Shown: positions 1 through 64,000 of the stretch, piece by piece | Numbering within the stretch: the stretch's first letter is position 1 | Layout of the letters: each line of letters begins with the position of its first letter | NCBI RefSeq assembly: GCF_003814555.1 | Contig: NZ_RKQN01000006.1 | Span: 1-64,000 of the forward strand | Direction of reading: 5' to 3' | DNA: 64,000 nt | Source of the DNA: Vulcaniibacterium tengchongense | GTDB taxonomy: Bacteria; Pseudomonadota; Gammaproteobacteria; Xanthomonadales; Xanthomonadaceae | Position numbers and translations under genes: made by a program | Notes under the pieces: model-generated | What the model saw: the letters and a program-made list of their open reading frames with translations, nothing else | Told to the model about the DNA's origin: nothing | Databases searched by the model: none

Positions 1-546
1 CTGGCCAACGCGGTGGAAGCCAAGTCCGCCGCCGCGGCGGATCGGAGCGAGGCGGCGAGCGCCGGCGAGGCGGCCGCGCTGAGCCTGGTGGCGGCGCAGG
101 GGGCGCTGGAGTTCGAGGCGCAGCACGACGAGGCCAGGCTGCAGTCGCGCGAGGGGCTGACGCTGGTGAGCGCCAACGCCGAAGTCGAACTGGCGGCCGG
201 CCAGGCGGTGCGCCTGGCCACCGCCGGCGGCGCGAGCATCACGATCGAAGGCGGCCACCTCGTCGTCAGCTGCCCGGGCCGGATCACGGTGCACGCGGGC
301 AGGAAGTCGTTCGTCGGGCCGACGCAGCTGTCGCGGGAGATGAACGCGTGGCCGGAGACCAGGTTCGACGATCCGTACATCCTGCGCCATCGCGCCACCA
401 ACGAGCCGTTACGCAACATGCGCGTCGAAGTCAGGCGGGCCGACGGCGCCATCATCAAGATGACGACGGATGGCGAGGGGCGCTTGCCCGTGCAGAAAGG
501 CCTCGGGCCGGAGCAAATCGCCATCAAGATCCTCGGCAAGGCTTAA
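1..546 (+). CDS. vgrG: VgrG spike protein, C-terminal part (5' end outside window)
   Basis: The frame is open from base 1, so this is the 3' end of a longer gene. Type VI secretion VgrG proteins form the trimeric needle tip and carry effectors. The visible part has the alternating short-strand pattern of the C-terminal DUF2345 beta-helix region. It is followed by a tail of about 60 residues, from RFDDPYILRHRATNEPL to the end, that looks like a small transthyretin/Ig-like beta domain. In other systems such VgrG tails recruit Tle lipases. A lipase effector gene starts 11 bases downstream, so this VgrG probably carries it. A similar tail recurs in the short gene at 4024-4296. The VgrG assignment is confident; the tail's role is inferred. 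Confidence 0.85.
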   Translation: MANAVEAKSAAAADRSEAASAGEAAALSLVAAQGALEFEAQHDEARLQSREGLTLVSANAEVELAAGQAVRLATAGGASITIEGGHLVVSCPGRITVHAGRKSFVGPTQLSREMNAWPETRFDDPYILRHRATNEPLRNMRVEVRRADGAIIKMTTDGEGRLPVQKGLGPEQIAIKILGKA

Positions 547-557
547 ACGGACATTCC

Positions 558-2210
558 ATGCCGCAGAACAACAATGAAGTCATCATCGACGCGCTGGATC
601 GGGACGAGAGCGGCAGGCCAGTCGCCAGGCCGCGCCTGACGCCGAATCAGGACCAGCGCGACAAGGTGTGCCTGATGCCGCCGGAAGCCGTGATCCCGGT
701 GGTGTTCCTGCCCGGCATCATGGGCAGCAATCTCAAAGCGAAAGACGGTGGCCGGGCCGTATGGCGCCCGCCGAACATGGATGGCGTCGGCGCCATCCTC
801 AGTGCGTTGGGGCAATTGTTCTCCTATTGGTTCAAGGGGCCAGCCACCAGGCAGCGCGAGTTGAACCCGCCAGGCGTCGAGGTGGATCCCCGCGGTTCGA
901 TCGAAACCGAGGGCACGCTCGAAAGGGAAGTGGCACGCGATCGCGGTTGGGGCACCGTCATGCGGTCTGCCTACAATCCGGTCATGTCGGTGATGGAAGA
1001 GCGCCTCAACAACCTGATGGTGTTGGGCGAAATGATGGAATGGTGGAACGACGAAGGCCGACGAGTCCCTTCGGACTACGGCGACCAGAAGAGCAATCCG
1101 CCGTTGACGGAAGACGATCTCAAGCACGCCGCGCAGTACCGTTACGAGGTATGGGGCGGCGGATACAACTGGTTGCAATCAAACGTCGACTCGGCCAACG
1201 ACATCAAGGACTATATAGAGAACAAGGTGCTGGCCAGCTACCCGGAAGACCAGCGCGGCAGGATGAAAGTCATCCTCGTCACGCACTCCATGGGGGGCTT
1301 CGTCGCTCGTGCACTGACCGAGATCGTCGGTTACGAGAAGGTCTTGGGTGTCGTTCACGGCGTCATGCCGGCCACGGGCGCACCGGCGATCTACCATCAC
1401 ATGCGGTGCGGCTACGAAGGCGTGGCCAGCGTGATCCTGGGGCGCGATGCCGCCGAGGTGGTGGCAGTCGCCGCATACTCGCCCGGGGCACTGCAGCTCA
1501 CGCCGGCATTCGATTACGCAGGCGGCAAGCCGTGGCTGAAGCTGGGCGATGGCGGTGCTTCAGAACCTGGTCGATCCTTGCCCACTTCGGGGAATCCGTA
1601 CGATGAGATCTATAAGAGCCGAGCTTGGTATGGGCTCATCCCGGAGCACAACGCGAAGCTCATCAATCCGGCCCAGCTGACAGGCCCTGCCCAAGAGAGC
1701 AAAGACATCTACGGTGGTATGAGTAGCTTGGAGGCTTTTGATTTGACCATCGATTCGGTCAGGTCATTTCATGCAGAGCTGGCTAAGAAGTATCCGAAGC
1801 CTGCCTATTGCCACTACGGCGCGGATTCCGGCCAGAAGACTTGGAGTGAGGTTCGGTGGCAAGGCACGCTCACGGCGCTCCCCGAGCAGTGGCAGGTGGA
1901 GGACGATGACGGCAATGGCCGCCTGCGTCTCACCAATGCCGGGCAGCATGTAGAACTTGAGTTTGGACCGCCCGAAGGCATGGGGGATGGCACAGTCTCT
2001 ACAGAGTCCGGTTCTGCACCAGGTGAGGCAGGGGTGCAGGCCAGCTTCCGACAAGGCAACCAAGCCGATGGCGCCTACGCCCGTATGAACGGAAAAGGCA
2101 AGGAACAAGGCTACGAACATCAGGACAGCTACAACGATCCGCGGGCGCAGTGGGCGACGCTGTACGGCATCGTGCGGATCGCCAGGCAAGCGGACTGGTC
2201 GTCATGCTGA
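558..2210 (+). CDS. T6SS lipase effector, Tle4-like alpha/beta hydrolase
   Basis: The product has 550 residues and no signal peptide. Near residue 50 it has the strand-turn VVFLPGIMGSNL typical of PGAP1/LCAT-like lipases. The nucleophile elbow is THSMGG with Ser244, a variant of GHSMG with Thr in place of the first Gly. The C-terminal EHQDSY segment holds a candidate catalytic His. It would act on membrane phospholipids of a rival cell after delivery on the VgrG spike encoded just upstream. I chose the ATG at 558 because the longer open frame overlaps vgrG out of phase. Its stop overlaps the start of a Tli4-type immunity gene, which places it in the Tle4 group. The exact lipase activity is inferred. 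Confidence 0.85.
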   Translation: MPQNNNEVIIDALDRDESGRPVARPRLTPNQDQRDKVCLMPPEAVIPVVFLPGIMGSNLKAKDGGRAVWRPPNMDGVGAILSALGQLFSYWFKGPATRQRELNPPGVEVDPRGSIETEGTLEREVARDRGWGTVMRSAYNPVMSVMEERLNNLMVLGEMMEWWNDEGRRVPSDYGDQKSNPPLTEDDLKHAAQYRYEVWGGGYNWLQSNVDSANDIKDYIENKVLASYPEDQRGRMKVILVTHSMGGFVARALTEIVGYEKVLGVVHGVMPATGAPAIYHHMRCGYEGVASVILGRDAAEVVAVAAYSPGALQLTPAFDYAGGKPWLKLGDGGASEPGRSLPTSGNPYDEIYKSRAWYGLIPEHNAKLINPAQLTGPAQESKDIYGGMSSLEAFDLTIDSVRSFHAELAKKYPKPAYCHYGADSGQKTWSEVRWQGTLTALPEQWQVEDDDGNGRLRLTNAGQHVELEFGPPEGMGDGTVSTESGSAPGEAGVQASFRQGNQADGAYARMNGKGKEQGYEHQDSYNDPRAQWATLYGIVRIARQADWSSC

Positions 2211-3220
2211 ACCGGCGTTTGATCGCACAGGGTTTGTTGGCCTTCGCCACCGTTCTGTGTGGAGGAACATCAAATGCAGATGGTGCAGAAGGAGTTCGCA
2301 TGAATAAAGAAGCCAAGACCCATTGTTTGGGTCGCTATCTCATCGATCTGCCCGCGAGTGCGAAAGTGACGACCCGCTACGTCTACTCGAGGGGCAAGAT
2401 CGCTACCCGAGTCGATGTATCGCCCGAAGGCTACGCCAAGCTTTTGTCGGAGCAGGAGGATGCGCTGAAGGCTGCCCGGCACGACGATGGGGGCAGCATG
2501 CTGGTGGATCGGGTGGAGTTCGCCCCGGGCAAGGTTTCGTTGATTTCCTGGAAAAGCCCGCATAGTCGGATTCTCTACCAGTACCGCTACTTTGCCTATT
2601 TGCCCGAAAGGCGCGTCCTCTTCTTGCTAGAGGGAGAAGGTAGCGCGAAAGCCGAGGCGCGGGCCCGGGCTGACAAAGCCGGCGGGGAACTCGTGACGGA
2701 GCTGCTCCGTTATCGAGAGGGAGATGAGGTTCCGAAGTCGCCCGGATATTGCTTCGATCACGGCTTGGTCGCGGACAATGCATTGAACCAAGAAGAATTC
2801 ACCGCCAACATCAAGCTGAAGGAGTATCCGAGCGTCACGCTCACCCTGATGTCCTACGTGACGGGCAAACCCGACCGCGAGCTGCTGCAGCGGGCATCGC
2901 GCATCCCGCCGGGGTTCGAACGCGCCGTCGCGCACATGAAGACGCTGCGCCGTGGCGACAGGAACATCGGGCCCGTGAAGGGGCAGGAACTCCTGGTGCG
3001 CGCGGACGCCGAGGGCAAGCGCAGCTACCACTTCCTGTGGGAGAGCCAAGGGCGGGCCAACTCGCTGGAATTCCCGTTCATGTCGTTGCAGCTGAGCACC
3101 ACCGACGAGACCGACGCCCGCGGCGAAGTGATCGATGCGCCGTTCGAATCGGACGAGGAAGCGCTCGAGCTTTGGGATTCGATCCTGACCACGTTGAGGC
3201 TGCGGCCGGGCGCGGTGTAG
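2204..3220 (+). CDS. Tli4-family immunity protein
   Basis: A 338-residue protein whose ATG lies inside the effector's stop region (ATGCTGA, 7-nt overlap), so the pair is probably translationally coupled. It starts with a hydrophobic export signal that ends near SNADG and then shows the Tli4 N-terminal signature THCLGRYLIDLP. Later comes the conserved SPGYCFDHG segment that opens the second domain. Tli4 proteins sit in the periplasm and block the cognate Tle4 lipase, protecting the producer and its siblings. No good lipobox precedes the early Cys, so a soluble periplasmic protein is more likely than a lipoprotein. An upstream in-frame ATG at 2150 would bury the signal and is less likely. Confidence 0.85.
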   Translation: MLNRRLIAQGLLAFATVLCGGTSNADGAEGVRMNKEAKTHCLGRYLIDLPASAKVTTRYVYSRGKIATRVDVSPEGYAKLLSEQEDALKAARHDDGGSMLVDRVEFAPGKVSLISWKSPHSRILYQYRYFAYLPERRVLFLLEGEGSAKAEARARADKAGGELVTELLRYREGDEVPKSPGYCFDHGLVADNALNQEEFTANIKLKEYPSVTLTLMSYVTGKPDRELLQRASRIPPGFERAVAHMKTLRRGDRNIGPVKGQELLVRADAEGKRSYHFLWESQGRANSLEFPFMSLQLSTTDETDARGEVIDAPFESDEEALELWDSILTTLRLRPGAV

Positions 3221-3442
3221 ATGAGGGCAGGCGGAGTGCCAGTGGTTTCTGCCTGGGGCCCATTGCAGTTACCGCGAACAGCAACTACGAAGAGGCTAGC
3301 CTGGGTTTTGGTGCCGGGCCTCGAGACCAAGCGTAGACCATCGATCAAATTCAGCACTTTCCGACGAGCCAGACGAAGAACCGCCGCTGATCGCGCGGGG
3401 AGAGAATAATCTGGCGAAGCTCGGGGCGGATCCAAGGTCTGA

Positions 3443-4027
3443 AAAGGGGGCGGCTGCAAGTTGCAGGAATGCCCGCTGAGAATGGGGCGTGATCGCTGGT
3501 GGGGCTTGGTACGGGAAGAGTGGCTGAGCCCGAAGGACGGCAGGCCGATCACTTGGGAACACCATGCCGACAATATCGAGTCGGCGCGGAGCTTCCATGG
3601 CCGCATTAATGGCCAATACCATCCGTGTACCCACGTCTATTACGGCGACGACGACAAAGAGCCCGGCTTCGAGACGGTCGTCTGGCGCATGAAGCCAGGC
3701 ATAAAGCCCGACAAGAATGTGCCCGCGTCCATGCAGGTGGGACGGGTTTCGGTGATGTCGCTTGGCCGAGTTTCGGCATGGAGCTGAGCACGACTTATCA
3801 GAGCAGTTGTTGGGAGCTGCACAGCGATCCGCAGGACGGAAGCGGCGACGGTACGGTGCCGGCAAGTCCGGGGCGTTCCCCCTCTAAAGAATGACGGCAA
3901 CAACATTCGGCAGCAGTTTCGGTTGTCGGGGTTCAAGCACGAGGCGTCGTACCGCAATCCGGGCGCGCAGCGCGCGACCTTGTACAGCATCATCAAGATT
4001 GCGGGCAAAGCGAAGGAGCCGGCGTGA
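3443..4027 (+). pseudogene. Frameshifted second copy of the Tle4-like effector C-terminus
   Basis: This stretch matches the last third of the effector at 558-2210 but in broken frames. Frame 2 gives DRWWGLV, then SARSFHGRINGQY and HVYYGDDD, matching SRAWYGLI, SVRSFHAELAKKY and CHYGADS. A TGA at 3785 ends that frame. The next frame gives GSGDGTVP, matching GMGDGTV. Frame 2 resumes and ends with FKHEASYRNPGAQRATLYSI, matching YEHQDSYNDPRAQWATLYGI. The nucleophile half is absent, so no lipase can be made. The 222 bases between the Tli4 gene and this remnant hold nothing I recognise. The stop overlaps the GTG of the next gene, as in the intact effector/immunity pair. Confidence 0.8.
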
Positions 4028-4296
4028 CAATCGCACGATGGGTGGCGAGCGTGCTTTGTGCAGCAATGCTGGCCGCATGCGGCCGCGCTCCTAACGCCAA
4101 AGAAGTGGAAACGATTAAGGACATGACCAGCACTATGCGCACTCAATGCGTCGGCCGTTTCGTCATCATCCGTGCCGACGGCGCCAAGATCCATGGAGTT
4201 ACGGACGCGATGGGCAACATCGACTTGCAGAAGGGCTTGGGACCAGAAACGCTCTCGCTCGATATCCTGGATGAAGCCGAAGGAGGGATGTCGTGA
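4024..4296 (+). CDS. Small chimeric lipoprotein: Tli4-like start joined to a VgrG-like tail
   Basis: A 90-residue protein with a GTG start that overlaps the stop of the preceding effector remnant. It has a clear lipoprotein signal with lipobox LAAC (Cys19). After a short spacer comes RTQCVGRFVI, which resembles KTHCLGRYLI of the neighbouring Tli4 protein. The rest, RADGAKIHGVTDAMGN then LQKGLGPETLSLDIL, resembles the end of the VgrG tail at 1-546 (RADGAIIKMTTDGEG, VQKGLGPEQIAIKIL). The gene therefore looks like the product of recombination or deletion between two effector cassettes. Its frame and signal are intact, so it may be expressed. Whether it has any function is unknown. Confidence 0.65.
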   Translation: MTIARWVASVLCAAMLAACGRAPNAKEVETIKDMTSTMRTQCVGRFVIIRADGAKIHGVTDAMGNIDLQKGLGPETLSLDILDEAEGGMS

Positions 4297-4366
4297 GCGT
4301 GCCCCCCGACGAAGCCAGGGAGGCGATCGGCGCGACCGACAAGCACAAGCTCGCCTCCGTACGCGC

Positions 4367-4519
4367 ATGGCGCAATGGGCGCTTGGGTTGCTCGTCATCA
4401 GCGCGTTATTGCTGGGCAATGCCGCCAAGGCGCCGCCAGGCTTGCGATCGGTCCTCTTCTATGGAGGCTTGCTGGCTTTCGTCGCAGCCATCTTAGTAGC
4501 CAAGTTGATGCCGGAATAG
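4367..4519 (+). CDS. Small predicted membrane protein, possibly frameshifted
   Basis: The ATG at 4367 opens 50 codons encoding two hydrophobic segments, ALGLLVISALLLG and LLAFVAAILVAKL, separated by a short basic loop. I do not recognise the family. A GTG at 4293 overlaps the stop of the upstream gene (GTGA) and opens another frame, MSVPPDEAREAIGATDKHKL. That frame becomes unlike a protein just where the membrane frame starts. The simplest reading is one gene at 4293-4519 with a single-base shift near 4366, giving a soluble start and two membrane spans. The alternative is that only the 50-residue product is made. Confidence 0.4.
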   Translation: MAQWALGLLVISALLLGNAAKAPPGLRSVLFYGGLLAFVAAILVAKLMPE

Positions 4520-4700
4520 GTGCCCAGACCTGACCTTGACACGGCGTCGCCTTGACGAACAACATCCTTTACTGGGGGGCGCTCAAGTGCGCAAATGCTG
4601 ACAACAGCGCATGACAGCAATTGCGCAGCGGAAGTGACGACTCTGCCAATTATTACACGGCAATTGCATGCGGACCTGCCTTGGTCCTTAGGGGATAGGG

Positions 4701-6641
4701 ATGTTTCGCCTGATGTGCGTTCTTGCTTTATTCGCTTGCCTGTGGGCGAACCCTTTTGGTGCTCGCGCCAAGAACTACCCAACGCAGGGCGAAGCCTATT
4801 CACGCTGTTGGGCCGCTTACTCGGCGGCCATGGGGCGCGCCGCGGCATACAACAGCAAACCGGGGATAACTTACGAGTGGCAATCCCGCAGCGCCTGTAA
4901 ATTGGGCGGGAATTCTACTTATCCCTTGTACGCGTGCACGCTTTACTACACCAATGCAGCGCTTGTTTCGTGCGAATTGGCGGTAGGCGGAACCGCTAGT
5001 GAAAATGGCGGCAGTTACGATTACAGCTTCCCAAGCACAAGGTCGACGTTCGATTACGCCAAGAGCCTGGGCAAGCCCGATTGCTGTGTTGGCAATCCAA
5101 TGAATGTGGCTACTGGCAACAAGTACCAAGAAGAGTTGGACTATGCCAACAACGAGCTCGAACTGCGGCGCTATTACAACAGCTTTCCGCCGCTGAGCCC
5201 CTCCGCGCTTGGCACACATTGGCGCCATACATTCGATCGTCGCTTGGAGCTCATGAACGACGGAACGAATTTCTTCGCTTACGCGCACCGCCAGGACGGA
5301 CACAGAATTGAGTTTCGCAAAGTTGCAGGCATATGGAAGCCAGACCCGGATGTGATTGATCGCCTCGTTTATGACGAGGGTTCGGGATACTGGGAGCTGC
5401 ATGAAGGCGAGACGCGGCAGCTTGAGCGCTACGACGCCAACGGACTGCTTGTCGCGATCGAGTTTCCGGATGGAGAAGCGATCGATCTGACTTACAGTGA
5501 CGACGAAACGCCTGCGCACATCGCTCCTGGCCCTGATTTGCTGTTGATCGCCTCGGATCGAAGCGGTCGAATCCTGACGTTCCACTACACCGCCACTGGC
5601 GCGCTACGGGATGTGGAGCAACCCGATGGAAAACTGGTCACCTACGAATACGACACGTTCGGCAACTTGGCTGAGGTGAGACACCCCGGTACCGCAATCC
5701 GACGGTATCACTACAACGAAAGCGGCTTAAACGGCGGCGTCGCCCAGCCAGGCCTGTTGACCGGCATCACAGATGAGAGCGGGATCAGGCTCTCAAGTTA
5801 TGGCTATAACAGCAAAGGTCAAGCCGTGCTGACGCAGCGTGGCAATGGCATTGAGAAGTATCAAGTGAAGCAGGCCGCTGATGGGCAAGTTGTAATTGCT
5901 TCTTCCTTGGGCGCGACGGATACCTACCAATTCTCAGTGATACACGGGGCTGCCCGCGTGAGCGCTCGGACGCAAACATGCGTTGGATGCCAAGCGCAAA
6001 GCTCCTTACGTACCTATGACGCTGCGGGCTATCCGGATGTGTTCACGGATTCAGGCGTTGTGGTCGACCACGACTACAGCTCTACGGGCTTGGAGACCCA
6101 GCGTGTCGAAAGCAAGGGAACAGCTAGCCAGCGAACGATCCAGACCGAGTGGAATGAATCTCTCCGGGTGCCCGTTGAGCGACGCACGTATCGGGCAGAT
6201 GGTGTTCTGATAGCCAAGTCTGCCTGGACCTACAACCCTCGCGGCCAACCGTTGACCAACACCCAGGTCGATCCGGTCGCTATGCAAACTCGGACAACTA
6301 CTACGACCTACTGCGAACAGGCGAACGTCGACGCAGGTACTTGCCCGCTGGTCGGATTGGTGACCTCCGTCGATAGCCCTCGTACCGACGTCAACGACGT
6401 CACGACGTACCAGTACTATGCGACCGACCATCCCGGTTGCGCTATCGCGCCCACTGCCTGTGCCTGGCGTAAGGGGGATCTGTGGAAGGTGGTGAATGCG
6501 CTGGGCCAAGTGACTGAGACGTTGCGCTATGACGGGTCCGGCCGCGTGCTCTCGGCGAAGGACGCCGATGGTGTCATCACCGATTTCGAATACCACCCGC
6601 GTGGCTGGCTGATTGCCAGGAAGACTCGCGGTTCGAATTGA
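4701..6641 (+). CDS. Rhs/YD-repeat protein, N-terminal half (split gene)
   Basis: A 646-residue protein with an apparent Sec signal (MFRLMCVLALFACLWAN...) and a Cys-containing N-terminal region. Near residues 128-210 lies the DUF6531-type entry to Rhs proteins (VGNPMNVATGNKYQEEL). After this come many YD-type repeats such as YEYDTFGNLAEV and FEYHPRGWLIA. Rhs proteins form a beta shell around a toxic C-terminal tip. Here the shell is incomplete: the frame stops at TGA 6639-6641 in the middle of a repeat and continues in the same frame in the next gene. There is no PAAR motif and no obvious VgrG-binding domain, so classical secretion followed by surface or periplasmic assembly is more likely than T6SS loading. 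Confidence 0.8.
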   Translation: MFRLMCVLALFACLWANPFGARAKNYPTQGEAYSRCWAAYSAAMGRAAAYNSKPGITYEWQSRSACKLGGNSTYPLYACTLYYTNAALVSCELAVGGTASENGGSYDYSFPSTRSTFDYAKSLGKPDCCVGNPMNVATGNKYQEELDYANNELELRRYYNSFPPLSPSALGTHWRHTFDRRLELMNDGTNFFAYAHRQDGHRIEFRKVAGIWKPDPDVIDRLVYDEGSGYWELHEGETRQLERYDANGLLVAIEFPDGEAIDLTYSDDETPAHIAPGPDLLLIASDRSGRILTFHYTATGALRDVEQPDGKLVTYEYDTFGNLAEVRHPGTAIRRYHYNESGLNGGVAQPGLLTGITDESGIRLSSYGYNSKGQAVLTQRGNGIEKYQVKQAADGQVVIASSLGATDTYQFSVIHGAARVSARTQTCVGCQAQSSLRTYDAAGYPDVFTDSGVVVDHDYSSTGLETQRVESKGTASQRTIQTEWNESLRVPVERRTYRADGVLIAKSAWTYNPRGQPLTNTQVDPVAMQTRTTTTTYCEQANVDAGTCPLVGLVTSVDSPRTDVNDVTTYQYYATDHPGCAIAPTACAWRKGDLWKVVNALGQVTETLRYDGSGRVLSAKDADGVITDFEYHPRGWLIARKTRGSN

Positions 6642-6659
6642 GCAGGGGAGCTCATTCCT

Positions 6660-9230
6660 ATGACCAAGGCACTTGGTAAAGCACGAACGATACCCAGATG
6701 GATGCGGCGGGAAGGTTCGAGCGCGGTCACCGCGCTGGCGATTGCGATCGCTGGTGTGGTTGTGCCGGCGACAGGGACGGCGCAGGCCAGCGAAGACCAG
6801 ATCACGCGTATCGACTACTACCCGACGGGTCTGGTCAGCAGCATTACCCTGCCGGACGGCAGCTTCACATCCTATGTTTACGATGCCGCCCACCGGCTCA
6901 CCGACATCGTCGATGCCGACGGCAATTCGATCCATTACACGCTGGACAATGCCGGCAACCGCACCCAGGAAGAGGTCAAGGGCAGCGATGGCAGCATCAA
7001 GCGCACCCGCTCCCGGGTGTACAACCAGTTGGGTCAGCTGCAGACGGCCAAGGATGCCGGCAACCACCCGACTGGCTTTACTTACGACCCCAACGGCAAT
7101 CTCGACACCACCACCGATGCGCTGGGCCGGGTGGCGGACAACGGCTACGACCCGCTGAACCGGCTGAGCAGGATGCTTCAGGACGTCGCCGGCATCGCCG
7201 CCGAGACCAAGTTCAAATACGACGCACAGGACAACCTGACCGAGGTCATCGATCCCAAGGGGCTGAGCACCAAATACCACTACAACGCCTTCGGTGACCT
7301 AACCCGCCTGGAAAGCCCGGACACGGGCGTCACGACCTACGGATACGACGCGGCCGGCAACCGCATCAGCGCGCTGGACGCCCGTCGCGAGCAGAGCGCC
7401 TACAGCTACGATGCGCTCAACCGGCTCACCGGCATCGCCTACAGCGACACCGCGCTGAACGTGAGCTACACCTACGACGCCGTGCAGGCGGTGTGCGACA
7501 CCCACGAATCGTTCGCCATCGGCCGGCTGACACGGATGGACGACGGCAGCGGCTCCACCCAGTACTGCCACGACCGCTTCGGCAACCTGACCCGCAAAGT
7601 GCAGGTGACCAACGGCCAATCGTTCACCCTGCGCTACGCCTACACGAAGGCCGGGCAGCTGGCCGCCATCCAGTACCCGGACGGGACCAGCGTGGACTAC
7701 GTGCGCGACGACCTGGGCCGCACTACCGAAGTCGGCGTGACCCCCAACGGTGGCACTCGCCAGGTGCTGCTGAGCAATGCCACCTACCACCCGTTTGGCC
7801 CCGTCGCCGGCTGGACCTTCGGCAACGGCCGCACCCTGAGCCGCACACTGGACCTGGACTACCGGCCCAAGACCATCCTGAGCACGGGAACCGGCGCTAA
7901 CGGACTGAACTTGGGCTTCGGTTGGGATGCCGTCGGCAACCTGGCGAGCCTGCACACCAGCGGCCTGGAACAGCCGCCGCGGATCACGTTCGGCTATGAC
8001 GCGTTGAATCGGCTGACGGTGTTCCAGGACGGCCCGACCGGCGCCGCCATTGAGCAGTACACCTACGACGCCACGGGCAACCGCACCAGCTTTACCAACG
8101 CCGGCGGTACACAGTTGTACGACTACCCAGGCGACAGCCATCGATTGGGTGCCGTGAACGGCGTGGCGCGCAGTTACGATGCGATGGGCAACACCACGTC
8201 GATCGGCGGTATCGAACGCGAGTTCGCCTACAACGCGGCCGGCCGGATGAGTCGGGTCGAGCGCAACAATGCTTTGGTAATGGAATACTCGTACAACGGC
8301 CAGGACGAACAGGTGTGCCGAAGCCTGGGCGAGGTGCGCACCCACGCGCTGTACGATCAGGCAGGACACTGGCTCGGTGACTACAGCAATGCGCAATCAC
8401 CGCTGCAGCAGGTGATTTGGCTGGATGACCTGCCGATCGGGGTGGTCGCGAACGGCAGCCTTCGCTATATCGAAGCGGACCACTTGGGCACGCCGCGGTC
8501 GGTCATCGACCCGCAGCGGGATGTGGCGGTTTGGACGTGGGATTTTGCGAGTGAGGCCTTCGGCAATAGTCTGCCGAATCAGGATCCGGATGCAGATGCG
8601 ATCCAGTTCGTGTTCGACATGCGATTTCCAGGCCAACATTACGATGCGGCGAGTGGGCTCAACTACAACCACTTCCGGGATTACGAGCCGGCGACCGGTA
8701 GGTATCCACAGAGCGATCCGATCGGGCTCAAGGGCGGTATTACCACCTACTCGTACGCAGGACTTTCTCCGCTGCGGCAAATTGATCCCAAGGGTCTACT
8801 TAGCTACGGCCCCTCCTGCAGTGCGGCGCAGCGAGCTCGAATCAATTCGGAAATTGTGCAGTTGGCAAACGAGCTGAAGGAAAAGGCCACTTCAAAGGAT
8901 TGCAATAACGGTTATTGTGATTGGGGGCTGGTGCGCGATGTTATGTCGTTCATAGCGTCCGAAGCCGTTTTCTCTTGCAATCTTGGCGGGCCTTGCGGCG
9001 CTATTTGGGGGTTGGATCGGAACGTATTCCTTTACGGCCCGTACGTTGATGCACCCTCGGCAGCTGAAATCAACAGTCCTGGCCAGTGTGGCTGCTTCCG
9101 CAGCACGCTATTCCATGAGGTGGCGCACAAGGTGCGATACGAAATGGGTGAGAACTCCATTCGCCGCGAGACTCTGAAATGCGTTCCGTGTGCGACCAAT
9201 CTCGCGGAAGGAGGCCATTCACCGCTATGA
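6660..9230 (+). CDS. Rhs core with cysteine-rich HEVAH metallopeptidase-like toxin tip
   Basis: An 856-residue protein. Residues 1-43 look like a signal peptide ending AQA, after which YD repeats begin at once. The Rhs core ends with SDPIGL (residues 685-690) and DPKGL (709-713), the usual boundary before a variable toxin. The tip of about 145 residues has nine Cys and an HEVAH zinc-peptidase motif (His819, Glu820, His823), with Glu residues downstream as possible third ligands. I cannot place the tip in a named family; it resembles the metallopeptidase tips known in polymorphic toxins. It is in the same frame as the preceding half-Rhs gene. It overlaps the likely immunity gene by ATGA. The core is certain; the toxic activity is inferred. 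Confidence 0.8.
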   Translation: MTKALGKARTIPRWMRREGSSAVTALAIAIAGVVVPATGTAQASEDQITRIDYYPTGLVSSITLPDGSFTSYVYDAAHRLTDIVDADGNSIHYTLDNAGNRTQEEVKGSDGSIKRTRSRVYNQLGQLQTAKDAGNHPTGFTYDPNGNLDTTTDALGRVADNGYDPLNRLSRMLQDVAGIAAETKFKYDAQDNLTEVIDPKGLSTKYHYNAFGDLTRLESPDTGVTTYGYDAAGNRISALDARREQSAYSYDALNRLTGIAYSDTALNVSYTYDAVQAVCDTHESFAIGRLTRMDDGSGSTQYCHDRFGNLTRKVQVTNGQSFTLRYAYTKAGQLAAIQYPDGTSVDYVRDDLGRTTEVGVTPNGGTRQVLLSNATYHPFGPVAGWTFGNGRTLSRTLDLDYRPKTILSTGTGANGLNLGFGWDAVGNLASLHTSGLEQPPRITFGYDALNRLTVFQDGPTGAAIEQYTYDATGNRTSFTNAGGTQLYDYPGDSHRLGAVNGVARSYDAMGNTTSIGGIEREFAYNAAGRMSRVERNNALVMEYSYNGQDEQVCRSLGEVRTHALYDQAGHWLGDYSNAQSPLQQVIWLDDLPIGVVANGSLRYIEADHLGTPRSVIDPQRDVAVWTWDFASEAFGNSLPNQDPDADAIQFVFDMRFPGQHYDAASGLNYNHFRDYEPATGRYPQSDPIGLKGGITTYSYAGLSPLRQIDPKGLLSYGPSCSAAQRARINSEIVQLANELKEKATSKDCNNGYCDWGLVRDVMSFIASEAVFSCNLGGPCGAIWGLDRNVFLYGPYVDAPSAAEINSPGQCGCFRSTLFHEVAHKVRYEMGENSIRRETLKCVPCATNLAEGGHSPL

Positions 9231-9658
9231 AATTGCGCAGCTTTACTTCTAGTTCCGTCGATTTCTTTAGGGGCGAGATCAAGCGATTCGTTCTGCCAAT
9301 CGCGTTGATATTGCTTGCTGCATCTTGCGGTATGACGGACCAAGGGAAAGAAGCATCTGCTGTAATCCCCCCTCCCCCTGACCTAAGAGAGTTGAGGGGT
9401 GTTCAAGGCTCCTGCGTGTCAACGCCACAATCTGCTGCCGTGACCGCGGCAGAGAAATGCTGGATTCGTGTCCTGTCGGAGAGATGCGCCTTGGGGGATG
9501 ACTGCCTGACAGCATGTATTGCCTCTGGCAAAGGAGCACTCATCGGCGGGGGCTGCTGGCATGTGTGCTCGCAACCCCCCAATCGCCTAACGGATTGGAA
9601 AGAGCCGCAGGCTGCACATGAGTGCAAAAATCTTGGAAGTGTTCACGGCTATCGGTAA
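9227..9658 (+). CDS. Cysteine-rich lipoprotein, probable immunity protein for the Rhs tip
   Basis: A 143-residue protein whose ATG overlaps the toxin stop (ATGA). It has a lipoprotein signal, LILLAASC, with the lipobox Cys near residue 35. The mature part has about eight more Cys, in patterns such as RCALGDDC and GGGCWHVC. That suggests disulfides and a periplasmic location. Its position directly after a variable Rhs tip, its membrane anchor and the matching cysteine richness fit a cognate inhibitor of the HEVAH domain. I recognise no family, and binding to the toxin is inferred only from arrangement. The start at 9227 is preferred over an upstream GTG because it gives a clean signal peptide and the overlap. 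Confidence 0.65.
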   Translation: MKLRSFTSSSVDFFRGEIKRFVLPIALILLAASCGMTDQGKEASAVIPPPPDLRELRGVQGSCVSTPQSAAVTAAEKCWIRVLSERCALGDDCLTACIASGKGALIGGGCWHVCSQPPNRLTDWKEPQAAHECKNLGSVHGYR

Positions 9659-9681
9659 CGTGACCAATAACGCAGCCAATC

Positions 9682-9713
9682 GAAGCCCCGCCAAGTGCGG
9701 GGCTTCTTCTTTA
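9682..9713 (+). terminator. Rho-independent terminator after the Rhs/immunity unit
   Basis: A perfect 10-bp stem, GAAGCCCCGC with GCGGGGCTTC, spans 9682-9706 around the loop CAAGT. It is followed by TTCTTTA. It lies 24 bases after the stop of the immunity gene and closes the Rhs transcription unit. Confidence 0.85.
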
Positions 9714-9757
9714 GCGGCTACCGCCTAGTTCCCAGCGGCCGGCGTCGTGCTTGAGGA

Positions 9758-9865
9758 TCAGTCCTTCGAGCAGGGATCGAACACCAGCACGTCGGTGGCG
9801 CAGTCCAGCGCCAGGGCGATTTTCTTCAAACCTTCCATGGACGGCTGACCAGCAGCGCGGACTAT
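9758..9865 (-). pseudogene. 3' remnant of an XRE-type helix-turn-helix regulator
   Basis: On the minus strand about 35 codons read GQPSMEGLKKIALALD and then TDVLVFDP before a TGA at 9758. This matches the last helices of XRE/HipB-like DNA-binding domains, which often end with an ALDVSTDxLVFD pattern. Upstream the frame meets a stop at 9866 and the N-terminal helices are missing. It is a fragment, not a working gene. The match is by eye only. Confidence 0.45.
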
Positions 9866-9968
9866 TCACGTTACCTGCCGCAGTCGAGCATCGTACCCTC
9901 GCCCGATCCGGAACACGTTTGATGGCGCTGGGCCTTGGCTCTTCTCACAGGTAACTTGAACGGTGCCC

Positions 9969-10076
9969 CGTCCAGTTGCTGGCGCGGGTGTCCAGATCAG
10001 TTGGCGCCACTGTCCAACTTGCTTGGCAGTTCTGTCCAGTTCGTTTGGCGGCTGCGTCCAACCGTTTGGCTATATG
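9969..10076. repeat. Five imperfect 22-bp tandem repeats, GTCCA-N(5-8)-TGGC pattern
   Basis: Units start at 9969, 9989, 10011, 10033 and 10055 (spacing 20, 22, 22, 22). Each begins with T/C-GTCCA and has TTGGC (CTGGC in the first) about 6-9 bases on. The units are TGTCCAGATCAGTTGGCG, TGTCCAACTTGCTTGGCA, TGTCCAGTTCGTTTGGCG and close variants. The array runs into the start of the DUF3304 gene at 10074. It could be a binding array for a regulator. It could also be the multiple terminal repeats of an IS21-type element whose transposase genes are gone. No transposase gene was seen in the window. Confidence 0.75.
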
Positions 10077-10643
10077 TACCTGCTCGCAGCCGTAGCCCTG
10101 ACCGTTCTGACGGCCGCCTGCCAAGCCAGGCCCGCGGCCGACACGGAGATCCCGGCGAGCGCAAGCGCGCCGGAAGGTCCGTTCGACCTGGTCATCAATG
10201 GCTACAACTACACCGACCATTACATCGACAGCTTCTATGTCGATGGCAGCTGGGGCGGAAATCTTTTTGTCAGCACCCCAACCGCTGGAGGAGGTAAGAG
10301 CACCTGCTGCGTGCGCTGGTACTCGTGGATGCAGGTGCCGAAGACCTTCCGCGTTCGCTGGACGGCCGATGCGTGCCTGTATGAGCAAGAGGTGGAAGGA
10401 CAGGTGTTTACGCAGGTCAAGCACCTGTGGAAAGAGCAGGACGTGACGCTCGCTACGCCGCCGCCTGCCACGCCCGTTGCGTTTGAAGTGCACTTCTACC
10501 GGGACGGCCGCGTCGAGGTGGCCATTGCCGACGACATCGCCCGCCCGCCCCGCCTGAAACTGGAAGAGGAAGACGGCCGCCGCAAGGGAGCGCCGGAACG
10601 GGCGCGGTGCACTCCCGAGCAGATGCGTACCTATTCCGATTGA
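10074..10643 (+). CDS. DUF3304 lipoprotein, probable T6SS immunity-type protein
   Basis: A 189-residue protein starting MYLLAAVALTVLTAAC, a compact lipoprotein signal with lipobox TAAC. The mature part has the DUF3304 pattern: GYNYTDHYIDSFYVDGSWGG, a small-residue-rich turn, then STCCVRWYSW. DUF3304 genes commonly sit beside DUF2235 (Tle1) phospholipase effectors and are taken to be their immunity proteins. Here the neighbour is a decayed Tle1 gene, so this may be an orphan immunity gene still giving protection. I chose the ATG at 10074. A longer in-frame start at 9963 would translate the tandem repeats and place the signal inside the protein. Confidence 0.7.
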   Translation: MYLLAAVALTVLTAACQARPAADTEIPASASAPEGPFDLVINGYNYTDHYIDSFYVDGSWGGNLFVSTPTAGGGKSTCCVRWYSWMQVPKTFRVRWTADACLYEQEVEGQVFTQVKHLWKEQDVTLATPPPATPVAFEVHFYRDGRVEVAIADDIARPPRLKLEEEDGRRKGAPERARCTPEQMRTYSD

Positions 10644-10665
10644 TCAGCCGACAAGGAGCCGTCGC

Positions 10666-11388
10666 ATGGCCGCCAATCCCGGGAGCGCCGGCCACAAGAG
10701 CCCCGCGTTCCCGCCGAACGCGCACTGAAGCGCAGCGCCGATCCCGAGGCCGGAGCGGGCGCCGTAAGCCCCGCGCCGCCGCCCGAAGCCACGGCCAAGG
10801 GCCAGTATTCGGACGTGCATTGCGTGGGCCCGGTATGCCGGATTCCGTTGTGGATCAGCATTTTCTTCGACGGCACCGGCAACAACCGCGAAGCCGACGA
10901 GCCGATGCACCGCGATAGCAACGTGGCCCGGCCGTACCGGGCGCGCGAGGACGACAATCCGGCGGAAGGAATCTACCGCATCTACCTGCCGGGCATCGGC
11001 ACCGACTTCCGCGAGATAGGCGATCCGGGCAATACCGCCGAAGGCATGGCCTTCGCCAAATACGGCGAGGCCCGGTTGCAATGGGCGATGCAACAACTGG
11101 ACCTGAGGCTGGCGCGTACCCGGCCGGCCGCATCCTGGAGGTGAACGTTGCGCTGTTCGGGTTTTCGCGTGGTGCCGCCTTGGCGCGCGCCCTGGGCGGC
11201 GGACCTGCTTATCCCGCGACTGGCCGAGCGCCGCGTGCACCTGGTGGCCGCGCACGAGCAGCGCAATTCGTTCCCGCTCGAATCGGTGCGCAGCGGCCAG
11301 CGCTACCCGGCCAATTGCGTGGAGATCATGTATCCGGGGATGCATTCGGACAGCGGGCACGCCCATGGCGAGACGGGAACCGGAACGA
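10666..11388 (+). pseudogene. Decayed Tle1-type (DUF2235) lipase effector
   Basis: The start reads MAANPGSAGHKSPAFPP and then stops. One base later in frame the sequence continues ALKRSADPEAGAG and reaches the DUF2235 entry IPLWISIFFDGTGNN. Near 11140 the frame shifts to give the nucleophile elbow VALFGFSRGAALARA (GFSRG). It then shifts again to HLVAAHEQRNSFPLES and EIMYPGMHSDSGH, both DUF2235 landmarks. The sequence ends abruptly before the gapA terminator, so the C-terminal half is missing. At least three shifts and a truncation make this a dead gene. It originally encoded a membrane-phospholipid-degrading T6SS effector. Confidence 0.8.
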
Positions 11389-11414
11389 CGAAGGCCGGCG
11401 CGAACCGGCCTTCG
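11389..11414 (-). terminator. Hairpin terminator of gapA
   Basis: An inverted repeat CGAAGGCCGG / CCGGCCTTCG with loop CGCGAA lies 24 bases beyond the gapA stop on the minus strand. It has no long T run, as is common in GC-rich genomes. It may also stop transcripts arriving from the decayed Tle1 gene. Confidence 0.6.
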
Positions 11415-11437
11415 TCCCTGCGGCGCGGCGCCGCGGC

Positions 11438-15690
<4,253 letters not shown>

Positions 15691-15724
15691 CGCGGGCCTC
15701 GTCGGGACGGCCGGGCGCCGCGGC

Positions 15725-15952
15725 TCATGGCGCCGGACGCTTGCCGTTGCGGTTCGCGCGCGGCCGCGCGGCGCCGCTCGCCGGCGGCCCGGCGTCGTGC
15801 TCCTCCGCCTCGACCAGGCGCTCGGCCATGCTCCAGTGGCGCAGCGACTGCCCTTCGGGCCGTCCCTCGGACTCCCAGATCTCGTGGGCCAGGCGTTCAA
15901 TCCGCGCGCGGCGCGCGGCTTCCTCTTCCGGTGAGCGTGTCGGGCGGTTCAT
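15725..15952 (-). CDS. DUF2934 small protein
   Basis: A 75-residue charged protein with the DUF2934 core IERLAHEIWESEGRPEG followed by WSMAERLVEAE, and a basic Ala/Pro-rich tail. The ATG overlaps the treY stop (ATGA), so it is part of the operon. DUF2934 proteins are small, of unknown function, and often lie near genes for glycogen or trehalose metabolism or stress in proteobacteria. A regulatory or scaffolding role for the pathway enzymes is possible but not supported by any motif. It has no membrane segment and no signal. Confidence 0.8.
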   Translation of the reverse strand: MNRPTRSPEEEAARRARIERLAHEIWESEGRPEGQSLRHWSMAERLVEAEEHDAGPPASGAARPRANRNGKRPAP

Positions 15953-18561
15953 GCGGTGCGGATCAGGACGGCGACGGGGGTGGGACGGAACAACTCGGCC
16001 AGCGGCAGCGGCGCTCCGGCGAGCGCGAACTCGCGCCCGTCCAGAACATGCCGCCACCGGCCGTCGGGCAACGTGAAGGCGGCTTCGCCCCAACGCGCCG
16101 CGTCCGGCAGCGGCAAGGCGGCGCCCTCGAGCCAGGGTGCGACGCAGCGCGGCACCGCCACGAACAGCGCCGCGTCGCGGTGGCGGCGCAGGAACGCCAC
16201 CGCATGCGCGGCGAACGGGCCGGCGCAGGCCTGCGGCCGGTAGTCGCCGCGCGCGAACAGCTCCGGCGCCTGCCGGCGCAGTTGCAGCACCTGCGCGACG
16301 GTGCGCGCCTTGACCGCACCGTCGCGCCAGCGTGCGAGCAGCCGCGGCCATGCCTCGCCGTCGCGCAGCCAGGCCTCGCGGCGGGCGTAGTCCACCGCGC
16401 GGCGGTTGTCGGGATCGACCAGCGACAGATCCCAGCCTTCGCATCCCTGGTACAGGTCCGGCGTGCCGGGCACGGTCAGCCGGAGCACGGTCTGCGCCAG
16501 GCCGTTGAGCGCGCCGGCCGGCCCGATCGCCGTCGCCGCCGCGTGCAGGGCCGCGCGCAACGCCGCGCCTTCGGCGGCGAGCAGCGTCCGTTCCAGCAAC
16601 GCCCGCGCCGCCGCTTCGTAGGCTTCGTCCGGGTCGGTCCAGGCGCTGCGCAGCTTCGCCTCGCGCAATGCCTTGCGCTGCCAGTCCGCCACCCGCGCGG
16701 CGTACGCGCGCAGGCCGCCGGCGTCGTCCGGCTGCAGCTCCGGCGGCCACGCGGCGACGAGGGTCTGCCACAGCAGCAGCGCATCGCCCGGCGCGGGGGC
16801 CTGCGGCGAATCGCGCAGCGCCCCGGCGCGGGCGTCGAACGCCTGCACCTGCCGCGCCCACCAGCCGGCGCGTTCGCTCAACACCGCCAGCCGCGCGCGC
16901 ACGTCCTCGCCGCGCTTGTGGTCGTGGCTGGCGGTGATCAGCAGCGCGCGCGGGTGGCGCCGCGCCCGTTCGGCGCAGGCGGCGTGGAACGCCTCCGGCG
17001 CGAGCGCGAAGCGGGCCGGGTGCGAGCCCACCTCGTTGCGCGACAGCAGCACGCCGTGGCGGTAGAACGCGGTGTCCTCCACCGCCTTGGCGTTCAGCGG
17101 CGCGGACAGCTGCTCGAAGCGCCGGCGCAGGATGCGGCGGCGCGCGCGCGCCGCGCCGCCGATGCCCTCGCCGTCGCGCATGCAGCGCGACAGCGCCTCG
17201 ATCGCCGCGCGCACGCCCGGGTCCGCGCCCGCCGCGGCGCGCGCCGCGGCGGCGGCGAAGCGCGCCGCATCCGCGCCGTGCAGGCCGTCGCGGTCGGCGT
17301 AGGTGCGATAGACCGGGAATTGCGCGAGCACGGCGGCCAGCCCGCGGGCCAGCAACGGCGCGCCGAGTTCGCGCGCGACCGGGTCGAAGCGCGCCGCGCC
17401 TTCCAGCGCGCGCAAGGCGCGCTGGAACTCGGCCTGCAGCGGCCCCGCCAGCATCTGCGCCCGCGCGGCGCGCTCCTCCCCGGCGAAGTCGCCGCTGCGG
17501 CCGGCGGCCCGCCGCCACAGCGCGCGCAGGTCCGCCTCGCCCCCCGGGTCGTGCAGCAGGCCGCCGACCTGGTCCATGAAGTCGTAGCCGGTGCTGCCGT
17601 CGCAGGGCCAGTCCTCGGGCAGCGCCTCGCCGGGGGCCAGGATCTTCTCGACGAAGATCGCGACCCGGCCAGGCCGGTCGCCGCGCTCGCGCGCGGCGGC
17701 GTCGACGGCGCGGCGCAGCCGCCGCAGGTAGCCGCGCGGATCGGCCAGGCCGTCGATGTGGTCGATGCGCAGGCCGTCGACCGCGCCCTCGCGGATCAGC
17801 CGCAGCGGCAACGCGTGCACCGCGTCGAACACCTCCGGGCGCTCGATGCGCAACGCGGCCAGCGAGGTGATGTCGAAGAAGCGGCGGTAGTTCACCCGGT
17901 CGTTGCCGGTGCGCCACCAGGCCAGGCGGTAGGCCTGCCGATCCAGCAGCCCACGCAGCGCGTCGCCGCCGGCGCGGGCGTCCTCCGCCAGCGTGCGCAC
18001 CCACTCGGCGCGCGCGCCGCGATCCGGCGGGACTCCCGCGCCCTCCGCGCCCAGCGGGAAGCGCTGTCCGCCGTATCGAAGCAGCGGCTCGCCGTCGGGC
18101 CCGGGCTCCGGCACCAGCGCGCCCTCGGCCAGCGCCTGCGCGCAGGGCCGGTCGAGCACCGGCAGCCACAGCTTGCCCTCGCAGCCGGGCGCGTCCCATT
18201 CGATGTCGAACCAGCGCGCATGGCGGCTGCGGCGGCCGCGGCGCAGCACGTCCCACCACCACGGGTTGTCCGGATGCGCGGCGACATGGTTCGGCACGAT
18301 GTCCAGGATCAGCCCCATCGCGTGCGCGCGCAGGGCATCGCGCAGGTCCGCCAGCGCCGCCTCGCCGCCGAGTTCCGGGTTCACCCGGCCCGGGTCGATT
18401 GCGTCGTAGCCGTGGGTGGAGCCGGGTACGGCGGCGCCGATCGGCGACAGGTATACGTGGCTGACGCCGAGCGCGGCGTAGTACGGCACGCGCGCGGCGG
18501 CATCGCGCAGGCCGAAGCCCGCATGCAGTTGCAGCCGGGCGCTCGCGCGCAACGCGATCAT
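15949..18561 (-). CDS. treY: Malto-oligosyltrehalose synthase TreY
   Basis: An 870-residue GH13 enzyme that converts the reducing-end alpha-1,4 bond of maltodextrins to alpha,alpha-1,1, making maltooligosyl trehalose. Landmarks are the N-terminal LQLHAGFGLRDAAARVPYYA, YLSPIGAAVPGSTHGYD, DIVPNHVAAH, the nucleophile region VDGLRIDHIDGLADP, the acid Glu in IFVEKIL, and the late TVPGTPDLYQGCE. Length and motifs fit a complete enzyme. It overlaps malQ and the DUF2934 gene by ATGA at both ends. Its product is cut by TreZ, encoded two genes upstream, to release trehalose. Confidence 0.95.
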   Translation of the reverse strand: MIALRASARLQLHAGFGLRDAAARVPYYAALGVSHVYLSPIGAAVPGSTHGYDAIDPGRVNPELGGEAALADLRDALRAHAMGLILDIVPNHVAAHPDNPWWWDVLRRGRRSRHARWFDIEWDAPGCEGKLWLPVLDRPCAQALAEGALVPEPGPDGEPLLRYGGQRFPLGAEGAGVPPDRGARAEWVRTLAEDARAGGDALRGLLDRQAYRLAWWRTGNDRVNYRRFFDITSLAALRIERPEVFDAVHALPLRLIREGAVDGLRIDHIDGLADPRGYLRRLRRAVDAAARERGDRPGRVAIFVEKILAPGEALPEDWPCDGSTGYDFMDQVGGLLHDPGGEADLRALWRRAAGRSGDFAGEERAARAQMLAGPLQAEFQRALRALEGAARFDPVARELGAPLLARGLAAVLAQFPVYRTYADRDGLHGADAARFAAAAARAAAGADPGVRAAIEALSRCMRDGEGIGGAARARRRILRRRFEQLSAPLNAKAVEDTAFYRHGVLLSRNEVGSHPARFALAPEAFHAACAERARRHPRALLITASHDHKRGEDVRARLAVLSERAGWWARQVQAFDARAGALRDSPQAPAPGDALLLWQTLVAAWPPELQPDDAGGLRAYAARVADWQRKALREAKLRSAWTDPDEAYEAAARALLERTLLAAEGAALRAALHAAATAIGPAGALNGLAQTVLRLTVPGTPDLYQGCEGWDLSLVDPDNRRAVDYARREAWLRDGEAWPRLLARWRDGAVKARTVAQVLQLRRQAPELFARGDYRPQACAGPFAAHAVAFLRRHRDAALFVAVPRCVAPWLEGAALPLPDAARWGEAAFTLPDGRWRHVLDGREFALAGAPLPLAELFRPTPVAVLIRTA

Positions 18562-20531
18562 GCGCGCGCCTGCGCGGGCGCGGCGGCGCGCGCCTGCGCG
18601 GGCGCGGCGGCGCGCGCCTGGGCGAAGGCGCGCAGCCGCCGCGCCAGCCTCGCCTCGTACGGCGGTTCGGGCAGCCGGCGGCGCCAGTTCGGGTGGCCTT
18701 CGACTGTGCCCGGCAGGTTCGGCTGCTCGTCGAGGCCGAGCGCGTCCTCCAGCGGCAGCAGCGCCAGCGGCGACGGCGCGCGCGCGACGAAGCGCAGCCA
18801 GTCCTCGCTGTCGTCGCCCCGGCCGCCGAGCGTCGCGGCCACGCGCGCGCGCAGGCGGGCCGCATCGCGCGCGCGCTCGGCCGTCGCCTCGGCCGGCGCG
18901 GCCGCGTCGCCGCGCAGCCGGGCGCGCCAGCGCAGGTCGCGCCCGCCGCGCCAGCCGGCCAGGGTCGGCAGGTCGTGCGTCGTGGTGGTCGCGACGGCCC
19001 GCTCGCGCCAGCGCTCCGGCGGCAGGAACGCGCCGTCGGCGTCGCGGGTGAACAGCAGCACGTCCACGCCGAGCACGCCGCGCTCCGCGAGCGCGTCGCG
19101 GAAGCCTTCCGGCACCACGCCGAGATCCTCGCCGATCACGATCGCGCGCTGCCGCCACGACTCCAGCGCCAGCAGCCGCAGCAGGTCCTCGAACGGATAG
19201 CGCAGGTAGACGCCCTCGCCCGGCGCGCCGCCGTCCGGGACGACCCACAGCCGCAACAGGCCGAGGATGTGGTCGATGCGCAGGCCGCCGCGGTCGCGCA
19301 TGGTCGCGCGCAGCAGTTCCAGGAACGGCGCGTAGCCGAGATCGCGCAGGCCGGCGGGCGAATAGCCGGTGACGCCCCAGACCTGGCCGTCGGCGTTGAA
19401 CGCGTCCGGCGGCGCGCCCAGCGTCAGCCCGCGCAGCACCGCGCCGGGCCAGGCCGCGGCTTCGCTGCCGTGCGGGTCGAAGCCGACCGCGAGGTCGGCG
19501 ATCAGGCCGATCGCCATGCCGCGCGCGCGGGCCTGCGCCTGCAGCGACGCCCCGCTGCGCGCGGCCAACCATTGCGCGAAGCGCTGCAGCGCCCACGCGT
19601 CGTCGTCGGCGCCCTCGCCCCCCGCGTCCGCGGCGGCGAAGCGGACGTACTGCTCGAGCGCCCGCCCGCCCTCGCGCGCGAACGCGGCGCAATCCCGCCG
19701 CAGCGCGTCGGGCGCCCCGGCGAAGCGCCGGTGCAGCGCCCGCAGCCAGCGCCACTTCGCCCGTGCCGCGCGCGGCCAGTCCACCAGCGGCTGCGCCTGC
19801 AGGCGCGCGAATTCCTCGGCCAGCCCGGCCTCGTCCAGCGCGGCGCGGGCGAAGGCCTCGCCGAGCACGCGCGCCGGGGCGGCGTACAGCGGGTCGAGGA
19901 AGCGGCGGTCGCCCGGCGAATAGGGGCTGAAATGCGCCGGATGCGCGCGGGCGGCGTGCATCGGGCTCAGTGCGATCGCGTCGCCGCCGGCGTCGGCGAT
20001 GCGTTCGATCCAGCGCGCCAGGCCGCCGGCGTCGCCGATGCCGGCGTCGTCCGCGCCGCGCACCGAATAGGCCTGCGCGACCACACCCCAGCGCCGCGGC
20101 GCCGCCTCGCCGCAGGCGTCGGCCACGCCGAAGCAGCGGCGCGGCGCGACCGCCAGGCGCGTTTGGCCGCCGCCGTGTTCGAGCGCGTAGTAGCCCGGCG
20201 CCGCGAACGCGGCGAGCCGGCCCTGCGCGTCGAAGCGGCCGTCGATCGCCTCGCCGGATTCGCCGGTCAGCCGGTAGGCCGCGCCGGGCGCACCGCCGAA
20301 CCCGACCGCGGCGCCGACCTCGGCGATCCGCAACGGCGAGGCGGCGCACGCCGCGCGCAGCCGGCGCAGGCCGTCCTCGCAGGCGCGCGGCGTGCCCGCG
20401 TCATGGCCGAGCGCCGCCAGCACCGCGCGCAAGGTCGGCGCGGCGACCCGCCGCGGCACGCCGGCCGCGTCGGTCCAGTCCACGCACAGCCCCGCCGCCC
20501 CGGCGAGCGCGTGCAGCGCCGCCGCGCTCAT
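18558..20531 (-). CDS. malQ: 4-alpha-glucanotransferase (amylomaltase)
   Basis: A 657-residue GH77 enzyme that moves maltosyl units between glucans, lengthening short maltodextrins so TreY or phosphorylase can use them. Diagnostic segments are WGVVAQAYSVRG, ALSPMHAARAHPAHFSPYSP, GLRIDHILGLLRLW (nucleophile Asp), AIVIGEDLGVVPEG (acid Glu) and TTTTHDLPTLAGW. The C-terminus ends in a short AQARAAAP repeat encoded by 24-bp tandem repeats, which is unusual and possibly variable in length. It overlaps treZ and treY by ATGA. The start at 20531 gives the expected N-terminal domain. Confidence 0.93.
   Translation of the reverse strand: MSAAALHALAGAAGLCVDWTDAAGVPRRVAAPTLRAVLAALGHDAGTPRACEDGLRRLRAACAASPLRIAEVGAAVGFGGAPGAAYRLTGESGEAIDGRFDAQGRLAAFAAPGYYALEHGGGQTRLAVAPRRCFGVADACGEAAPRRWGVVAQAYSVRGADDAGIGDAGGLARWIERIADAGGDAIALSPMHAARAHPAHFSPYSPGDRRFLDPLYAAPARVLGEAFARAALDEAGLAEEFARLQAQPLVDWPRAARAKWRWLRALHRRFAGAPDALRRDCAAFAREGGRALEQYVRFAAADAGGEGADDDAWALQRFAQWLAARSGASLQAQARARGMAIGLIADLAVGFDPHGSEAAAWPGAVLRGLTLGAPPDAFNADGQVWGVTGYSPAGLRDLGYAPFLELLRATMRDRGGLRIDHILGLLRLWVVPDGGAPGEGVYLRYPFEDLLRLLALESWRQRAIVIGEDLGVVPEGFRDALAERGVLGVDVLLFTRDADGAFLPPERWRERAVATTTTHDLPTLAGWRGGRDLRWRARLRGDAAAPAEATAERARDAARLRARVAATLGGRGDDSEDWLRFVARAPSPLALLPLEDALGLDEQPNLPGTVEGHPNWRRRLPEPPYEARLARRLRAFAQARAAAPAQARAAAPAQARA
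18562..18621. repeat. 24-bp tandem repeat in the malQ 3' end
   Basis: The sequence GCGCGCGCCTGCGCGGGCGC plus GGCG repeats exactly at 18562-18585 and 18586-18609, with a third partial unit to 18621. It encodes the MalQ tail as AQARAAAP units. Gains or losses keep the frame. Confidence 0.85.
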
Positions 20532-22294
20532 GACCGCGCCGCCGCCAGATGCGCGACGAACCCGTACGCGGGCAACCGGCGCGGGTCGTCGCCGGCGTTT
20601 TCGGCATGCACGAGCTCGCCCTCCGGCCACGCGTCCAGGGCGACCGGCGCATCGCCGAAGTTGGCCGCCACGCGCAGCGTGCGCCCGCCCAGGGCCCACG
20701 CCGCCTGCACCGCCTTCGGCCCGAGCTTGCGCGCCCCCCGCGGACGCGCCTGGTCGATCCACGGCTGCAACTGCCGCCGCCGCGTTTCCAGCAGCGCCCG
20801 GAACCAGGCCCACCAGGCCGCGCCCTCGCCGTTCCCGGCATCGGCGATGTCGGCGACCGACGCGGCGAAGGTCTCCGGCGCGTTCGGGTCCGGGATCGCC
20901 GCCCGCCGCCGCTCGTCGGCGAACGCGGCGAAGCGGGCGAACTCGCGCCGGCGGCCTTCGCGCACCTGCGCGTCCAGCGGCGGCCCGAAGTCGGTGAAGA
21001 ACAGGAACGGCGCCCGGCAGCCCCACGGCTCGCCCATGAAGAACAGCGGGATCATCGGGGTCAGCGCGGTCAGCGCCAGCGCGGCGCGCAGCGCCGGCTC
21101 CGGCACCAGGCAGATCAACCGCTCGCCACCGGCGCGGTTGCCGATCTGGTCGTGGTTCTGCGCGAAGACCACGAACTTCGACGGCGGCAGCATGCCGCTG
21201 GGCTCGCCGCGGCGCCTGCCGTCGCGGTCCGGCTCGCCCTGGAACGCGAAGCCCTCGCCGAGCACCCGCGCCAGCTTGCCCGCGGGATCGTCCGCGTAGT
21301 GCGCGTAGTAGCCCTCGTCCTCGCCGGTGAGCAGCACGTGCAGCGCGTTGTGGAAGTCGTCGTTCCACTGCGCGGTGTAGCCGCGCGCCAGCAGCGAAGC
21401 CTGGTTGCGCTCGTTCTCCAGCACCAGATGCACGTGGCGCCCGGCCGGAGTCGCCACGGCGATCGCCTCGCGCAGTTCGTCGAGGAAGCCGGGCGGCTCG
21501 ATCGCGTGCACCGCGTCCAGGCGCAGGCCGTCGAAGCGGTACTCGCGCAGCCACATCAGCGCGTTGTCGACGAAGAACCGCCGCACCTGGGCGCGGCGGA
21601 AGTCGATCGCCGGGCCCCAGGGCGAGGCGCGGTCGTCGCGGAAGAAGCCGCTCGCGTAGCGGGCGAGATGGTTCCCAGCCGGGCCGAAGTGGTTGTAGAC
21701 CACGTCCAGCAGCACCATCAGGCCGAGCCCGTGCGCCTCGTCGACCAGCGCCTTGAGTTCGTCCGGCGCGCCGTAGGCCGAAGCCGGCGCGTACGGCAGC
21801 ACGCCGTCGTAGCCCCAATTGCGCCGACCGGCGAACTCGGCCACCGGCATCAGCTCGATCGCGGTGACGCCGAGCTCGGCCAGCCGCGGCAGCTGCGCGC
21901 GCACGCCGTGGTAGCCGCCGCAGGCGCCGACGTGCAGCTCGTACAGCACCGCCTCGCGCCAGGGACGGCCGTGCCAACGCGCGTGCCGCCAGGCGTAGGC
22001 GCGCGGGTCGTGCACCGCGCTGGGGCCGTCGACGCCGTCGGGCTGCCAGCGCGAGGCCGGGTCCGGCACCGCGTCGGCGCCGTCGATGCGGTAGCGGTAG
22101 CGCGCGCCCGCGCCCGCCGCCGCGGCCACGACGAACGCGCCGTCGGGCTCGCGCGCCATCGCGATGCGCCGCCCGCCGAGTTCGAGCTCGACCGCGTCCG
22201 CGTCCGGCGCCCAGAGCCGGAACCGCACCCGCCCGTCGTCCAGCGGCACCGCGCCCAGCCACGCCGCATCCGTTGCCGCGCCTGCCGCGCTCAT
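20528..22294 (-). CDS. treZ: Malto-oligosyltrehalose trehalohydrolase TreZ
   Basis: A 588-residue GH13 enzyme that cleaves the alpha-1,4 bond next to the trehalose end of maltooligosyl trehalose and frees trehalose. The N-terminal CBM48-like domain reads [17 protein letters not shown]. The barrel has [57 protein letters not shown] (nucleophile), VLENERNQ (acid Glu) and [12 protein letters not shown]. Complete length. ATGA overlaps join it to glgB upstream and malQ downstream, so synthesis of the enzymes is probably balanced. Confidence 0.95.
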
Positions 22295-24543
22295 CGGCCC
22301 TCCGCGACCAGCCAGATCGTCGCCAGCGGCGGCAGGGTCAGGCGCAGCGACTGCGCGTGCCCGTGCAGCGCCACCGGCTCGGCGGACACGGCGCCGGCAT
22401 TGCCGAGGTTGCCGCCGCCGTAGTGGGCGCTGTCGCTGTTGAGGATCTCGCGCCAGCGCCCGGGCCGCGGCACCCCGACGCGGTAGTCGTGGCGCGGCAC
22501 CGGCGTGAAGTTGCTCACCGCCAGCACCGGCGGCGCGTCGCCTTCGCTGTCGTAGCGCACGAACGCGAACACGCTGTTCTCGTAGTCGTCGCCGACGCTC
22601 CAGTCGAACCCCAGCGGGGTGTGGTCGGCGCGGTGCAAGGCCGGCTGCGCGCGCAGGGTGCGGTTGAGGTCGCCGACCAGGCGCTGCAGGCCGCGGTGGT
22701 GGTCCAGGCCGAGCGCGGCCCAGTCCAGGGCGGCGTCGTGGTTCCACTCCTGCCATTGGCCGAACTCGCCGCCCATGAACAGCAGCTTGCGCCCGGGATG
22801 CGCCCACATGAAGCCGTAGTAGGCGCGCAGGTTGGCGAAGCGCTGCCAGTCGTCGCCCGGCATCTTCGCCAGCAGCGCGCCCTTGCCGTGCACCACCTCG
22901 TCGTGCGACAGCGGCAGCACGAAGCGCTCCGAGAACGCGTAGACCAGGCCGAAGGTCATCTCGCTGTGGTGGTGGCGGCGGTGGATCGGGTCGCGCCCCA
23001 GATAGCTGAGCGTGTCGTGCATCCAGCCCATGTTCCACTTGTGGCTGAAGCCCAGGCCGCCGTGCTCGGGCGGCGCGGTGACGCCCGGCCAGGCGGTGGA
23101 TTCCTCGGCGATGGTCAGCACGCCGGGGAAGCGCGCGGCGATCTCGCCGTTGAGCCGGCGCAGGAACCCGATCGCCTCGAGGTTCTCGCGGCCGCCGTGC
23201 GCGTTCGGGATCCACTCGCCCTCGGCGCGGCTGTAGTCGCGGTACAGCATCGAAGCGACCGCGTCCACGCGCAGGCCGTCGATGTGGAACTTGTCGATCC
23301 ACTCCAGCGCGCTGCCGATCAGGTAGGCGGACACCTCGTGGCGGCCGTAGTTGTAGATCAGCGTGTGCCAGTCGCGGTGGAAGCCTTCGCGCGGGTCCTC
23401 GTGCTCGTACAGCGCGGTGCCGTCGAAGCGCTGCAGGCCGTGCACGTCGCCGGGGAAGTGCGCGCTGACCCAGTCCAGGATCACGCCGATCTGCGCGCGG
23501 TGGCAGGCGTCGACGAAGCGGGCGAAGCCGTCCGGGGTGCCGTGGCGCGCGGTCGGCGCGTACATGCCCAGCGGCTGGTAGCCCCAGGAGCCGCCGAACG
23601 GATGTTCGGTCACCGGCAGCAGCTCGACGTGGGTGAAGCCGAGCTCGCGCACGTACGGGATCAGCTGCGCCGCCAGTTCGTCCCAGTCCAGCGGGCGGCC
23701 GTCGCCGTGGCGGCGCCAGGAACCGGCGTGCACCTCGTAGATCGACATCGGCTCGCGGTCGACCGCGCGCTGCGCGCGGCGACGCATCCAGTCCTCGTCG
23801 CGCCAGGCGAAGGTTTCGTGCTCCGGCACCACCGACGCGGTGGCCGGCGGGCATTCGGCCTGCCGCGCCACCGGGTCGGCCTTCTGCGGCAGGCGGCCGC
23901 CGTCGGCGGCGACGATCTCGTACTTGTAGCGCGCGCCGGCCGGCACGCGCGGCAGGAAGAGCTCCCACACGCCCGCCGTGTGCCGCAGCCGCATCGGATG
24001 GCGGCGCCCGTCCCAGCCGTTGAAGTCGCCGACCACCGAGACGCAACGCGCGTTCGGCGCCCACACCGCGAAGCGCACCCCGGGCACGCCGTCCAGCGCC
24101 ATGCGGTGCGCGCCCAGCGCCCGGCGCGCCGACTCGCCGTCGCCGGCGACGATGCCCCGCAGCCATTCCTCGGCCAGCACCGGCCCGAACGCGTAGGCGT
24201 CCTCCACGGTCTCCGCCGCGTCCGGCCACTCGATCTCCAGCCGGTACGGCACGCGCGCCGGCAGTCGCGCCTCGAAGCCGCCGGCGTCGTGCACGCGCCG
24301 CGCGCGCGCCAGCGTGGCGCCTTCGGCATCGACGATCCCGAGCGCGCGCGCGCCGGGCAGGAACGCCCGCACGACCGCCTCGCCCTGCGCGGTCGCGTGC
24401 GGCCCCAGCCAGGCGAACGGCGCGTCGCAGCGGCCGTCGGCCACCGCCTGCCAGTGCGCCCCGTCGGGGTGTCCGTCACCGTCCTGCACCGCGTCCTGCC
24501 TCTCGCCTACGGATTCGCCCGGCCGCGCCGCGCGCTCGCTCAT
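22291..24543 (-). CDS. glgB: 1,4-alpha-glucan branching enzyme
   Basis: A 750-residue GH13 enzyme that makes alpha-1,6 branches in glycogen. It carries two N-terminal beta-sandwich modules, the second reading [20 protein letters not shown]. The barrel shows [45 protein letters not shown] (nucleophile), [13 protein letters not shown] (acid Glu) and [13 protein letters not shown]. The long form with two modules is usual in proteobacteria. It overlaps glgA and treZ by ATGA. Together with GlgA it builds the polymer that GlgX, MalQ, TreY and TreZ can turn into trehalose. Confidence 0.96.
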
Positions 24544-26114
24544 GCGGCGACCGCCGGCCGCATCGCGGCGGCCGCGAGCATCCGGTCGTAATGCGCCTGG
24601 TATTGGCGCGCCGCCGCGTCCCAGCCGGCCGGCGCGCGCATCGCCGCGCGCCGCATCGCGTCGAGCAGCCCCGGCAGGCGGTACACCCGGAACGCGCGCT
24701 GCACGCCGCGGCGCAACGCGTCGGCGGTGGCCTCGCGGCACTGGAAGCCGGTGACGCCGTCCTCGACGGTGTCGATCAGGCCGCCGGTCGCATGCACGAT
24801 CGGCAGGCTGGCGAAGCGCTGCGCGTACATCTGGCTGAGCCCGCATGGTTCGAAGCGCGACGGCATCAGCAGGAAGTCCGAACCGGCGAACATGCGCCGC
24901 GCCAGGCCTTCCTCGAAGCCGATGTGGGCGCCGACGCGGCCGGGGAAGCGCCGCGCCAGCGCGGCCACTTCGCGCTCCAGGCGCGGCTCGCCGGTCCCGA
25001 TGGCGACCACCTGGCCGCCGGCGGCGACGATCTGCGGCGCCACCTCGCAGATGAGATCGACGCCCTTCTGGTGGACCAGCCGCGACACCAGCGCGAACAG
25101 CGGCCCGGTCGCGTCCGGCAGGCCGAACTCGCGCCGCACCTGGCGCGCGTTGGCGCGCTTGCCCTGCCAGTCGCCGGCGGCGAAGTGGGCGTGCAGGTGC
25201 GGGTCTGTGCGCGGGTCCCAGCTGGCGTCGATGCCGTTGAGGATGCCGCTGAGCCGGCCGGTCGCGGCGCAGCGCGCCAGCAGCCGGTCCAGCCCGCAGC
25301 CGTGCGCCGGCTCGGTGATCTGCCGCGCATAGCTGGCGCTGACCGTGTTGACGTGCGCGGCATGGACGATGCCGCCGCGCAGGAACGACAGCTGGCCGTG
25401 GAACTCCAGGTCCGCCAGCGCGGTCTTGGGCACGCCCAGCGCGGCCGCGGCCCCGGCCGGGAACAGGCCCTGGTAGGCGAGGTTGTGGATGGTCAGCAGC
25501 GACGGCGTGTCGCCGCCGCGCCAGCTTACGTACGCCGCGGCGAGCGCGCCCGGCCAGTCGTTCAGGTGCAGCAGTTGCGGGCGCCAGCCCAGCCCGGCGC
25601 GGCCGGCGGCGATCTCGGCCGCGGCGTGCGCCAGGGTCGCGAAGCGGATCGCGTTGTCGCTCCAGTCGCTGCCGTCCGGTGCCACGTAGGGCGAGCCGTC
25701 GCGCTCGAACAACGCCGGGTTCACCAGCACGTAGACGGGCAGCCCGTCCGGCAACGCCGCGCGGCCGATCGCGCATTCCGGCAGCCCGGCATGGGCGCGC
25801 ACGCGGCCGACCACGCGCGGTTCGCCCAGCCGGCGCAGCACCGCGGGATAGCCCGGGATCAGCACGCGCGCGTCGCAACCGCCTTGCAGCGCGCGCGGCA
25901 GGGCGGCGGCGACGTCGCCCAGGCCGCCGGTCTTGAGGAAGTCGGACATCTCCGAGGTCACGAACAGCACATCGCGCCGCGGCGCCGGCCGCCGTCCCGG
26001 CGGTTTCGGCAGGAACCGCCCGCGCGCGTCGCGCAGGGGCAGGCGCTTGCGCGTGGGCCCGAACTCGGCGGAAGGGGAATCGGCGTCGAGACGCCTGAGA
26101 GCGACGGCGGCCAT
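24540..26114 (-). CDS. glgA: Glycogen synthase
   Basis: A 524-residue GT5 glycosyltransferase that adds glucose from ADP-glucose to the growing alpha-1,4 chain. The nucleotide-sugar loop KTGGLGD is at residues 61-67 and the family start [14 protein letters not shown] is just before it. Further landmarks are [47 protein letters not shown] and ATGGLIDTV. About 47 residues precede the usual family start, including a basic [16 protein letters not shown] stretch; an alternative start further in was not found. It is the first gene of the operon, so its upstream region holds the promoter. No glgC is in the window. Confidence 0.94.
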
Positions 26115-26532
26115 GATCGGACCCGGGGAGTGGGGGAGAGTCGAGCGACGCGGGCACGAACGCCCGACGCGCTCGCGACCGCGACACGCGCCCCGTTCGG
26201 GACCAATCGAGTGGTTCAGGCCGAGACCTGCGACGCCTGACTGTGGGATCCAAGCTATCGAGCGCGCGATCAAGACGCCGTGAACCGTGGCTGAGCGAAG
26301 ATGAACCCGTTCGCTTCGCGAGGGCGACGTGAACGCACGTCGCCGCGCATCCCGCCCTTGGCGATCGCGGCCCACGGCGAACAGGACCGGGGCGCAGCGG
26401 CACGTGGTCGTCGAGCGGCTCGATCCGATCCCTCTTTCCCGAAAGGCGATCCCCATGAACTGAGCGAGGGACGTCGTCGCATACCGGCTTTCGCGCTACC
26501 CTCGTCGCGATTCAGCTTCGCGATGCATCCGT
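26115..26532. other. Divergent intergenic region between glgA and modA
   Basis: These 418 bases separate two divergent operons and should hold both promoters; I see no convincing -35/-10 pair. A perfect 9-bp hairpin, GGCGACGTG-AACG-CACGTCGCC, lies at 26323-26344, about 190 bases before modA. It has no T run, so it could be an RNA leader element or a protein site. No open frame here looks coding. Confidence 0.5.
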
Positions 26533-27312
26533 ATGCACGTCCTCCGCCGCCTCGCCGCGCGCTCGGCGCTCGTCCTCGCCCTGTGCCTGGTGGCGATGCC
26601 GGGAGTCGCCGCGCCGCTGACCGTGTTCGCCGCCGCCAGCCTCAAGGACGCGCTGGACGAGGCCGCCCTCGCCTATCGCGCACGCACCGGGCAGGCGCTG
26701 CGCGTGTCCTATGCCGGCAGTCCGGCGCTGGCGCGGCAGATCGCGCAGGGCGCGCCGGCGGACCTGTTCCTCTCCGCCGACCGCGACTGGATGGACTACC
26801 TGCAGCGGCGCGGCCTGATCGACCCGGCCAGCCGTCGCGACCTGCTCGGCAACGCGCTGGTGCTGGTCGCGCCGGCGCGCAGCCGCGCCGCGCCGCTGGC
26901 GCTCGCCCGCGGCACCGACCTGCGCCCGCTGCTCGGCGAGCGCGGCCGCCTGGCACTGGCGCTGACCGCCAGCGTGCCGGCCGGCAAGTACGCGCGCGCC
27001 GGCTTCGAATCGCTGGGCATGTGGCGCGCGTTGCGCCCGCGCGTGGTCGAGGCCGAGAACGTGCGCGCGGCGCTGATGCTGGTGGCGCGCGGCGAGGCGC
27101 CGCTGGGCGCGGTCTACGCCAGCGACGCGCGCGCCGAACCGGCGGTCAGGGTGCTGGCGAGGTTTCCGCCCGGCAGCCATCCGCCGATCGTCTATCCGGT
27201 CGCCCGGGTGCGGGCGAGCGCGCACCCGCAGGCCGCGGCGTTCCTGCGCTGGCTGGCCGGGCCGCAGGCGGCGGCGATCTTCCGCCGCCACGGCTTCGCG
27301 GTCCTGCGCTGA
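26533..27312 (+). CDS. modA: Molybdate ABC transporter, periplasmic binding protein
   Basis: A 259-residue precursor with a signal ending GVAA before [15 protein letters not shown], the conserved start of ModA proteins. The binding pocket shows [20 protein letters not shown] and [12 protein letters not shown]; later [11 protein letters not shown] and YASDARAEP are family landmarks. It captures molybdate (or tungstate) in the periplasm and hands it to ModBC. The gene is first in modABC, six bases before modB. The ATG at 26533 gives the signal peptide. Confidence 0.95.
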
Positions 27313-27318
27313 GGCCGC

Positions 27319-28008
27319 ATGTTCGACTTCAGCCCGGCCGAGCTGACCGCGATCGCGCTGAGCCTGAAGGTGGCGACCGCGGCGACGCTGTGCAGCCTGC
27401 CGCTCGGCGTCGCCACCGGCTGGCTGCTGGCGCGCACGCGCTTCCCCGGCAAGCTGCTGCTCGATGCGTTGCTGCACCTGCCGCTGGTGCTGCCGCCGGT
27501 GGTCACCGGCTACGTGCTGCTGATCCTGTTCGGGGCGCAGGGGCCGCTGGGGCGGCTGCTGGCGGACGGGTTCGGCGTGTCGTTCGCGTTCCGCTGGACC
27601 GGCGCCGCGCTGGCCAGCGCGATCATGGGCTTCCCGCTGATGGTGCGCGCGATCCGGCTGTCGATCGAGGCGGTCGACCGGCGCCTGGAGCAGGCGGCGG
27701 CGACGCTCGGCAAGGCGCCGTGGCGGGTGTTCCTCGGCATCACCCTGCCCCTGGCCTGGCCCGGCGTGGTCGCCGGCGCGGTGCTGGCCTTCGCCAAGGC
27801 GCTGGGCGAGTTCGGCGCGACCATCACCTTCGTCTCCAACATCCCCGGCGAGACGCAGACGCTGTCGTCGGCGATCTACGGCCTGCTGCAGGTGCCCGGC
27901 GCCGAATCCGGGCTGTGGCGGCTGACCGCCGTGGCGGTGGCGCTGTCGTTCGCCGCGGTGCTGGCGTCGGAATGGCTGGTGCAACGCCAGCGCGAGGGAC
28001 GCGCATGA
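27319..28008 (+). CDS. modB: Molybdate ABC transporter, permease
   Basis: A 229-residue inner-membrane protein with about five hydrophobic spans. It starts in the usual way (FDFSPAELTAIALSLKVATAAT), has PLVLPPVVTGYVLL, and has the EAA loop that docks on the ATPase (EQAAATLGKAPWRVFLGITLPLA) followed by GEFGATITF. It forms the channel of the ModBC complex. The stop overlaps modC by ATGA. Length is normal for ModB. Confidence 0.95.
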   Translation: MFDFSPAELTAIALSLKVATAATLCSLPLGVATGWLLARTRFPGKLLLDALLHLPLVLPPVVTGYVLLILFGAQGPLGRLLADGFGVSFAFRWTGAALASAIMGFPLMVRAIRLSIEAVDRRLEQAAATLGKAPWRVFLGITLPLAWPGVVAGAVLAFAKALGEFGATITFVSNIPGETQTLSSAIYGLLQVPGAESGLWRLTAVAVALSFAAVLASEWLVQRQREGRA

Positions 28009-28649
28009 GCGAACACCCCGCGCCGGCCTTCCTGCTGGATTTCGTCCTGCGCCGCGGCGAGTTCCAACGCAGCGTGCGCATCCGCAGCGCGCGCCGGGTG
28101 ATCGCCCTGGTCGGCGCTTCCGGCGCCGGCAAGACTTCGGTGCTGCACGCGATCGCCGGACTGCTGCGGCCGCAGCGCGGACGCATCGAGATCGGGGGCC
28201 GCTGCCTGTTCGACAGCGCGGGCGGGATCGACGAGCCCGCGCACCGGCGGCGGATCGGCTACGTGTTCCAGGACGGCCGCCTGTTCCCGCACCTCGACGT
28301 GCGCGGCAACCTGCTCTACGGCCACCGGCCGGCGCGCGGCGAGCCGCATCCGCGCTTCGAGTTCGACGCGATCGTCGAACTGCTCGGCATCGGTGCGCTG
28401 CTGCCGCGCGCGGTTTCTGGCCTGTCCGGCGGCGAGACCCAGCGGGTGGCGATCGGCCGCGCCCTGCTGTCGCAGCCGCGCATCCTGCTGCTCGACGAGC
28501 CGCTGTCGATGCTGGACATGGACCGCCGCGACGAACTGCTGCCCTACCTGCAGCGGGTCCGCGACGAGACCGCGCTGCCGATGATCTACGTCAGCCACTA
28601 CCCCGAGGAAGTGCGGCGCATCGCCGACGAGGTGCACGCCGTCGGCTGA
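28005..28649 (+). CDS. modC: Molybdate ABC transporter, ATPase (short form without TOBE domain)
   Basis: A 214-residue ABC ATPase with Walker A GASGAGKT, Q-loop YVFQDGRLFPHL, signature LSGGETQRVAIGRALL, Walker B ILLLDEPLS and H-loop VSHYPEEV. It powers molybdate import through ModB. Canonical ModC proteins are about 350 residues and end with a molybdate-binding TOBE/Mop domain. Here the gene stops right after the ATPase domain. Allosteric inhibition by intracellular molybdate through that domain would therefore be missing. No frameshifted TOBE remnant is seen downstream. Confidence 0.92.
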   Translation: MSEHPAPAFLLDFVLRRGEFQRSVRIRSARRVIALVGASGAGKTSVLHAIAGLLRPQRGRIEIGGRCLFDSAGGIDEPAHRRRIGYVFQDGRLFPHLDVRGNLLYGHRPARGEPHPRFEFDAIVELLGIGALLPRAVSGLSGGETQRVAIGRALLSQPRILLLDEPLSMLDMDRRDELLPYLQRVRDETALPMIYVSHYPEEVRRIADEVHAVG

Positions 28650-28693
28650 GCCGCGTTCCGGGCGCCCGCGGCCGCCGCGCGGCGACCGGCGTC

Positions 28694-28731
28694 GCCAGGC
28701 GCGAAGGCGCACGGCCGCGGCTTCGCGCCTG
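28694..28731. terminator. Inverted repeat between convergent modC and M56 genes
   Basis: CCAGGCGCGAAG (28694-28705) and CTTCGCGCCTGG (28720-28731) form a perfect 12-bp stem with a 14-base GC-rich loop. It sits between two converging genes and may serve as a two-way terminator. There is no T run. Confidence 0.5.
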
Positions 28732-28748
28732 GCATGGGCACGACCGGG

Positions 28749-29966
28749 TCAGCCCGCGACCGCGGCCGGGGTCGGCAGCGCCCGGGCCATGCCGCTGCCG
28801 CCGGCCGGTGCCCCCGGTTGGCCGCGCGCCTCGAAGGTCACCGGCACGCGCACGCGCCCCGGCACCGCCCGCCCGTTCTCGCGGCTCGGCTCGAAGCGCC
28901 ACTGCCGCGCCGCCGAAACCGCCGCCGCGTCGAACACGCCCGCGGGTTCCGAGCGCTCGACCTGGACCTGGGTCGGCACGCCGTTCGCATCCAGATCGAT
29001 CAGCAGCACCACCTTGCCGCTGACCTTGGCGGCGAGCGCGTCGGCCGGGTACTTGGGCGCCGGCAGCGAGGCCTCGGACGTGGGATTCATGGGCGATGGC
29101 GCCGGCTGCAGCGCCCAGGCGGCGAAGCTGGCGCAACCGACGCAGGCGGCGACCAGGAGGCCGCCGCCGAACCGGCGGGCAACCGTGGGAGTGGGTCGTT
29201 TCAGCATTTCGATTCTCTGCTTGAGCGGATGGCTGTAGCCCCAGTGGCATCCCAGCGGCAGCGGTTGCGCCGCGAGCTGGATCTGCAGCATCGCTTCGCC
29301 ATAGGCGCGGCGATGCTGCGGATGGCGGGCGACCACGCGCTGGTCGCAGGCCAGCTCCTGGTCGTGACGGAAATGGCGCGCGGCGAAGTGCAGCAGCGGG
29401 TCGAACCAGAACAGGCAGCGCAGCGCGGCGGCGACGGCGTTGGCGCAAGGATCGCCGCGCGCGATGTGGCCGCGCTCGTGCGCCAGCATCACCGCGCGCT
29501 GCGCGGCGTCATAGCGGTCGAAACCGGCCGGCACCACGATCCGCGGCCGCCACAGCCCCAAGGTCGCCGGCAGGCCGGCGCAGGAGGCCGATTGCCAGCT
29601 GCCGTCCGCGCGCGCCCGCAACCGGCCCAGTCCGCGGCGGAAGCGGTATTGCTGCGCGCCGAACCAGGCCATGCAGGCGAGCGCGCCGGACAGTCAGACG
29701 GCGCACAGCGCCGGCGCGGTGCCGCTCTCCGGCACGGCCGGCACCGCCCCGAACCGCAGCGACGCGGCGGCGGACGGCAGCGGCGCAGCCGCCGTCGGCA
29801 ACAGCACGGCCCAGGCCGCGAGCGGCACCAGCGCCCATGCCGCGTACGCGACTTCCGCGCCGAACGCCCGCCGCAACGGCCGCCGCAGCGCCAGTGCGAG
29901 CAGGGTCGCCGCGCTCGCGGCGGCGGCGGATTCCAGCAACGTCGCCAGCGCTTCAGCGGCGCTCAT
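28749..29966 (-). pseudogene. BlaR1-like M56 metallopeptidase with TonB-like tail, interrupted by one stop codon
   Basis: Read as one frame this is a 405-codon BlaR1-type sensor protease. It has N-terminal membrane spans (AYAAWALVPLAAWAVLLP) and a cytosolic zinc-peptidase motif HERGH (His163, Glu164, His167). A further membrane span and a TonB/energiser-like C-terminal domain (YPADALAAKVSGKVVLLIDL) follow. Codon 91 is TGA at 29694-29696, between ALCAV and LSGALACMAWFG. A Trp there (TGG) would restore the family sequence, so a single base change breaks the gene. Downstream translation could restart at the ATG at 29672. It overlaps blaI by 14 bases. The tail differs from beta-lactam-sensing BlaR1, so the signal is unknown. 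Confidence 0.75.
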
Positions 29967-30324
29967 CGTCGAGTTCCTCGAGCAGCCGGCGCAGCTCGGC
30001 GATGTCCTTGCGGCCGAGCTTGCGGTGGCGGCTGAAGTGCGCCACCAGCGGCGCGACCCGTCCATCGAACAGGCGCTGCAGCAGGCCCTGGCTCTCGTCC
30101 AGCACCCAGTCCTCGCGGCGCAGCACCGGCGAATAGAGATAGCGCCGCCCGGCCTTGCGCGCGGCGATCGCGCCCTTTTTCAGCAGGCGGTTGAGCAAGG
30201 TCTTGACCGTGGCCTCCTGCCACTGCCGGCTTCCCGCCAGCGCCGCGACCACGTCCTCCGCGCTCAGCGGCTGGCGTTGCCAGAGCACCTCCATCACTGC
30301 CGATTCGGCTTGGCTGATCTGCAT
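29953..30324 (-). CDS. BlaI/MecI-family transcriptional repressor
   Basis: A 123-residue winged-helix repressor. MQISQAESAVMEVLWQRQPL and the recognition helix region EATVKTLLNRLLKKGAI are characteristic of BlaI/MecI. The C-terminal half forms the dimerisation helices. In this family the partner M56 protease cleaves or triggers release of the repressor upon a signal. Here the partner gene follows with an overlap but carries a stop codon. Two palindromes of BlaI-operator type lie directly upstream, so it probably represses itself and perhaps the divergent CoA-transferase gene. Confidence 0.9.
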   Translation of the reverse strand: MQISQAESAVMEVLWQRQPLSAEDVVAALAGSRQWQEATVKTLLNRLLKKGAIAARKAGRRYLYSPVLRREDWVLDESQGLLQRLFDGRVAPLVAHFSRHRKLGRKDIAELRRLLEELDDERR

Positions 30325-30325
30325 C

Positions 30326-30341
30326 GTTTACACCCGTAAAC
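30326..30341. promoter_or_regulatory. Operator-like palindrome 1 for the BlaI-type repressor
   Basis: GTTTAC-ACCC-GTAAAC is a perfect inverted repeat one base upstream of the repressor's ATG. It resembles the TACA-N2-TGTA operators of BlaI/MecI but has a 4-base centre. Binding here would block transcription or initiation of the repressor gene. Confidence 0.6.
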
Positions 30342-30352
30342 TTTTCCCCAGA

Positions 30353-30364
30353 TTACACATGTAA
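30353..30364. promoter_or_regulatory. Operator-like palindrome 2, TTACA-CA-TGTAA
   Basis: A perfect palindrome with the TACA-N2-TGTA core known for BlaI/MecI repressors. It is centred 25 bases from palindrome 1 and 46 bases before the ATG of the divergent CoA hydrolase/transferase gene. It could serve both promoters. Confidence 0.65.
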
Positions 30365-30409
30365 ACGACGCCGTCAAGCGCCGTCCGCCGGCGGTGCGAT
30401 ACTGGCGCC

Positions 30410-32356
30410 ATGCCGACGCCCCTGCAGCTGGACTCGCTCGACGCCGCCGTCGACTTCCTTCTCCAACGCATCCCCGGGCCGCTGCACGTCGGCGCGCCGC
30501 TCGGCCTGGGCAAGCCGCACCGGCTGCTCAACGCGCTGTACGCGCGGGTCGAGCGCGAGCCGGCGCGGCCGCTGCATCTGTACACCGCGCTGTCGCTGGA
30601 TCCGCCGGGCGCGGGCCGCGGGCTGGAGGCGCGCTTCCTCGATCCGTTCGTACGCCGCCACTTCGGCGAGGACTTCCCGCGCCTGGCCTACGTGCAAGCG
30701 CTCAAGCGCGACGCGTTGCCGGCGCACGTCGTGGTCGAGGAGTTCTACCTGCAGTCCGGCGCGCTGCTCGGCTCCGGCCAGGCGCAGCGGCACTACGCCA
30801 GCCTCAACTACACCCACGTCGCGCGCGCGTTGGCCGGGCGCGGCCTCAACGCCATCGTGCAGAAGGTCGCGCGCGAGCCGGAGCCGCCGCCCGGCCGCGC
30901 GCCGCGGCTGTCGCTGTCGTGCAACACCGACCTGACCTTGGACGCCGTCGACGCGCTGGCCGCCGCCGGCAAGCCGCGGCCGCTGCTGATCGCCGAGGTC
31001 GATCCGGAACTGCCCTGGCTCGACGGCAGCGCCGCGGTCGACGCCGACTTCTTCGATGCCGTGGTGACGCCGCCGGGCCCGTATCCGAAGCTGTTCGGCC
31101 TGCCGCGGCAGCCGGTCAGCGACGCCGACTACGCGATCGGCTTCCATGCCAGCACGCTGGTCGCCGACGGCGGCACCCTGCAGATCGGCATCGGCGCGCT
31201 GGCCGACGCGCTGTGCCATGCGCTGGCGCTGCGCCACCGCGACAACGCCGCCTATCGCCGGGTGCTGCGCGCGCTCGGCGCGCCGGCCGCGGACGATCCC
31301 GCGCTGGCGCCGTTCGCCGAGGGCCTGTACGGCTGCAGCGAGATGCTCAACGAGGGCTTCCGCCGCCTGGTCGAGGTCGGCGTGATCCGGCGCAAGGTGG
31401 TCGACGACGAGGCGCTGATGCGCCGTCTCGCCGACGGCAGCGCCGACGCCGCGGACCGCGAACGCCTGGAGCGCGAGGGCGAGTTCCTGCACGGCGCGTT
31501 CTATCTGGGGTCGCCCGAGTTCTACCGCTGGCTGCGCGAGCTGCCGGCCGGAACGCGGCGCGCGATCGGCATGAAGCGCGTCGGCGAGGTGAACGAGCTC
31601 TACGGCGGCCACGAGGTCCTCGAGCGCCTGCAGCGCCGCCGCGCGCGCTTCTTCAACACCTGCATGATGGCGACCGCGCTCGGCGCGGCGGTGTCCGACG
31701 CGCTCGAGGACGGGCGCGTGGTGTCCGGCGTCGGCGGCCAGTACAACTTCGTGGCGATGGCGCACGCCCTGCCAGACGCGCGCTCGGTGCTGATGCTGCG
31801 GGCGAGCCGCGACGCCGGCGGCCGCACCACCTCGAACATCGTCTGGAACTACGGCCACACGACCATCCCGCGCCACCTGCGCGACGTCTACGTCAGCGAA
31901 TACGGCATCGCCGACCTGCGCGGGCGCAACGACGAGGATTGCATCGCGGCGATGGCGGCGATCGCCGACGCGCGCTTCCAGGCCGGGTTGATCGAGACCG
32001 CGCAGCGCCACCGCAAGCTGCGCCGCGATTTCGCCCTGCCGGCGCAAGCGGCGGGCAACACCCCGGCGCGGCTGCGCGCCGCGCTGGCGCCGCTGCGCCG
32101 CGACGGCACCCTGCCCGACTACCCGCTCGGCAGCGACTTCACCGAGGTCGAGCAGCGCCTGGTCAAGGCGCTGGCCTGGCTGAAGGCGAACACCGCCACG
32201 CGCGGCGGCAAGCTGCGCACCGCGTTGCGCGCGCTCGCCCCGGGCGCCACGGCCGACGGCGAAGCGATGCGGCGCATGGCGCTGGACGCGCCGCGCGGCC
32301 TGGGCGAACGCCTGCAAGCGCGGCTGCTGGCGCTGGGCCTGCGCGCGACCGCCTGA
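30410..32356 (+). CDS. Acetyl-CoA hydrolase/transferase family protein
   Basis: A 648-residue cytosolic protein of the CoA-transferase superfamily. The C-terminal domain has the signature stretches GRVVSGVGGQYNFVAMAHAL, SNIVWNYGHTTIPRHL and VSEYGIADLRGRNDEDC, as in acetyl-CoA hydrolase/transferases. The N-terminal half has PLHVGAPLGLGKPHRLLNAL and is longer than in classical 430-500-residue members; an insertion of roughly 150 residues separates the two halves. It may transfer or hydrolyse CoA from short acyl-CoAs; the substrate cannot be read from sequence. It is transcribed divergently from the BlaI-type repressor and shares its operator region. Confidence 0.8.
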   Translation: MPTPLQLDSLDAAVDFLLQRIPGPLHVGAPLGLGKPHRLLNALYARVEREPARPLHLYTALSLDPPGAGRGLEARFLDPFVRRHFGEDFPRLAYVQALKRDALPAHVVVEEFYLQSGALLGSGQAQRHYASLNYTHVARALAGRGLNAIVQKVAREPEPPPGRAPRLSLSCNTDLTLDAVDALAAAGKPRPLLIAEVDPELPWLDGSAAVDADFFDAVVTPPGPYPKLFGLPRQPVSDADYAIGFHASTLVADGGTLQIGIGALADALCHALALRHRDNAAYRRVLRALGAPAADDPALAPFAEGLYGCSEMLNEGFRRLVEVGVIRRKVVDDEALMRRLADGSADAADRERLEREGEFLHGAFYLGSPEFYRWLRELPAGTRRAIGMKRVGEVNELYGGHEVLERLQRRRARFFNTCMMATALGAAVSDALEDGRVVSGVGGQYNFVAMAHALPDARSVLMLRASRDAGGRTTSNIVWNYGHTTIPRHLRDVYVSEYGIADLRGRNDEDCIAAMAAIADARFQAGLIETAQRHRKLRRDFALPAQAAGNTPARLRAALAPLRRDGTLPDYPLGSDFTEVEQRLVKALAWLKANTATRGGKLRTALRALAPGATADGEAMRRMALDAPRGLGERLQARLLALGLRATA

Positions 32357-32544
32357 GCGCCGCCGCGGCACCGCGCACGTCCTTTCGGCCGCGGCCGGCG
32401 AGCCGGCACGGAACGAACGCAGGAATGAAGCCGGGCAGGCATCGCCGCGCGGTCGGCGGGCCGCGGCCGATCTTGCGCCTCGATTCCCCGCTCCGCATGC
32501 GCCCGCGCATAAACCGGGCTGGCGCCGGGACGCGGAGCGGGACG

Positions 32545-32580
32545 CGCCGGCGGCGGAACGCGCTGCGCCCGCCGCCGGCG
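32545..32580 (-). terminator. GC-rich inverted repeat after tkt
   Basis: CGCCGGCGGCGG and CCGCCGCCGGCG form a perfect 12-bp stem around a 12-base loop, ten bases beyond the transketolase stop on the minus strand. It is a likely terminator without a T run. Confidence 0.5.
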
Positions 32581-32589
32581 TCGCCCGGG

Positions 32590-34578
32590 TCAGTCGAGCG
32601 CCCGGGCCACCGCGACCACGCGCTCGACGGTGAAGCCGAAGTGCGGGAACAGCTTCTCCGCCGGCGCCGAGGCGCCGAAGCGGTCGATGCCCACCACCGC
32701 GCCGTCGAGGCCCACGTACTTGCGCCAGAAGTCGCTCACCCCGGCCTCGATCGCCACGCGCTTGCGGCAGGCCTTGGGCAGCACCGACTCGCGGTAGGCG
32801 GCGTCCTGGCGATCGAACACGTCGGTGGACGGCATCGACACCACCCGTGCCTTGTCGCCCAGGCGCTCGGCGGCCTGCATCGCCAGGCCGACCTCCGAAC
32901 CGGTCGCGATCAGGATGATCTCCGGCGTGCCGGCGCTGTCGCGCAGCACGTAGCCGCCGCGGGCGACGTCCGCCAGCTGCCGCGCGTCGCGCGGCTGGTG
33001 GGGCAGGTTCTGGCGCGAGAACACCAGGCAGCTGGGACCGTCGCGGCGTTCGATCGCCGCCTTCCACGCCACCGCCGACTCGACCGCGTCGCACGGGCGC
33101 CACACGTCGTTGTGCGGGATGTAGCGCAGCGAGGCCAGGTGCTCGACCGGCTGGTGGGTCGGGCCGTCCTCGCCGAGGCCGATCGAGTCGTGGGTGTAGA
33201 CGTGGATCGCGTGCGCGTTCATCAGCGCGCTCATGCGCACCGCGTTGCGGGCGTAGTCGCTGAACACCAGGAAGGTGGCGTCGAACGGGATGAAGCCGCC
33301 GTGCAGCGCTAGGCCGTTGCTGATCGCGGTCATCGCGAACTCGCGCACGCCGTAGTAGACGTAGTTGGCGTCCGGATCGTCGCTGGCGACCGACTTGCTG
33401 GCCTTCCACAGGGTCAGGTTGGAGTGGGCGAGGTCGGCCGAGCCGCCGACCAGCTCCGGCAGCAGCGGCGCGAAGGTCTCGATCGCCATCTGCGACGCCT
33501 TGCGCGAGGCGACGGCCGGGCCCTCGGCCTGCAGCTTGTCGATGTAGGCCTGCGCGGCGGCGGCGAAGTCCGCCGGCAGCTCGCCGCGTACGCGGCGGCG
33601 CAGCTCGGCGGCCAGCTCCGGGTACTGGCGCTCGTAGGCCTCGACCCGGCGATTCCACTCCGCCTCGCGCGCGGCGCCGTCGTCGCGGCGCCAGCCGGCG
33701 TAGATCTCGTCGGGAATCTCGAACGCGCCGTGGCGCCAGCCGAGCGCGTCGCGGGTGGCGGCGACTTCGTCCTTGCCCAGCGGCGCGCCGTGGCTGGATT
33801 CCTTGCCGGCCTTGTTCGGCGAGCCGAAGCCGATCGTGGTGCGGCAGCAGATCAGGGTCGGCTTGTCGATCGAGCGCAGGGCCTGCTCGATCGCGGCCTT
33901 GATCGACGCGCTGTCGTGGCCGTCGACGCCGCGGATCACGTTCCAGCCGTAGGCCTCGAAGCGCGCCGGGGTGTCGTCGGTGAACCAGCCGGCGGTGTCG
34001 CCGTCGATCGAGATCCGGTTGTCGTCCCAGAACGCGACCAGCTTGTGCAGGCCCCAGGTGCCGGCGAGCGAGGCGGCCTCGTGCGAGATGCCCTCCATCA
34101 GGCAGCCATCGCCCATGAACACCCAGGTGCGATGGTCGACGACGGTCAGGTCGGGCTTGTTGTAGCGCTGCGCCAGCAGCTTCTCCGCCAGCGCCATGCC
34201 GACCGCGTTGGCGAAGCCCTGGCCGAGCGGACCGGTGGTGGTCTCCACGCCCGGGGTCATGAAGTTCTCCGGGTGGCCCGGGGTCATCGACTCGAGCTGG
34301 CGGAAGTTCTTCAGCTCCTCGATCGGCAGGGGGTAGCCGGACAGGTGCAGCAGCGCGTACTGCAGCATCGAGCCGTGGCCGTTGGAGAGGATGAAGCGGT
34401 CGCGGTCGAACCACTTCGGGTTCGCCGGGTTGTGGCGGAGGTAGTCGTTCCACAGCACTTCGGCGATGTCGGCCATGCCCATCGGCATGCCGGGGTGGCC
34501 GGAGTTGGCGGCCTGCACCGCGTCGATGGCGAGGAAACGGATGGCGTTGGCGAGATCGCGGCGGCTGGGCGTCGTCAT
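32590..34578 (-). CDS. tkt: Transketolase
   Basis: A 662-residue thiamine-diphosphate enzyme of the pentose phosphate pathway that moves two-carbon units between ketoses and aldoses. It starts [21 protein letters not shown] and shows [36 protein letters not shown] and the cofactor motif [13 protein letters not shown] with downstream [20 protein letters not shown] lies in the pyrimidine-binding domain. Complete, with normal length. It is 146 bases downstream of the symporter gene on the same strand, so co-transcription is possible but not clear. Confidence 0.97.
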
Positions 34579-34724
34579 GGAGTCGGGTGCGGGGTCGGCG
34601 GGAGAAGGCGCGCGCCGGGCGGACGGGCCGGGCGGCGCGCTATTGTCCCATCCCGGCGCGCCCCTGTCGCGCCGCGGGCGCCGTCGCCGGCCGCCGCGGC
34701 GCCGCAGACGCGGCCGCGCGCGCC

Positions 34725-36047
34725 TCAGTCCCGCGCCGGCGCGGCGACCGGAGCCTCCTCGCCGCGCGAGATCGCCGTGGCCAGCACCAGGTCGCCGGTC
34801 ACGTTGACCGTGGTGCGGCACATGTCGAGGAAGCGGTCGACGCCGAGGATCAGGCCGATGCCCTCCGGCGGCACGCCGACCATGCCGCAGATCAGCGCGA
34901 TCACCGGCAGGGTGCCGGCCGGCACGCCCGCGGTGCCGACGCCGCCGAGGATGCAGACGAACATCACCGTCAGCTGCTGGGCCAGGGTCAGCTCCACGCC
35001 GAAGAACTGCGCCAGGAACAGCACGGTCACGCCCTCGAACAGCGCGCTGCCGTTCTGGTTGGCGGTGGCGCCGACGGTGAGCACGAAGCGCGAGACCTTG
35101 TGCGGCAGGCCGAGCTTTTCCTCGGCCACGCGCAGCGCGGTGGGCAGCGTGGCGTTGGACGAGGCGGTGGAGAACGCCATCACCATCGCTTCCTGCACGT
35201 TCCTGAAGAAGCGCGCCGGCGAATAGCCGCCGGCGAACCTCAGCACCAGCGAATAGACCACGAACATGTGGATCGCCAGCGCCAGCATCACCACGCCGAC
35301 GTAGGCGCCGAGGCTGCGCAGCAGCTCCCAGCCGAACAGCACCGCCAGGTTGAACATGAAGCAGAACACCGCGTACGGCGCCAGGCGGATGACCAGGCCG
35401 ATCAGGGTCATCGACACCTCGAACAGGCCCTCGATGCCGCGCTGCAGGGTCGCGGTGGCCTGGTTGTTGCGGGTCAGCACCAGGCCGACGCCGAGCATCA
35501 GCGCGAAGAACATCACCGCCAGGATGGTGTTGTCGGCCGCGGCCTTGACCACGTTGTCCGGCACGATCGACAGCAGCATGTCGGCCCCGCCGGGCTGCTT
35601 GCCGGCGCTGCCGACGATCGCGCTGGCGCGCTCGGAGCCCTCGGCGAGCAGCTGCTGCGCACGCGCCGGGTCGATGCCCGCGCCCGGGCGCAGCCAGTTC
35701 ACCAGCGCGATGCCGAGCAGCACCGCGATGCCGGACACCACCACGGTGTAGCCCAGGCTGCGCCAGCCGATCCGGCCCAGCGCGCGCACGTCGCCCATCT
35801 CGGCCACGCCGATCACCAGCGCCGAGAACAGCAGCGGCAGCACCAGCATGAAGATCAGGCGCAGGAACAAGGTGCCGGCGGGCTGGGTGACGTAGGCGGT
35901 GAACCGCTGTACCCAGGGGGCGTCGGCGCCGACGCCGTAGTGCACGAGCAGGCCGAGCAGCAGGCCGGCGAAGAAGCCGATCGCCATCTTCCAGTGCAGC
36001 GGCAGCTTGCTCCTGCCGTGGCCGGCGGCGGCGCGGGGCTCGGTCAT
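34725..36047 (-). CDS. Dicarboxylate/amino acid:cation symporter (DAACS family)
   Basis: A 440-residue inner-membrane transporter of the glutamate-transporter family with about eight spans and two re-entrant hairpins. The substrate-binding helix [18 protein letters not shown] keeps the Asp, Arg, Asn and Asp known to bind substrate and sodium. The hairpin [14 protein letters not shown] is present. The usual NMDGT sodium motif is instead NQNGS (residues 330-334), replacing an Asp that helps bind sodium in GltPh. Cation coupling may therefore differ. Likely substrates are C4-dicarboxylates, glutamate or aspartate; the sequence does not decide. Confidence 0.9.
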
Positions 36048-36461
36048 CGTGTCGTACTCCGGGTCTCGAACCGCGGGAGCTTAGCAAACCCGGCCGGACG
36101 GCCGCGGTGGCCGCAGACGCGCGCGGCGCCTCGGCCGGCACGCGCGCGCGTCCGGGTCGGACCGGTGCCGCCGGCGCGGCGAGGGATCGCTTTCGCTTGC
36201 CGGCGGCCGCATACCGACGGGTCGCGCTCGCGGCGCCGAAATCGCATTCCCAGGCGCAAGGGCGCCGCGTCCCCGCATGGCGGGCATGGTCGTCGCGGGG
36301 CGAGGTCGCCGGCGCATGCCGCGCTGCGGCGGGCGTAGCGGGCCGAGCCGGCGGCGAACGCCGCGATCGCCGCGGCCCCGCCGTCTTGCCCGTTTTCCAC
36401 GCCCGGTCGCGAGCGCGTCGGGCGCGTCGCGCGTTCGCTGCGACCATGCGGCCGCGCACGC
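36048..36461. other. Intergenic region between batD and the symporter gene
   Basis: These 414 GC-rich bases have several long open frames without start signals or protein-like composition. The region should hold the end of the bat transcript and the promoter of the symporter gene. I see no clear terminator, repeat or RNA. Confidence 0.4.
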
Positions 36462-38183
36462 TCAGCGCGGCGGATACAGCGGCGGCAGCGGCTCCTCCAC
36501 GCGATCGCCGTCGCCGCGCCAGCGCGGGGGACGCGCGAACGCGCGCCGCAGCAAGGTGCGCGCGTTGGCCGCATCGCCGTCGGCCCAGCGGGCGCGCTGC
36601 AGCGCCCGCAACGCGTCGCGCTGCCCGGCGTCGTCGATGCGCGCGACGAGTTCATCGATGCTCGCCGCCGGCGGCTGCGCCAGCGCGCACAACGCCTGCG
36701 CGACTTCGCCCAGGTCGCCGGTGTCGAGCACGCGCCGGAGCGCGGCGGCGTCGCGGCGCGGCGGCGCGGATCCGGGCTGCGGCGCCGTGCCCGCCGGCTT
36801 CGGTTCGGCCGGTGCGCCGCGGTGCAACCCCCAGACCAGGGTGAACAGCCACAGCGCCGCGAACGCCAGGGTCGCCAGGATCCAGCCGCGGTGCGCGGCG
36901 AAGGCCTGCGCCGCGGCGCCGCGCGCCGGCGCGGCCGTGTCCGGCGCCGCCTCGGGCACCGCGGCGGCGGGCCGGTCCGCGGCCTGGCCGGAGACCGCGG
37001 GCGCCGCCTGCCAGCGCAGCGGCGGCAGCGTGGCCGTCCGCGCGGCGCCGGCGCGCACGTCCCACCACGGCAGGCGCAGGCCGTCCAGCCGCACCGGGCC
37101 CGCGCGCGCGGGCACCAGGGCGAAGCGCCGGGTCAGCTTGGCGTGCGGCCGGCCGTCGACGATACGCTCGTCCACCTGCGGCGGATCGGCGAACACCTGC
37201 GCACCGTCGATCGGCGGCAATTCGACCGCGGGCAGTTGCGCCGCGGTGGCGCCATCGGCTTCCAGCTCGATGGTCAGGCCCGCGGCGGCGCCGGCGCGCA
37301 GGCCCTGCGGCGCGGCGCGGTAGCGCAGCGTCAGGTCCTGCAGTGGCAGCCAGGGCTGCGGCGCATCCTGCGGGATCGGCCGCACCTGCAGCGTGCGCGG
37401 CGCCGCCTGCGCCTGCAGTTCGCCGCCGCGGTCGCCGAACAGGTCGTCGAAGAAGCCGCCGGTGCCGCGGCCCTCGAAGCGCGCGCCCGGCACCGCCAGC
37501 GTCCCGCTGCGCTCGGGAATCAGGAGGAAGCGCCGCTCGACCACGTGGTAACGGCGGCCGGCGGCCTCGCGCGTGTACTGCACGTCGTCGCCCACCCGCT
37601 GCAGCGTCGCGCCCTCCGGCGCGGGCTGGTCGAGCTGGCCGGAGACCAGCGGCGCGGCCGAATACAGGCGCACCACCCAGCCCACCGCCTGCTGCACGTA
37701 GGGGTCGGCGTCGTCGGCTTCGCTCTCGATGAACACGTCCTCGCCGGCGCGTGCCGGCGCCGCGGCGGGCGCCGGTTCGACGGTCAGGAGCAGCGGTGCG
37801 GTGCGCGCGCCGCCCACGCGCAGCGCCGGCACCGCGATCGCGCCGGCGCGGCGCGGCTTCAGCGCGACCGCGTACAGCGTGCGCGTGCGCGCGCGGCCGT
37901 TGGCCAGTTCGAACTCGCGGCGGCTGGTGCGCGCGCTGAGCTCGAACCCGGCCTGCAACGGCGCGTAGTCGGGCTCGGCGCCGGCCTCGGCGGTCTCGAC
38001 GTTGAGGGTGACGGTCTCGCCGGCATGGATGCGATCGCGGTCGAGCCAGGCGCGCGCCTGCGCCAAGGCGTCCAGGCCCGGCAACGCGAGCAGCAGGAAC
38101 AGGCAGGCCCGGAACAGGCCGGTTCGAAGCGGACGCGCCCGGACAGGCGCGGAACGGTCGGCGGCGATACGCATCGTCCTCAT
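36462..38183 (-). CDS. batD: BatD-family protein
   Basis: A 573-residue membrane-anchored periplasmic protein. A signal segment ([18 protein letters not shown]) is followed by tandem Ig-like beta domains ([39 protein letters not shown]). A single late membrane span, [20 protein letters not shown], leads to a small helical cytosolic tail. BatD works with the von Willebrand proteins BatA and BatB in a membrane complex tied to envelope stress tolerance; the biochemical role is not settled. The ATG at 38183 overlaps the preceding gene's stop (ATGA), which decides the start. It is last in the moxR-bat operon. Confidence 0.9.
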
Positions 38184-39913
38184 TCCTCCGTGCCGCCGTT
38201 GCGGCGACGCTCGTACTCGATGCGGAACTTCTCGCGCAGCAGCCCGCCGGGATCGTCCGGCACGCGCCGCAGCCAAGCTTCGTTGGCGAGGCGGCGCTCG
38301 CGCTGCCCGGGCGTCTCCGCCTCCGCCGGCTCGCGCGCGCCGTCGCGCGGCGCGCCTCGCCCGGCCCGCTGCAGCGCGCGCTGCATGCGTTCGCGCTGGG
38401 CGGCGTCGGCCGCGGCCTGGCGCCGTGCGTCGGCCGGCCGCGGCGCGGGCGCTTTCCCCGGCGCCGCGCCTGGTTCGGCGCGGTCCGCGGGGGAGCGCTG
38501 CGCCTGGCGCTGCGACGGCCGGTCCTGCGCGGCTTGCGGCTGCGGCGCGCCGGCCGACGCGCCATCGCCCCCGCCCTGCGACCCAGGGCGCTGCGAGTCG
38601 TCGGCGCCGCGCGGCGGCGGGCGCGGCTTCATCGCCGCCTCGACCGCGCGCTTGTTGGCGAGCGCGTCGGCCATGCGCGGCGCGCGCTTCAGCGCTTCGT
38701 CGTAGGCGGCGAGGGCCTGCGGGTAGCGCCCGGCCTTGGCCAGGGCGTTGCCGCGGTTGTAGTGCGCGTCGGCGGTGCCGACGCCCGCGTACAGCGCCGC
38801 CGCGCGCGCGTAGTCGCCGCGCCGGTAGGCCTGCGCGGCCTCGGCCATGCGCGCATGCGCGGCCTGGTCCGGCCGGCGCCACAGCTCGACGGCCCGGGCC
38901 GGCTGCCACGGCAGCCACAGGCACAGCAGCAGCGCCGCCACGGCGCCGCCGCGACGGAACGCGAACAGCGCGAGCAGCAGCAGCGGCGGCAGCAACCAGT
39001 AGCCTTCGTCCCGCCAGCTTCGGCCACCGCGCTCGCCGCCCGGCATCGCTTCGCCGGCGCCGGGCGTCAGCACGCCGAGCGCGCGCAGGTCGCCGTCGCC
39101 GTCGTCGCCGGCGATCGCGGCGTAGCGGCCGCCGCCGGCCGCGGCGAGCGCGCGCAGCGAGGCCGCGTCCAATCGAGTCCGCGCCAGCGTGCCGTCGCCG
39201 CGCCGGTAGGCCGCGCCCTCGGCGCGGCCCAGGCCGAGCGCGAAGACGCGATAGCCGGCGCGCGCCGCCGACGCCGCCGCCCCGCGCGCGGCCGCATCGG
39301 CGTGGTCGGTGAGCAACAGGATCGCGCCGCGCTCGAACCCGGCCTGGCGCAGCAGCCGCCGCGCCTGCGCGATCGCGCGGTCCGCGCGCTGGCCGTCCAC
39401 CGGCATCACCTCGGGCGCGAGCGCGTCCAGGAACAGGGCGACGTTGCCGGCATCGTCGGTGAGCGGCGCGACGGTGAAGGCGTCGCCGGCGTAGGCGACC
39501 AGGCCCACCTGGCCGGCGGCGCGCGCGCGCAGCAGCGCGGCGATCTTGGCGCGCGCCTGCGCCAGCCGCGACGGCGGCAGGTCGGCGGCGTTGCTCGCGC
39601 TGGACAGATCGAGCGCGACCACCAGCGGCGTGCCGCCCTGCCACAGCGGCTGCGTGTCCTGGCGCCAGCTCGGCCCGGCCAGCGCCAGCACCGCGAGCAC
39701 CCAAGCGAAGGCCGCCAGCGCGCCGGCCGCACGCGCGCGCCGGTCGCCGCCGCGTTCGAGCAGATGCGGCAGCAGATGCGGATCGACCACCCGCTGCCAG
39801 ACCCCGCCGCTGCGGCGCCGCGCGCGCCAGGCCCAGGCCAACGGCGCCAAGGCCAGCAGCGCCCACAGCCAATGCGGGCGCAGGAAATGCAGCGGTCCGA
39901 GCTCGGGCATCAT
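38180..39913 (-). CDS. batB: BatB-BatC fusion: von Willebrand A domain plus TPR protein
   Basis: A 577-residue protein. N-terminal spans flank a von Willebrand A domain (residues about 95-290). Its metal site reads DLSSAS, with Ala106 where the third residue of DxSxS should be; the later Thr (PLTDD) and Asp (LLTDHAD) are kept. After two more spans comes a TPR-type region (AEAAQAYRRGDYARAAALYA, AHYNRGNALAKAGRYPQAL). Then follows a long Gln/Ala/Pro-rich, arginine-rich tail ending REKFRIEYERRRNGG. In Bacteroides the two parts are separate genes, batB and batC. ATGA overlaps join it to batA and batD. Confidence 0.88.
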   Translation of the reverse strand: MMPELGPLHFLRPHWLWALLALAPLAWAWRARRRSGGVWQRVVDPHLLPHLLERGGDRRARAAGALAAFAWVLAVLALAGPSWRQDTQPLWQGGTPLVVALDLSSASNAADLPPSRLAQARAKIAALLRARAAGQVGLVAYAGDAFTVAPLTDDAGNVALFLDALAPEVMPVDGQRADRAIAQARRLLRQAGFERGAILLLTDHADAAARGAAASAARAGYRVFALGLGRAEGAAYRRGDGTLARTRLDAASLRALAAAGGGRYAAIAGDDGDGDLRALGVLTPGAGEAMPGGERGGRSWRDEGYWLLPPLLLLALFAFRRGGAVAALLLCLWLPWQPARAVELWRRPDQAAHARMAEAAQAYRRGDYARAAALYAGVGTADAHYNRGNALAKAGRYPQALAAYDEALKRAPRMADALANKRAVEAAMKPRPPPRGADDSQRPGSQGGGDGASAGAPQPQAAQDRPSQRQAQRSPADRAEPGAAPGKAPAPRPADARRQAAADAAQRERMQRALQRAGRGAPRDGAREPAEAETPGQRERRLANEAWLRRVPDDPGGLLREKFRIEYERRRNGGTEE

Positions 39914-40929
39914 GCGCGCCTCCGCCGCGGCCACAGCAGCGCGAGCGCCGCGCAGGCGAGCGCCCCCGCGAGCGGCCAGGCGTAGCGCTCGACCCGGGGG
40001 CGCACCGCCTGGCCCGCGCGCGCGACCGGCTCGATCCGGTCGATCTCGGCGTAGATGCCCGCCAGTTGCGCGGTGTCGCGGGCGCGGAAGAAGCGCCCGC
40101 CGGTGGCGCGCGCCACCGCCTGCAACGCCGCCTCGTCGATCTCGTCGCCGGCGCCGGGCAGCGGCACGCGCAGGCCGAACAGCGACAGCGAGCCTTCGCC
40201 GCCGAAGGCCACGGTGTGGATGCGCACGCCGTCGGCGCGGGCCAGTTCGGCGGCCTTGAGCGGCTCGAGCAGGCCCGCGGTGTTGACGCCGTCGGTCAGC
40301 AGCACCAGCACGCGCTGCTCCGCCGGCTGCCGGCGCAGGCGCTTGACCGCGAGCGCGATCGCATCGCCGATCGCGGTCTCCTGCCCGGCCAGGCCGATCA
40401 CGCTGTCGTCCAGTTGCTGGCGCACCGAGGCCAGATCGTGGGTCAGCGGCGTCAGCGCGTAGGCGCGGCGGCCGAACACGATCAGGCCGACGCGATCGCC
40501 CCGGCGCCGGTCGAGGAAGTCCGCCAGCACCGCCTTGGCCGCGGTCAGCCGGTCGACGGCCTGGCCGCCGAGCTCCATGTCGGGCTCGCGCATGCTGCCG
40601 GACAGGTCCAGCGCCAGCATCAGGTCGCGCCCGGCGTGCGGCGGCCGCACCGCCTCGCCCAGTTGCTGCGGCCGCGCCGCCGCCACGCACAGCAGCAGCC
40701 AGGCGAGCCACAGCCAAGGGCTGACGCCGCCGCCGGCACCGCGATGGCCGCCGCCGCGCGCCAGCGCCGCCAGCGTTTCCCCGTACGGCACGCGCAACGC
40801 CGCGCCGCCCGCGCGCGCCGGCGGCGCCAGGCGCCGCACCAGCCCAGGCAGCGGCAGCGCCAGCAGCCACCAGGGCCAGGCGAAGCTCTCGCGCAGCCAC
40901 GTCCACGGCGCCAGCAGCAACTCGCTCAT
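39910..40929 (-). CDS. batA: BatA-type von Willebrand factor A protein
   Basis: A 339-residue membrane protein with an N-terminal span pair, a von Willebrand A domain and a C-terminal anchor (YAWPLAGALACAALALLWP). The metal-ion site DLSGSM (Asp108, Ser110, Ser112) is complete, followed by PLTHDL and LLTDGVNT. It likely binds a partner in the periplasm through its metal site. The neighbouring MoxR ATPase may remodel it. It overlaps the DUF4381 and batB/C genes by ATGA. Confidence 0.92.
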   Translation of the reverse strand: MSELLLAPWTWLRESFAWPWWLLALPLPGLVRRLAPPARAGGAALRVPYGETLAALARGGGHRGAGGGVSPWLWLAWLLLCVAAARPQQLGEAVRPPHAGRDLMLALDLSGSMREPDMELGGQAVDRLTAAKAVLADFLDRRRGDRVGLIVFGRRAYALTPLTHDLASVRQQLDDSVIGLAGQETAIGDAIALAVKRLRRQPAEQRVLVLLTDGVNTAGLLEPLKAAELARADGVRIHTVAFGGEGSLSLFGLRVPLPGAGDEIDEAALQAVARATGGRFFRARDTAQLAGIYAEIDRIEPVARAGQAVRPRVERYAWPLAGALACAALALLWPRRRRA

Positions 40930-41402
40930 GCCGCGTCCATCCACTGCAGGAAGCGCACCCGCGCCAGCGCGCGCAGCGCCGCGACCGCGCGCGGATCGAC
41001 GTCGCGCCGGTAGGCGCCGTCGAGCAGCAGTCGGCCGGGGCCGTCGCGGAACGCGCTCGACGGCGCCCGCCGAGCGCGGCGGCCGGGCGGCGACGCGTCG
41101 AGGAACGCGAGCCATTCTTCGCCTTGCAGGCGGTCGGCGCGCGGGTCGCGCCGGCGTGCGGCGCGGCGCAACAGTTCCGAGATCGCCGCGACCTGCGCCG
41201 GCGGCGAACCGGCCTCGGCCAGGGCGCGGTCGAACCAGGCCGCGAGCGCGCGCCGGCGTGCGCGCCGCCGCCATCCGCGCCAGGCGCCCCAGGCCGCCAG
41301 CGCCAGCACCAGCGCCGCCAGCAGCCACCAGCCCGGCGCCGGCGGCCACCACGGCGGCGGCGGCGGCTGGTGGATGTCGCGCAGGACCAGGGCGGCGCCC
41401 AT
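40926..41402 (-). CDS. DUF4381 membrane protein
   Basis: A 158-residue protein with one span after a Pro/Trp-rich start (IHQPPPPPWWPPAPGWWLL) and a helical, arginine-rich cytosolic domain ending RALARVRFLQWMDAA. This matches DUF4381, which is regularly found between DUF58 and BatA genes in moxR operons. Function is unknown beyond its presumed part in the same complex. The ATG at 41402 abuts the DUF58 stop (TGATG), and its own stop overlaps batA (ATGA). Confidence 0.88.
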   Translation of the reverse strand: MGAALVLRDIHQPPPPPWWPPAPGWWLLAALVLALAAWGAWRGWRRRARRRALAAWFDRALAEAGSPPAQVAAISELLRRAARRRDPRADRLQGEEWLAFLDASPPGRRARRAPSSAFRDGPGRLLLDGAYRRDVDPRAVAALRALARVRFLQWMDAA

Positions 41403-42325
41403 CACACCACCAGCGGCCGGGAGCGGCCGAGCAACGGCAGCCAGGATTCGCTGGCCGCGTCGGTGGACAACGCCTGGACTCGTACGCCGCGCGCGGGCAG
41501 GCCCGCCAGGGCCCGCTCGACCGGGGCGGCGAAGCGCTGGCGCCAGCGCTGGCGCACCGCCGCCGCACCGAGGTCCAGTTCCACCCGCGCCGCGCCGCTG
41601 CGGAACGGCAGCAGCGCCTGCGGCGGGGCGGTCTCGAGCGGGTCGGTCAGCAGCAGCACGATCACTTCGTGGTGCTGCGCCAGCATCGGCCAGCGCCGTT
41701 CCGGCAGCGCGGCGACGCTGTGCGGATCGGCCAGCACGACCAGGCGCGAGCCGGGCCGCAGCAGGCGCGCCGCATGGTCGAGCGCGACGCCGAGCCCGGC
41801 GTCGTCCTGCGGCGGCTGCGCGTACCACCGGGCCAACGCATCGAGCACGCGCAGCGCGCCGCGCGGGCCGGCGGCGGGCGTGACCGGCGCCTCGCTCGTG
41901 CTGCCGCGCAGCGCGGCGACGCGGTCGCCGTCGCGCACCGCCGCCCAGGCCGCGATCGCGCCGGCGCGCGCCGCCTGCACCGACTTGAACCGCACGCGCG
42001 TGCCGAAGTACAGCGCGGCGGCGGTGTCGGCGACGACCAGGCTGAGCCGCTCGCGTTCGGCCTGGTACAGCTTGGTGTGGGCGCGGCCGGTGCGCGCGGT
42101 CAGGCGCCAGTCGATGTGGCGCGCGTCGTCGCCGGCCACGTATTCGCGCGACTCGGCGTATTCCATGCCGCGCCCGCGCAGCGGCGACAGCGCCGGGCCG
42201 CTGGCGCCGTAGCGGCCGCGCGGCGCGGCGCGCCGTCCGGCGACCGCACCGCGCAACGCGACCAGCTCCGCCAGCGTGGGGCGGACGCCATCACCCGGGA
42301 TGTCGCTACGCCGCGATTCGGTCAT
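41402..42325 (-). CDS. DUF58 domain protein
   Basis: A 307-residue cytosolic protein with the DUF58 core GRGMEYAESREYVAGDDARH then IDWRLTARTGRAHTKLYQAE, and a degenerate von Willebrand-like fold in the C-terminal half (SRLVVLADPHSVAAL). DUF58 proteins accompany MoxR ATPases and Bat proteins and are thought to be adaptors or substrates of the chaperone. It is 171 bases after moxR, the only real gap in this operon, and is followed by a one-base overlap with the DUF4381 gene. Confidence 0.92.
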   Translation of the reverse strand: MTESRRSDIPGDGVRPTLAELVALRGAVAGRRAAPRGRYGASGPALSPLRGRGMEYAESREYVAGDDARHIDWRLTARTGRAHTKLYQAERERLSLVVADTAAALYFGTRVRFKSVQAARAGAIAAWAAVRDGDRVAALRGSTSEAPVTPAAGPRGALRVLDALARWYAQPPQDDAGLGVALDHAARLLRPGSRLVVLADPHSVAALPERRWPMLAQHHEVIVLLLTDPLETAPPQALLPFRSGAARVELDLGAAAVRQRWRQRFAAPVERALAGLPARGVRVQALSTDAASESWLPLLGRSRPLVV

Positions 42326-42496
42326 CGCCCGTCCTCTTCGCCATGTGATTCGCGCGGATGAACACGGACGGCGCAATCCGATGCGTGCCGCCGCCGAAGG
42401 CGGCCGCCGCGCAGACCGCCGCCGGTCATCCGCGGCAGGGGGGTTGCGTCCGCGCCCATCCGCGCAAAACCCCTGGCCAGAAAGCCCCCAGGCACG

Positions 42497-43489
42497 TCAC
42501 GGCAGCGGCACGCGCTGCAGCAGTTCCGCGACCAGGCGCTCGCCGTCCCAGCCCTCGGCGGTGGCTTCGTAGCTGGGCAGGATGCGATGGCGCAGCACGT
42601 CCGGCGCCACCGCGCGCACGTCGTCGGGGGTGACGAAATCGCGGCCGCCCAGCCAGGCGCGCGCGCGCGCGCAGCGCTCCAGCGCGATCGAGCCGCGCGG
42701 GCTGGCGCCCCAGGCAATGCGCCGGGCCAGGGCGGCGTCGTAGCGCGCCGGCTCGCGCGAGGCCAGCACCAGTTCGATCAGGTAGCGCTCCACGGCCGGC
42801 GCCAGGTGCAGGTCCAGCACCGCGGCGCGCGCCGCGAACACGTCCGCCTGCGGCATCCGCACCGGCGGCGCGGCGGGCGCGTGCAGCGAGGCGCGCGCGC
42901 GTTCGCGCGCCAGGCGCAGGATCTCGGCCTCGGCCGCGGCCTGCGGGTAACCGATGCGCACGTGCATCAGGAACCGGTCGAGCTGCGCTTCCGGCAACGG
43001 GAAGGTGCCTTCCTGCTCGATCGGGTTCTGCGTCGCCATCACCAGGAACAGCGGCGGCAGCGCGTAGGTCGCGCGCCCGACCGTGACCTGGCGCTCGCCC
43101 ATCGCCTCCAGCAGCGCCGACTGCACCTTGGCCGGGGCGCGGTTGATCTCGTCGGCAAGCAGGATCGGGTGGAAGACCGGCCCCGGCTGGAACTCGAAGC
43201 GGCCCTCCTGCGGCCGCCACACCTCGGTGCCGGTGAGGTCGGCCGGCAGCAGGTCCGGGGTGAACTGGACGCGGGCGAAGTCGGCCTCCAGCCGCGCCGC
43301 CAGCGCGCGCACCGCGCTGGTCTTGGCCAGCCCCGGGGCCCCCTCCACCAGCAGATGGCCGTCGGCGAGCAGCGCGATCAGCAGCCGCTCGATCAGCGCG
43401 CCCTGGCCGACGATCTCGGCGGCCAGCGCGTCGCGCAGGGCGCGAAAGGCGTCGTGCAGGCGGGGCAGATCGTCGCTGCGGCTGTCCAT
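42497..43489 (-). CDS. moxR: MoxR-family AAA+ ATPase
   Basis: A 330-residue AAA+ ATPase. Walker A is GAPGLAKTS (residues 50-58) and Walker B LLADEINRAPAKVQSALLEA. Sensor 1 is MATQNPIEQEGTFPLPEAQLDRF, broken here as MATQNPIEQ and LPEAQLDRF, and the C-terminal lid contains RIAWGASPRGS. MoxR proteins act as chaperones that activate or mature partner proteins, commonly those with von Willebrand A domains such as the BatA and BatB encoded downstream. It is the first gene of the operon. Confidence 0.95.
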   Translation of the reverse strand: MDSRSDDLPRLHDAFRALRDALAAEIVGQGALIERLLIALLADGHLLVEGAPGLAKTSAVRALAARLEADFARVQFTPDLLPADLTGTEVWRPQEGRFEFQPGPVFHPILLADEINRAPAKVQSALLEAMGERQVTVGRATYALPPLFLVMATQNPIEQEGTFPLPEAQLDRFLMHVRIGYPQAAAEAEILRLARERARASLHAPAAPPVRMPQADVFAARAAVLDLHLAPAVERYLIELVLASREPARYDAALARRIAWGASPRGSIALERCARARAWLGGRDFVTPDDVRAVAPDVLRHRILPSYEATAEGWDGERLVAELLQRVPLP

Positions 43490-43597
43490 CGGGGTCCCGG
43501 GCAGGAATGAGAAAAAGCGGACGCCAGTTTGACCGATGCGGACGGCGGCGGTTCAGTCGGCTGCGGCCTCGTTCATGCCGCAGCCGGCCGGAAACGC

Positions 43598-43623
43598 GGA
43601 GAGGGCCCGAACGGGCCCTCTCC
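43598..43623 (-). terminator. Hairpin terminator of the pil operon
   Basis: GGAGAGGGCCC and GGGCCCTCTCC form a perfect 11-bp stem with a 4-base loop, 20 bases beyond the pilQ stop on the minus strand. It separates the pil operon from moxR. Confidence 0.75.
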
Positions 43624-43642
43624 GGAAGAAGCGCAAGGCGGT

Positions 43643-45574
43643 TCAGCCGCGCTGCGCGACCCGCATCACCTTCGGCGTGACCATGATCAGCAGCTCGGCC
43701 TTGTCCTTGTTCCGGCCCTTCTTCTTGAACAGGTTGCCGAGGAACGGGATGTCGCCGAGGAACGGCACCTTGGAGATGTCGTTGCGGTCGCGGAACTCGT
43801 AGACGCCGCCGACCACGACGGTCTGCCCGTCCTCGACCAGCACCGCGGTATTGACCTCGCGCTTGGCGATGGTCGGCACCTGGCCGATCGAGGTGTCGAG
43901 ATAGCCCTCGACCTCGTCCTTCTTCACGTTCATGTTGAGGAACACGCGGCCGTCGTAGGTGATGGTCGGGGTGACCTTCAGCTCCAGCAGCACGTCCTTG
44001 AACTGCACGTTCGGAATCGGAATGGTGGTGCTGCCCTGGGTCGGCGAGATGGTCACGTAGCCGACCTCCTGGCCCTGGCGGATCACCGCCTCGCGCTGGT
44101 TGCTGGTGACCACGCGCGGGTTGGAGATCACTTCGCCGCGGCCTTCCTGCTGCATCGCCGACAGCTCGATATCGAGCGCGTAACCGGCGTTGAGGATCTG
44201 CAAGGCCAGAGAGCCCGCCGGGTTCTGCACCGCCAGATTGCTCATCGCGCCCTTGCTCAGCTCGAAGGTCGGACTGCCGGAATTGACCGCTTCGACGAAA
44301 GAGCCCCGCGTCTCGTCGTTGTTCTCGATCGTGTCGTTGAAGAAATACTTGCCGTCCTTGTGGCCGGCGATGCCGAAGCGGGCGCCCAGCTCGCGCGCGA
44401 ACGACTCGGTGGCGATCACCACCCGCGCCTCGATCAACACCTGATCCACGGGCTTGTCGATCACCCGGATCAGCTCCTTCATCTGCGCGACCTTCTTGGG
44501 AATGTCGCTGATCATCAGGGTGTTGGTGCGCTCGTCCGCGACCAGCCGGCCGCGCGGCGACAGGAACCCGCCGTCGTTGTTCGACGTGCCCTGCCCGCCC
44601 TGGTTGCCGCCCCCGCCGATGCCCTTGGCCTCGGTCAGCGCCTTGTAGATCTGCGCGGCGTTGTGGTAGTTGATCTGCACGTACTCGGTGACGGTGTCGA
44701 CGCGGTTGTCCAGGGCGATGCGCGCGTCCTCCTTGTCCTGCTCGTACTTGGCGATCTCGGCCTGCGGCGCCACCCAGATCACGTTGCCGCTGCGGCGCTT
44801 GTCCAGGCCCTTGGCCTGCAGCACCAGGTCCAGCGCCTGGTCCCAGGGCACGTTGATCAGACGCAGGGTGACGTTGCCCTGCACCGTGTCCGCGGCGACC
44901 ACGTTGAGGCCGGACTCCTCGGCGATCAGCTGCAGCACCGTGCGCACCGGCACGTCCTGGAAGTTGAAGGTCACCGGGCGGCCGCTGTAGCGGACGCCGG
45001 CCGCCGCCGTCGCGCCCTTGGCGCCGCCCTGCGGCGCGCCGACCGCCCGGCCGCTCGGCGCGCCGGTGCGCGGCACGATCTCGACGATGTACTCGCGGCC
45101 GGTCTGGTAGGCCAGCGACTCGAACTCGCCGCGGGTATCGAGCACCAGCTGGGTGCCGGCGCCGCTGGCGCGGGCGTCGATGCGCTGCACCGGCGTGGCG
45201 AAGTCGACCACGTCCAACGGCCGGCGCAGCGCCTCGGGCAGGCGCGCGTTGCCCACGTCGACGATCACGCTGGAGCCCTGGTTGCGCAGGTCCGGCGCGG
45301 CGCCGTCGCCGCTGAACTTGACGATCAGCCGGCCGGAGCCGTCGCTGCCGCGCTTGAAGTCGATGTTGTCGACCGAGACCGCGCCCGGCAGCTGCTTGGC
45401 CGGGTCCTGGCCGGGCGCGGCGGCGACCGCGCTCGGCGCGGCGGCGGGAGCGCTCGGCGCGGCGGCGTGCACGGCGCCGAACGCCGCGATCGCGCCGACC
45501 ACCAGGCCCACCGACCCGCTGCGCAACAGGGGGCGCCGGGCGGGCCGCTTGGGTGTAGCAGTGAATACGGTCAT
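43643..45574 (-). CDS. pilQ: Type IV pilus secretin PilQ
   Basis: A 643-residue outer-membrane secretin through which the pilus passes. It has a signal peptide, one N-terminal AMIN-like domain (VDNIDFKRGSDGSGRLIVKF), an STN-type domain (VTFNFQDVPVRTVLQLIAEE), an N1 domain (YVQINYHNAAQIYKALTEA) and the secretin barrel (EVISNPRVVTSNQREAVIRQ, VPFLGDIPFLGNLFKKK). I chose the ATG at 45574 because GGGGGATAG lies well placed before it. An ATG at 45595, which overlaps the pilP stop as ATGA, is in frame and would add seven residues. It is the last gene of pilMNOPQ. Confidence 0.94.
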   Translation of the reverse strand: MTVFTATPKRPARRPLLRSGSVGLVVGAIAAFGAVHAAAPSAPAAAPSAVAAAPGQDPAKQLPGAVSVDNIDFKRGSDGSGRLIVKFSGDGAAPDLRNQGSSVIVDVGNARLPEALRRPLDVVDFATPVQRIDARASGAGTQLVLDTRGEFESLAYQTGREYIVEIVPRTGAPSGRAVGAPQGGAKGATAAAGVRYSGRPVTFNFQDVPVRTVLQLIAEESGLNVVAADTVQGNVTLRLINVPWDQALDLVLQAKGLDKRRSGNVIWVAPQAEIAKYEQDKEDARIALDNRVDTVTEYVQINYHNAAQIYKALTEAKGIGGGGNQGGQGTSNNDGGFLSPRGRLVADERTNTLMISDIPKKVAQMKELIRVIDKPVDQVLIEARVVIATESFARELGARFGIAGHKDGKYFFNDTIENNDETRGSFVEAVNSGSPTFELSKGAMSNLAVQNPAGSLALQILNAGYALDIELSAMQQEGRGEVISNPRVVTSNQREAVIRQGQEVGYVTISPTQGSTTIPIPNVQFKDVLLELKVTPTITYDGRVFLNMNVKKDEVEGYLDTSIGQVPTIAKREVNTAVLVEDGQTVVVGGVYEFRDRNDISKVPFLGDIPFLGNLFKKKGRNKDKAELLIMVTPKVMRVAQRG

Positions 45575-45591
45575 CGTCCTATCCCCCAGAA

Positions 45592-46128
45592 TCATTGATC
45601 TTCAAGCGCAACCGTGGCCGGACGCTCCAGCCAGCCGCCGGCGCCGTCGGGCACCAGTTCGACCAGCTCGATCCGGTCCTCGTACACGGCCGTGACCCGG
45701 CCGTCGCTCTGCCCCATGTACGTCCCCGGCCGGACCCGGTGCGTGACCTTGTCCGGCGCCATCACCAACGCGACCATGCCGCTGCCGCGGCCGAGCGTGC
45801 CGACCATGTCCAGGCTGTCGAGCGGGAACTGCTCGAGCGGCTGCTTGCGCCGGGTCGCGTCCGGGCGCGGGCCGCCGCCGCTGCCGTCGTCGGTGAACGC
45901 GTTGCTGAACGGATCGCGCAAGGCGTAGGCGTTGTATTCGAAGGTCTCGAACTGCTGCATCACCGGCAGCGGCGGGAGCGGCGGCGCCGGACGCGCCTTG
46001 ACCTCCGCGACCCACTTCTCCAGGTTCGGCGTGTCGCCCGGCGTGCTGGTCACGCCGCGGCCGCAGCCGGCCAGCAGCAGCGCCAGCGCCAACGCCGCCG
46101 GCGCGCGGCTCCCACGGTATGCGCGCAT
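45592..46128 (-). CDS. pilP: Type IV pilus lipoprotein PilP
   Basis: A 178-residue inner-membrane lipoprotein with lipobox LAGC (Cys22) and a flexible Pro-rich linker (RPAPPLPPLPVMQQFETFEY). A compact beta domain follows (LDSLDMVGTLGRGSGMVALV, VRPGTYMGQSDGRVTAVYED). It links the PilNO complex to the N-terminal domains of PilQ across the periplasm. It starts one base after the pilO stop. Confidence 0.93.
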   Translation of the reverse strand: MRAYRGSRAPAALALALLLAGCGRGVTSTPGDTPNLEKWVAEVKARPAPPLPPLPVMQQFETFEYNAYALRDPFSNAFTDDGSGGGPRPDATRRKQPLEQFPLDSLDMVGTLGRGSGMVALVMAPDKVTHRVRPGTYMGQSDGRVTAVYEDRIELVELVPDGAGGWLERPATVALEDQ

Positions 46129-46129
46129 C

Positions 46130-46801
46130 TCAGCCTCCCCCCTGCTTGGCGGCTTCGGCCTGCTGCTTTTCCTGCTCGGCCACTTCTTCTTCGTCGAGAT
46201 AGCGGTAGGTCTTGACCGTGCCGGCCAGCTCCAGCGGGCTGCCCGGCGCGATGGTCGCGTCCTTGTTGCCCGAGCGCGGCTTCAGCGAGATGTCGTGCAT
46301 GGTCATGATCACCACGCGCGGCAGCGAGGCCACGCCGCTGACGAAGCCGCCGAACTGGTGGTAGGTGCCCACCATGCGCAACGCGATCGGCTTCTCCGCG
46401 TAGAACTCCTTGGGCTGCTCGGGGCCGGGCTGGAACAGCTCGTTGGTGATGCCGGTGGCGAGCGCGGTCTGCGAGATGTCGACGATCAGGTCCGGCATCT
46501 CGGTCTTGCTCGGCAGCTGCCGCAGCATCTGCTGCAGTTGCTGTTCCATCTGCGCCAGCTGCTGCTTGAGCGGCTCGAGGTTCGCGGCCTTGCCCTGCTC
46601 GTCCTCGAACTCCTTGCGCAGCTCCGCCTCGCGGCGCTCCAGTCCCTCCAGCTCGTCCTGCTTGTCGCTGACGAACAGGTACCAGCCGAGGAACACGATG
46701 ATCAGGCCGACGATCACGCACAGGCCGATCTTGGCCTGCTGCGGCCAGGCGCCGATATTGTTGAAATCCAGCTCGTTGAGCTTGACCTTCTTCTTGCTCA
46801 T
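46130..46801 (-). CDS. pilO: Type IV pilus alignment protein PilO
   Basis: A 223-residue bitopic inner-membrane protein with one span near residues 25-45 (IGLCVIVGLIIVFLGWYLFV). A periplasmic coiled coil (LEGLERREAELRKEFEDEQG) and a ferredoxin-like domain with TYHQFGGFVSGVASLPRVV follow. It pairs with PilN and links PilM in the cytoplasm to PilP and PilQ. Its start overlaps the pilN stop by ATGA. Confidence 0.94.
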   Translation of the reverse strand: MSKKKVKLNELDFNNIGAWPQQAKIGLCVIVGLIIVFLGWYLFVSDKQDELEGLERREAELRKEFEDEQGKAANLEPLKQQLAQMEQQLQQMLRQLPSKTEMPDLIVDISQTALATGITNELFQPGPEQPKEFYAEKPIALRMVGTYHQFGGFVSGVASLPRVVIMTMHDISLKPRSGNKDATIAPGSPLELAGTVKTYRYLDEEEVAEQEKQQAEAAKQGGG

Positions 46802-47543
46802 GACGCCGCTCCGGTGGCGGGTTCAGCGGACGGCGCGGCGGGCGCCTGGGCGGGACCGGGAGCCGGCGCAGCCGGCGACTGCGACGCCGGGGGGGTGGAA
46901 GGCGCGGCACCCGGGGCCGGGGCGGCGGCATCGCCCGACGCAGCGGCGTCGGCGGGCGGCGGCGCATCGGCGATGCCGTCGCCGTCCTCGTCCTTGGGCG
47001 CGTTCGGGTTGGCCAGCTTGACCTGCAGCTTGAACTCGTACGGCAGGCCCTTGTCGTTGCCCTTGGCCTCGATGATCGACAGGTCCGGGTTGGTCATCCA
47101 GCCCGAGCTTTCCAGGTTGCGCAGGTAGGTGCTGACCCGCGCGTTGGACTGGGCGCGGCCCTCCAGGGTCAGGGTCTCGCTGTCCTGCTTGATCGAGGTC
47201 AGCACCGCGCCGTCGGGGATGGTGCGCACCAGCGAATCGAACAGGTGCACCATCTGCGAGCGGTTCGCCTGCAGCTTCTCGATCACTTCCTTGCGCGCCA
47301 GCAGCTTGGCCTTCTTCTCCTCCAGCTGCTTGATCTCCTCGTTCTTCTTCTTGACCTCGTCGATCTCGCGCTGCAGGAACGCGTTGCGCTCGTTCTGGCC
47401 GTCGATCTGGGCGTTGTAGTAGCTGACGATCAGGAACGACACCAGCACCGCGGCCAGCGCGGACAGGGCGAACATGACCGCGAATTCCTTCTGGCGCTGC
47501 TTGCGGCGTTCGGCGCGCCAGGGGAGCAGGTTGATGCGGGCCA

Positions 47544-47544
<1 letters not shown>
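46798..47544 (-). CDS. pilN: Type IV pilus alignment protein PilN with extended acidic/Pro-Ala tail
   Basis: A 248-residue bitopic protein. The N-terminal INLLPWRAERR is the conserved PilM-binding motif. One membrane span, a coiled coil (EIDEVKKKNEEIKQLEEKKA) and a periplasmic alpha/beta domain follow. The last 70 or so residues are unusual for PilN: a DEDGDGIAD segment, which fits an EF-hand or thrombospondin-3-like calcium loop (DxDxDGxxD), then an Ala/Pro-rich low-complexity tail. PilN bridges PilM and PilO. It has a one-base overlap with pilM and an ATGA overlap with pilO. Confidence 0.93.
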
Positions 47545-48653
<1,109 letters not shown>

Positions 48654-48654
48654 T

Positions 48655-48683
48655 TAAATAACGGAGTTTACACAGGCTGGCAA
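48655..48683 (-). promoter_or_regulatory. Possible sigma-70 promoter for pilMNOPQ
   Basis: On the minus strand TTGCCA (48683-48678) and TATTTA (48660-48655) are 17 bases apart and end about 52 bases before the pilM start. The -35 is close to consensus, the -10 is weak. It is the only AT-rich patch in this divergent gap. Confidence 0.35.
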
Positions 48684-48837
48684 CCACTTCCCTTCGTAAT
48701 TGCCCGACTGCGTCACCTTCTCCCCCTGAACGGCGACCGTGGCGGTTCCCGGTCGCGTCGGCCCTTCCCCGGCCGGGCGTTTCCCGGCCTCCTCTATACT
48801 CCACGCCCACTACCGCCGCAATCGGAATCCGCTTCAG

Positions 48838-51339
48838 ATGCCCCGTCTCCGCCGTCTGCTGCGCTGGGCGCTGTTCGCCCTGGCCGGCCTGGCCCTGCTC
48901 GGCGCGATCGCGCTGGGCACCCTCTACTACCTGGTGGCGCCGAAGCTGCCCGACGTCGAGACCCTGCGCACCGTCGAGATGCAGGAACCGATGTACGTGT
49001 ACGCCCGCGACGGCCGCCTGATGGCGCTGTTCGGCGAGACCCGCCGCTACCCGGTCGAGATCGAGCAGGTACCGGAGCGGCTGAAGCAGGCCTTCATCGC
49101 GATCGAGGACGCGCGCTTCTACCAGCACCACGGCGTGGACTACAAAGGCGTGGCGCGCGCGGTGTGGCTGCTGCTGACCACCGACGACAAGCGCGTCCCG
49201 GGCGGCTCGACCATCACCCAGCAGGTCGCGCGCCAGTTCTTCCTCAGCTCCGAGTACAGCTATTCGCGCAAGCTCGCCGAGATGCTGCTGGCGATGCGCA
49301 TGGAGCGCGAACTGAGCAAGGACGAGATCTTCGAGCTGTACCTCAACAAGAGCTTCTTCGGCAACCGCGCCTACGGCGTCGCCGCCGCGGCCGAGTTCTA
49401 CTACGGCAAGAAGCTGGGCGAGCTGAGCCTGGACGAGATGGCCTCGCTCGCGGGCATCCCGAAGTTCCCGTCCAGCGGCAATCCGCTCAGCAACCCCGAG
49501 CGCGCCAAGCAGCGCCGCGACTACATCCTCGACCGCATGGCCGAGCTGCGCTTCATCACCCCGGCCGAGGCGGCGCAGGCCAAGGCGGTGCCGATGCACG
49601 CGGCCCCGCACGAACGCCCGGTCGAGGTGTACGCGCCGTACGTGGCCGAGATGGTGCGGCAGGAAATGATCGCGCGCTTCGGCAACGAGGCGCTGACCAA
49701 GGGCTACCACGTCCTCACCACCATCGATCCGGTGCTGCAGGCCGCCGCCGACCAGGCGGTGCGGGACGGCTTGATGACCTACGACCGCCGCCACGGCTGG
49801 CACGGCGCCGAGCGCCATTTCGACCTGGCGGCCGACGAGGACGCCGCCGCGGCGCGGCAGCGCCTGCGCGACGTGCCGGCCCAGGCCGGGCTGCTGCCGG
49901 CGCTGGTGCTCGGCGTCGCCGGCAACCAGGCGCGCCTCGCATTGGCGGACGGCAGCGAGATCGCGCTCGGCCCGAACCAGGGCTGGGGCGGGCGCAGCCC
50001 GGCGAGCCTGGTCAAGCGCGGCGACCTGGTGCGGGTGCGCCGGGTCGAGCCGAAGACCGAGGCGAAGGCCGAGGCGGCGGCCGCGCCGCCCTCGTACAAG
50101 CTCGAGCAACTGCCGCAGGCGCAGGCGGCGCTGGTGTCGCTCGACGCCGAGACCGGCGCGCTGCGCGCGCTGTCCGGCGGCTTCAGCTTCGCCGGCGCCA
50201 AGTTCAACCGCGCCACCCAGGCGCGGCGCCAGCCGGGTTCAAGCTTCAAGCCGTTCGTCTACGCCGCGGCCTTCGAGCGCGGCTACAACCCGGCCTCGAT
50301 CGTGCTCGACGCGCCGGTGGTGTTCAAGGACCGCCGCGGCCACCTGTGGCGGCCGCAGAACGACACCGGCAACTTCGCCGGCCCGATGCGCCTGCGCGAG
50401 GCGATGGTGCAGTCGCGCAACCTGGTCTCGGTGCGCCTGCTCGACGCGATCGGCGTCGACTACGCGCGCAAGTACATCAGCCACTTCGGCTTCGACCTGG
50501 CCGAGCTGCCGCCGAACCTGTCGATGTCGCTGGGCACCGCGTCGCTGACCCCGCTGTCGGTGGCGCGCGGCTACGCGGTGTTCGCCAACGGCGGCTACCG
50601 GATCACGCCGTGGCTGATCGACGAGGTCAAGGACCGCGCCGGCGCGGTGGTGTTCAAGGAGAAGCCGGCGATCGCCTGCCGCAGCTGCGCCGGCACCAGC
50701 GGCGGCACGGCGCAACCGGTCGACACCGTGGTCGACGGCTTCGACTTCGGCCCGGCACCGTCGGCGCGGAGCGAGCCGCAGGACGCCAAGGCGCAGGCGC
50801 CGAAGGCCGACGCGCGGCCCTCGCCGGCGCTGCCGCCGGGCGACGCGACCGTGGCGCCGCGCGCGATCGACGCGCGCATCGCCTACCAGATCACGTCGAT
50901 GCTGCGCGACGTGGTCAAGCGCGGCACCGGCACCGCGGCCAAGGTGCTCGGCCGCGAGGACGTCGGCGGCAAGACCGGCTCCACCAACGACCACCGCGAC
51001 GCCTGGTTCTCCGGCTTCGGCGGGCCGTTCGTCACTACGGTCTGGGTCGGCCGCGACAACTTCAAGTCGCTGGGCTATCGCGAGTACGGCGGCAAGGCGG
51101 CGTTGCCGATCTGGATCGACTACATGCGCGCGGCGCTGAAGGACCAGCCGCTGGCGCCGAACGATCCGCCCGAGGGCATGGTCAAGGTGGCGGTGGCCGC
51201 GAACGGGGCGTTGATCCCCGGCGGCGAAGGCGGCATCACCGAATGGGTCAAGGCCGAGGACCTGGAACGCATGCAGAGCTACATGGACTTCGGCCCGCAG
51301 GAGCAGTTGCCCGCCGAGGAAGCGTTCGACATCTTCTGA
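48838..51339 (+). CDS. mrcA: Penicillin-binding protein 1A (class A)
   Basis: An 833-residue inner-membrane peptidoglycan synthase. After one span it has the GT51 glycosyltransferase domain ([18 protein letters not shown] with catalytic Glu90; [16 protein letters not shown]). A middle domain precedes the transpeptidase with SxxK at Ser468-Lys471 (SSFKPF), the SRN motif and KTG at 712-714. It polymerises and cross-links cell wall. A linker within the transpeptidase holds CRSC (Cys614, Cys617) and a Pro/Ala-rich insertion. It is divergent from pilM. Confidence 0.96.
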
Positions 51340-51628
51340 GCGCAACGCGCGTCGCGGCCCTCCCCTCCCGGCGGCGCCTGCCGCGTGCGCAGCTGCGGCG
51401 CCGCGGCGCGCGGCCCGTGCCGGCACACCGGAGCCGCGCCGCCGCGCACGGCGAACTCGGCGCATGAACGGTTCGGCAACCGAAGCGCGATCCGCGTGCG
51501 CCGCGCCGGATCCGCCGCGCCGTGCAACACGGACGCGACGCGAAACGTGCTAGCGTGATTTCCGCCGGCCGTACCGGCCGGTCCCGGCGACGCCGCTCGC
51601 CGTGCTCGTGCCCGCCGCGGGAGGTCGC

Positions 51629-52285
51629 ATGCGCCACGCCCCTCAGCACGCCCACGTCCATGCCCAGACGCGCACCCGCGAACGGCGCCACCGCCTCGCC
51701 CACGAAGCCGCCCGGCTGATGGCCGAGGGCGGCATCCGCGACTACCACCAGGCCAAGCTCAAGGCCGCGCAACGGCTCGGCATCCACGACGACGCCTCGC
51801 TGCCGCGCAACCGCGAGATCGAGGAGGCGTTGCGCGAGTACCAGCGCCTGTTCCAGCCGGGCAACGCCGCCGCGCTGCGGCAGCGGCGCGAGGCCGCGCT
51901 GCGGGCGATGGAGTTCTTCGGCGAGTTCGAGCCGCGCCTGGTCGGCGCGGTGCTCGACGGCACCGCCGACGCGCGCAGCCCGGTCGCGCTGCACCTGTAC
52001 AGCGACGATCCGGAAGCGGCGGCGCGCTTCCTCGAGCAGCACGGCATCCCCGCCGAGGCGCGCAGCCGGCGCCTGCGCCTGGATCGCGAGCGCAGCGGCG
52101 ACTTCCCGGTGTGGGTGTTCGCCGCCGAGGACCTGACCTTCGACCTGACCGTGCTGCCGCGCGCGGTGCTGCGCCAGGCGCCGCTGTCGAGCACCGACGA
52201 GAAGCCGATGAAGCGCGCCAGCGCGGCGCAGTTGCGGCAGATCCTGGTCGAAGAGGAAATCGCCGAGCACGAGCGCGGCGGCTGA
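51629..52285 (+). CDS. Uncharacterised cytosolic protein
   Basis: A 218-residue protein with a His-rich start, then RLAHEAARLMAEGGIRDYHQ, LPRNREIEEALREYQRLFQ, FEPRLVGAVLDGTADARSPV and FPVWVFAAEDLTFDLTVLP. The alternating acidic residues in the second half are loosely like a nucleotidyltransferase fold, but the GS motif is not clear, so no function is given. A GGGAGG ribosome site precedes the ATG at 51629. The protein looks real from its even composition and conserved-looking blocks. It stands alone, 289 bases after mrcA; nothing was recognised in that gap. Confidence 0.75.
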   Translation: MRHAPQHAHVHAQTRTRERRHRLAHEAARLMAEGGIRDYHQAKLKAAQRLGIHDDASLPRNREIEEALREYQRLFQPGNAAALRQRREAALRAMEFFGEFEPRLVGAVLDGTADARSPVALHLYSDDPEAAARFLEQHGIPAEARSRRLRLDRERSGDFPVWVFAAEDLTFDLTVLPRAVLRQAPLSSTDEKPMKRASAAQLRQILVEEEIAEHERGG

Positions 52286-52401
52286 CACCCGCCCGCGGGC
52301 CGCCGCGACCGCTGCACGCGGCCGTACGCCGGATGCGGCAAGATGGCCGGCACCGTCCGTCCACCGCGGCGCGCCTGCGCCGCCCGGCAGGGAGAGCGTC
52401 C

Positions 52402-53919
52402 ATGTTCGCGAAGCGCGCGGGTTCATCCGGCAGGGCCGCGGGCGCATGGCTGGCCGTGGCCATCGCCATCACCGCGGTCGCGCCCGCGCACGCGGCCGGC
52501 GAGGCGGACCTCGCGCCGATCCGCGCCGAAGTCGCCAAGCGCCACGGCGAGGCCCTCGCGCGGCTGCGCGACTGGATCGCGCAGCCGGCCATCGCCGCCG
52601 AGGACCGCGGCTTTCCCGCCGGCGCCGGGCACATGGCGCGGCTCGCGCGCGAGGCCGGTTTCCAGCACGTGCAGGTCATCCCCACCGACGGCAAGCCCGG
52701 CGTGTTCGCCACGCTCGACGCCGGAGCGCCCAGGACGGTGGGCCTGTATTTCATGTACGACGTCAAGCAGTTCGACCCGGCCGAGTGGAGCTCGCCGCCG
52801 CTGGAGGCGCGCATCGTCGACAAGCCGGACCTCGGCAAGGTCCTGGTCGGACGCGGCGCGGTCAACCAGAAGGGACCGCAGGCGGCGCTGCTGGCCGCGC
52901 TGCACGCGATCCGCGGCGCCGGGCGCAAGCCGCCGGTGAACCTGGTGCTGGTGGCCGAAGGCGAGGAGGAGATCGGCTCGCCGCACATCGGCCAGATCGT
53001 GCGCCGGCCGGAGGTGCTCGCGGCGCTGCGCAGGAGCGTCGGCGTGTTCATGCCTGCGGCGATGCAGGACGCCGAAGGCGTGGTCACGGTGTCGCTCGGC
53101 GCCAAGGGCGTGGTCGAACTGGAACTGGTGGCCAGCGGCGAGAAATGGGGCCGCGGGCCGAGCAAGGACGTCCATTCCTCGCTCAAGGCGATGGTCGACA
53201 GCCCGGCCTGGCACCTGGTCAAGGCGCTGGACACCCTGGTCGGCGACGACGGCAACACCATCGCGATCGAGGGCTATCCGCAGCCGCGCCCGCTCGGCGC
53301 GGCCGAACGGGCGATGATCGCGCAGGGCGCCGCGCGCCGCGACGAGGCGCGGACCAAGCAACAGCTCGGGGTGAAGCGCTGGATCGACGACCTGCCCTGG
53401 CCGCAGGCGAACGAACGGCTGGTGTCGCAGCCGACGGTCAACATCGAGGGCCTGGTCGGCGGCTACACCGGCCCCGGCGGCAAGACCGTGCTCCCGCACC
53501 GGGCGGTGGCCAAGCTCGACCTGCGCCTGGTGCCGGGGATGCGCAAGGACGCCGCGGTCGCGGCGCTGAAGGCGCATCTGGCGAAGCGCGGCTTCGGCGA
53601 CATCGAGGTGAACGTGTCCGGCGGCTACGACCCGACCGAAACCGCGGCCGACGCGCCGCTGATCCAGGCGCAACTGGCGACGCTGCGCAAGGCCGGCATC
53701 GAGCCGCTGCTGTGGCCGCGCAACGCCGGCTCCTACCCCGGCTACGTCTTCACCGGCGAACCGCTGAAGCTGGCCGCGGGCCATTTCGGCCTCGGCCACG
53801 GCGGCGGCGCGCACGCGCCCGACGAGTACTACCTGATCGAGTCGACCCACCCGAAGGTGCGGGGCTTCGACGGCGCGACGATGTCGTTCGTCGAGTACCT
53901 GTACGAGCTGGCCCGGTGA
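52402..53919 (+). CDS. Secreted M20-family metallopeptidase homologue with altered metal ligands
   Basis: A 505-residue protein with a Sec signal ending APAHAA. The fold and motifs follow M20 peptidases: LYFMYDVKQFDPAEWSSPPL, VGRGAVNQKGPQAALLA, LVAEGEEEIGSPH with the Glu pair 189-190, and GGGAHAPDEYY. The His of the usual HxD motif is Met118 (MYD), and the bridging Asp is Asn155. Both replace ligands of the two-metal site, so activity may need a different metal set or be lost. Similar substitutions may define a subfamily. GGGAGAG precedes the ATG at 52402. Confidence 0.85.
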   Translation: MFAKRAGSSGRAAGAWLAVAIAITAVAPAHAAGEADLAPIRAEVAKRHGEALARLRDWIAQPAIAAEDRGFPAGAGHMARLAREAGFQHVQVIPTDGKPGVFATLDAGAPRTVGLYFMYDVKQFDPAEWSSPPLEARIVDKPDLGKVLVGRGAVNQKGPQAALLAALHAIRGAGRKPPVNLVLVAEGEEEIGSPHIGQIVRRPEVLAALRRSVGVFMPAAMQDAEGVVTVSLGAKGVVELELVASGEKWGRGPSKDVHSSLKAMVDSPAWHLVKALDTLVGDDGNTIAIEGYPQPRPLGAAERAMIAQGAARRDEARTKQQLGVKRWIDDLPWPQANERLVSQPTVNIEGLVGGYTGPGGKTVLPHRAVAKLDLRLVPGMRKDAAVAALKAHLAKRGFGDIEVNVSGGYDPTETAADAPLIQAQLATLRKAGIEPLLWPRNAGSYPGYVFTGEPLKLAAGHFGLGHGGGAHAPDEYYLIESTHPKVRGFDGATMSFVEYLYELAR

Positions 53920-53989
53920 GGCCGCCCGACCCGGCCGCCACGCCCTGCCACGCAACGGCGCGCGTACCGGGCCGCGCGCGGGCCTGGGG

Positions 53990-54586
53990 TCACGCGACGC
54001 GCGCCCGCGGCGCGTCGTCGGCGCCGAAGCGGAACACGTTGAGCTCGATCGCGACGAACGCGACCAGCCACAGCAGCGCGTCCCAGGCGTCGAGCAGCGC
54101 ATGCAGCGGTTCCGCGCCGACCAGGCCCTGGATCGCCCAGGCCAGCAGGAAGGCCACCAGCGCCGCGTACAGCACCGCCGCGACCCGCCTGCGCCAGCGA
54201 TGCAGGCGCTGCGCCTGCGGCGGCAGCCGCACCTCCAGCTCCAGCAGCGCCACCACGCCCAGCCACACCGTCTCGTTGGCGAAATCCAGCCATTCGCGTT
54301 CCAGCGCGTAGCCGGCCACGGCCAGCACGATCGCCGCGCTCGCCAGCAGGCGCACCGCGTGCACCGGCACCCGCGCGCGCGAGGGCATCGGCCAGCCGCC
54401 GGTCTCCCACTCGAACAGCAGCAGCAGGACGAACCACGCCGCGGTGTCGAGCAGCTCGGTGACGCGGCCGTAGCGCGCGTACAGCGCCACGTCGGCGGCG
54501 AGCAGGGCGTAGATCAGCCAGCGGAAAACGACGAAGCCGCGGCGCTGCCGCGGCTTCGCGACGGTTTCGGCGCGTGCGCCGGGCAT
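53990..54586 (-). CDS. Predicted integral membrane protein downstream of gltA
   Basis: A 198-residue protein with about five hydrophobic segments: WLIYALLAADVALYA, AAWFVLLLLFEW, LLASAAIVLAVAGYAL, LYAALVAFLLAWAIQGL and LLWLVAFVAIELNVF. I recognise no family. It starts four bases after the gltA stop, so it is probably co-transcribed with citrate synthase. Nothing in its sequence suggests a metabolic role. It has no signal peptide and no charged catalytic residues in the membrane segments. Confidence 0.75.
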   Translation of the reverse strand: MPGARAETVAKPRQRRGFVVFRWLIYALLAADVALYARYGRVTELLDTAAWFVLLLLFEWETGGWPMPSRARVPVHAVRLLASAAIVLAVAGYALEREWLDFANETVWLGVVALLELEVRLPPQAQRLHRWRRRVAAVLYAALVAFLLAWAIQGLVGAEPLHALLDAWDALLWLVAFVAIELNVFRFGADDAPRARVA

Positions 54587-54590
54587 GGCC

Positions 54591-55895
<1,305 letters not shown>

Positions 55896-55981
55896 GAAAC
55901 ACTCCTCGGGTCTGCATGCCGCCGAACGGAGCCGCGCGGCACGAGTGGGGACGGGGATTCGCGGGCGCGCCGCGTCGAAGG

Positions 55982-55990
55982 ATTATCGCA
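55982..55990 (-). promoter_or_regulatory. Possible extended -10 promoter of gltA
   Basis: On the minus strand TGCGATAAT fits an extended -10 (TGn-TATAAT) with one mismatch, about 87 bases before the gltA GTG. No good -35 is seen, as expected for extended -10 promoters. Identified by eye. Confidence 0.35.
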
Positions 55991-56244
55991 CAGCCATCCG
56001 CCGGCGCAGGGTTGGACCAAAGTCGGCCGGCACGCGCTTGCAGCCGAAGCTCGAAAGCGCCGCGGCCGCGGTGCGTGCGCCGGGCAGCGCACGCCGGCGC
56101 TTCCGGCGCGCGGTGCATGCGCCTGCGGCGCGCGCCGGCAAAGCCGCCGGCCGGCGTTTGCCGGCGTCCGCGCAACGCTGGTTCCCGCCATGCGGGCGGC
56201 GCCGTCCGCAGCCGCGCGACGGCCACTCCAGCCGACCGCCGGAA

Positions 56245-56278
56245 CGCGAAAAGCCCGCCGGGCGGCGGGCTTTTCGCG
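56245..56278 (-). terminator. Strong hairpin terminator after the L31 gene
   Basis: A perfect 15-bp stem, CGCGAAAAGCCCGCC with GGCGGGCTTTTCGCG and a 4-base loop, lies about 80 bases beyond the L31 stop on the minus strand. The A-rich and T-rich ends of the stem give U runs in either direction. Confidence 0.8.
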
Positions 56279-56359
56279 AAACGGGACGATCGCGGCGCCG
56301 CCTCGGCGGGCCGCCGTCCGGCACCGGCGCTCGCGCGGGACGCGAGCGCCGCTGCGGCG

Positions 56360-56605
56360 TCACTTCTGGGCGTAGCGCTTGCGGAACTTGTCGACGCGGC
56401 CGCTGGTGTCGACGATCTTGTGCTTGCCCGTGTAGAACGGGTGCGACGCCGAGCTGATGTCGACCTTGATCAGCGGGTACTCGTTGCCGTCCTCCCACTT
56501 CACCGTCTCCTTGCTGGAGAGGGTCGAGCGGGTCAGGAACGCGAAATCGGTGGTGACGTCCTGGAAGACGACTTCACGGTATTCGGGATGGATGCCGGCC
56601 TTCAT
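56360..56605 (-). CDS. rpmE2: Ribosomal protein L31, type B (zinc-independent)
   Basis: An 81-residue 50S subunit protein that bridges the two ribosomal subunits. It starts [19 protein letters not shown] and has [17 protein letters not shown] and RVDKFRKRY, typical of the type B form. It has no cysteine, so it lacks the zinc ribbon of type A. Type B forms often replace the zinc form when zinc is scarce. No zinc-uptake-regulator site could be recognised upstream. A terminator follows. Confidence 0.95.
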
Positions 56606-56697
56606 GGCACTCACCAAAGGGATGCGGGGAAAGCGCGGCAGTATAGCGGCCCGCCCGGGGCCGGCGCAAGTCGCGCGCGCCCCGCCCTCCCGGCCGC

Positions 56698-57648
56698 TCA
56701 GCCCGCGGCCAGCGCGGCGCGGACCAGGCCCTCGAACCGCGCCTGGTCGTAGCGCAGCAGGATCCGGAACCGGTCCGGGCGGCCGCTCTGGCGCTGCCAG
56801 TCGACCACGGTGGCGCCGCGCGCGTGGCGGCCCTCCAGTTCCACCGAGACCGGGCGCGCCGCCGTCTCCACCGCGCCGTCCGGGTGCAGCGCGTAGGCCA
56901 TCGCCAGGCCGTCGGCCGAGTGCCAGTACGCGCCGCGGCGGTCGGCCGACCATTCGCGGGTCTTCCTCGAGATGCGTTCGTAGAAGCGGGCGCGCGGCGA
57001 GTCCGCGCGCAGCCACGCGACGACCTCGTCGTGGCGCAGCCCGTGGGCGAGGGTCGCCTCCCAGTCGGCCAGGTCGATGCCGGGCGCGCCGTCGGCGGCG
57101 AAGGCCTCGAACACGATGTGCGCCGCTTCCGGATCGAAGTAGACGTTGAACTCGGCGCTCGGGGTGATGTTGCCGTGCCCGGTGACCGCGCCGCCCATCA
57201 CCACCAGGCGCGCCACGCGCTGCGGCAGGGTCGGGTCGAGCTTCAGCGCCAGCGCAATGTTGGTCAGCGGCCCGAGCGCGACCAGCCGCAGCCGGCCGGC
57301 GTGCTCGTGCGACAGGCGCAGGATCGCGAGCGCGGCGTGCTCGGCCTCGGCGCGGCGCCGGGCCGGCTCGTAGCCGACGTCGCCGAAGCCGTCCTGGCCG
57401 TGCACGTAGCCCGCATCCGGCGCCGGATGCAGCAGCGGCCCGGCGCAGCCGGCGAACACCGGCACGTCCCGGCCCGCGACCTCGCACAGCTTCAGCGCGT
57501 TGGCGACGGTGTGGCGCAGGCCGACGTTGCCGGCGGCGATGGTCAGGCCGACCACGCGGTGGCGCGGGTCGTCGAACGCCATCAGCAGCGCGAGGGCGTC
57601 GTCGACGCCCGGGTCGGTGTCGATCAGCAGCGGGATGGTGTCGTCCAT
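56698..57648 (-). CDS. Nucleoside hydrolase (inosine-uridine preferring type)
   Basis: A 316-residue enzyme that hydrolyses the N-glycosidic bond of ribonucleosides, giving base and ribose. The calcium site [12 protein letters not shown] is at residues 10-21. Further family segments are [26 protein letters not shown] and [13 protein letters not shown] calcium-binding Asp usually near the C-terminus in HxxxD context reads HSADGLAM here. It has no signal, so it acts in the cytosol in nucleoside salvage. Substrate preference cannot be told from sequence. Confidence 0.92.
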
Positions 57649-57730
57649 CGACCGATTATGCCGGGCACCGGCGACCGCGTCACCGCGTGGCGGGGAACGG
57701 GAAACGAGCCGTCTGGTCCCCCGTTCCTCC

Positions 57731-59155
57731 TCACTCCTCCCGGGCCTTCACCGGCCGCAGCGGATGCGCCTCGGTATTGAACGTCACCGCCTCGAAGTCG
57801 AGCGCCTGCTCCGGCGCGAACAGCAGGTAGTAGTACTTGAAGGTCTCGGCGAACAGGAAGCTCTCCATCGAGTCGTCCTTGGCCTTGGTCCGCACGTCCT
57901 TCAGCGCGGCGTAGCCGGCCTCGGTGCGGCAGTGGCGGACGAAGTCCTCGAAGAATTCGCGGCCCATCGCGCGGTACTTCGGGTCGCCGGTCAGCCGGTG
58001 CAGGTAGTAGGCCGATTCGACGATTTCCGGGCGCAGCGCGTAGCCCGGCGACGCCACCTGCATCTTCGCGTAGTCCAGCGATTCCGGCTCGATGCCGTGC
58101 AGGCGCCACATCTTCAGGCCGGACTCCTGCAGCCGCCTGGCGCGGTCGAGGTCGCCGCCCAGGGCCAGCAGCGCCGGCATGAACGCGTCGAGCGCGCCGT
58201 AGCGCGTGGCGGTGCGCCGGCCGGTGCCCATGTCGGCGTGGCCGTACCACAGCTCGCCGCCGCGGACCTCGTCGGCCAGGTAGCGGTTGACCGCGGCGAT
58301 GTCCTGCTCCCACATCGCCTTGCACTCGGCGTCGCCGAACAGGCGCCAGCACTTGTATAGGTACTCGTAGTACGAATCGACGCCGCCGCCGATGTGCGCC
58401 TTGCGGTCGGTCCACTGCCCGGTCTCGACGTCGATCCACGAGCCGACCAGGCCGGTGCCCGGGTCGCGGCGCTTGTGGGTTTCCACCAGCGCGCGCTTGG
58501 CCTTGTCGTAGTAGACCTGCTTGCCGGTCAGCCTGCCGAGCAGGCCGAACTCCAGCAGCAGCGTGCCGGTCTCGGCGGGGTTGCTGAGCTTGCCGCGCAC
58601 CTGCCCGGTGCGCAGGTTGACGTGGGTGTACGGCAGCCCGGTGGGCGAATCGAACACCGGCAGCAGGCGCGCGCCGAGCTCGTCGGCCAGCTCGAGCAGG
58701 CGCGCGTCGCCGGTCATCTGGTAGCCCGACAGCAGGCCGCCGAGCACGCGGATCGTCACCTCGAAGTTCTGCACGTACATGTCGTGGTCGAACGACAGCG
58801 TCGTCGCGATCAGCTCGCGCGCCTCATCCGCCTCCTGCTTCAGGCCGAGCAGGATCAGCGTGTCCAGCGCGTCCACCGGCGTCATCAGCAGCGAGTGCGC
58901 GTACCAGTCGTGCGGCCGCTTGCTCAGCGGCTTGAGCGCGTCGTGGCCCCAGGCATGGGCCTTGTAGCCCCGCCAGGCGTGCCGGGTCTCCTCGCGGACG
59001 CGCGCGGCCAGGCGCGCGGCCTCGGCCTCGTCGACGGGCGGCGCCGGCGTCGCCGCGGCGGCCGGAGCCGAAGCCGGATCGGTCGCGGCGCGGTCGGTGG
59101 CGCAGCCGGCGGCGAGCGCGATGGCGGTCAGGCAGGCAAGGGTTCGCAGCTTCAT
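57731..59155 (-). CDS. GH47-type alpha-mannosidase lipoprotein
   Basis: A 474-residue protein with lipobox LAAGC (Cys18) and an Ala/Pro-rich linker. The (alpha/alpha)7 barrel matches class I alpha-1,2-mannosidases: HAWRGYKAHAWGHDALKPLS, VDALDTLILLGLKQEADEA, QNFEVTIRVLGGLLSGY, YALRPEIVESAYYLHRLTGD and the calcium-binding Thr in FNTEAHPL. It would trim alpha-1,2-linked mannose from N-glycans or mannans at the envelope. GH47 is mainly eukaryotic, with some bacterial members. It follows the GH2 beta-mannosidase gene by 55 bases on the same strand. Confidence 0.9.
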   Translation of the reverse strand: MKLRTLACLTAIALAAGCATDRAATDPASAPAAAATPAPPVDEAEAARLAARVREETRHAWRGYKAHAWGHDALKPLSKRPHDWYAHSLLMTPVDALDTLILLGLKQEADEARELIATTLSFDHDMYVQNFEVTIRVLGGLLSGYQMTGDARLLELADELGARLLPVFDSPTGLPYTHVNLRTGQVRGKLSNPAETGTLLLEFGLLGRLTGKQVYYDKAKRALVETHKRRDPGTGLVGSWIDVETGQWTDRKAHIGGGVDSYYEYLYKCWRLFGDAECKAMWEQDIAAVNRYLADEVRGGELWYGHADMGTGRRTATRYGALDAFMPALLALGGDLDRARRLQESGLKMWRLHGIEPESLDYAKMQVASPGYALRPEIVESAYYLHRLTGDPKYRAMGREFFEDFVRHCRTEAGYAALKDVRTKAKDDSMESFLFAETFKYYYLLFAPEQALDFEAVTFNTEAHPLRPVKAREE

Positions 59156-59210
59156 CGGGTCACCTCGGTACGGACGCCACGGCGTCGCCGCGGCGATGGG
59201 AGCGGAACGG

Positions 59211-61862
59211 TCAGGGGACGGCGCCGCGCAGCCAGCGCAGCCGAAGCGCGGCGCGCAGGCGCTCGAGATCGGCGTCGGCGCGCACGCGCAGCTCGACGGT
59301 CTCGCCCGGCAGCAGGGTCAACGCATTGTCCGCGGGCCGCGCCTCGACGCCGTCGAAGTCGATCCACAGCGCGCGCGCCAGGCGCTGCGCGCGCAGGCTC
59401 AGCACGAACGCGTCGCCGTCGCGGCGCCACAGCGCGCGGATGCCGGGGTCGCGCGGCAACGCCAGGGCCTTGGCCGGGCCGAAGTACACCACCCGGCGCG
59501 ATACCGGCGCGCCGCCGACCCGCAGTTCGAACACCGCCGCGGTGCGCGCCGGGTCGGCGCCGCGCAGCAGCTCGGCGTCGCGCCATTCGCCCACGGGCGT
59601 CGCCGACAGCGGCGCCAGCGTCAGCGCACCGCGCCCGGCGTGGTGCTCGCGGCCCTCGAAGTCGAGCACGCGCAGCGTCCATTCCGCCCGGACCGGCTCG
59701 GCGCGATCGGACACCAGCGTCAGCGCGGTGCGGCCGTCCTTGCGCAGCGCCGCCGCCGCGAGCGGGGCGAAGAAGCGGCGGGCGTGGAAGTGCAACGCCT
59801 TCCAGCGGCCGTACCAGTCGATGCTCGACCACGAGGCGCCGGGCCAGACGTCGTTGAGCTGCCAGTACAGCGAGCCCATCGTGCGCGGGCGGCTGGCGCG
59901 GTGGTGCAGCGCCGCCAGTTCGACGCCCTCGGCCTGCATCACCTGGCTCAGATAGACGAAGTCGGCGAAGTCCGCCGGCTCGCCGTAGCCGGCGCGGATG
60001 TAGTGCAGCAGGCGCTCGTTGCCGGCGCCGGCCATGAACTTCTGGTGCGCACGCGTGACCGGCGCGTCGATGCCCTGCTCCGCGCGCGGGATCGCCGCAT
60101 CGAGGGTCGCCCGCACCGGCCAGGCCTGCAGGCCGAACTCGGACATGAAGCGCGGGGTCTCGTCGAGATAGGCTTCCACCGGCTTGGAGCCGGCCCACAC
60201 CTCCCAGTAGTGCTTGTCGCCCCTGTCCGAGTCGTTGGCCTTCCCGTCGAGATCGTTGCTCGGCGAGCTGGACCAGTACGGCACGTCGCCGGCCTCGCGC
60301 GCGACCACGTCGCGCAGATCGCGGCCGAACAGCTGCACGTAGCCGTCCCACACCGTCCGCGCGAACGCGGGATCGGCCTCGGCCAGCCGGTGGCGGTGGC
60401 CCCAGTCCTTCCAGGCGGTCTCTTCCTCGTTGTTGCCGCACCACAGCACGATGCTGGGATGCCGGCGCAGGCGCCGCACCTGGTCGCGCGCCTCGGCCAC
60501 GGCGTTGGCGCGGAACGCCGGGTCGAAGCCGGGCTGCATGCCGCCGCCGTACATGAAGTCCTGCCAGACCATCAGGCCGAGCTCGTCGGCGACGTCGAAG
60601 AACGCATCGCGCTCGTAGTAGCCGCCGCCCCAGTTGCGGAGCATGTTCATGTTCGCCGCGCGCGCGTCCTCCAGGGCGCGGCGCAGGGTCGCGTCGCTCA
60701 CCCGCGCCGGGAACATGTCGAAGGGAATGACGTTGGCGCCCTTGGCGAACACTTCGATGCCGTTGATCGCGAACGCGAAGCCCTGCCCGCGGCGGTCGAG
60801 CGGCCGGCGCAGTTCGACCCGGCGCAGGCCGGTGCGCTGGCGCGCCTGCGCGTGCGCGCCGCCCGCGCCGTCGAGGCGCGCGCGGAAGGTGTACAGCGCC
60901 TGCTCGCCGTAGCCGGCCGGGTACCAGCGCCGCGGCCGCTCGATGCGCACCGGCAGCGTCAGCGTCTGCAGGCCGGGGTGCAGGCTCACCGTTTCGCGCA
61001 GCGGGCGCGCGCGGCGGCCGGCGGGATCCATCCAGTCGATCGCCAGCGTGGCGCGGCCGGCGGCGTCGGCCTCCACCTCGACCTCGGCGGCGAGCTCGGC
61101 GACGTCGGCCTCGATGCGGCGCTGGCGCACGTGGAAATCGGCGATGCGCAGCCCGTCCCAGCTTTCCAGCCGCACCGCGCGCCAGACCCCGGCGGTGACG
61201 TAGCGCGGCCCCCAGTCCCAGCCGTAGTGGTAGCCCGGCTTGCGGACGAAGTTGGCGGTCATCGCGTCCTTCGGCTCGTCGCCGTAGGGCGAGGGATAGT
61301 TGCCGGCGATCCTGTGCGGCATCGCCTGCACGCGCGGCAGCATCCGCCGGATCGGCGAATGGAACACGATGCGCAGTTCGTTGCCGTGCGCGCGCAGCTT
61401 GCCGGCGACCGGCACCCGCCAGGTGCGGAACGCGTTGTCGGCGGCGAGCACCCGTTCGCCGTTGAGCCAGACGTCGGCGAAAGTATCCAGGCCCTCGAAC
61501 ACCAGGTCGGCGTGGCGCCGGTGCAGGGCGGCGGCGTCGAGGTCGAAGCGGGTGCGGTACTCCCACTGCGCCAGGCCGATCCACTGCAGCTGCGCTTCCG
61601 GCGCGCCGACGTAGGGGTCCGGAATCAGCCCGTGCGCGAGCAGGTCGATATGGACGTGGCCGGGCACGGTCGCGGCCCGCCACTGCGTGGCGGCCGCATG
61701 CGCGGCGGCCTGCGGGTCCCCGGGGGCGAGGCGGAAGCTCCAGCCCGCGTGCAGCTCGCGCACCTGCGGCCCGGCGGCCCGCAGCGGCGCGGACAGCAGC
61801 GCCGCCGCGGCCAGCGCCAGCATCGCCACCCACCGCCACCGCCCCCCCGCCGCGCGGGCCAC
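59211..61862 (-). CDS. Secreted GH2 beta-mannosidase
   Basis: An 883-residue enzyme with a signal peptide (MLALAAAALLSAPLRAAG). The order is sugar-binding domain (HAGWSFRLAPGD; QWEYRTRFDLD), Ig-like domain, GH2 barrel and C-terminal beta domains. The acid/base Glu is in LWCGNNEEETAW and the nucleophile Glu in RFMSEFGLQAWP. NMLRNWGGGYYERDAFFDVA is typical of beta-mannosidases. It removes beta-linked mannose, as in the N-glycan core or mannan ends. I chose the GTG at 61862, two bases after the preceding stop; an ATG at 61823 would also leave the signal intact. Confidence 0.92.
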   Translation of the reverse strand: MARAAGGRWRWVAMLALAAAALLSAPLRAAGPQVRELHAGWSFRLAPGDPQAAAHAAATQWRAATVPGHVHIDLLAHGLIPDPYVGAPEAQLQWIGLAQWEYRTRFDLDAAALHRRHADLVFEGLDTFADVWLNGERVLAADNAFRTWRVPVAGKLRAHGNELRIVFHSPIRRMLPRVQAMPHRIAGNYPSPYGDEPKDAMTANFVRKPGYHYGWDWGPRYVTAGVWRAVRLESWDGLRIADFHVRQRRIEADVAELAAEVEVEADAAGRATLAIDWMDPAGRRARPLRETVSLHPGLQTLTLPVRIERPRRWYPAGYGEQALYTFRARLDGAGGAHAQARQRTGLRRVELRRPLDRRGQGFAFAINGIEVFAKGANVIPFDMFPARVSDATLRRALEDARAANMNMLRNWGGGYYERDAFFDVADELGLMVWQDFMYGGGMQPGFDPAFRANAVAEARDQVRRLRRHPSIVLWCGNNEEETAWKDWGHRHRLAEADPAFARTVWDGYVQLFGRDLRDVVAREAGDVPYWSSSPSNDLDGKANDSDRGDKHYWEVWAGSKPVEAYLDETPRFMSEFGLQAWPVRATLDAAIPRAEQGIDAPVTRAHQKFMAGAGNERLLHYIRAGYGEPADFADFVYLSQVMQAEGVELAALHHRASRPRTMGSLYWQLNDVWPGASWSSIDWYGRWKALHFHARRFFAPLAAAALRKDGRTALTLVSDRAEPVRAEWTLRVLDFEGREHHAGRGALTLAPLSATPVGEWRDAELLRGADPARTAAVFELRVGGAPVSRRVVYFGPAKALALPRDPGIRALWRRDGDAFVLSLRAQRLARALWIDFDGVEARPADNALTLLPGETVELRVRADADLERLRAALRLRWLRGAVP

Positions 61863-61864
61863 GC

Positions 61865-63118
61865 TCAGCCTCCGCGCACGACGTTGAGCACCTCGTGGCA
61901 GGCGCCCATGGTGTGGTAGTCGGTCTTGCCGGCCGGGCTCTTCTCGTCGCCGTACTTGCGGTTGTCGGCATCGAGGATGCGGAACCAGGCGCCGTAGCGA
62001 TGGTCGACCAGGTGCTCCCAGGAATAGGCCCACAGCCGGTCGTACCAGTCCCAGTACTTCGCCTCGCCGGTGCGCGCGGCCAGCAGCGCGGCGGCGGCCA
62101 GCGATTCGGCCTGGACCCAGAAGTACTTGTCGTCGTCGCAGACGTAGGCCGCGCCCTCGACCCGCGCCTCGCCCTCGCCGGCATGGCGCAGGCCTTCGAA
62201 CGCGAAGCCGTAGTACATGCCGCCGCGGCGCTCGTCCCAGGCATGCGCCAGCGCGGTGTCGAACAGCTGGCGCGCGGTCGGCACCAGCCAGTCGGCGTCG
62301 GAGTGGCGGTCGAGGATCAGCAGCAGCTTGGCCCACTCAGTCTGGTGGCCGGGCTGGAAGCCCCACGGGCGGAACAGGTGCTTGGGATCGTCGAGGTGGT
62401 AGGTCCAGTCGACGTTCCAGTCGGCGTCGTAGTGCTCCCATACCAAGCCGCCGGCCTGCGCGGCCTGGCGCCGGGTCATGCGGTCGGCCAGGGTCAGCGC
62501 GCGCTCGAGGTAGCGGCGCTCGCCGCTGGCCTCGAACGCCGCCAGCATCGCCTCGCACATGTGCATGTTGGCGTTCTGGCCGCGGTAGCCGCTGAAGCTC
62601 CACTGCGCGTCGGCCTCGTCGCGGTACAGGCCGTGCTGCGGCTCCCAGTAGCGCTGCTCCAGCAGCTGCCAGGTCTCGTCCATCCACGCCCGCGCTTCCT
62701 CGATCCCGGCCTTGAGCGCGGTCGAGTACGCCAGCAACGCGAAGGCGACGCCGTAGCAGTGGTAGGTCTCGTCCTCGACCCGGCCGTCGCGCAGGGTCCA
62801 GGCGTAGCCGCCGGTGGCCGGGTTGCGGTGCCGCTCGCGCAGGTAGCGCAGGCCGTGCCGGGCCGCGTCCAGGTACTCGCCGCGCAGCGCCGCGTCCTCG
62901 CCGAACTCGCGCGCCGCCATCGCGTAGTTGAAGACGAAGCGCGCGCTGCTGACCAGGTGCCGGTGCGCGCGGTCGTAGACGGTGCCGTCGTCCTTGAAGT
63001 AGTGGAAGAAGCCGCCGGCCGGATCGATGCAGCGCGGATGGTAGAACGCCATCGTGCGGGCGATGTGCGCGCGCAGGAAGTCGGCGGAACGGAAGTCGGG
63101 GCGGGTTTCAGGCGGCAT
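61865..63118 (-). CDS. AGE-family sugar isomerase/epimerase, probably mannose-fructose isomerase
   Basis: A 417-residue (alpha/alpha)6-barrel protein of the N-acylglucosamine 2-epimerase family. Family landmarks include DRAHRHLVSSARFVFNYA, ANMHMCEAMLAAFEA, PGHQTEWAKLLLILD and HTMGACHEVLNVVRGG, with several His expected in the active site. Members act on free mannose, glucose or acylated hexosamines. Beside two mannosidase genes and a sugar kinase gene, conversion of D-mannose to D-fructose is the likeliest role. It has no signal, so it acts in the cytosol. Its start overlaps the kinase gene by 11 bases. Confidence 0.85.
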   Translation of the reverse strand: MPPETRPDFRSADFLRAHIARTMAFYHPRCIDPAGGFFHYFKDDGTVYDRAHRHLVSSARFVFNYAMAAREFGEDAALRGEYLDAARHGLRYLRERHRNPATGGYAWTLRDGRVEDETYHCYGVAFALLAYSTALKAGIEEARAWMDETWQLLEQRYWEPQHGLYRDEADAQWSFSGYRGQNANMHMCEAMLAAFEASGERRYLERALTLADRMTRRQAAQAGGLVWEHYDADWNVDWTYHLDDPKHLFRPWGFQPGHQTEWAKLLLILDRHSDADWLVPTARQLFDTALAHAWDERRGGMYYGFAFEGLRHAGEGEARVEGAAYVCDDDKYFWVQAESLAAAALLAARTGEAKYWDWYDRLWAYSWEHLVDHRYGAWFRILDADNRKYGDEKSPAGKTDYHTMGACHEVLNVVRGG

Positions 63119-64000
63119 CTTCGTACTGGTCCTTGAGCAGTTGCTGCACCTCGGCGCGCGTCGGCATCGCGGCGAAGGCGCCATGGCGGGTCACCGCGAG
63201 CGCGCCGACCGCGGCGGCGAAGCGCAGCGCGTCTTCGAGTCCGGCCCGGTCGTCCAGGAAGGCCGGCAGCCGCGCCGCATCGACGCCGAGCTCGGCCAGG
63301 CGGAACAGCAGCCCGCCGACGAAGGCGTCGCCCGCGGCGGTGGTGTCGACCGCCTTGACCCGGAAGCTGCGCAGCTCGCCTTCGGCGTCGCGGGTGTACC
63401 AGCGGATCGGCGCCCCGCCGTCGGTGACCAGCAGCCAGCGCGCGGCGCCGGCGAACACGTGCGCGCGCACCGCGCGCTCGCCGGCCTCGCCGCCGCCGAA
63501 CGGCTCGGCGAGGTACTCCAGCTCGTTGCGCGCCAGCTTCACCACGTCGGCGCCGTGCAGCGCCTGCCACAGGCGCGGGCGCGGCTGCGCGTCCGCCGGC
63601 CACAGCATCGGCCGCAGGTTGAGGTCGAGGCTGACCAGCGCGCCGGCCGCGCGCGCCAGGCGCATGCCGTGCAGGGTGGCCTCGGCGATCTCCGCCTCGG
63701 TCAGGCTGTTGGAGCAGACGTGGAACGCGCCGGCCCCGGCGAAGCAGCCCGGGTCGTAGTGCTCGGCGCGGAACAGCAGGTCCGCGGCCGGCGGGCGGTA
63801 GAAGCTGAAGCTGCGCTCGCCGTCGCCGTCGAGGGCGACGAACGCCAGCGCGGTCTTGGCCGCCCCGGTGCGCGCGACGTAGTCGGTGGCCACGCCGTGG
63901 GCGTGCAGGCTGTCGAGCAGGAAGTCGCCGAACATGTCGCGGCCGAGCATGCCGACGAACTGGGCCGGCGCGCCCAGCCGCGCCGCCGCGACCGCGACGT
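63108..64000 (-). CDS. PfkB-family carbohydrate kinase, probably fructokinase (5' end outside window)
   Basis: The frame is open to the window edge, so the N-terminus is missing; visible start-side sequence reads VAVAAARLGAPAQFVGMLGR, the usual first block of ribokinase-like enzymes. The catalytic region is VDTTAAGDAFVGGLLF with the Asp base in AAGD (commonly GAGD). SLDLNLRPMLWP and VKLARNELEYL also fit fructokinases. It would phosphorylate fructose formed by the isomerase encoded next, feeding glycolysis. The ATG at 63950 lies inside the domain and is not the true start. Confidence 0.88.
   Translation of the reverse strand, partial: VAVAAARLGAPAQFVGMLGRDMFGDFLLDSLHAHGVATDYVARTGAAKTALAFVALDGDGERSFSFYRPPAADLLFRAEHYDPGCFAGAGAFHVCSNSLTEAEIAEATLHGMRLARAAGALVSLDLNLRPMLWPADAQPRPRLWQALHGADVVKLARNELEYLAEPFGGGEAGERAVRAHVFAGAARWLLVTDGGAPIRWYTRDAEGELRSFRVKAVDTTAAGDAFVGGLLFRLAELGVDAARLPAFLDDRAGLEDALRFAAAVGALAVTRHGAFAAMPTRAEVQQLLKDQYEDAA

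What the first reader, a model, noticed from the sequence alone, without database searches (positions are those of the whole stretch)
6600..6800. Rhs gene split in frame by a stop and a second signal peptide
The first Rhs half stops inside a repeat (GWLIARKTRGSN, TGA 6639-6641). The same reading frame resumes at 6660 with 43 residues that look like a signal peptide ending AQA, and the repeat continues at once as SEDQITRIDYYPTG. About 147 bases thus appear to be inserted without changing frame. The two halves might be exported separately and assemble into one shell, or this is a recombination scar.
Basis: partly seen in the sequence, partly recalled or inferred. Interest (0 to 1): 0.62.

Follow-up and report, generated by a model that had tools for sequence, protein, structure and literature searches.

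The report
Toxin shell split into exported halves
A bacterial gene for a toxin-carrying protein shell has been cut into two neighbouring genes, each with its own export tag, and the same kind of cut turns up in several unrelated bacteria, so it looks like a working design in which the shell is exported in pieces rather than a broken gene.

Summary
Gene A (4701-6641) ends at TGA 6639-6641 inside the RHS repeats. Gene B (6660-9230) starts in the same frame after a Shine-Dalgarno-like AGGGGAG, with a signal-peptide-like leader, and continues the repeat. It is neither a sequencing error nor a fresh scar: Lysobacter sp. MMG2 has the same stop, spacer and leader (B shell 74.5% identical, dN/dS about 0.18) and a relative, G234, keeps a decayed copy. 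Most relatives have one ~1,450-1,700-residue gene with a short linker there, so fusion is the usual state. The design recurs: three- and two-gene forms in Oxalobacteraceae (Duganella, Massilia) and split forms in two further gammaproteobacterial lineages, cut at other shell positions, with a leader on nearly every downstream piece. Several loci carry two different N-terminal halves for one C-terminal half. AlphaFold2 models of A and B match the N- and C-terminal parts of single-chain Rhs shells. Best reading: both halves are Sec-exported, join in the periplasm into one toxin-enclosing shell, and probably leave by type II secretion. Assembly and exit are inferred, not shown. New variant of a known kind (Rhs toxins; TcB/TcC is the known two-chain shell).

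The parts
4701..6641 (+). Gene A: N-terminal half of the Rhs shell, 646 aa
   Evidence: Pfam RHS_repeat and DUF6531; AF2 model, residues 91-623 beta shell
4701..4769 (+). Signal-peptide-like leader of A (MFRLMCVLALFACLWANPFGARA)
   Evidence: Passes the simple rule; no trained predictor was available
5091..5315 (+). DUF6531 domain (A residues 131-205)
   Evidence: Pfam PF20148, 49.3 bits
6639..6641 (+). TGA ending A at an inter-repeat linker; stop conserved in Lysobacter sp. MMG2 and G234
6644..6650 (+). Shine-Dalgarno-like AGGGGAG before B
   Evidence: Sequence; GGGAGC also present in MMG2
6660..6788 (+). Signal-peptide-like leader of B (43 aa, ..ALAIAIAGVVVPATGTAQA)
   Evidence: homologous leader in MMG2
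6660..9230 (+). Gene B: C-terminal half of the Rhs shell plus toxin domain, 856 aa
   Evidence: AF2 model with a confident beta shell over roughly the first 630-640 mature residues
8556..8798 (+). RHS-associated core (B residues 633-713) with DPIG at 8715 and DPKG at 8784, the presumed self-cleavage site
   Evidence: TIGR03696 64.9 bits; motif positions
8799..9227 (+). Polymorphic C-terminal domain with HEVAH (9114-9128), a metallopeptidase-like motif; unlike the C-terminus of MMG2 B
   Evidence: no Pfam match
9227..9658 (+). Candidate immunity gene, lipoprotein-like (lipobox-like LLAASC), overlapping the end of B
   Evidence: no significant Pfam match; function inferred from position

Best explanation
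This is a two-chain Rhs toxin. A is the N-terminal half of an Rhs beta-shell; B is the C-terminal half with the RHS-core self-protease and a polymorphic toxin domain. Each chain has its own Sec-type signal peptide (leaders shown; pathway inferred). Both are exported to the periplasm, where the open edge of A joins the N-terminal edge of B at an inter-repeat linker to rebuild the shell that relatives make as one chain, enclosing the cleaved toxin (inferred from fold and conservation). The complex then probably crosses the outer membrane by type II secretion (inferred from an Xanthomonas RHS bacteriocin reported to need T2SS). The split arose from a fused gene and has been kept by selection.
For: Same stop, spacer and leader in Lysobacter sp. 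MMG2 and a decayed copy in G234. dN/dS (NG86) window vs MMG2: B shell 0.18 (670 codons), A 0.22 (590 codons, synonymous sites near saturation). Window and MMG2 B are sisters (SH-aLRT 95). Recurrence: Duganella/Massilia and unnamed Oxalobacteraceae with A/M/C or A/B genes, leaders on the downstream pieces; genus g70, where 4 of 7 matching genomes (25 searched) have a B match from residue 1 including the leader, while fused G839 matches only from residue 25; G787. A and B models map to complementary parts of single-chain shells: 8qjd 360-811 (Z 28.0) and 791-1420 (Z 30.1). B shell also fits the stand-alone TcC chains 4igl_D and 6l7i_G (Z 25.0 each). The genome encodes GspD (545 bits, over cut-off). 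PMC7259588 (abstract and passages) reports a 1,398-aa RHS bacteriocin of X. perforans, active in supernatant and lost in an xpsD mutant.
Against: No binding, secretion or killing data exist for this locus. No A-B complex could be modelled (length limit). The A model used fused relatives in its alignment, so a stable free half is not shown. In the B tree the fused L082 and G246 fall inside the group holding window, MMG2 and G234 copies, so re-fusion, transfer or repeated recombination must be allowed; the A-tail tree does not place window A with MMG2 A. The intact split is rare in the family: 2 of 297 genomes among the listed best matches. The authors of PMC7259588 state that Bcn-A lacks a signal sequence, which weakens it as a T2SS precedent. 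Two M leaders (L178, L179) failed the simple signal rule.
Confidence: 0.68

Rival explanations
1. Recombination scar: the leader and start were brought in by chance recombination between Rhs genes and the locus is decaying.
For: Rhs loci recombine often (general knowledge); G234 has decayed; frameshift or nonsense breaks without leader occur near the junction in other relatives (L156, L158).
Against: Both halves intact and under low dN/dS in two genomes; the same design at other positions in three further lineages; leaders passing the rule in 20 of 22 downstream starts.
Confidence: 0.12
2. The halves are exported but act separately: B is a self-sufficient toxin carrier and A an independent adhesin, decoy or spare.
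For: Orphan A genes exist (MMG2 A2 with no B after it; A-A-B and A-A-M loci).
Against: A ends within the shell and its last 100 residues, the edge facing B, are the most conserved part between tandem A copies (0.62-0.85 identity, distal bins of the pairs falling to 0.22-0.47). Each half matches only part of a closed shell. The same gradient could arise without pairing.
Confidence: 0.14
3. The hydrophobic stretch at the start of B is an uncleaved membrane anchor that tethers or inserts the toxin half.
For: Hydrophobic core of usual length (LAIAIAGVVV).
Against: Small-residue cleavage-like motifs follow in window and MMG2; other lineages have short leaders ending AQ just before the repeats.
Confidence: 0.05
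4. Sequencing error, or stop-codon readthrough making one long chain.
For: The spacer keeps the frame in window and MMG2.
Against: Independent genomes share stop and leader; readthrough would leave a signal peptide inside the shell; overlaps in several Oxalobacteraceae loci put the next gene in another frame (e.g. L178).
Confidence: 0.01

Closest known systems
Single-chain Rhs of Lysobacteraceae, e.g. Lysobacter changpingensis L082, B shell 80% identical
   Same: Same repeats, core, C-terminal toxin position and junction sequence on both sides
   Different: One gene; a ~4-residue linker where the window has stop and leader
Tc toxin BC component (TcB/TcC; PDB 4igl, 6l7i, 4o9x)
   Same: Rhs shell made by two chains, toxin on the second chain; B shell matches TcC (Z 25)
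   Different: Boundary lies about 104 residues further into B (TcC residues 4-6 align to mature B 108-109); A has DUF6531 and no SpvB/TcdB Pfam match; B carries its own leader, which I recall TcC lacks
Bcn-A of Xanthomonas perforans (PMC7259588; abstract and passages read)
   Same: RHS-family antibacterial protein of the same bacterial family with a downstream immunity gene
   Different: Single 1,398-aa ORF, described as lacking a signal sequence, needing further ORFs; homology to the window was not tested here
Bacterial teneurin-like proteins (PMC13018210; passages read; PDB 9ifo)
   Same: Exported Rhs-type shell with enclosed C-terminal toxin; A and B match its two parts
   Different: Single chain with its own N-terminal domains

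Membership tests
Rhs/YD-repeat polymorphic toxin | RHS/YD repeats | tested here: met
   PF05593 in A (65.2 bits) and B (159.8 bits)
Rhs/YD-repeat polymorphic toxin | RHS-associated core with DPxG pair before the toxin | tested here: met
   TIGR03696 64.9 bits; DPIG and DPKG at B 686 and 709
Rhs/YD-repeat polymorphic toxin | Variable C-terminal domain | tested here: met
   C-termini of window and MMG2 B differ after the core by inspection
Rhs/YD-repeat polymorphic toxin | Adjacent cognate immunity gene | tested here: inconclusive
   Lipoprotein-like ORF overlaps the end of B; no family match
Rhs/YD-repeat polymorphic toxin | Shell in a single chain (usual state, not strictly defining) | tested here: not met
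   Two ORFs separated by TGA; hence filed as a variant
Tc toxin BC component | Two-chain Rhs shell with toxin on the second chain | tested here: inconclusive
   Gene layout and fold agree; assembly not tested
Tc toxin BC component | SpvB/TcdB-type domains in the first chain | tested here: not met
   Pfam finds only RHS_repeat and DUF6531 in A at E <= 0.001
Tc toxin BC component | Linked TcA gene | not tested
   No search made
T6SS Rhs effector | N-terminal PAAR/VgrG-type domain | tested here: not met
   No such Pfam match in A; a leader is present instead, although T6SS genes exist in the genome and a T6SS-type lipase-immunity pair lies upstream

The most novel reading that the evidence does not exclude
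A combinatorial weapon: one exported toxin half B is shared by several alternative N-terminal halves, each with its own leader and outer part but a near-constant mating edge, so a cell can present one toxin carrier with different front halves assembled in the periplasm. A-A-B loci are seen in three genomes of genus g70, A-A-M in G314 and A-B-A in Lysobacter sp. MMG2.
Probability: 0.25. Interest if true: 0.8.

Novelty: new variant of a known kind. Interest (0 to 1): 0.6.

Why it matters
Rhs shells are usually thought of as one chain that closes round its toxin as it is made. If they can be exported as two or three pieces and closed in the periplasm, that bears directly on how such large shells pass Sec, how the toxin is enclosed, and how shells evolve by fission. 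Tandem N-terminal halves would add a modular way of varying the front end of a fixed toxin carrier. The recurrence makes this testable in harmless laboratory strains.

Tried and rejected
Rejected: sequencing error (stop shared by MMG2 and G234); T6SS effector (no PAAR-type domain; leader present); frame-broken relatives L156 (frameshift) and L158 (nonsense TAA, no leader) as examples of the same thing; L037 and L043 as split cases (no leader seen before the B start; L043 holds an ambiguous base there).

Led nowhere: genome-contig scan with A (nothing confirmed); Pfam on the C-terminal domains (nothing at E <= 1 for four domains; one weak 0.14 match for the immunity candidate); literature for a split, separately exported Rhs (no such report seen among the listed titles and abstracts; only the PMC open-licence library, no preprints). 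TcA was not looked for. No trained signal-peptide predictor was available. An A-B complex could not be folded (1,200-residue limit).

Full report
What is there. Gene A runs 4701-6641 and stops at TGA 6639-6641 in an RHS repeat. Gene B starts at 6660 in the same frame after AGGGGAG (6644-6650) and runs to 9230. A carries DUF6531 and RHS repeats, B RHS repeats and the RHS-associated core with DPIG/DPKG. The last 140 or so residues of B hold HEVAH and match no Pfam family at E <= 1. A lipoprotein-like ORF, start probably 9227, overlaps the end of B and is the immunity candidate. Neither half has another close copy in this genome: A matches once, and the other B matches are weak, 28-43% identical.

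Is it more than chance? A simple rule for n-, h- and c-regions passes the B leader, 20 of 22 starts of downstream split pieces and 8 of 8 A starts, against 22 of 2,804 internal in-frame starts in 56 fused Rhs ORFs; 14 of those 56 ORFs have at least one pass. The failures were the M leaders of L178 and L179, which look leader-like by eye.

Relatives in the family. At E <= 1e-20, 117 of 297 family genomes match A; at E <= 1e-60, 129 of 297 match B (only the best few candidates per genome are scored, and not all matches are listed). Most listed frames are about 1,400-1,800 residues; many of the shorter ones end at contig ends. Of 214 B-head hits in loci held (overlapping loci counted separately), 188 have at least 420 open residues upstream. 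The same stop-plus-leader is intact in 2 genomes, the window's and G222, which is Lysobacter sp. MMG2. G234 keeps the A end, the stop and the first codons of the leader, then a deletion. Junction DNA of the three is alignable; fused L082 lacks it. In genus g46, 5 of 12 genomes match: one intact split, one decayed, two fused, and G128 with a different A-like plus B pair.

Selection and history. Window against MMG2: B shell 74.5% identical, dN/dS 0.18; A 40.8%, 0.22; leader 35.6% identical. Synonymous sites in A are near saturation, so that figure is rough. The B tree joins window and MMG2 (SH-aLRT 95), with fused L082 next, fused G246 and then decayed G234; this needs either re-fusion or spread by recombination. 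The A-tail tree leaves window A unplaced and groups MMG2 A1, A2 and G234 A (99/99).

Recurrence. Duganella sp. Root336D2 (L145) and Massilia sp. Root418 (L178) have consecutive genes for A, a middle piece and a core-plus-toxin piece with Ig-like repeats (by eye); the downstream pieces have leaders by rule or by eye. L145's first gene is cut by the contig start. In the Oxalobacteraceae sample 10 of 145 genomes match the middle piece at E <= 1e-60; in 6 of the 10 (G297, G314, G333, G365, G398, G436) I saw an A gene followed by a leader-bearing piece, and G298 is a seventh outside that list. L205's A (G436) has no clear leader. The other four gave contig ends, no identified A, or fused frames. 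In a phylum sample 22 of 398 genomes match B at E <= 1e-40; besides the window, G499 and G787 show splits with leaders. In genus g70, 7 of 25 genomes match; in 4 (G499, G585, G840, G855) the B match starts at residue 1 including the leader, and G839 is fused and matches from residue 25. G585 lies on a 3-kb contig, so its A was not seen.

Where the breaks fall. On mature B numbering the window breaks at 1, Oxalobacteraceae at about 90 with a second break near 554, and TcC chains begin at about 104 (TcC residues 4-6 align to 108-109). G499 breaks upstream, near window A residue 545, and G787 near mature B 95-100; these two were placed by eye from the translations. So the shell has been cut at several inter-repeat positions.

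Structure. A: mean pLDDT 84.0, residues 91-623 confident; B: 78.8, shell confident to about 630-640, toxin part mostly below 50. VIA-align places A on 360-811 and B on 791-1420 of the Salmonella bongori shell (Z 28.0 and 30.1), and A on 706-1636, B on 1544-2144 of the teneurin-like protein (Z 23.1 and 24.2). Overlaps of up to about 100 residues on other shells (8qja) show that repeat register is loose. Foldseek alone gave poor global TM-scores for many rows.

Tandem A genes. A-A-B in G499, G840 and G855, A-A-M in G314, A-B-A in MMG2. G840 A1 is truncated at its end, and in G499 a decayed B start follows A1, so some extra A genes may be leftovers. Within pairs, the last 100 aligned residues are 0.62-0.85 identical while distal bins fall to 0.22-0.47. 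The cross-genome pairs tested there show a like gradient, so this does not prove shared pairing.

Export. Leaders imply Sec export. The genome has GspD over cut-off on contig C2, a second secretin match in the window at 43652-44968 (-), and T6SS TssC. In PMC7259588 (abstract and passages read) an RHS bacteriocin of X. perforans acts in supernatant and needs xpsD; the authors also say it lacks a signal sequence. PMC3482391 (passages read) lists signal-peptide RHS toxins as a known class. T2SS exit here is therefore an inference.

Literature. Nine searches listed no paper that by title or abstract treats Rhs shells split into separately exported chains; only the top rows of each were shown, and the library lacks most subscription journals and all preprints.

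Noticed in passing
window 43652-44968 (-): A second GspD-like secretin match (212 and 28 bits, below the curated cut-off) lies in the window itself, besides a full one on contig C2.
   Followed up: no
window 552-3220: Upstream of the Rhs pair: a PGAP1-like alpha/beta hydrolase ORF followed by a Tli4-family immunity protein, i.e. a T6SS lipase-immunity pair by annotation; 3461-3787 looks like a fragment of a second copy.
   Followed up: partly
window 9963-10643: DUF3304 protein with a weak Tli1a-family match, a second possible immunity gene downstream of B.
   Followed up: no
L180 896-1366 (-): An ORF beginning MSGDPISRIDPLGL, apparently a displaced Rhs C-terminal toxin cassette downstream of a three-gene split Rhs.
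   Followed up: no
L178 4079-5590 (-): The third piece of the Massilia split Rhs carries two Ig-like repeats (by eye) between leader and RHS core.
   Followed up: no

Follow-up and report, generated by a model that had tools for sequence, protein, structure and literature searches.

In the window, that is, the whole stretch of 64,000 nucleotides analyzed from Vulcaniibacterium tengchongense, we identified a locus that is probably a polymorphic-toxin module, in which an exported Rhs protein would carry an envelope-acting zinc-protease tip blocked by the product of an overlapping lipoprotein gene. Judged by sequence, the tip and the lipoprotein belong to families left unnamed by four libraries (no meaningful family match in Pfam, NCBIfam, PADLOC or PHROGs), although their kind is already known. 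The locus adds an apparently undescribed, predicted envelope-acting metallopeptidase tip, as well as an undescribed family of putative immunity lipoproteins that is paired with two dissimilar carriers. Its features are as follows.

4701..6641, + strand: N-terminal half of the split Rhs, 646 aa (Pfam DUF6531, 6e-13; RHS_repeat, 6e-18; BLASTP)
6660..6788, + strand: 43-aa locus-unique segment at the Rhs split (BLASTP to intact Rhs, hydropathy)
6789..8795, + strand: C-terminal half of the Rhs shell, with RHS repeats and Rhs-associated core (RHS_repeat, 1.3e-47; Rhs_assc_core, 7e-18)
8796..9230, + strand: variable tip, aa 713-856, predicted Cys-rich zincin with M35-like fold (homologues, AlphaFold model, VIA-align)
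9114..9128, + strand: HEVAH, predicted zinc-binding and catalytic motif, H819 E820 H823 (HExxH invariant in alignments of relatives)
9150..9152, + strand: Glu831, predicted third zinc ligand, His in G015 (alignment, partly by eye)
9227..9658, + strand: 143-aa Cys-rich lipoprotein, predicted immunity protein (start overlaps the Rhs stop, ATGA)
9326..9328, + strand: lipobox Cys34, with Gly at +2 (sequence; +2 rule)
9682..9706, + strand: inverted repeat followed by a T-rich stretch, putative terminator just 3' of the lipoprotein gene (read in the sequence)

The split Rhs carrier and its surroundings

The first-pass annotation had overlooked that the Rhs gene is split, as well as the neighboring VgrG, Tle4 and Tli4 genes. 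Intact relatives have one Rhs ORF, whereas the window has two (4701-6641 and 6660-9230). The first encodes a Sec-type signal peptide followed by DUF6531 and RHS repeats (Pfam), and by BLASTP it aligns to the intact 1507-aa Rhs of Thermomonas flagellata (L085) up to residue 697. For the second, of 856 aa on the + strand, alignment to the same protein begins at residue 44 of the ORF product, opposite position 701 of the intact Rhs, indicating that the gene was cut almost without loss. The 43-aa segment preceding this point starts anew 3' of the stop codon of the first half, the region of interruption being 6642-6788, and no further copy of it was found in the genome of the window. Its hydropathy is that of a signal peptide, with a basic n-region, a hydrophobic core (LAIAIAGVVV) and a TAQA end. 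The C half of the shell shares 52% identity with the T. flagellata Rhs, and the tips of the two proteins diverge (BLASTP); in the window, the Rhs-associated core (TIGR03696) ends at residue 713. RHS repeats and an Rhs-associated core followed by a variable tip correspond to the architecture of Rhs polymorphic toxins.

Because of the split, the window copy may be inactive. The locus could then be a decayed remnant, its shell broken by an insertion and its tip and lipoprotein maintained as an orphan module solely for immunity. The presence of two ORFs where relatives have one points in this direction, as does the truncation of a Tle1-like gene nearby, and orphan tips are common: G130 has two beside its main Rhs, and the tip of G230 follows an IS30-like transposase. 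However, the split costs merely about 3 residues, the second half has gained a new start together with the signal-peptide-like segment, and neither reading frame is interrupted over its 646 or 856 codons. We therefore consider decay rather unlikely. Two-chain Rhs shells are known from the B and C subunits of Tc toxins. In the toxin module that we favor, the two exported halves would probably form one shell carrying the C-terminal toxin.

Positions 13-3220 of the window, which begin at the contig start with a fragment of VgrG (DUF2345) and continue with a Tle4-like lipase ORF and the immunity gene Tli4 (PF18426, 8e-42), make up a predicted auxiliary T6SS effector island adjoining the Rhs. Since a T6SS sheath gene is also present in the genome, the Rhs could be a T6SS cargo loaded on the VgrG encoded at the window start. 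Against this, the N half harbors DUF6531 and RHS repeats with no PAAR match in Pfam, and signal-peptide-like starts are found on both Rhs halves and on the complete relatives. These starts favor predicted Sec export, with a further step for crossing the outer membrane, over T6SS loading, which we regard as improbable.

Two further observations concern the surroundings. Downstream of the locus, at 9963-11480, a DUF3304 lipoprotein gene precedes the truncated Tle1-like phospholipase ORF (10815-11144), whose frame appears broken. The genome also encodes a second, longer Rhs (G000:C3 ~258341-261500, L095), whose 1663-aa open frame includes a tip resembling alpha/beta hydrolases (GHSQGA).

The variable tip, a predicted zincin

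The tip (aa 713-856) indeed contains the HEVAH motif and the nine cysteines noticed in the first-pass annotation (positions 720, 748, 753, 773, 779, 810, 812, 841 and 844). The preceding 712 residues of the ORF contain only 3, and at such a rate the probability of at least 9 in the tip is about 1e-8 (binomial). As nine is an odd number, at least one cysteine must lie outside any intramolecular disulfide. The GC content of the tip (0.549) and of the lipoprotein gene (0.544) is lower than that of the adjoining Rhs core (0.633) and of the window (0.716), as expected for an exchangeable module. Sequence searches of the PDB with the tip and the lipoprotein returned Rhs-core or chance matches at most, searches of plasmids, phages and IMG/VR did not recover the tip, and the toxin metallopeptidase models of Pfam did not match four tips at E values up to 1.

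Relatives of the tip are rare. A first search (E 0.01) gave matches in 6 of the 297 genomes of the window's family, convincing only in the window, G130 (Thermomonas flagellata, locus L012; 42% identity), G230 (47%) and G099 (Pseudomarimonas arenosa, locus L013; 25%). Profile searches brought few further relatives, among them the T. flagellata main tip and the G015 tip, and the tip of G206, missed by the profile, was found via its lipoprotein and recognized by its Rhs context, HExxH and CxxC. We thus compared seven tips: those of the window, G230, P. arenosa, G015 and G206 and the orphan and main tips of G130. A likely further tip from another gammaproteobacterial family (L014), which is partly masked, was left out of this count, and the weak profile matches L005-L007, L011 and L015-L020 were dropped as chance upon inspection. 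In T. flagellata, the main Rhs and two orphan Rhs tips lie consecutively (L085 4390-12928), and all three tips harbor HExxH (HEVLH, HEQSH and HEATH).

HExxH and a C-terminal CxxC are kept in all seven tips. No relative lacking HExxH, which would have spoken against the zinc-peptidase assignment, was found, and this conservation argues that the motif is not due to chance. According to the alignments and to tails read by eye, the residue aligned with Glu831 is a glutamate in six of the seven tips and a histidine in G015, which matches a third zinc ligand.

We then turned to structure prediction. The AlphaFold model of the tip, built on four sequences, reached a pLDDT of 72.7 and a pTM of 0.73. 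HExxH was neither split nor buried in it, either of which would have counted against the assignment; instead, it lies on one confident helix (residues 101-113 of the tip, block pLDDT 83-86), followed by a helix (115-129) with the conserved Glu831. The model thus combines zincin features, namely HExxH on a helix and a downstream third-ligand residue, that are both conserved in the homologues. By VIA-align, the top three rows were crystal forms of AsaP1 (Z 9.4-9.5), the best with Z 9.5 and an rmsd of 3.3 over 122 aligned residues, and next came GfMEP (7.8), deuterolysin (7.1) and Candida Pra1 (6.8), all of which we take to be M35-type proteases. Foldseek with the same model found nothing below an E value of 0.001; its best match was again AsaP1, with an E value of merely 0.087, so that an M35-like fold is likely for the modeled tip rather than proven.

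M35 proteases carry the motif GTxDxxYG, in which Asp is the third ligand. This motif is absent from the tip, where GENSIRRE follows HEVAH, and we therefore do not place the tip in M35. The first-pass statement that the tip fits no nameable family holds for sequence families but not for the fold, which looks M35-like. Its reading of a metallopeptidase toxin neutralized at the membrane is largely supported: HExxH is kept, the best structural neighbors of the model are secreted zinc proteases, and every tip is followed by a gene for an apparently exported protein, which in four genomes is co-inherited with the tip.

The analysis shows the features of the sequence, their conservation, the predicted fold, the pairing of the genes and their co-inheritance; that the tip binds zinc, cleaves proteins and is toxic, that the lipoprotein confers immunity, and which substrate and export route are used, we infer. 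The toxin, released or displayed by the exported Rhs, would be a small zinc endopeptidase with disulfide bonds and a fold resembling that of M35 proteases. Zinc would be bound by His819, His823 and Glu831, with Glu820 acting as the general base. In competing Gram-negative bacteria, the toxin would attack envelope proteins, either periplasmic ones or ones at the cell surface.

The lipoprotein and its copies in other loci

As annotated at first pass, the ATG of the next gene overlaps the TGA of the Rhs by 4 bases (ATGA), and its product is a predicted lipoprotein with the lipobox LAASC and 9 cysteines in all, including Cys34. This cysteine is invariant in the lipoprotein alignment and is preceded by a predicted lipoprotein signal peptide. 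The glycine at +2 lets us expect sorting to the outer membrane, according to the +2 rule as cited in PMC6899460. A structure model of the lipoprotein was poor (pLDDT 51), and the protein was not found in plasmids or IMG/VR.

A gene abuts or overlaps the tip stop in all seven tips. The overlap is -4 in the window, at both G130 tips and in G230 and -8 in G206, where the start is TTG, while P. arenosa and G015 have -4 or close alternative starts. In each case the product has a hydrophobic N terminus, mostly with a lipobox, and is apparently exported, which argues that the toxin acts outside the cytoplasm. Next to the tips of the window, the G130 orphan, G230 and G206, it belongs to one family of Cys-rich lipoproteins, co-inherited with the tip and characterized by 9 conserved cysteines and the signature CxxxC...GGGCxHxC; the other three tips are followed by different proteins. 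In our model, the lipoprotein would be anchored in the envelope, rich in disulfides (8 non-lipidated cysteines and the GGGCxHxC signature), and would neutralize the protease by binding it in its compartment of action, guarding the producer and its kin.

At E 0.01, the lipoprotein family was detected in 45 of 297 genomes and 17 of 54 genera of the window's family, the weakest matches being possibly due to chance. We examined 35 copies in 33 regions together with their flanks. Five were paired with an HExxH ORF, and most lie beside no toxin. In G098 and G032, a family member overlaps by 4 bases the gene of a TrbL/VirB6 protein of 551-570 aa (Pfam 5.8e-24 and 1.1e-17). These carriers end in an HExxH domain (HEFRH, then ENDAEEFA or EDDAKAYA) that is devoid of a Cys cluster and dissimilar in sequence to the Rhs tips, and their listed neighbors do not have the appearance of a T4SS operon. 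Occurrence after two dissimilar HExxH carriers is what one would expect if the family provides antidotes to HExxH toxins, and it suggests that proteases of this class are its target. At L066 4259-6258 and L071 4186-6131 (reverse strand), a TrbL/VirB6 protein stands alone, ends in an HExxH domain and is overlapped by a Cys-rich lipoprotein gene, a possible VirB6-borne polymorphic toxin.

The many unpaired copies could also mean that the lipoprotein has another role, as a general envelope protein (e.g., a protease inhibitor or an entry-exclusion-like protein) with fortuitous toxin neighbors. One cassette member gave a TrbK-alt match; its 19 bits stay below the cut-off of 33, and the match is absent for the VirB6-linked members. 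The entry-exclusion reading was dropped because of this sub-threshold score. Moreover, overlaps of 4 or 8 bases are found in six pairings with HExxH carriers, and immunity genes without a toxin partner are a usual feature of polymorphic-toxin systems (PMC5361080, PMC12247911). A general envelope function thus seems distinctly unlikely to us compared with immunity.

Twelve of the unpaired copies are bordered on one side or both by a strict attC right end (on both in 7 of them), whereas no such end occurs in the 64-kb window; by left ends or read-through, L056, L070 and L075 resemble further cassettes. An IntI above the curated cut-off is encoded about 2-24 kb away on the same contig in G013, G273, G250, G243, G279 and G248. 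As Rfam at gathering scores gave no attC-type match in five of the regions that hold lipoprotein cassettes, we assessed attC by its consensus ends. By path and by identity (about 55%), the nearest relative of the window lipoprotein is the G013 cassette copy and not the other Rhs-linked copies. In the lipoprotein tree, paired copies do not form one group: supported branches force at least 3 changes, and shuffled labels do equally well in 116 of 500 trials, so that the tree shows no clustering by pairing; nor does it indicate a direction of transfer. Two side observations concern integrons: three distinct members of the lipoprotein family lie within about 7.5 kb of one integron-like cassette array in G240 (L054), and the window's own genome has a decayed, frameshifted integron integrase (G000:C3:285411-286351, L098).

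We tentatively put forward, as a possibility that is more doubtful than the toxin module itself, that chromosomal integrons of this family serve as a store of acquired defense, in which lipoprotein cassettes would protect against Rhs- or VirB6-borne HExxH envelope toxins and immunity genes would pass between loci. If the cassette copies are protective, interbacterial immunity would be stored in integrons, a link that we did not find in the open-access literature searched.

Comparison with known systems

Other Rhs proteins likewise end in small HExxH tips, such as Tox-MPTase1-5 and other metallopeptidase tips (Zhang 2012, PMC3482391), whereas the window tip has no Pfam match. In the same collection, Imm65, which pairs with Tox-JAB-1, is the sole lipoprotein immunity family (PMC3482391). 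A putative HExxH metallopeptidase, XAC0096, is among the X-T4SS effectors of Xanthomonas (PMC6759196). Immunity relatives without a toxin are likewise found in the recombinase-linked rAID arrays of Bacteroidales (PMC12247911) and in the T6SS immunity arrays of V. cholerae (PMC5361080). The lipoprotein arrays described here, with putative protection, differ in being integrons with attC in genomes of the window's family.

The M35 proteases AsaP1, GfMEP and deuterolysin resemble the window tip model over nearly its full length, are secreted and have HExxH on the active-site helix. The tip shares about 13% identity with them and, unlike them, would use Glu instead of Asp as the third ligand, lacks GTxDxxYG, and is predicted to be delivered by an Rhs and encoded next to its antidote.

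The closest experimentally known parallel is the VgrG2b-PA0261 (Tpe-Tpi) pair. In Pseudomonas aeruginosa, periplasmic toxicity of VgrG2b-Cter needs HExxH, Glu being the third ligand, and PA0261 is an exported antidote whose protection needs export and disulfide formation (PMC6899460). The carriers differ, since VgrG2b is a VgrG of the T6SS whose toxin is not described as Cys-rich, whereas the window has an exported Rhs with a Cys-rich tip. Among the structural matches listed, the tip model is nearer to M35 proteases, and no sequence match with VgrG2b-Cter was seen in PDB searches; 6H56 (VgrG2b-Cter) is absent among the best 50 VIA-align rows listed, which does not exclude a likeness. Nevertheless, both pairs combine, by prediction for the window, an HExxH and Glu toxin with an adjacent gene for an exported, Cys-containing immunity protein. 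Enterobacterial PA0261 homologues are predicted lipoproteins with Gly at +2 (PMC6899460), a residue that the window lipoprotein shares.
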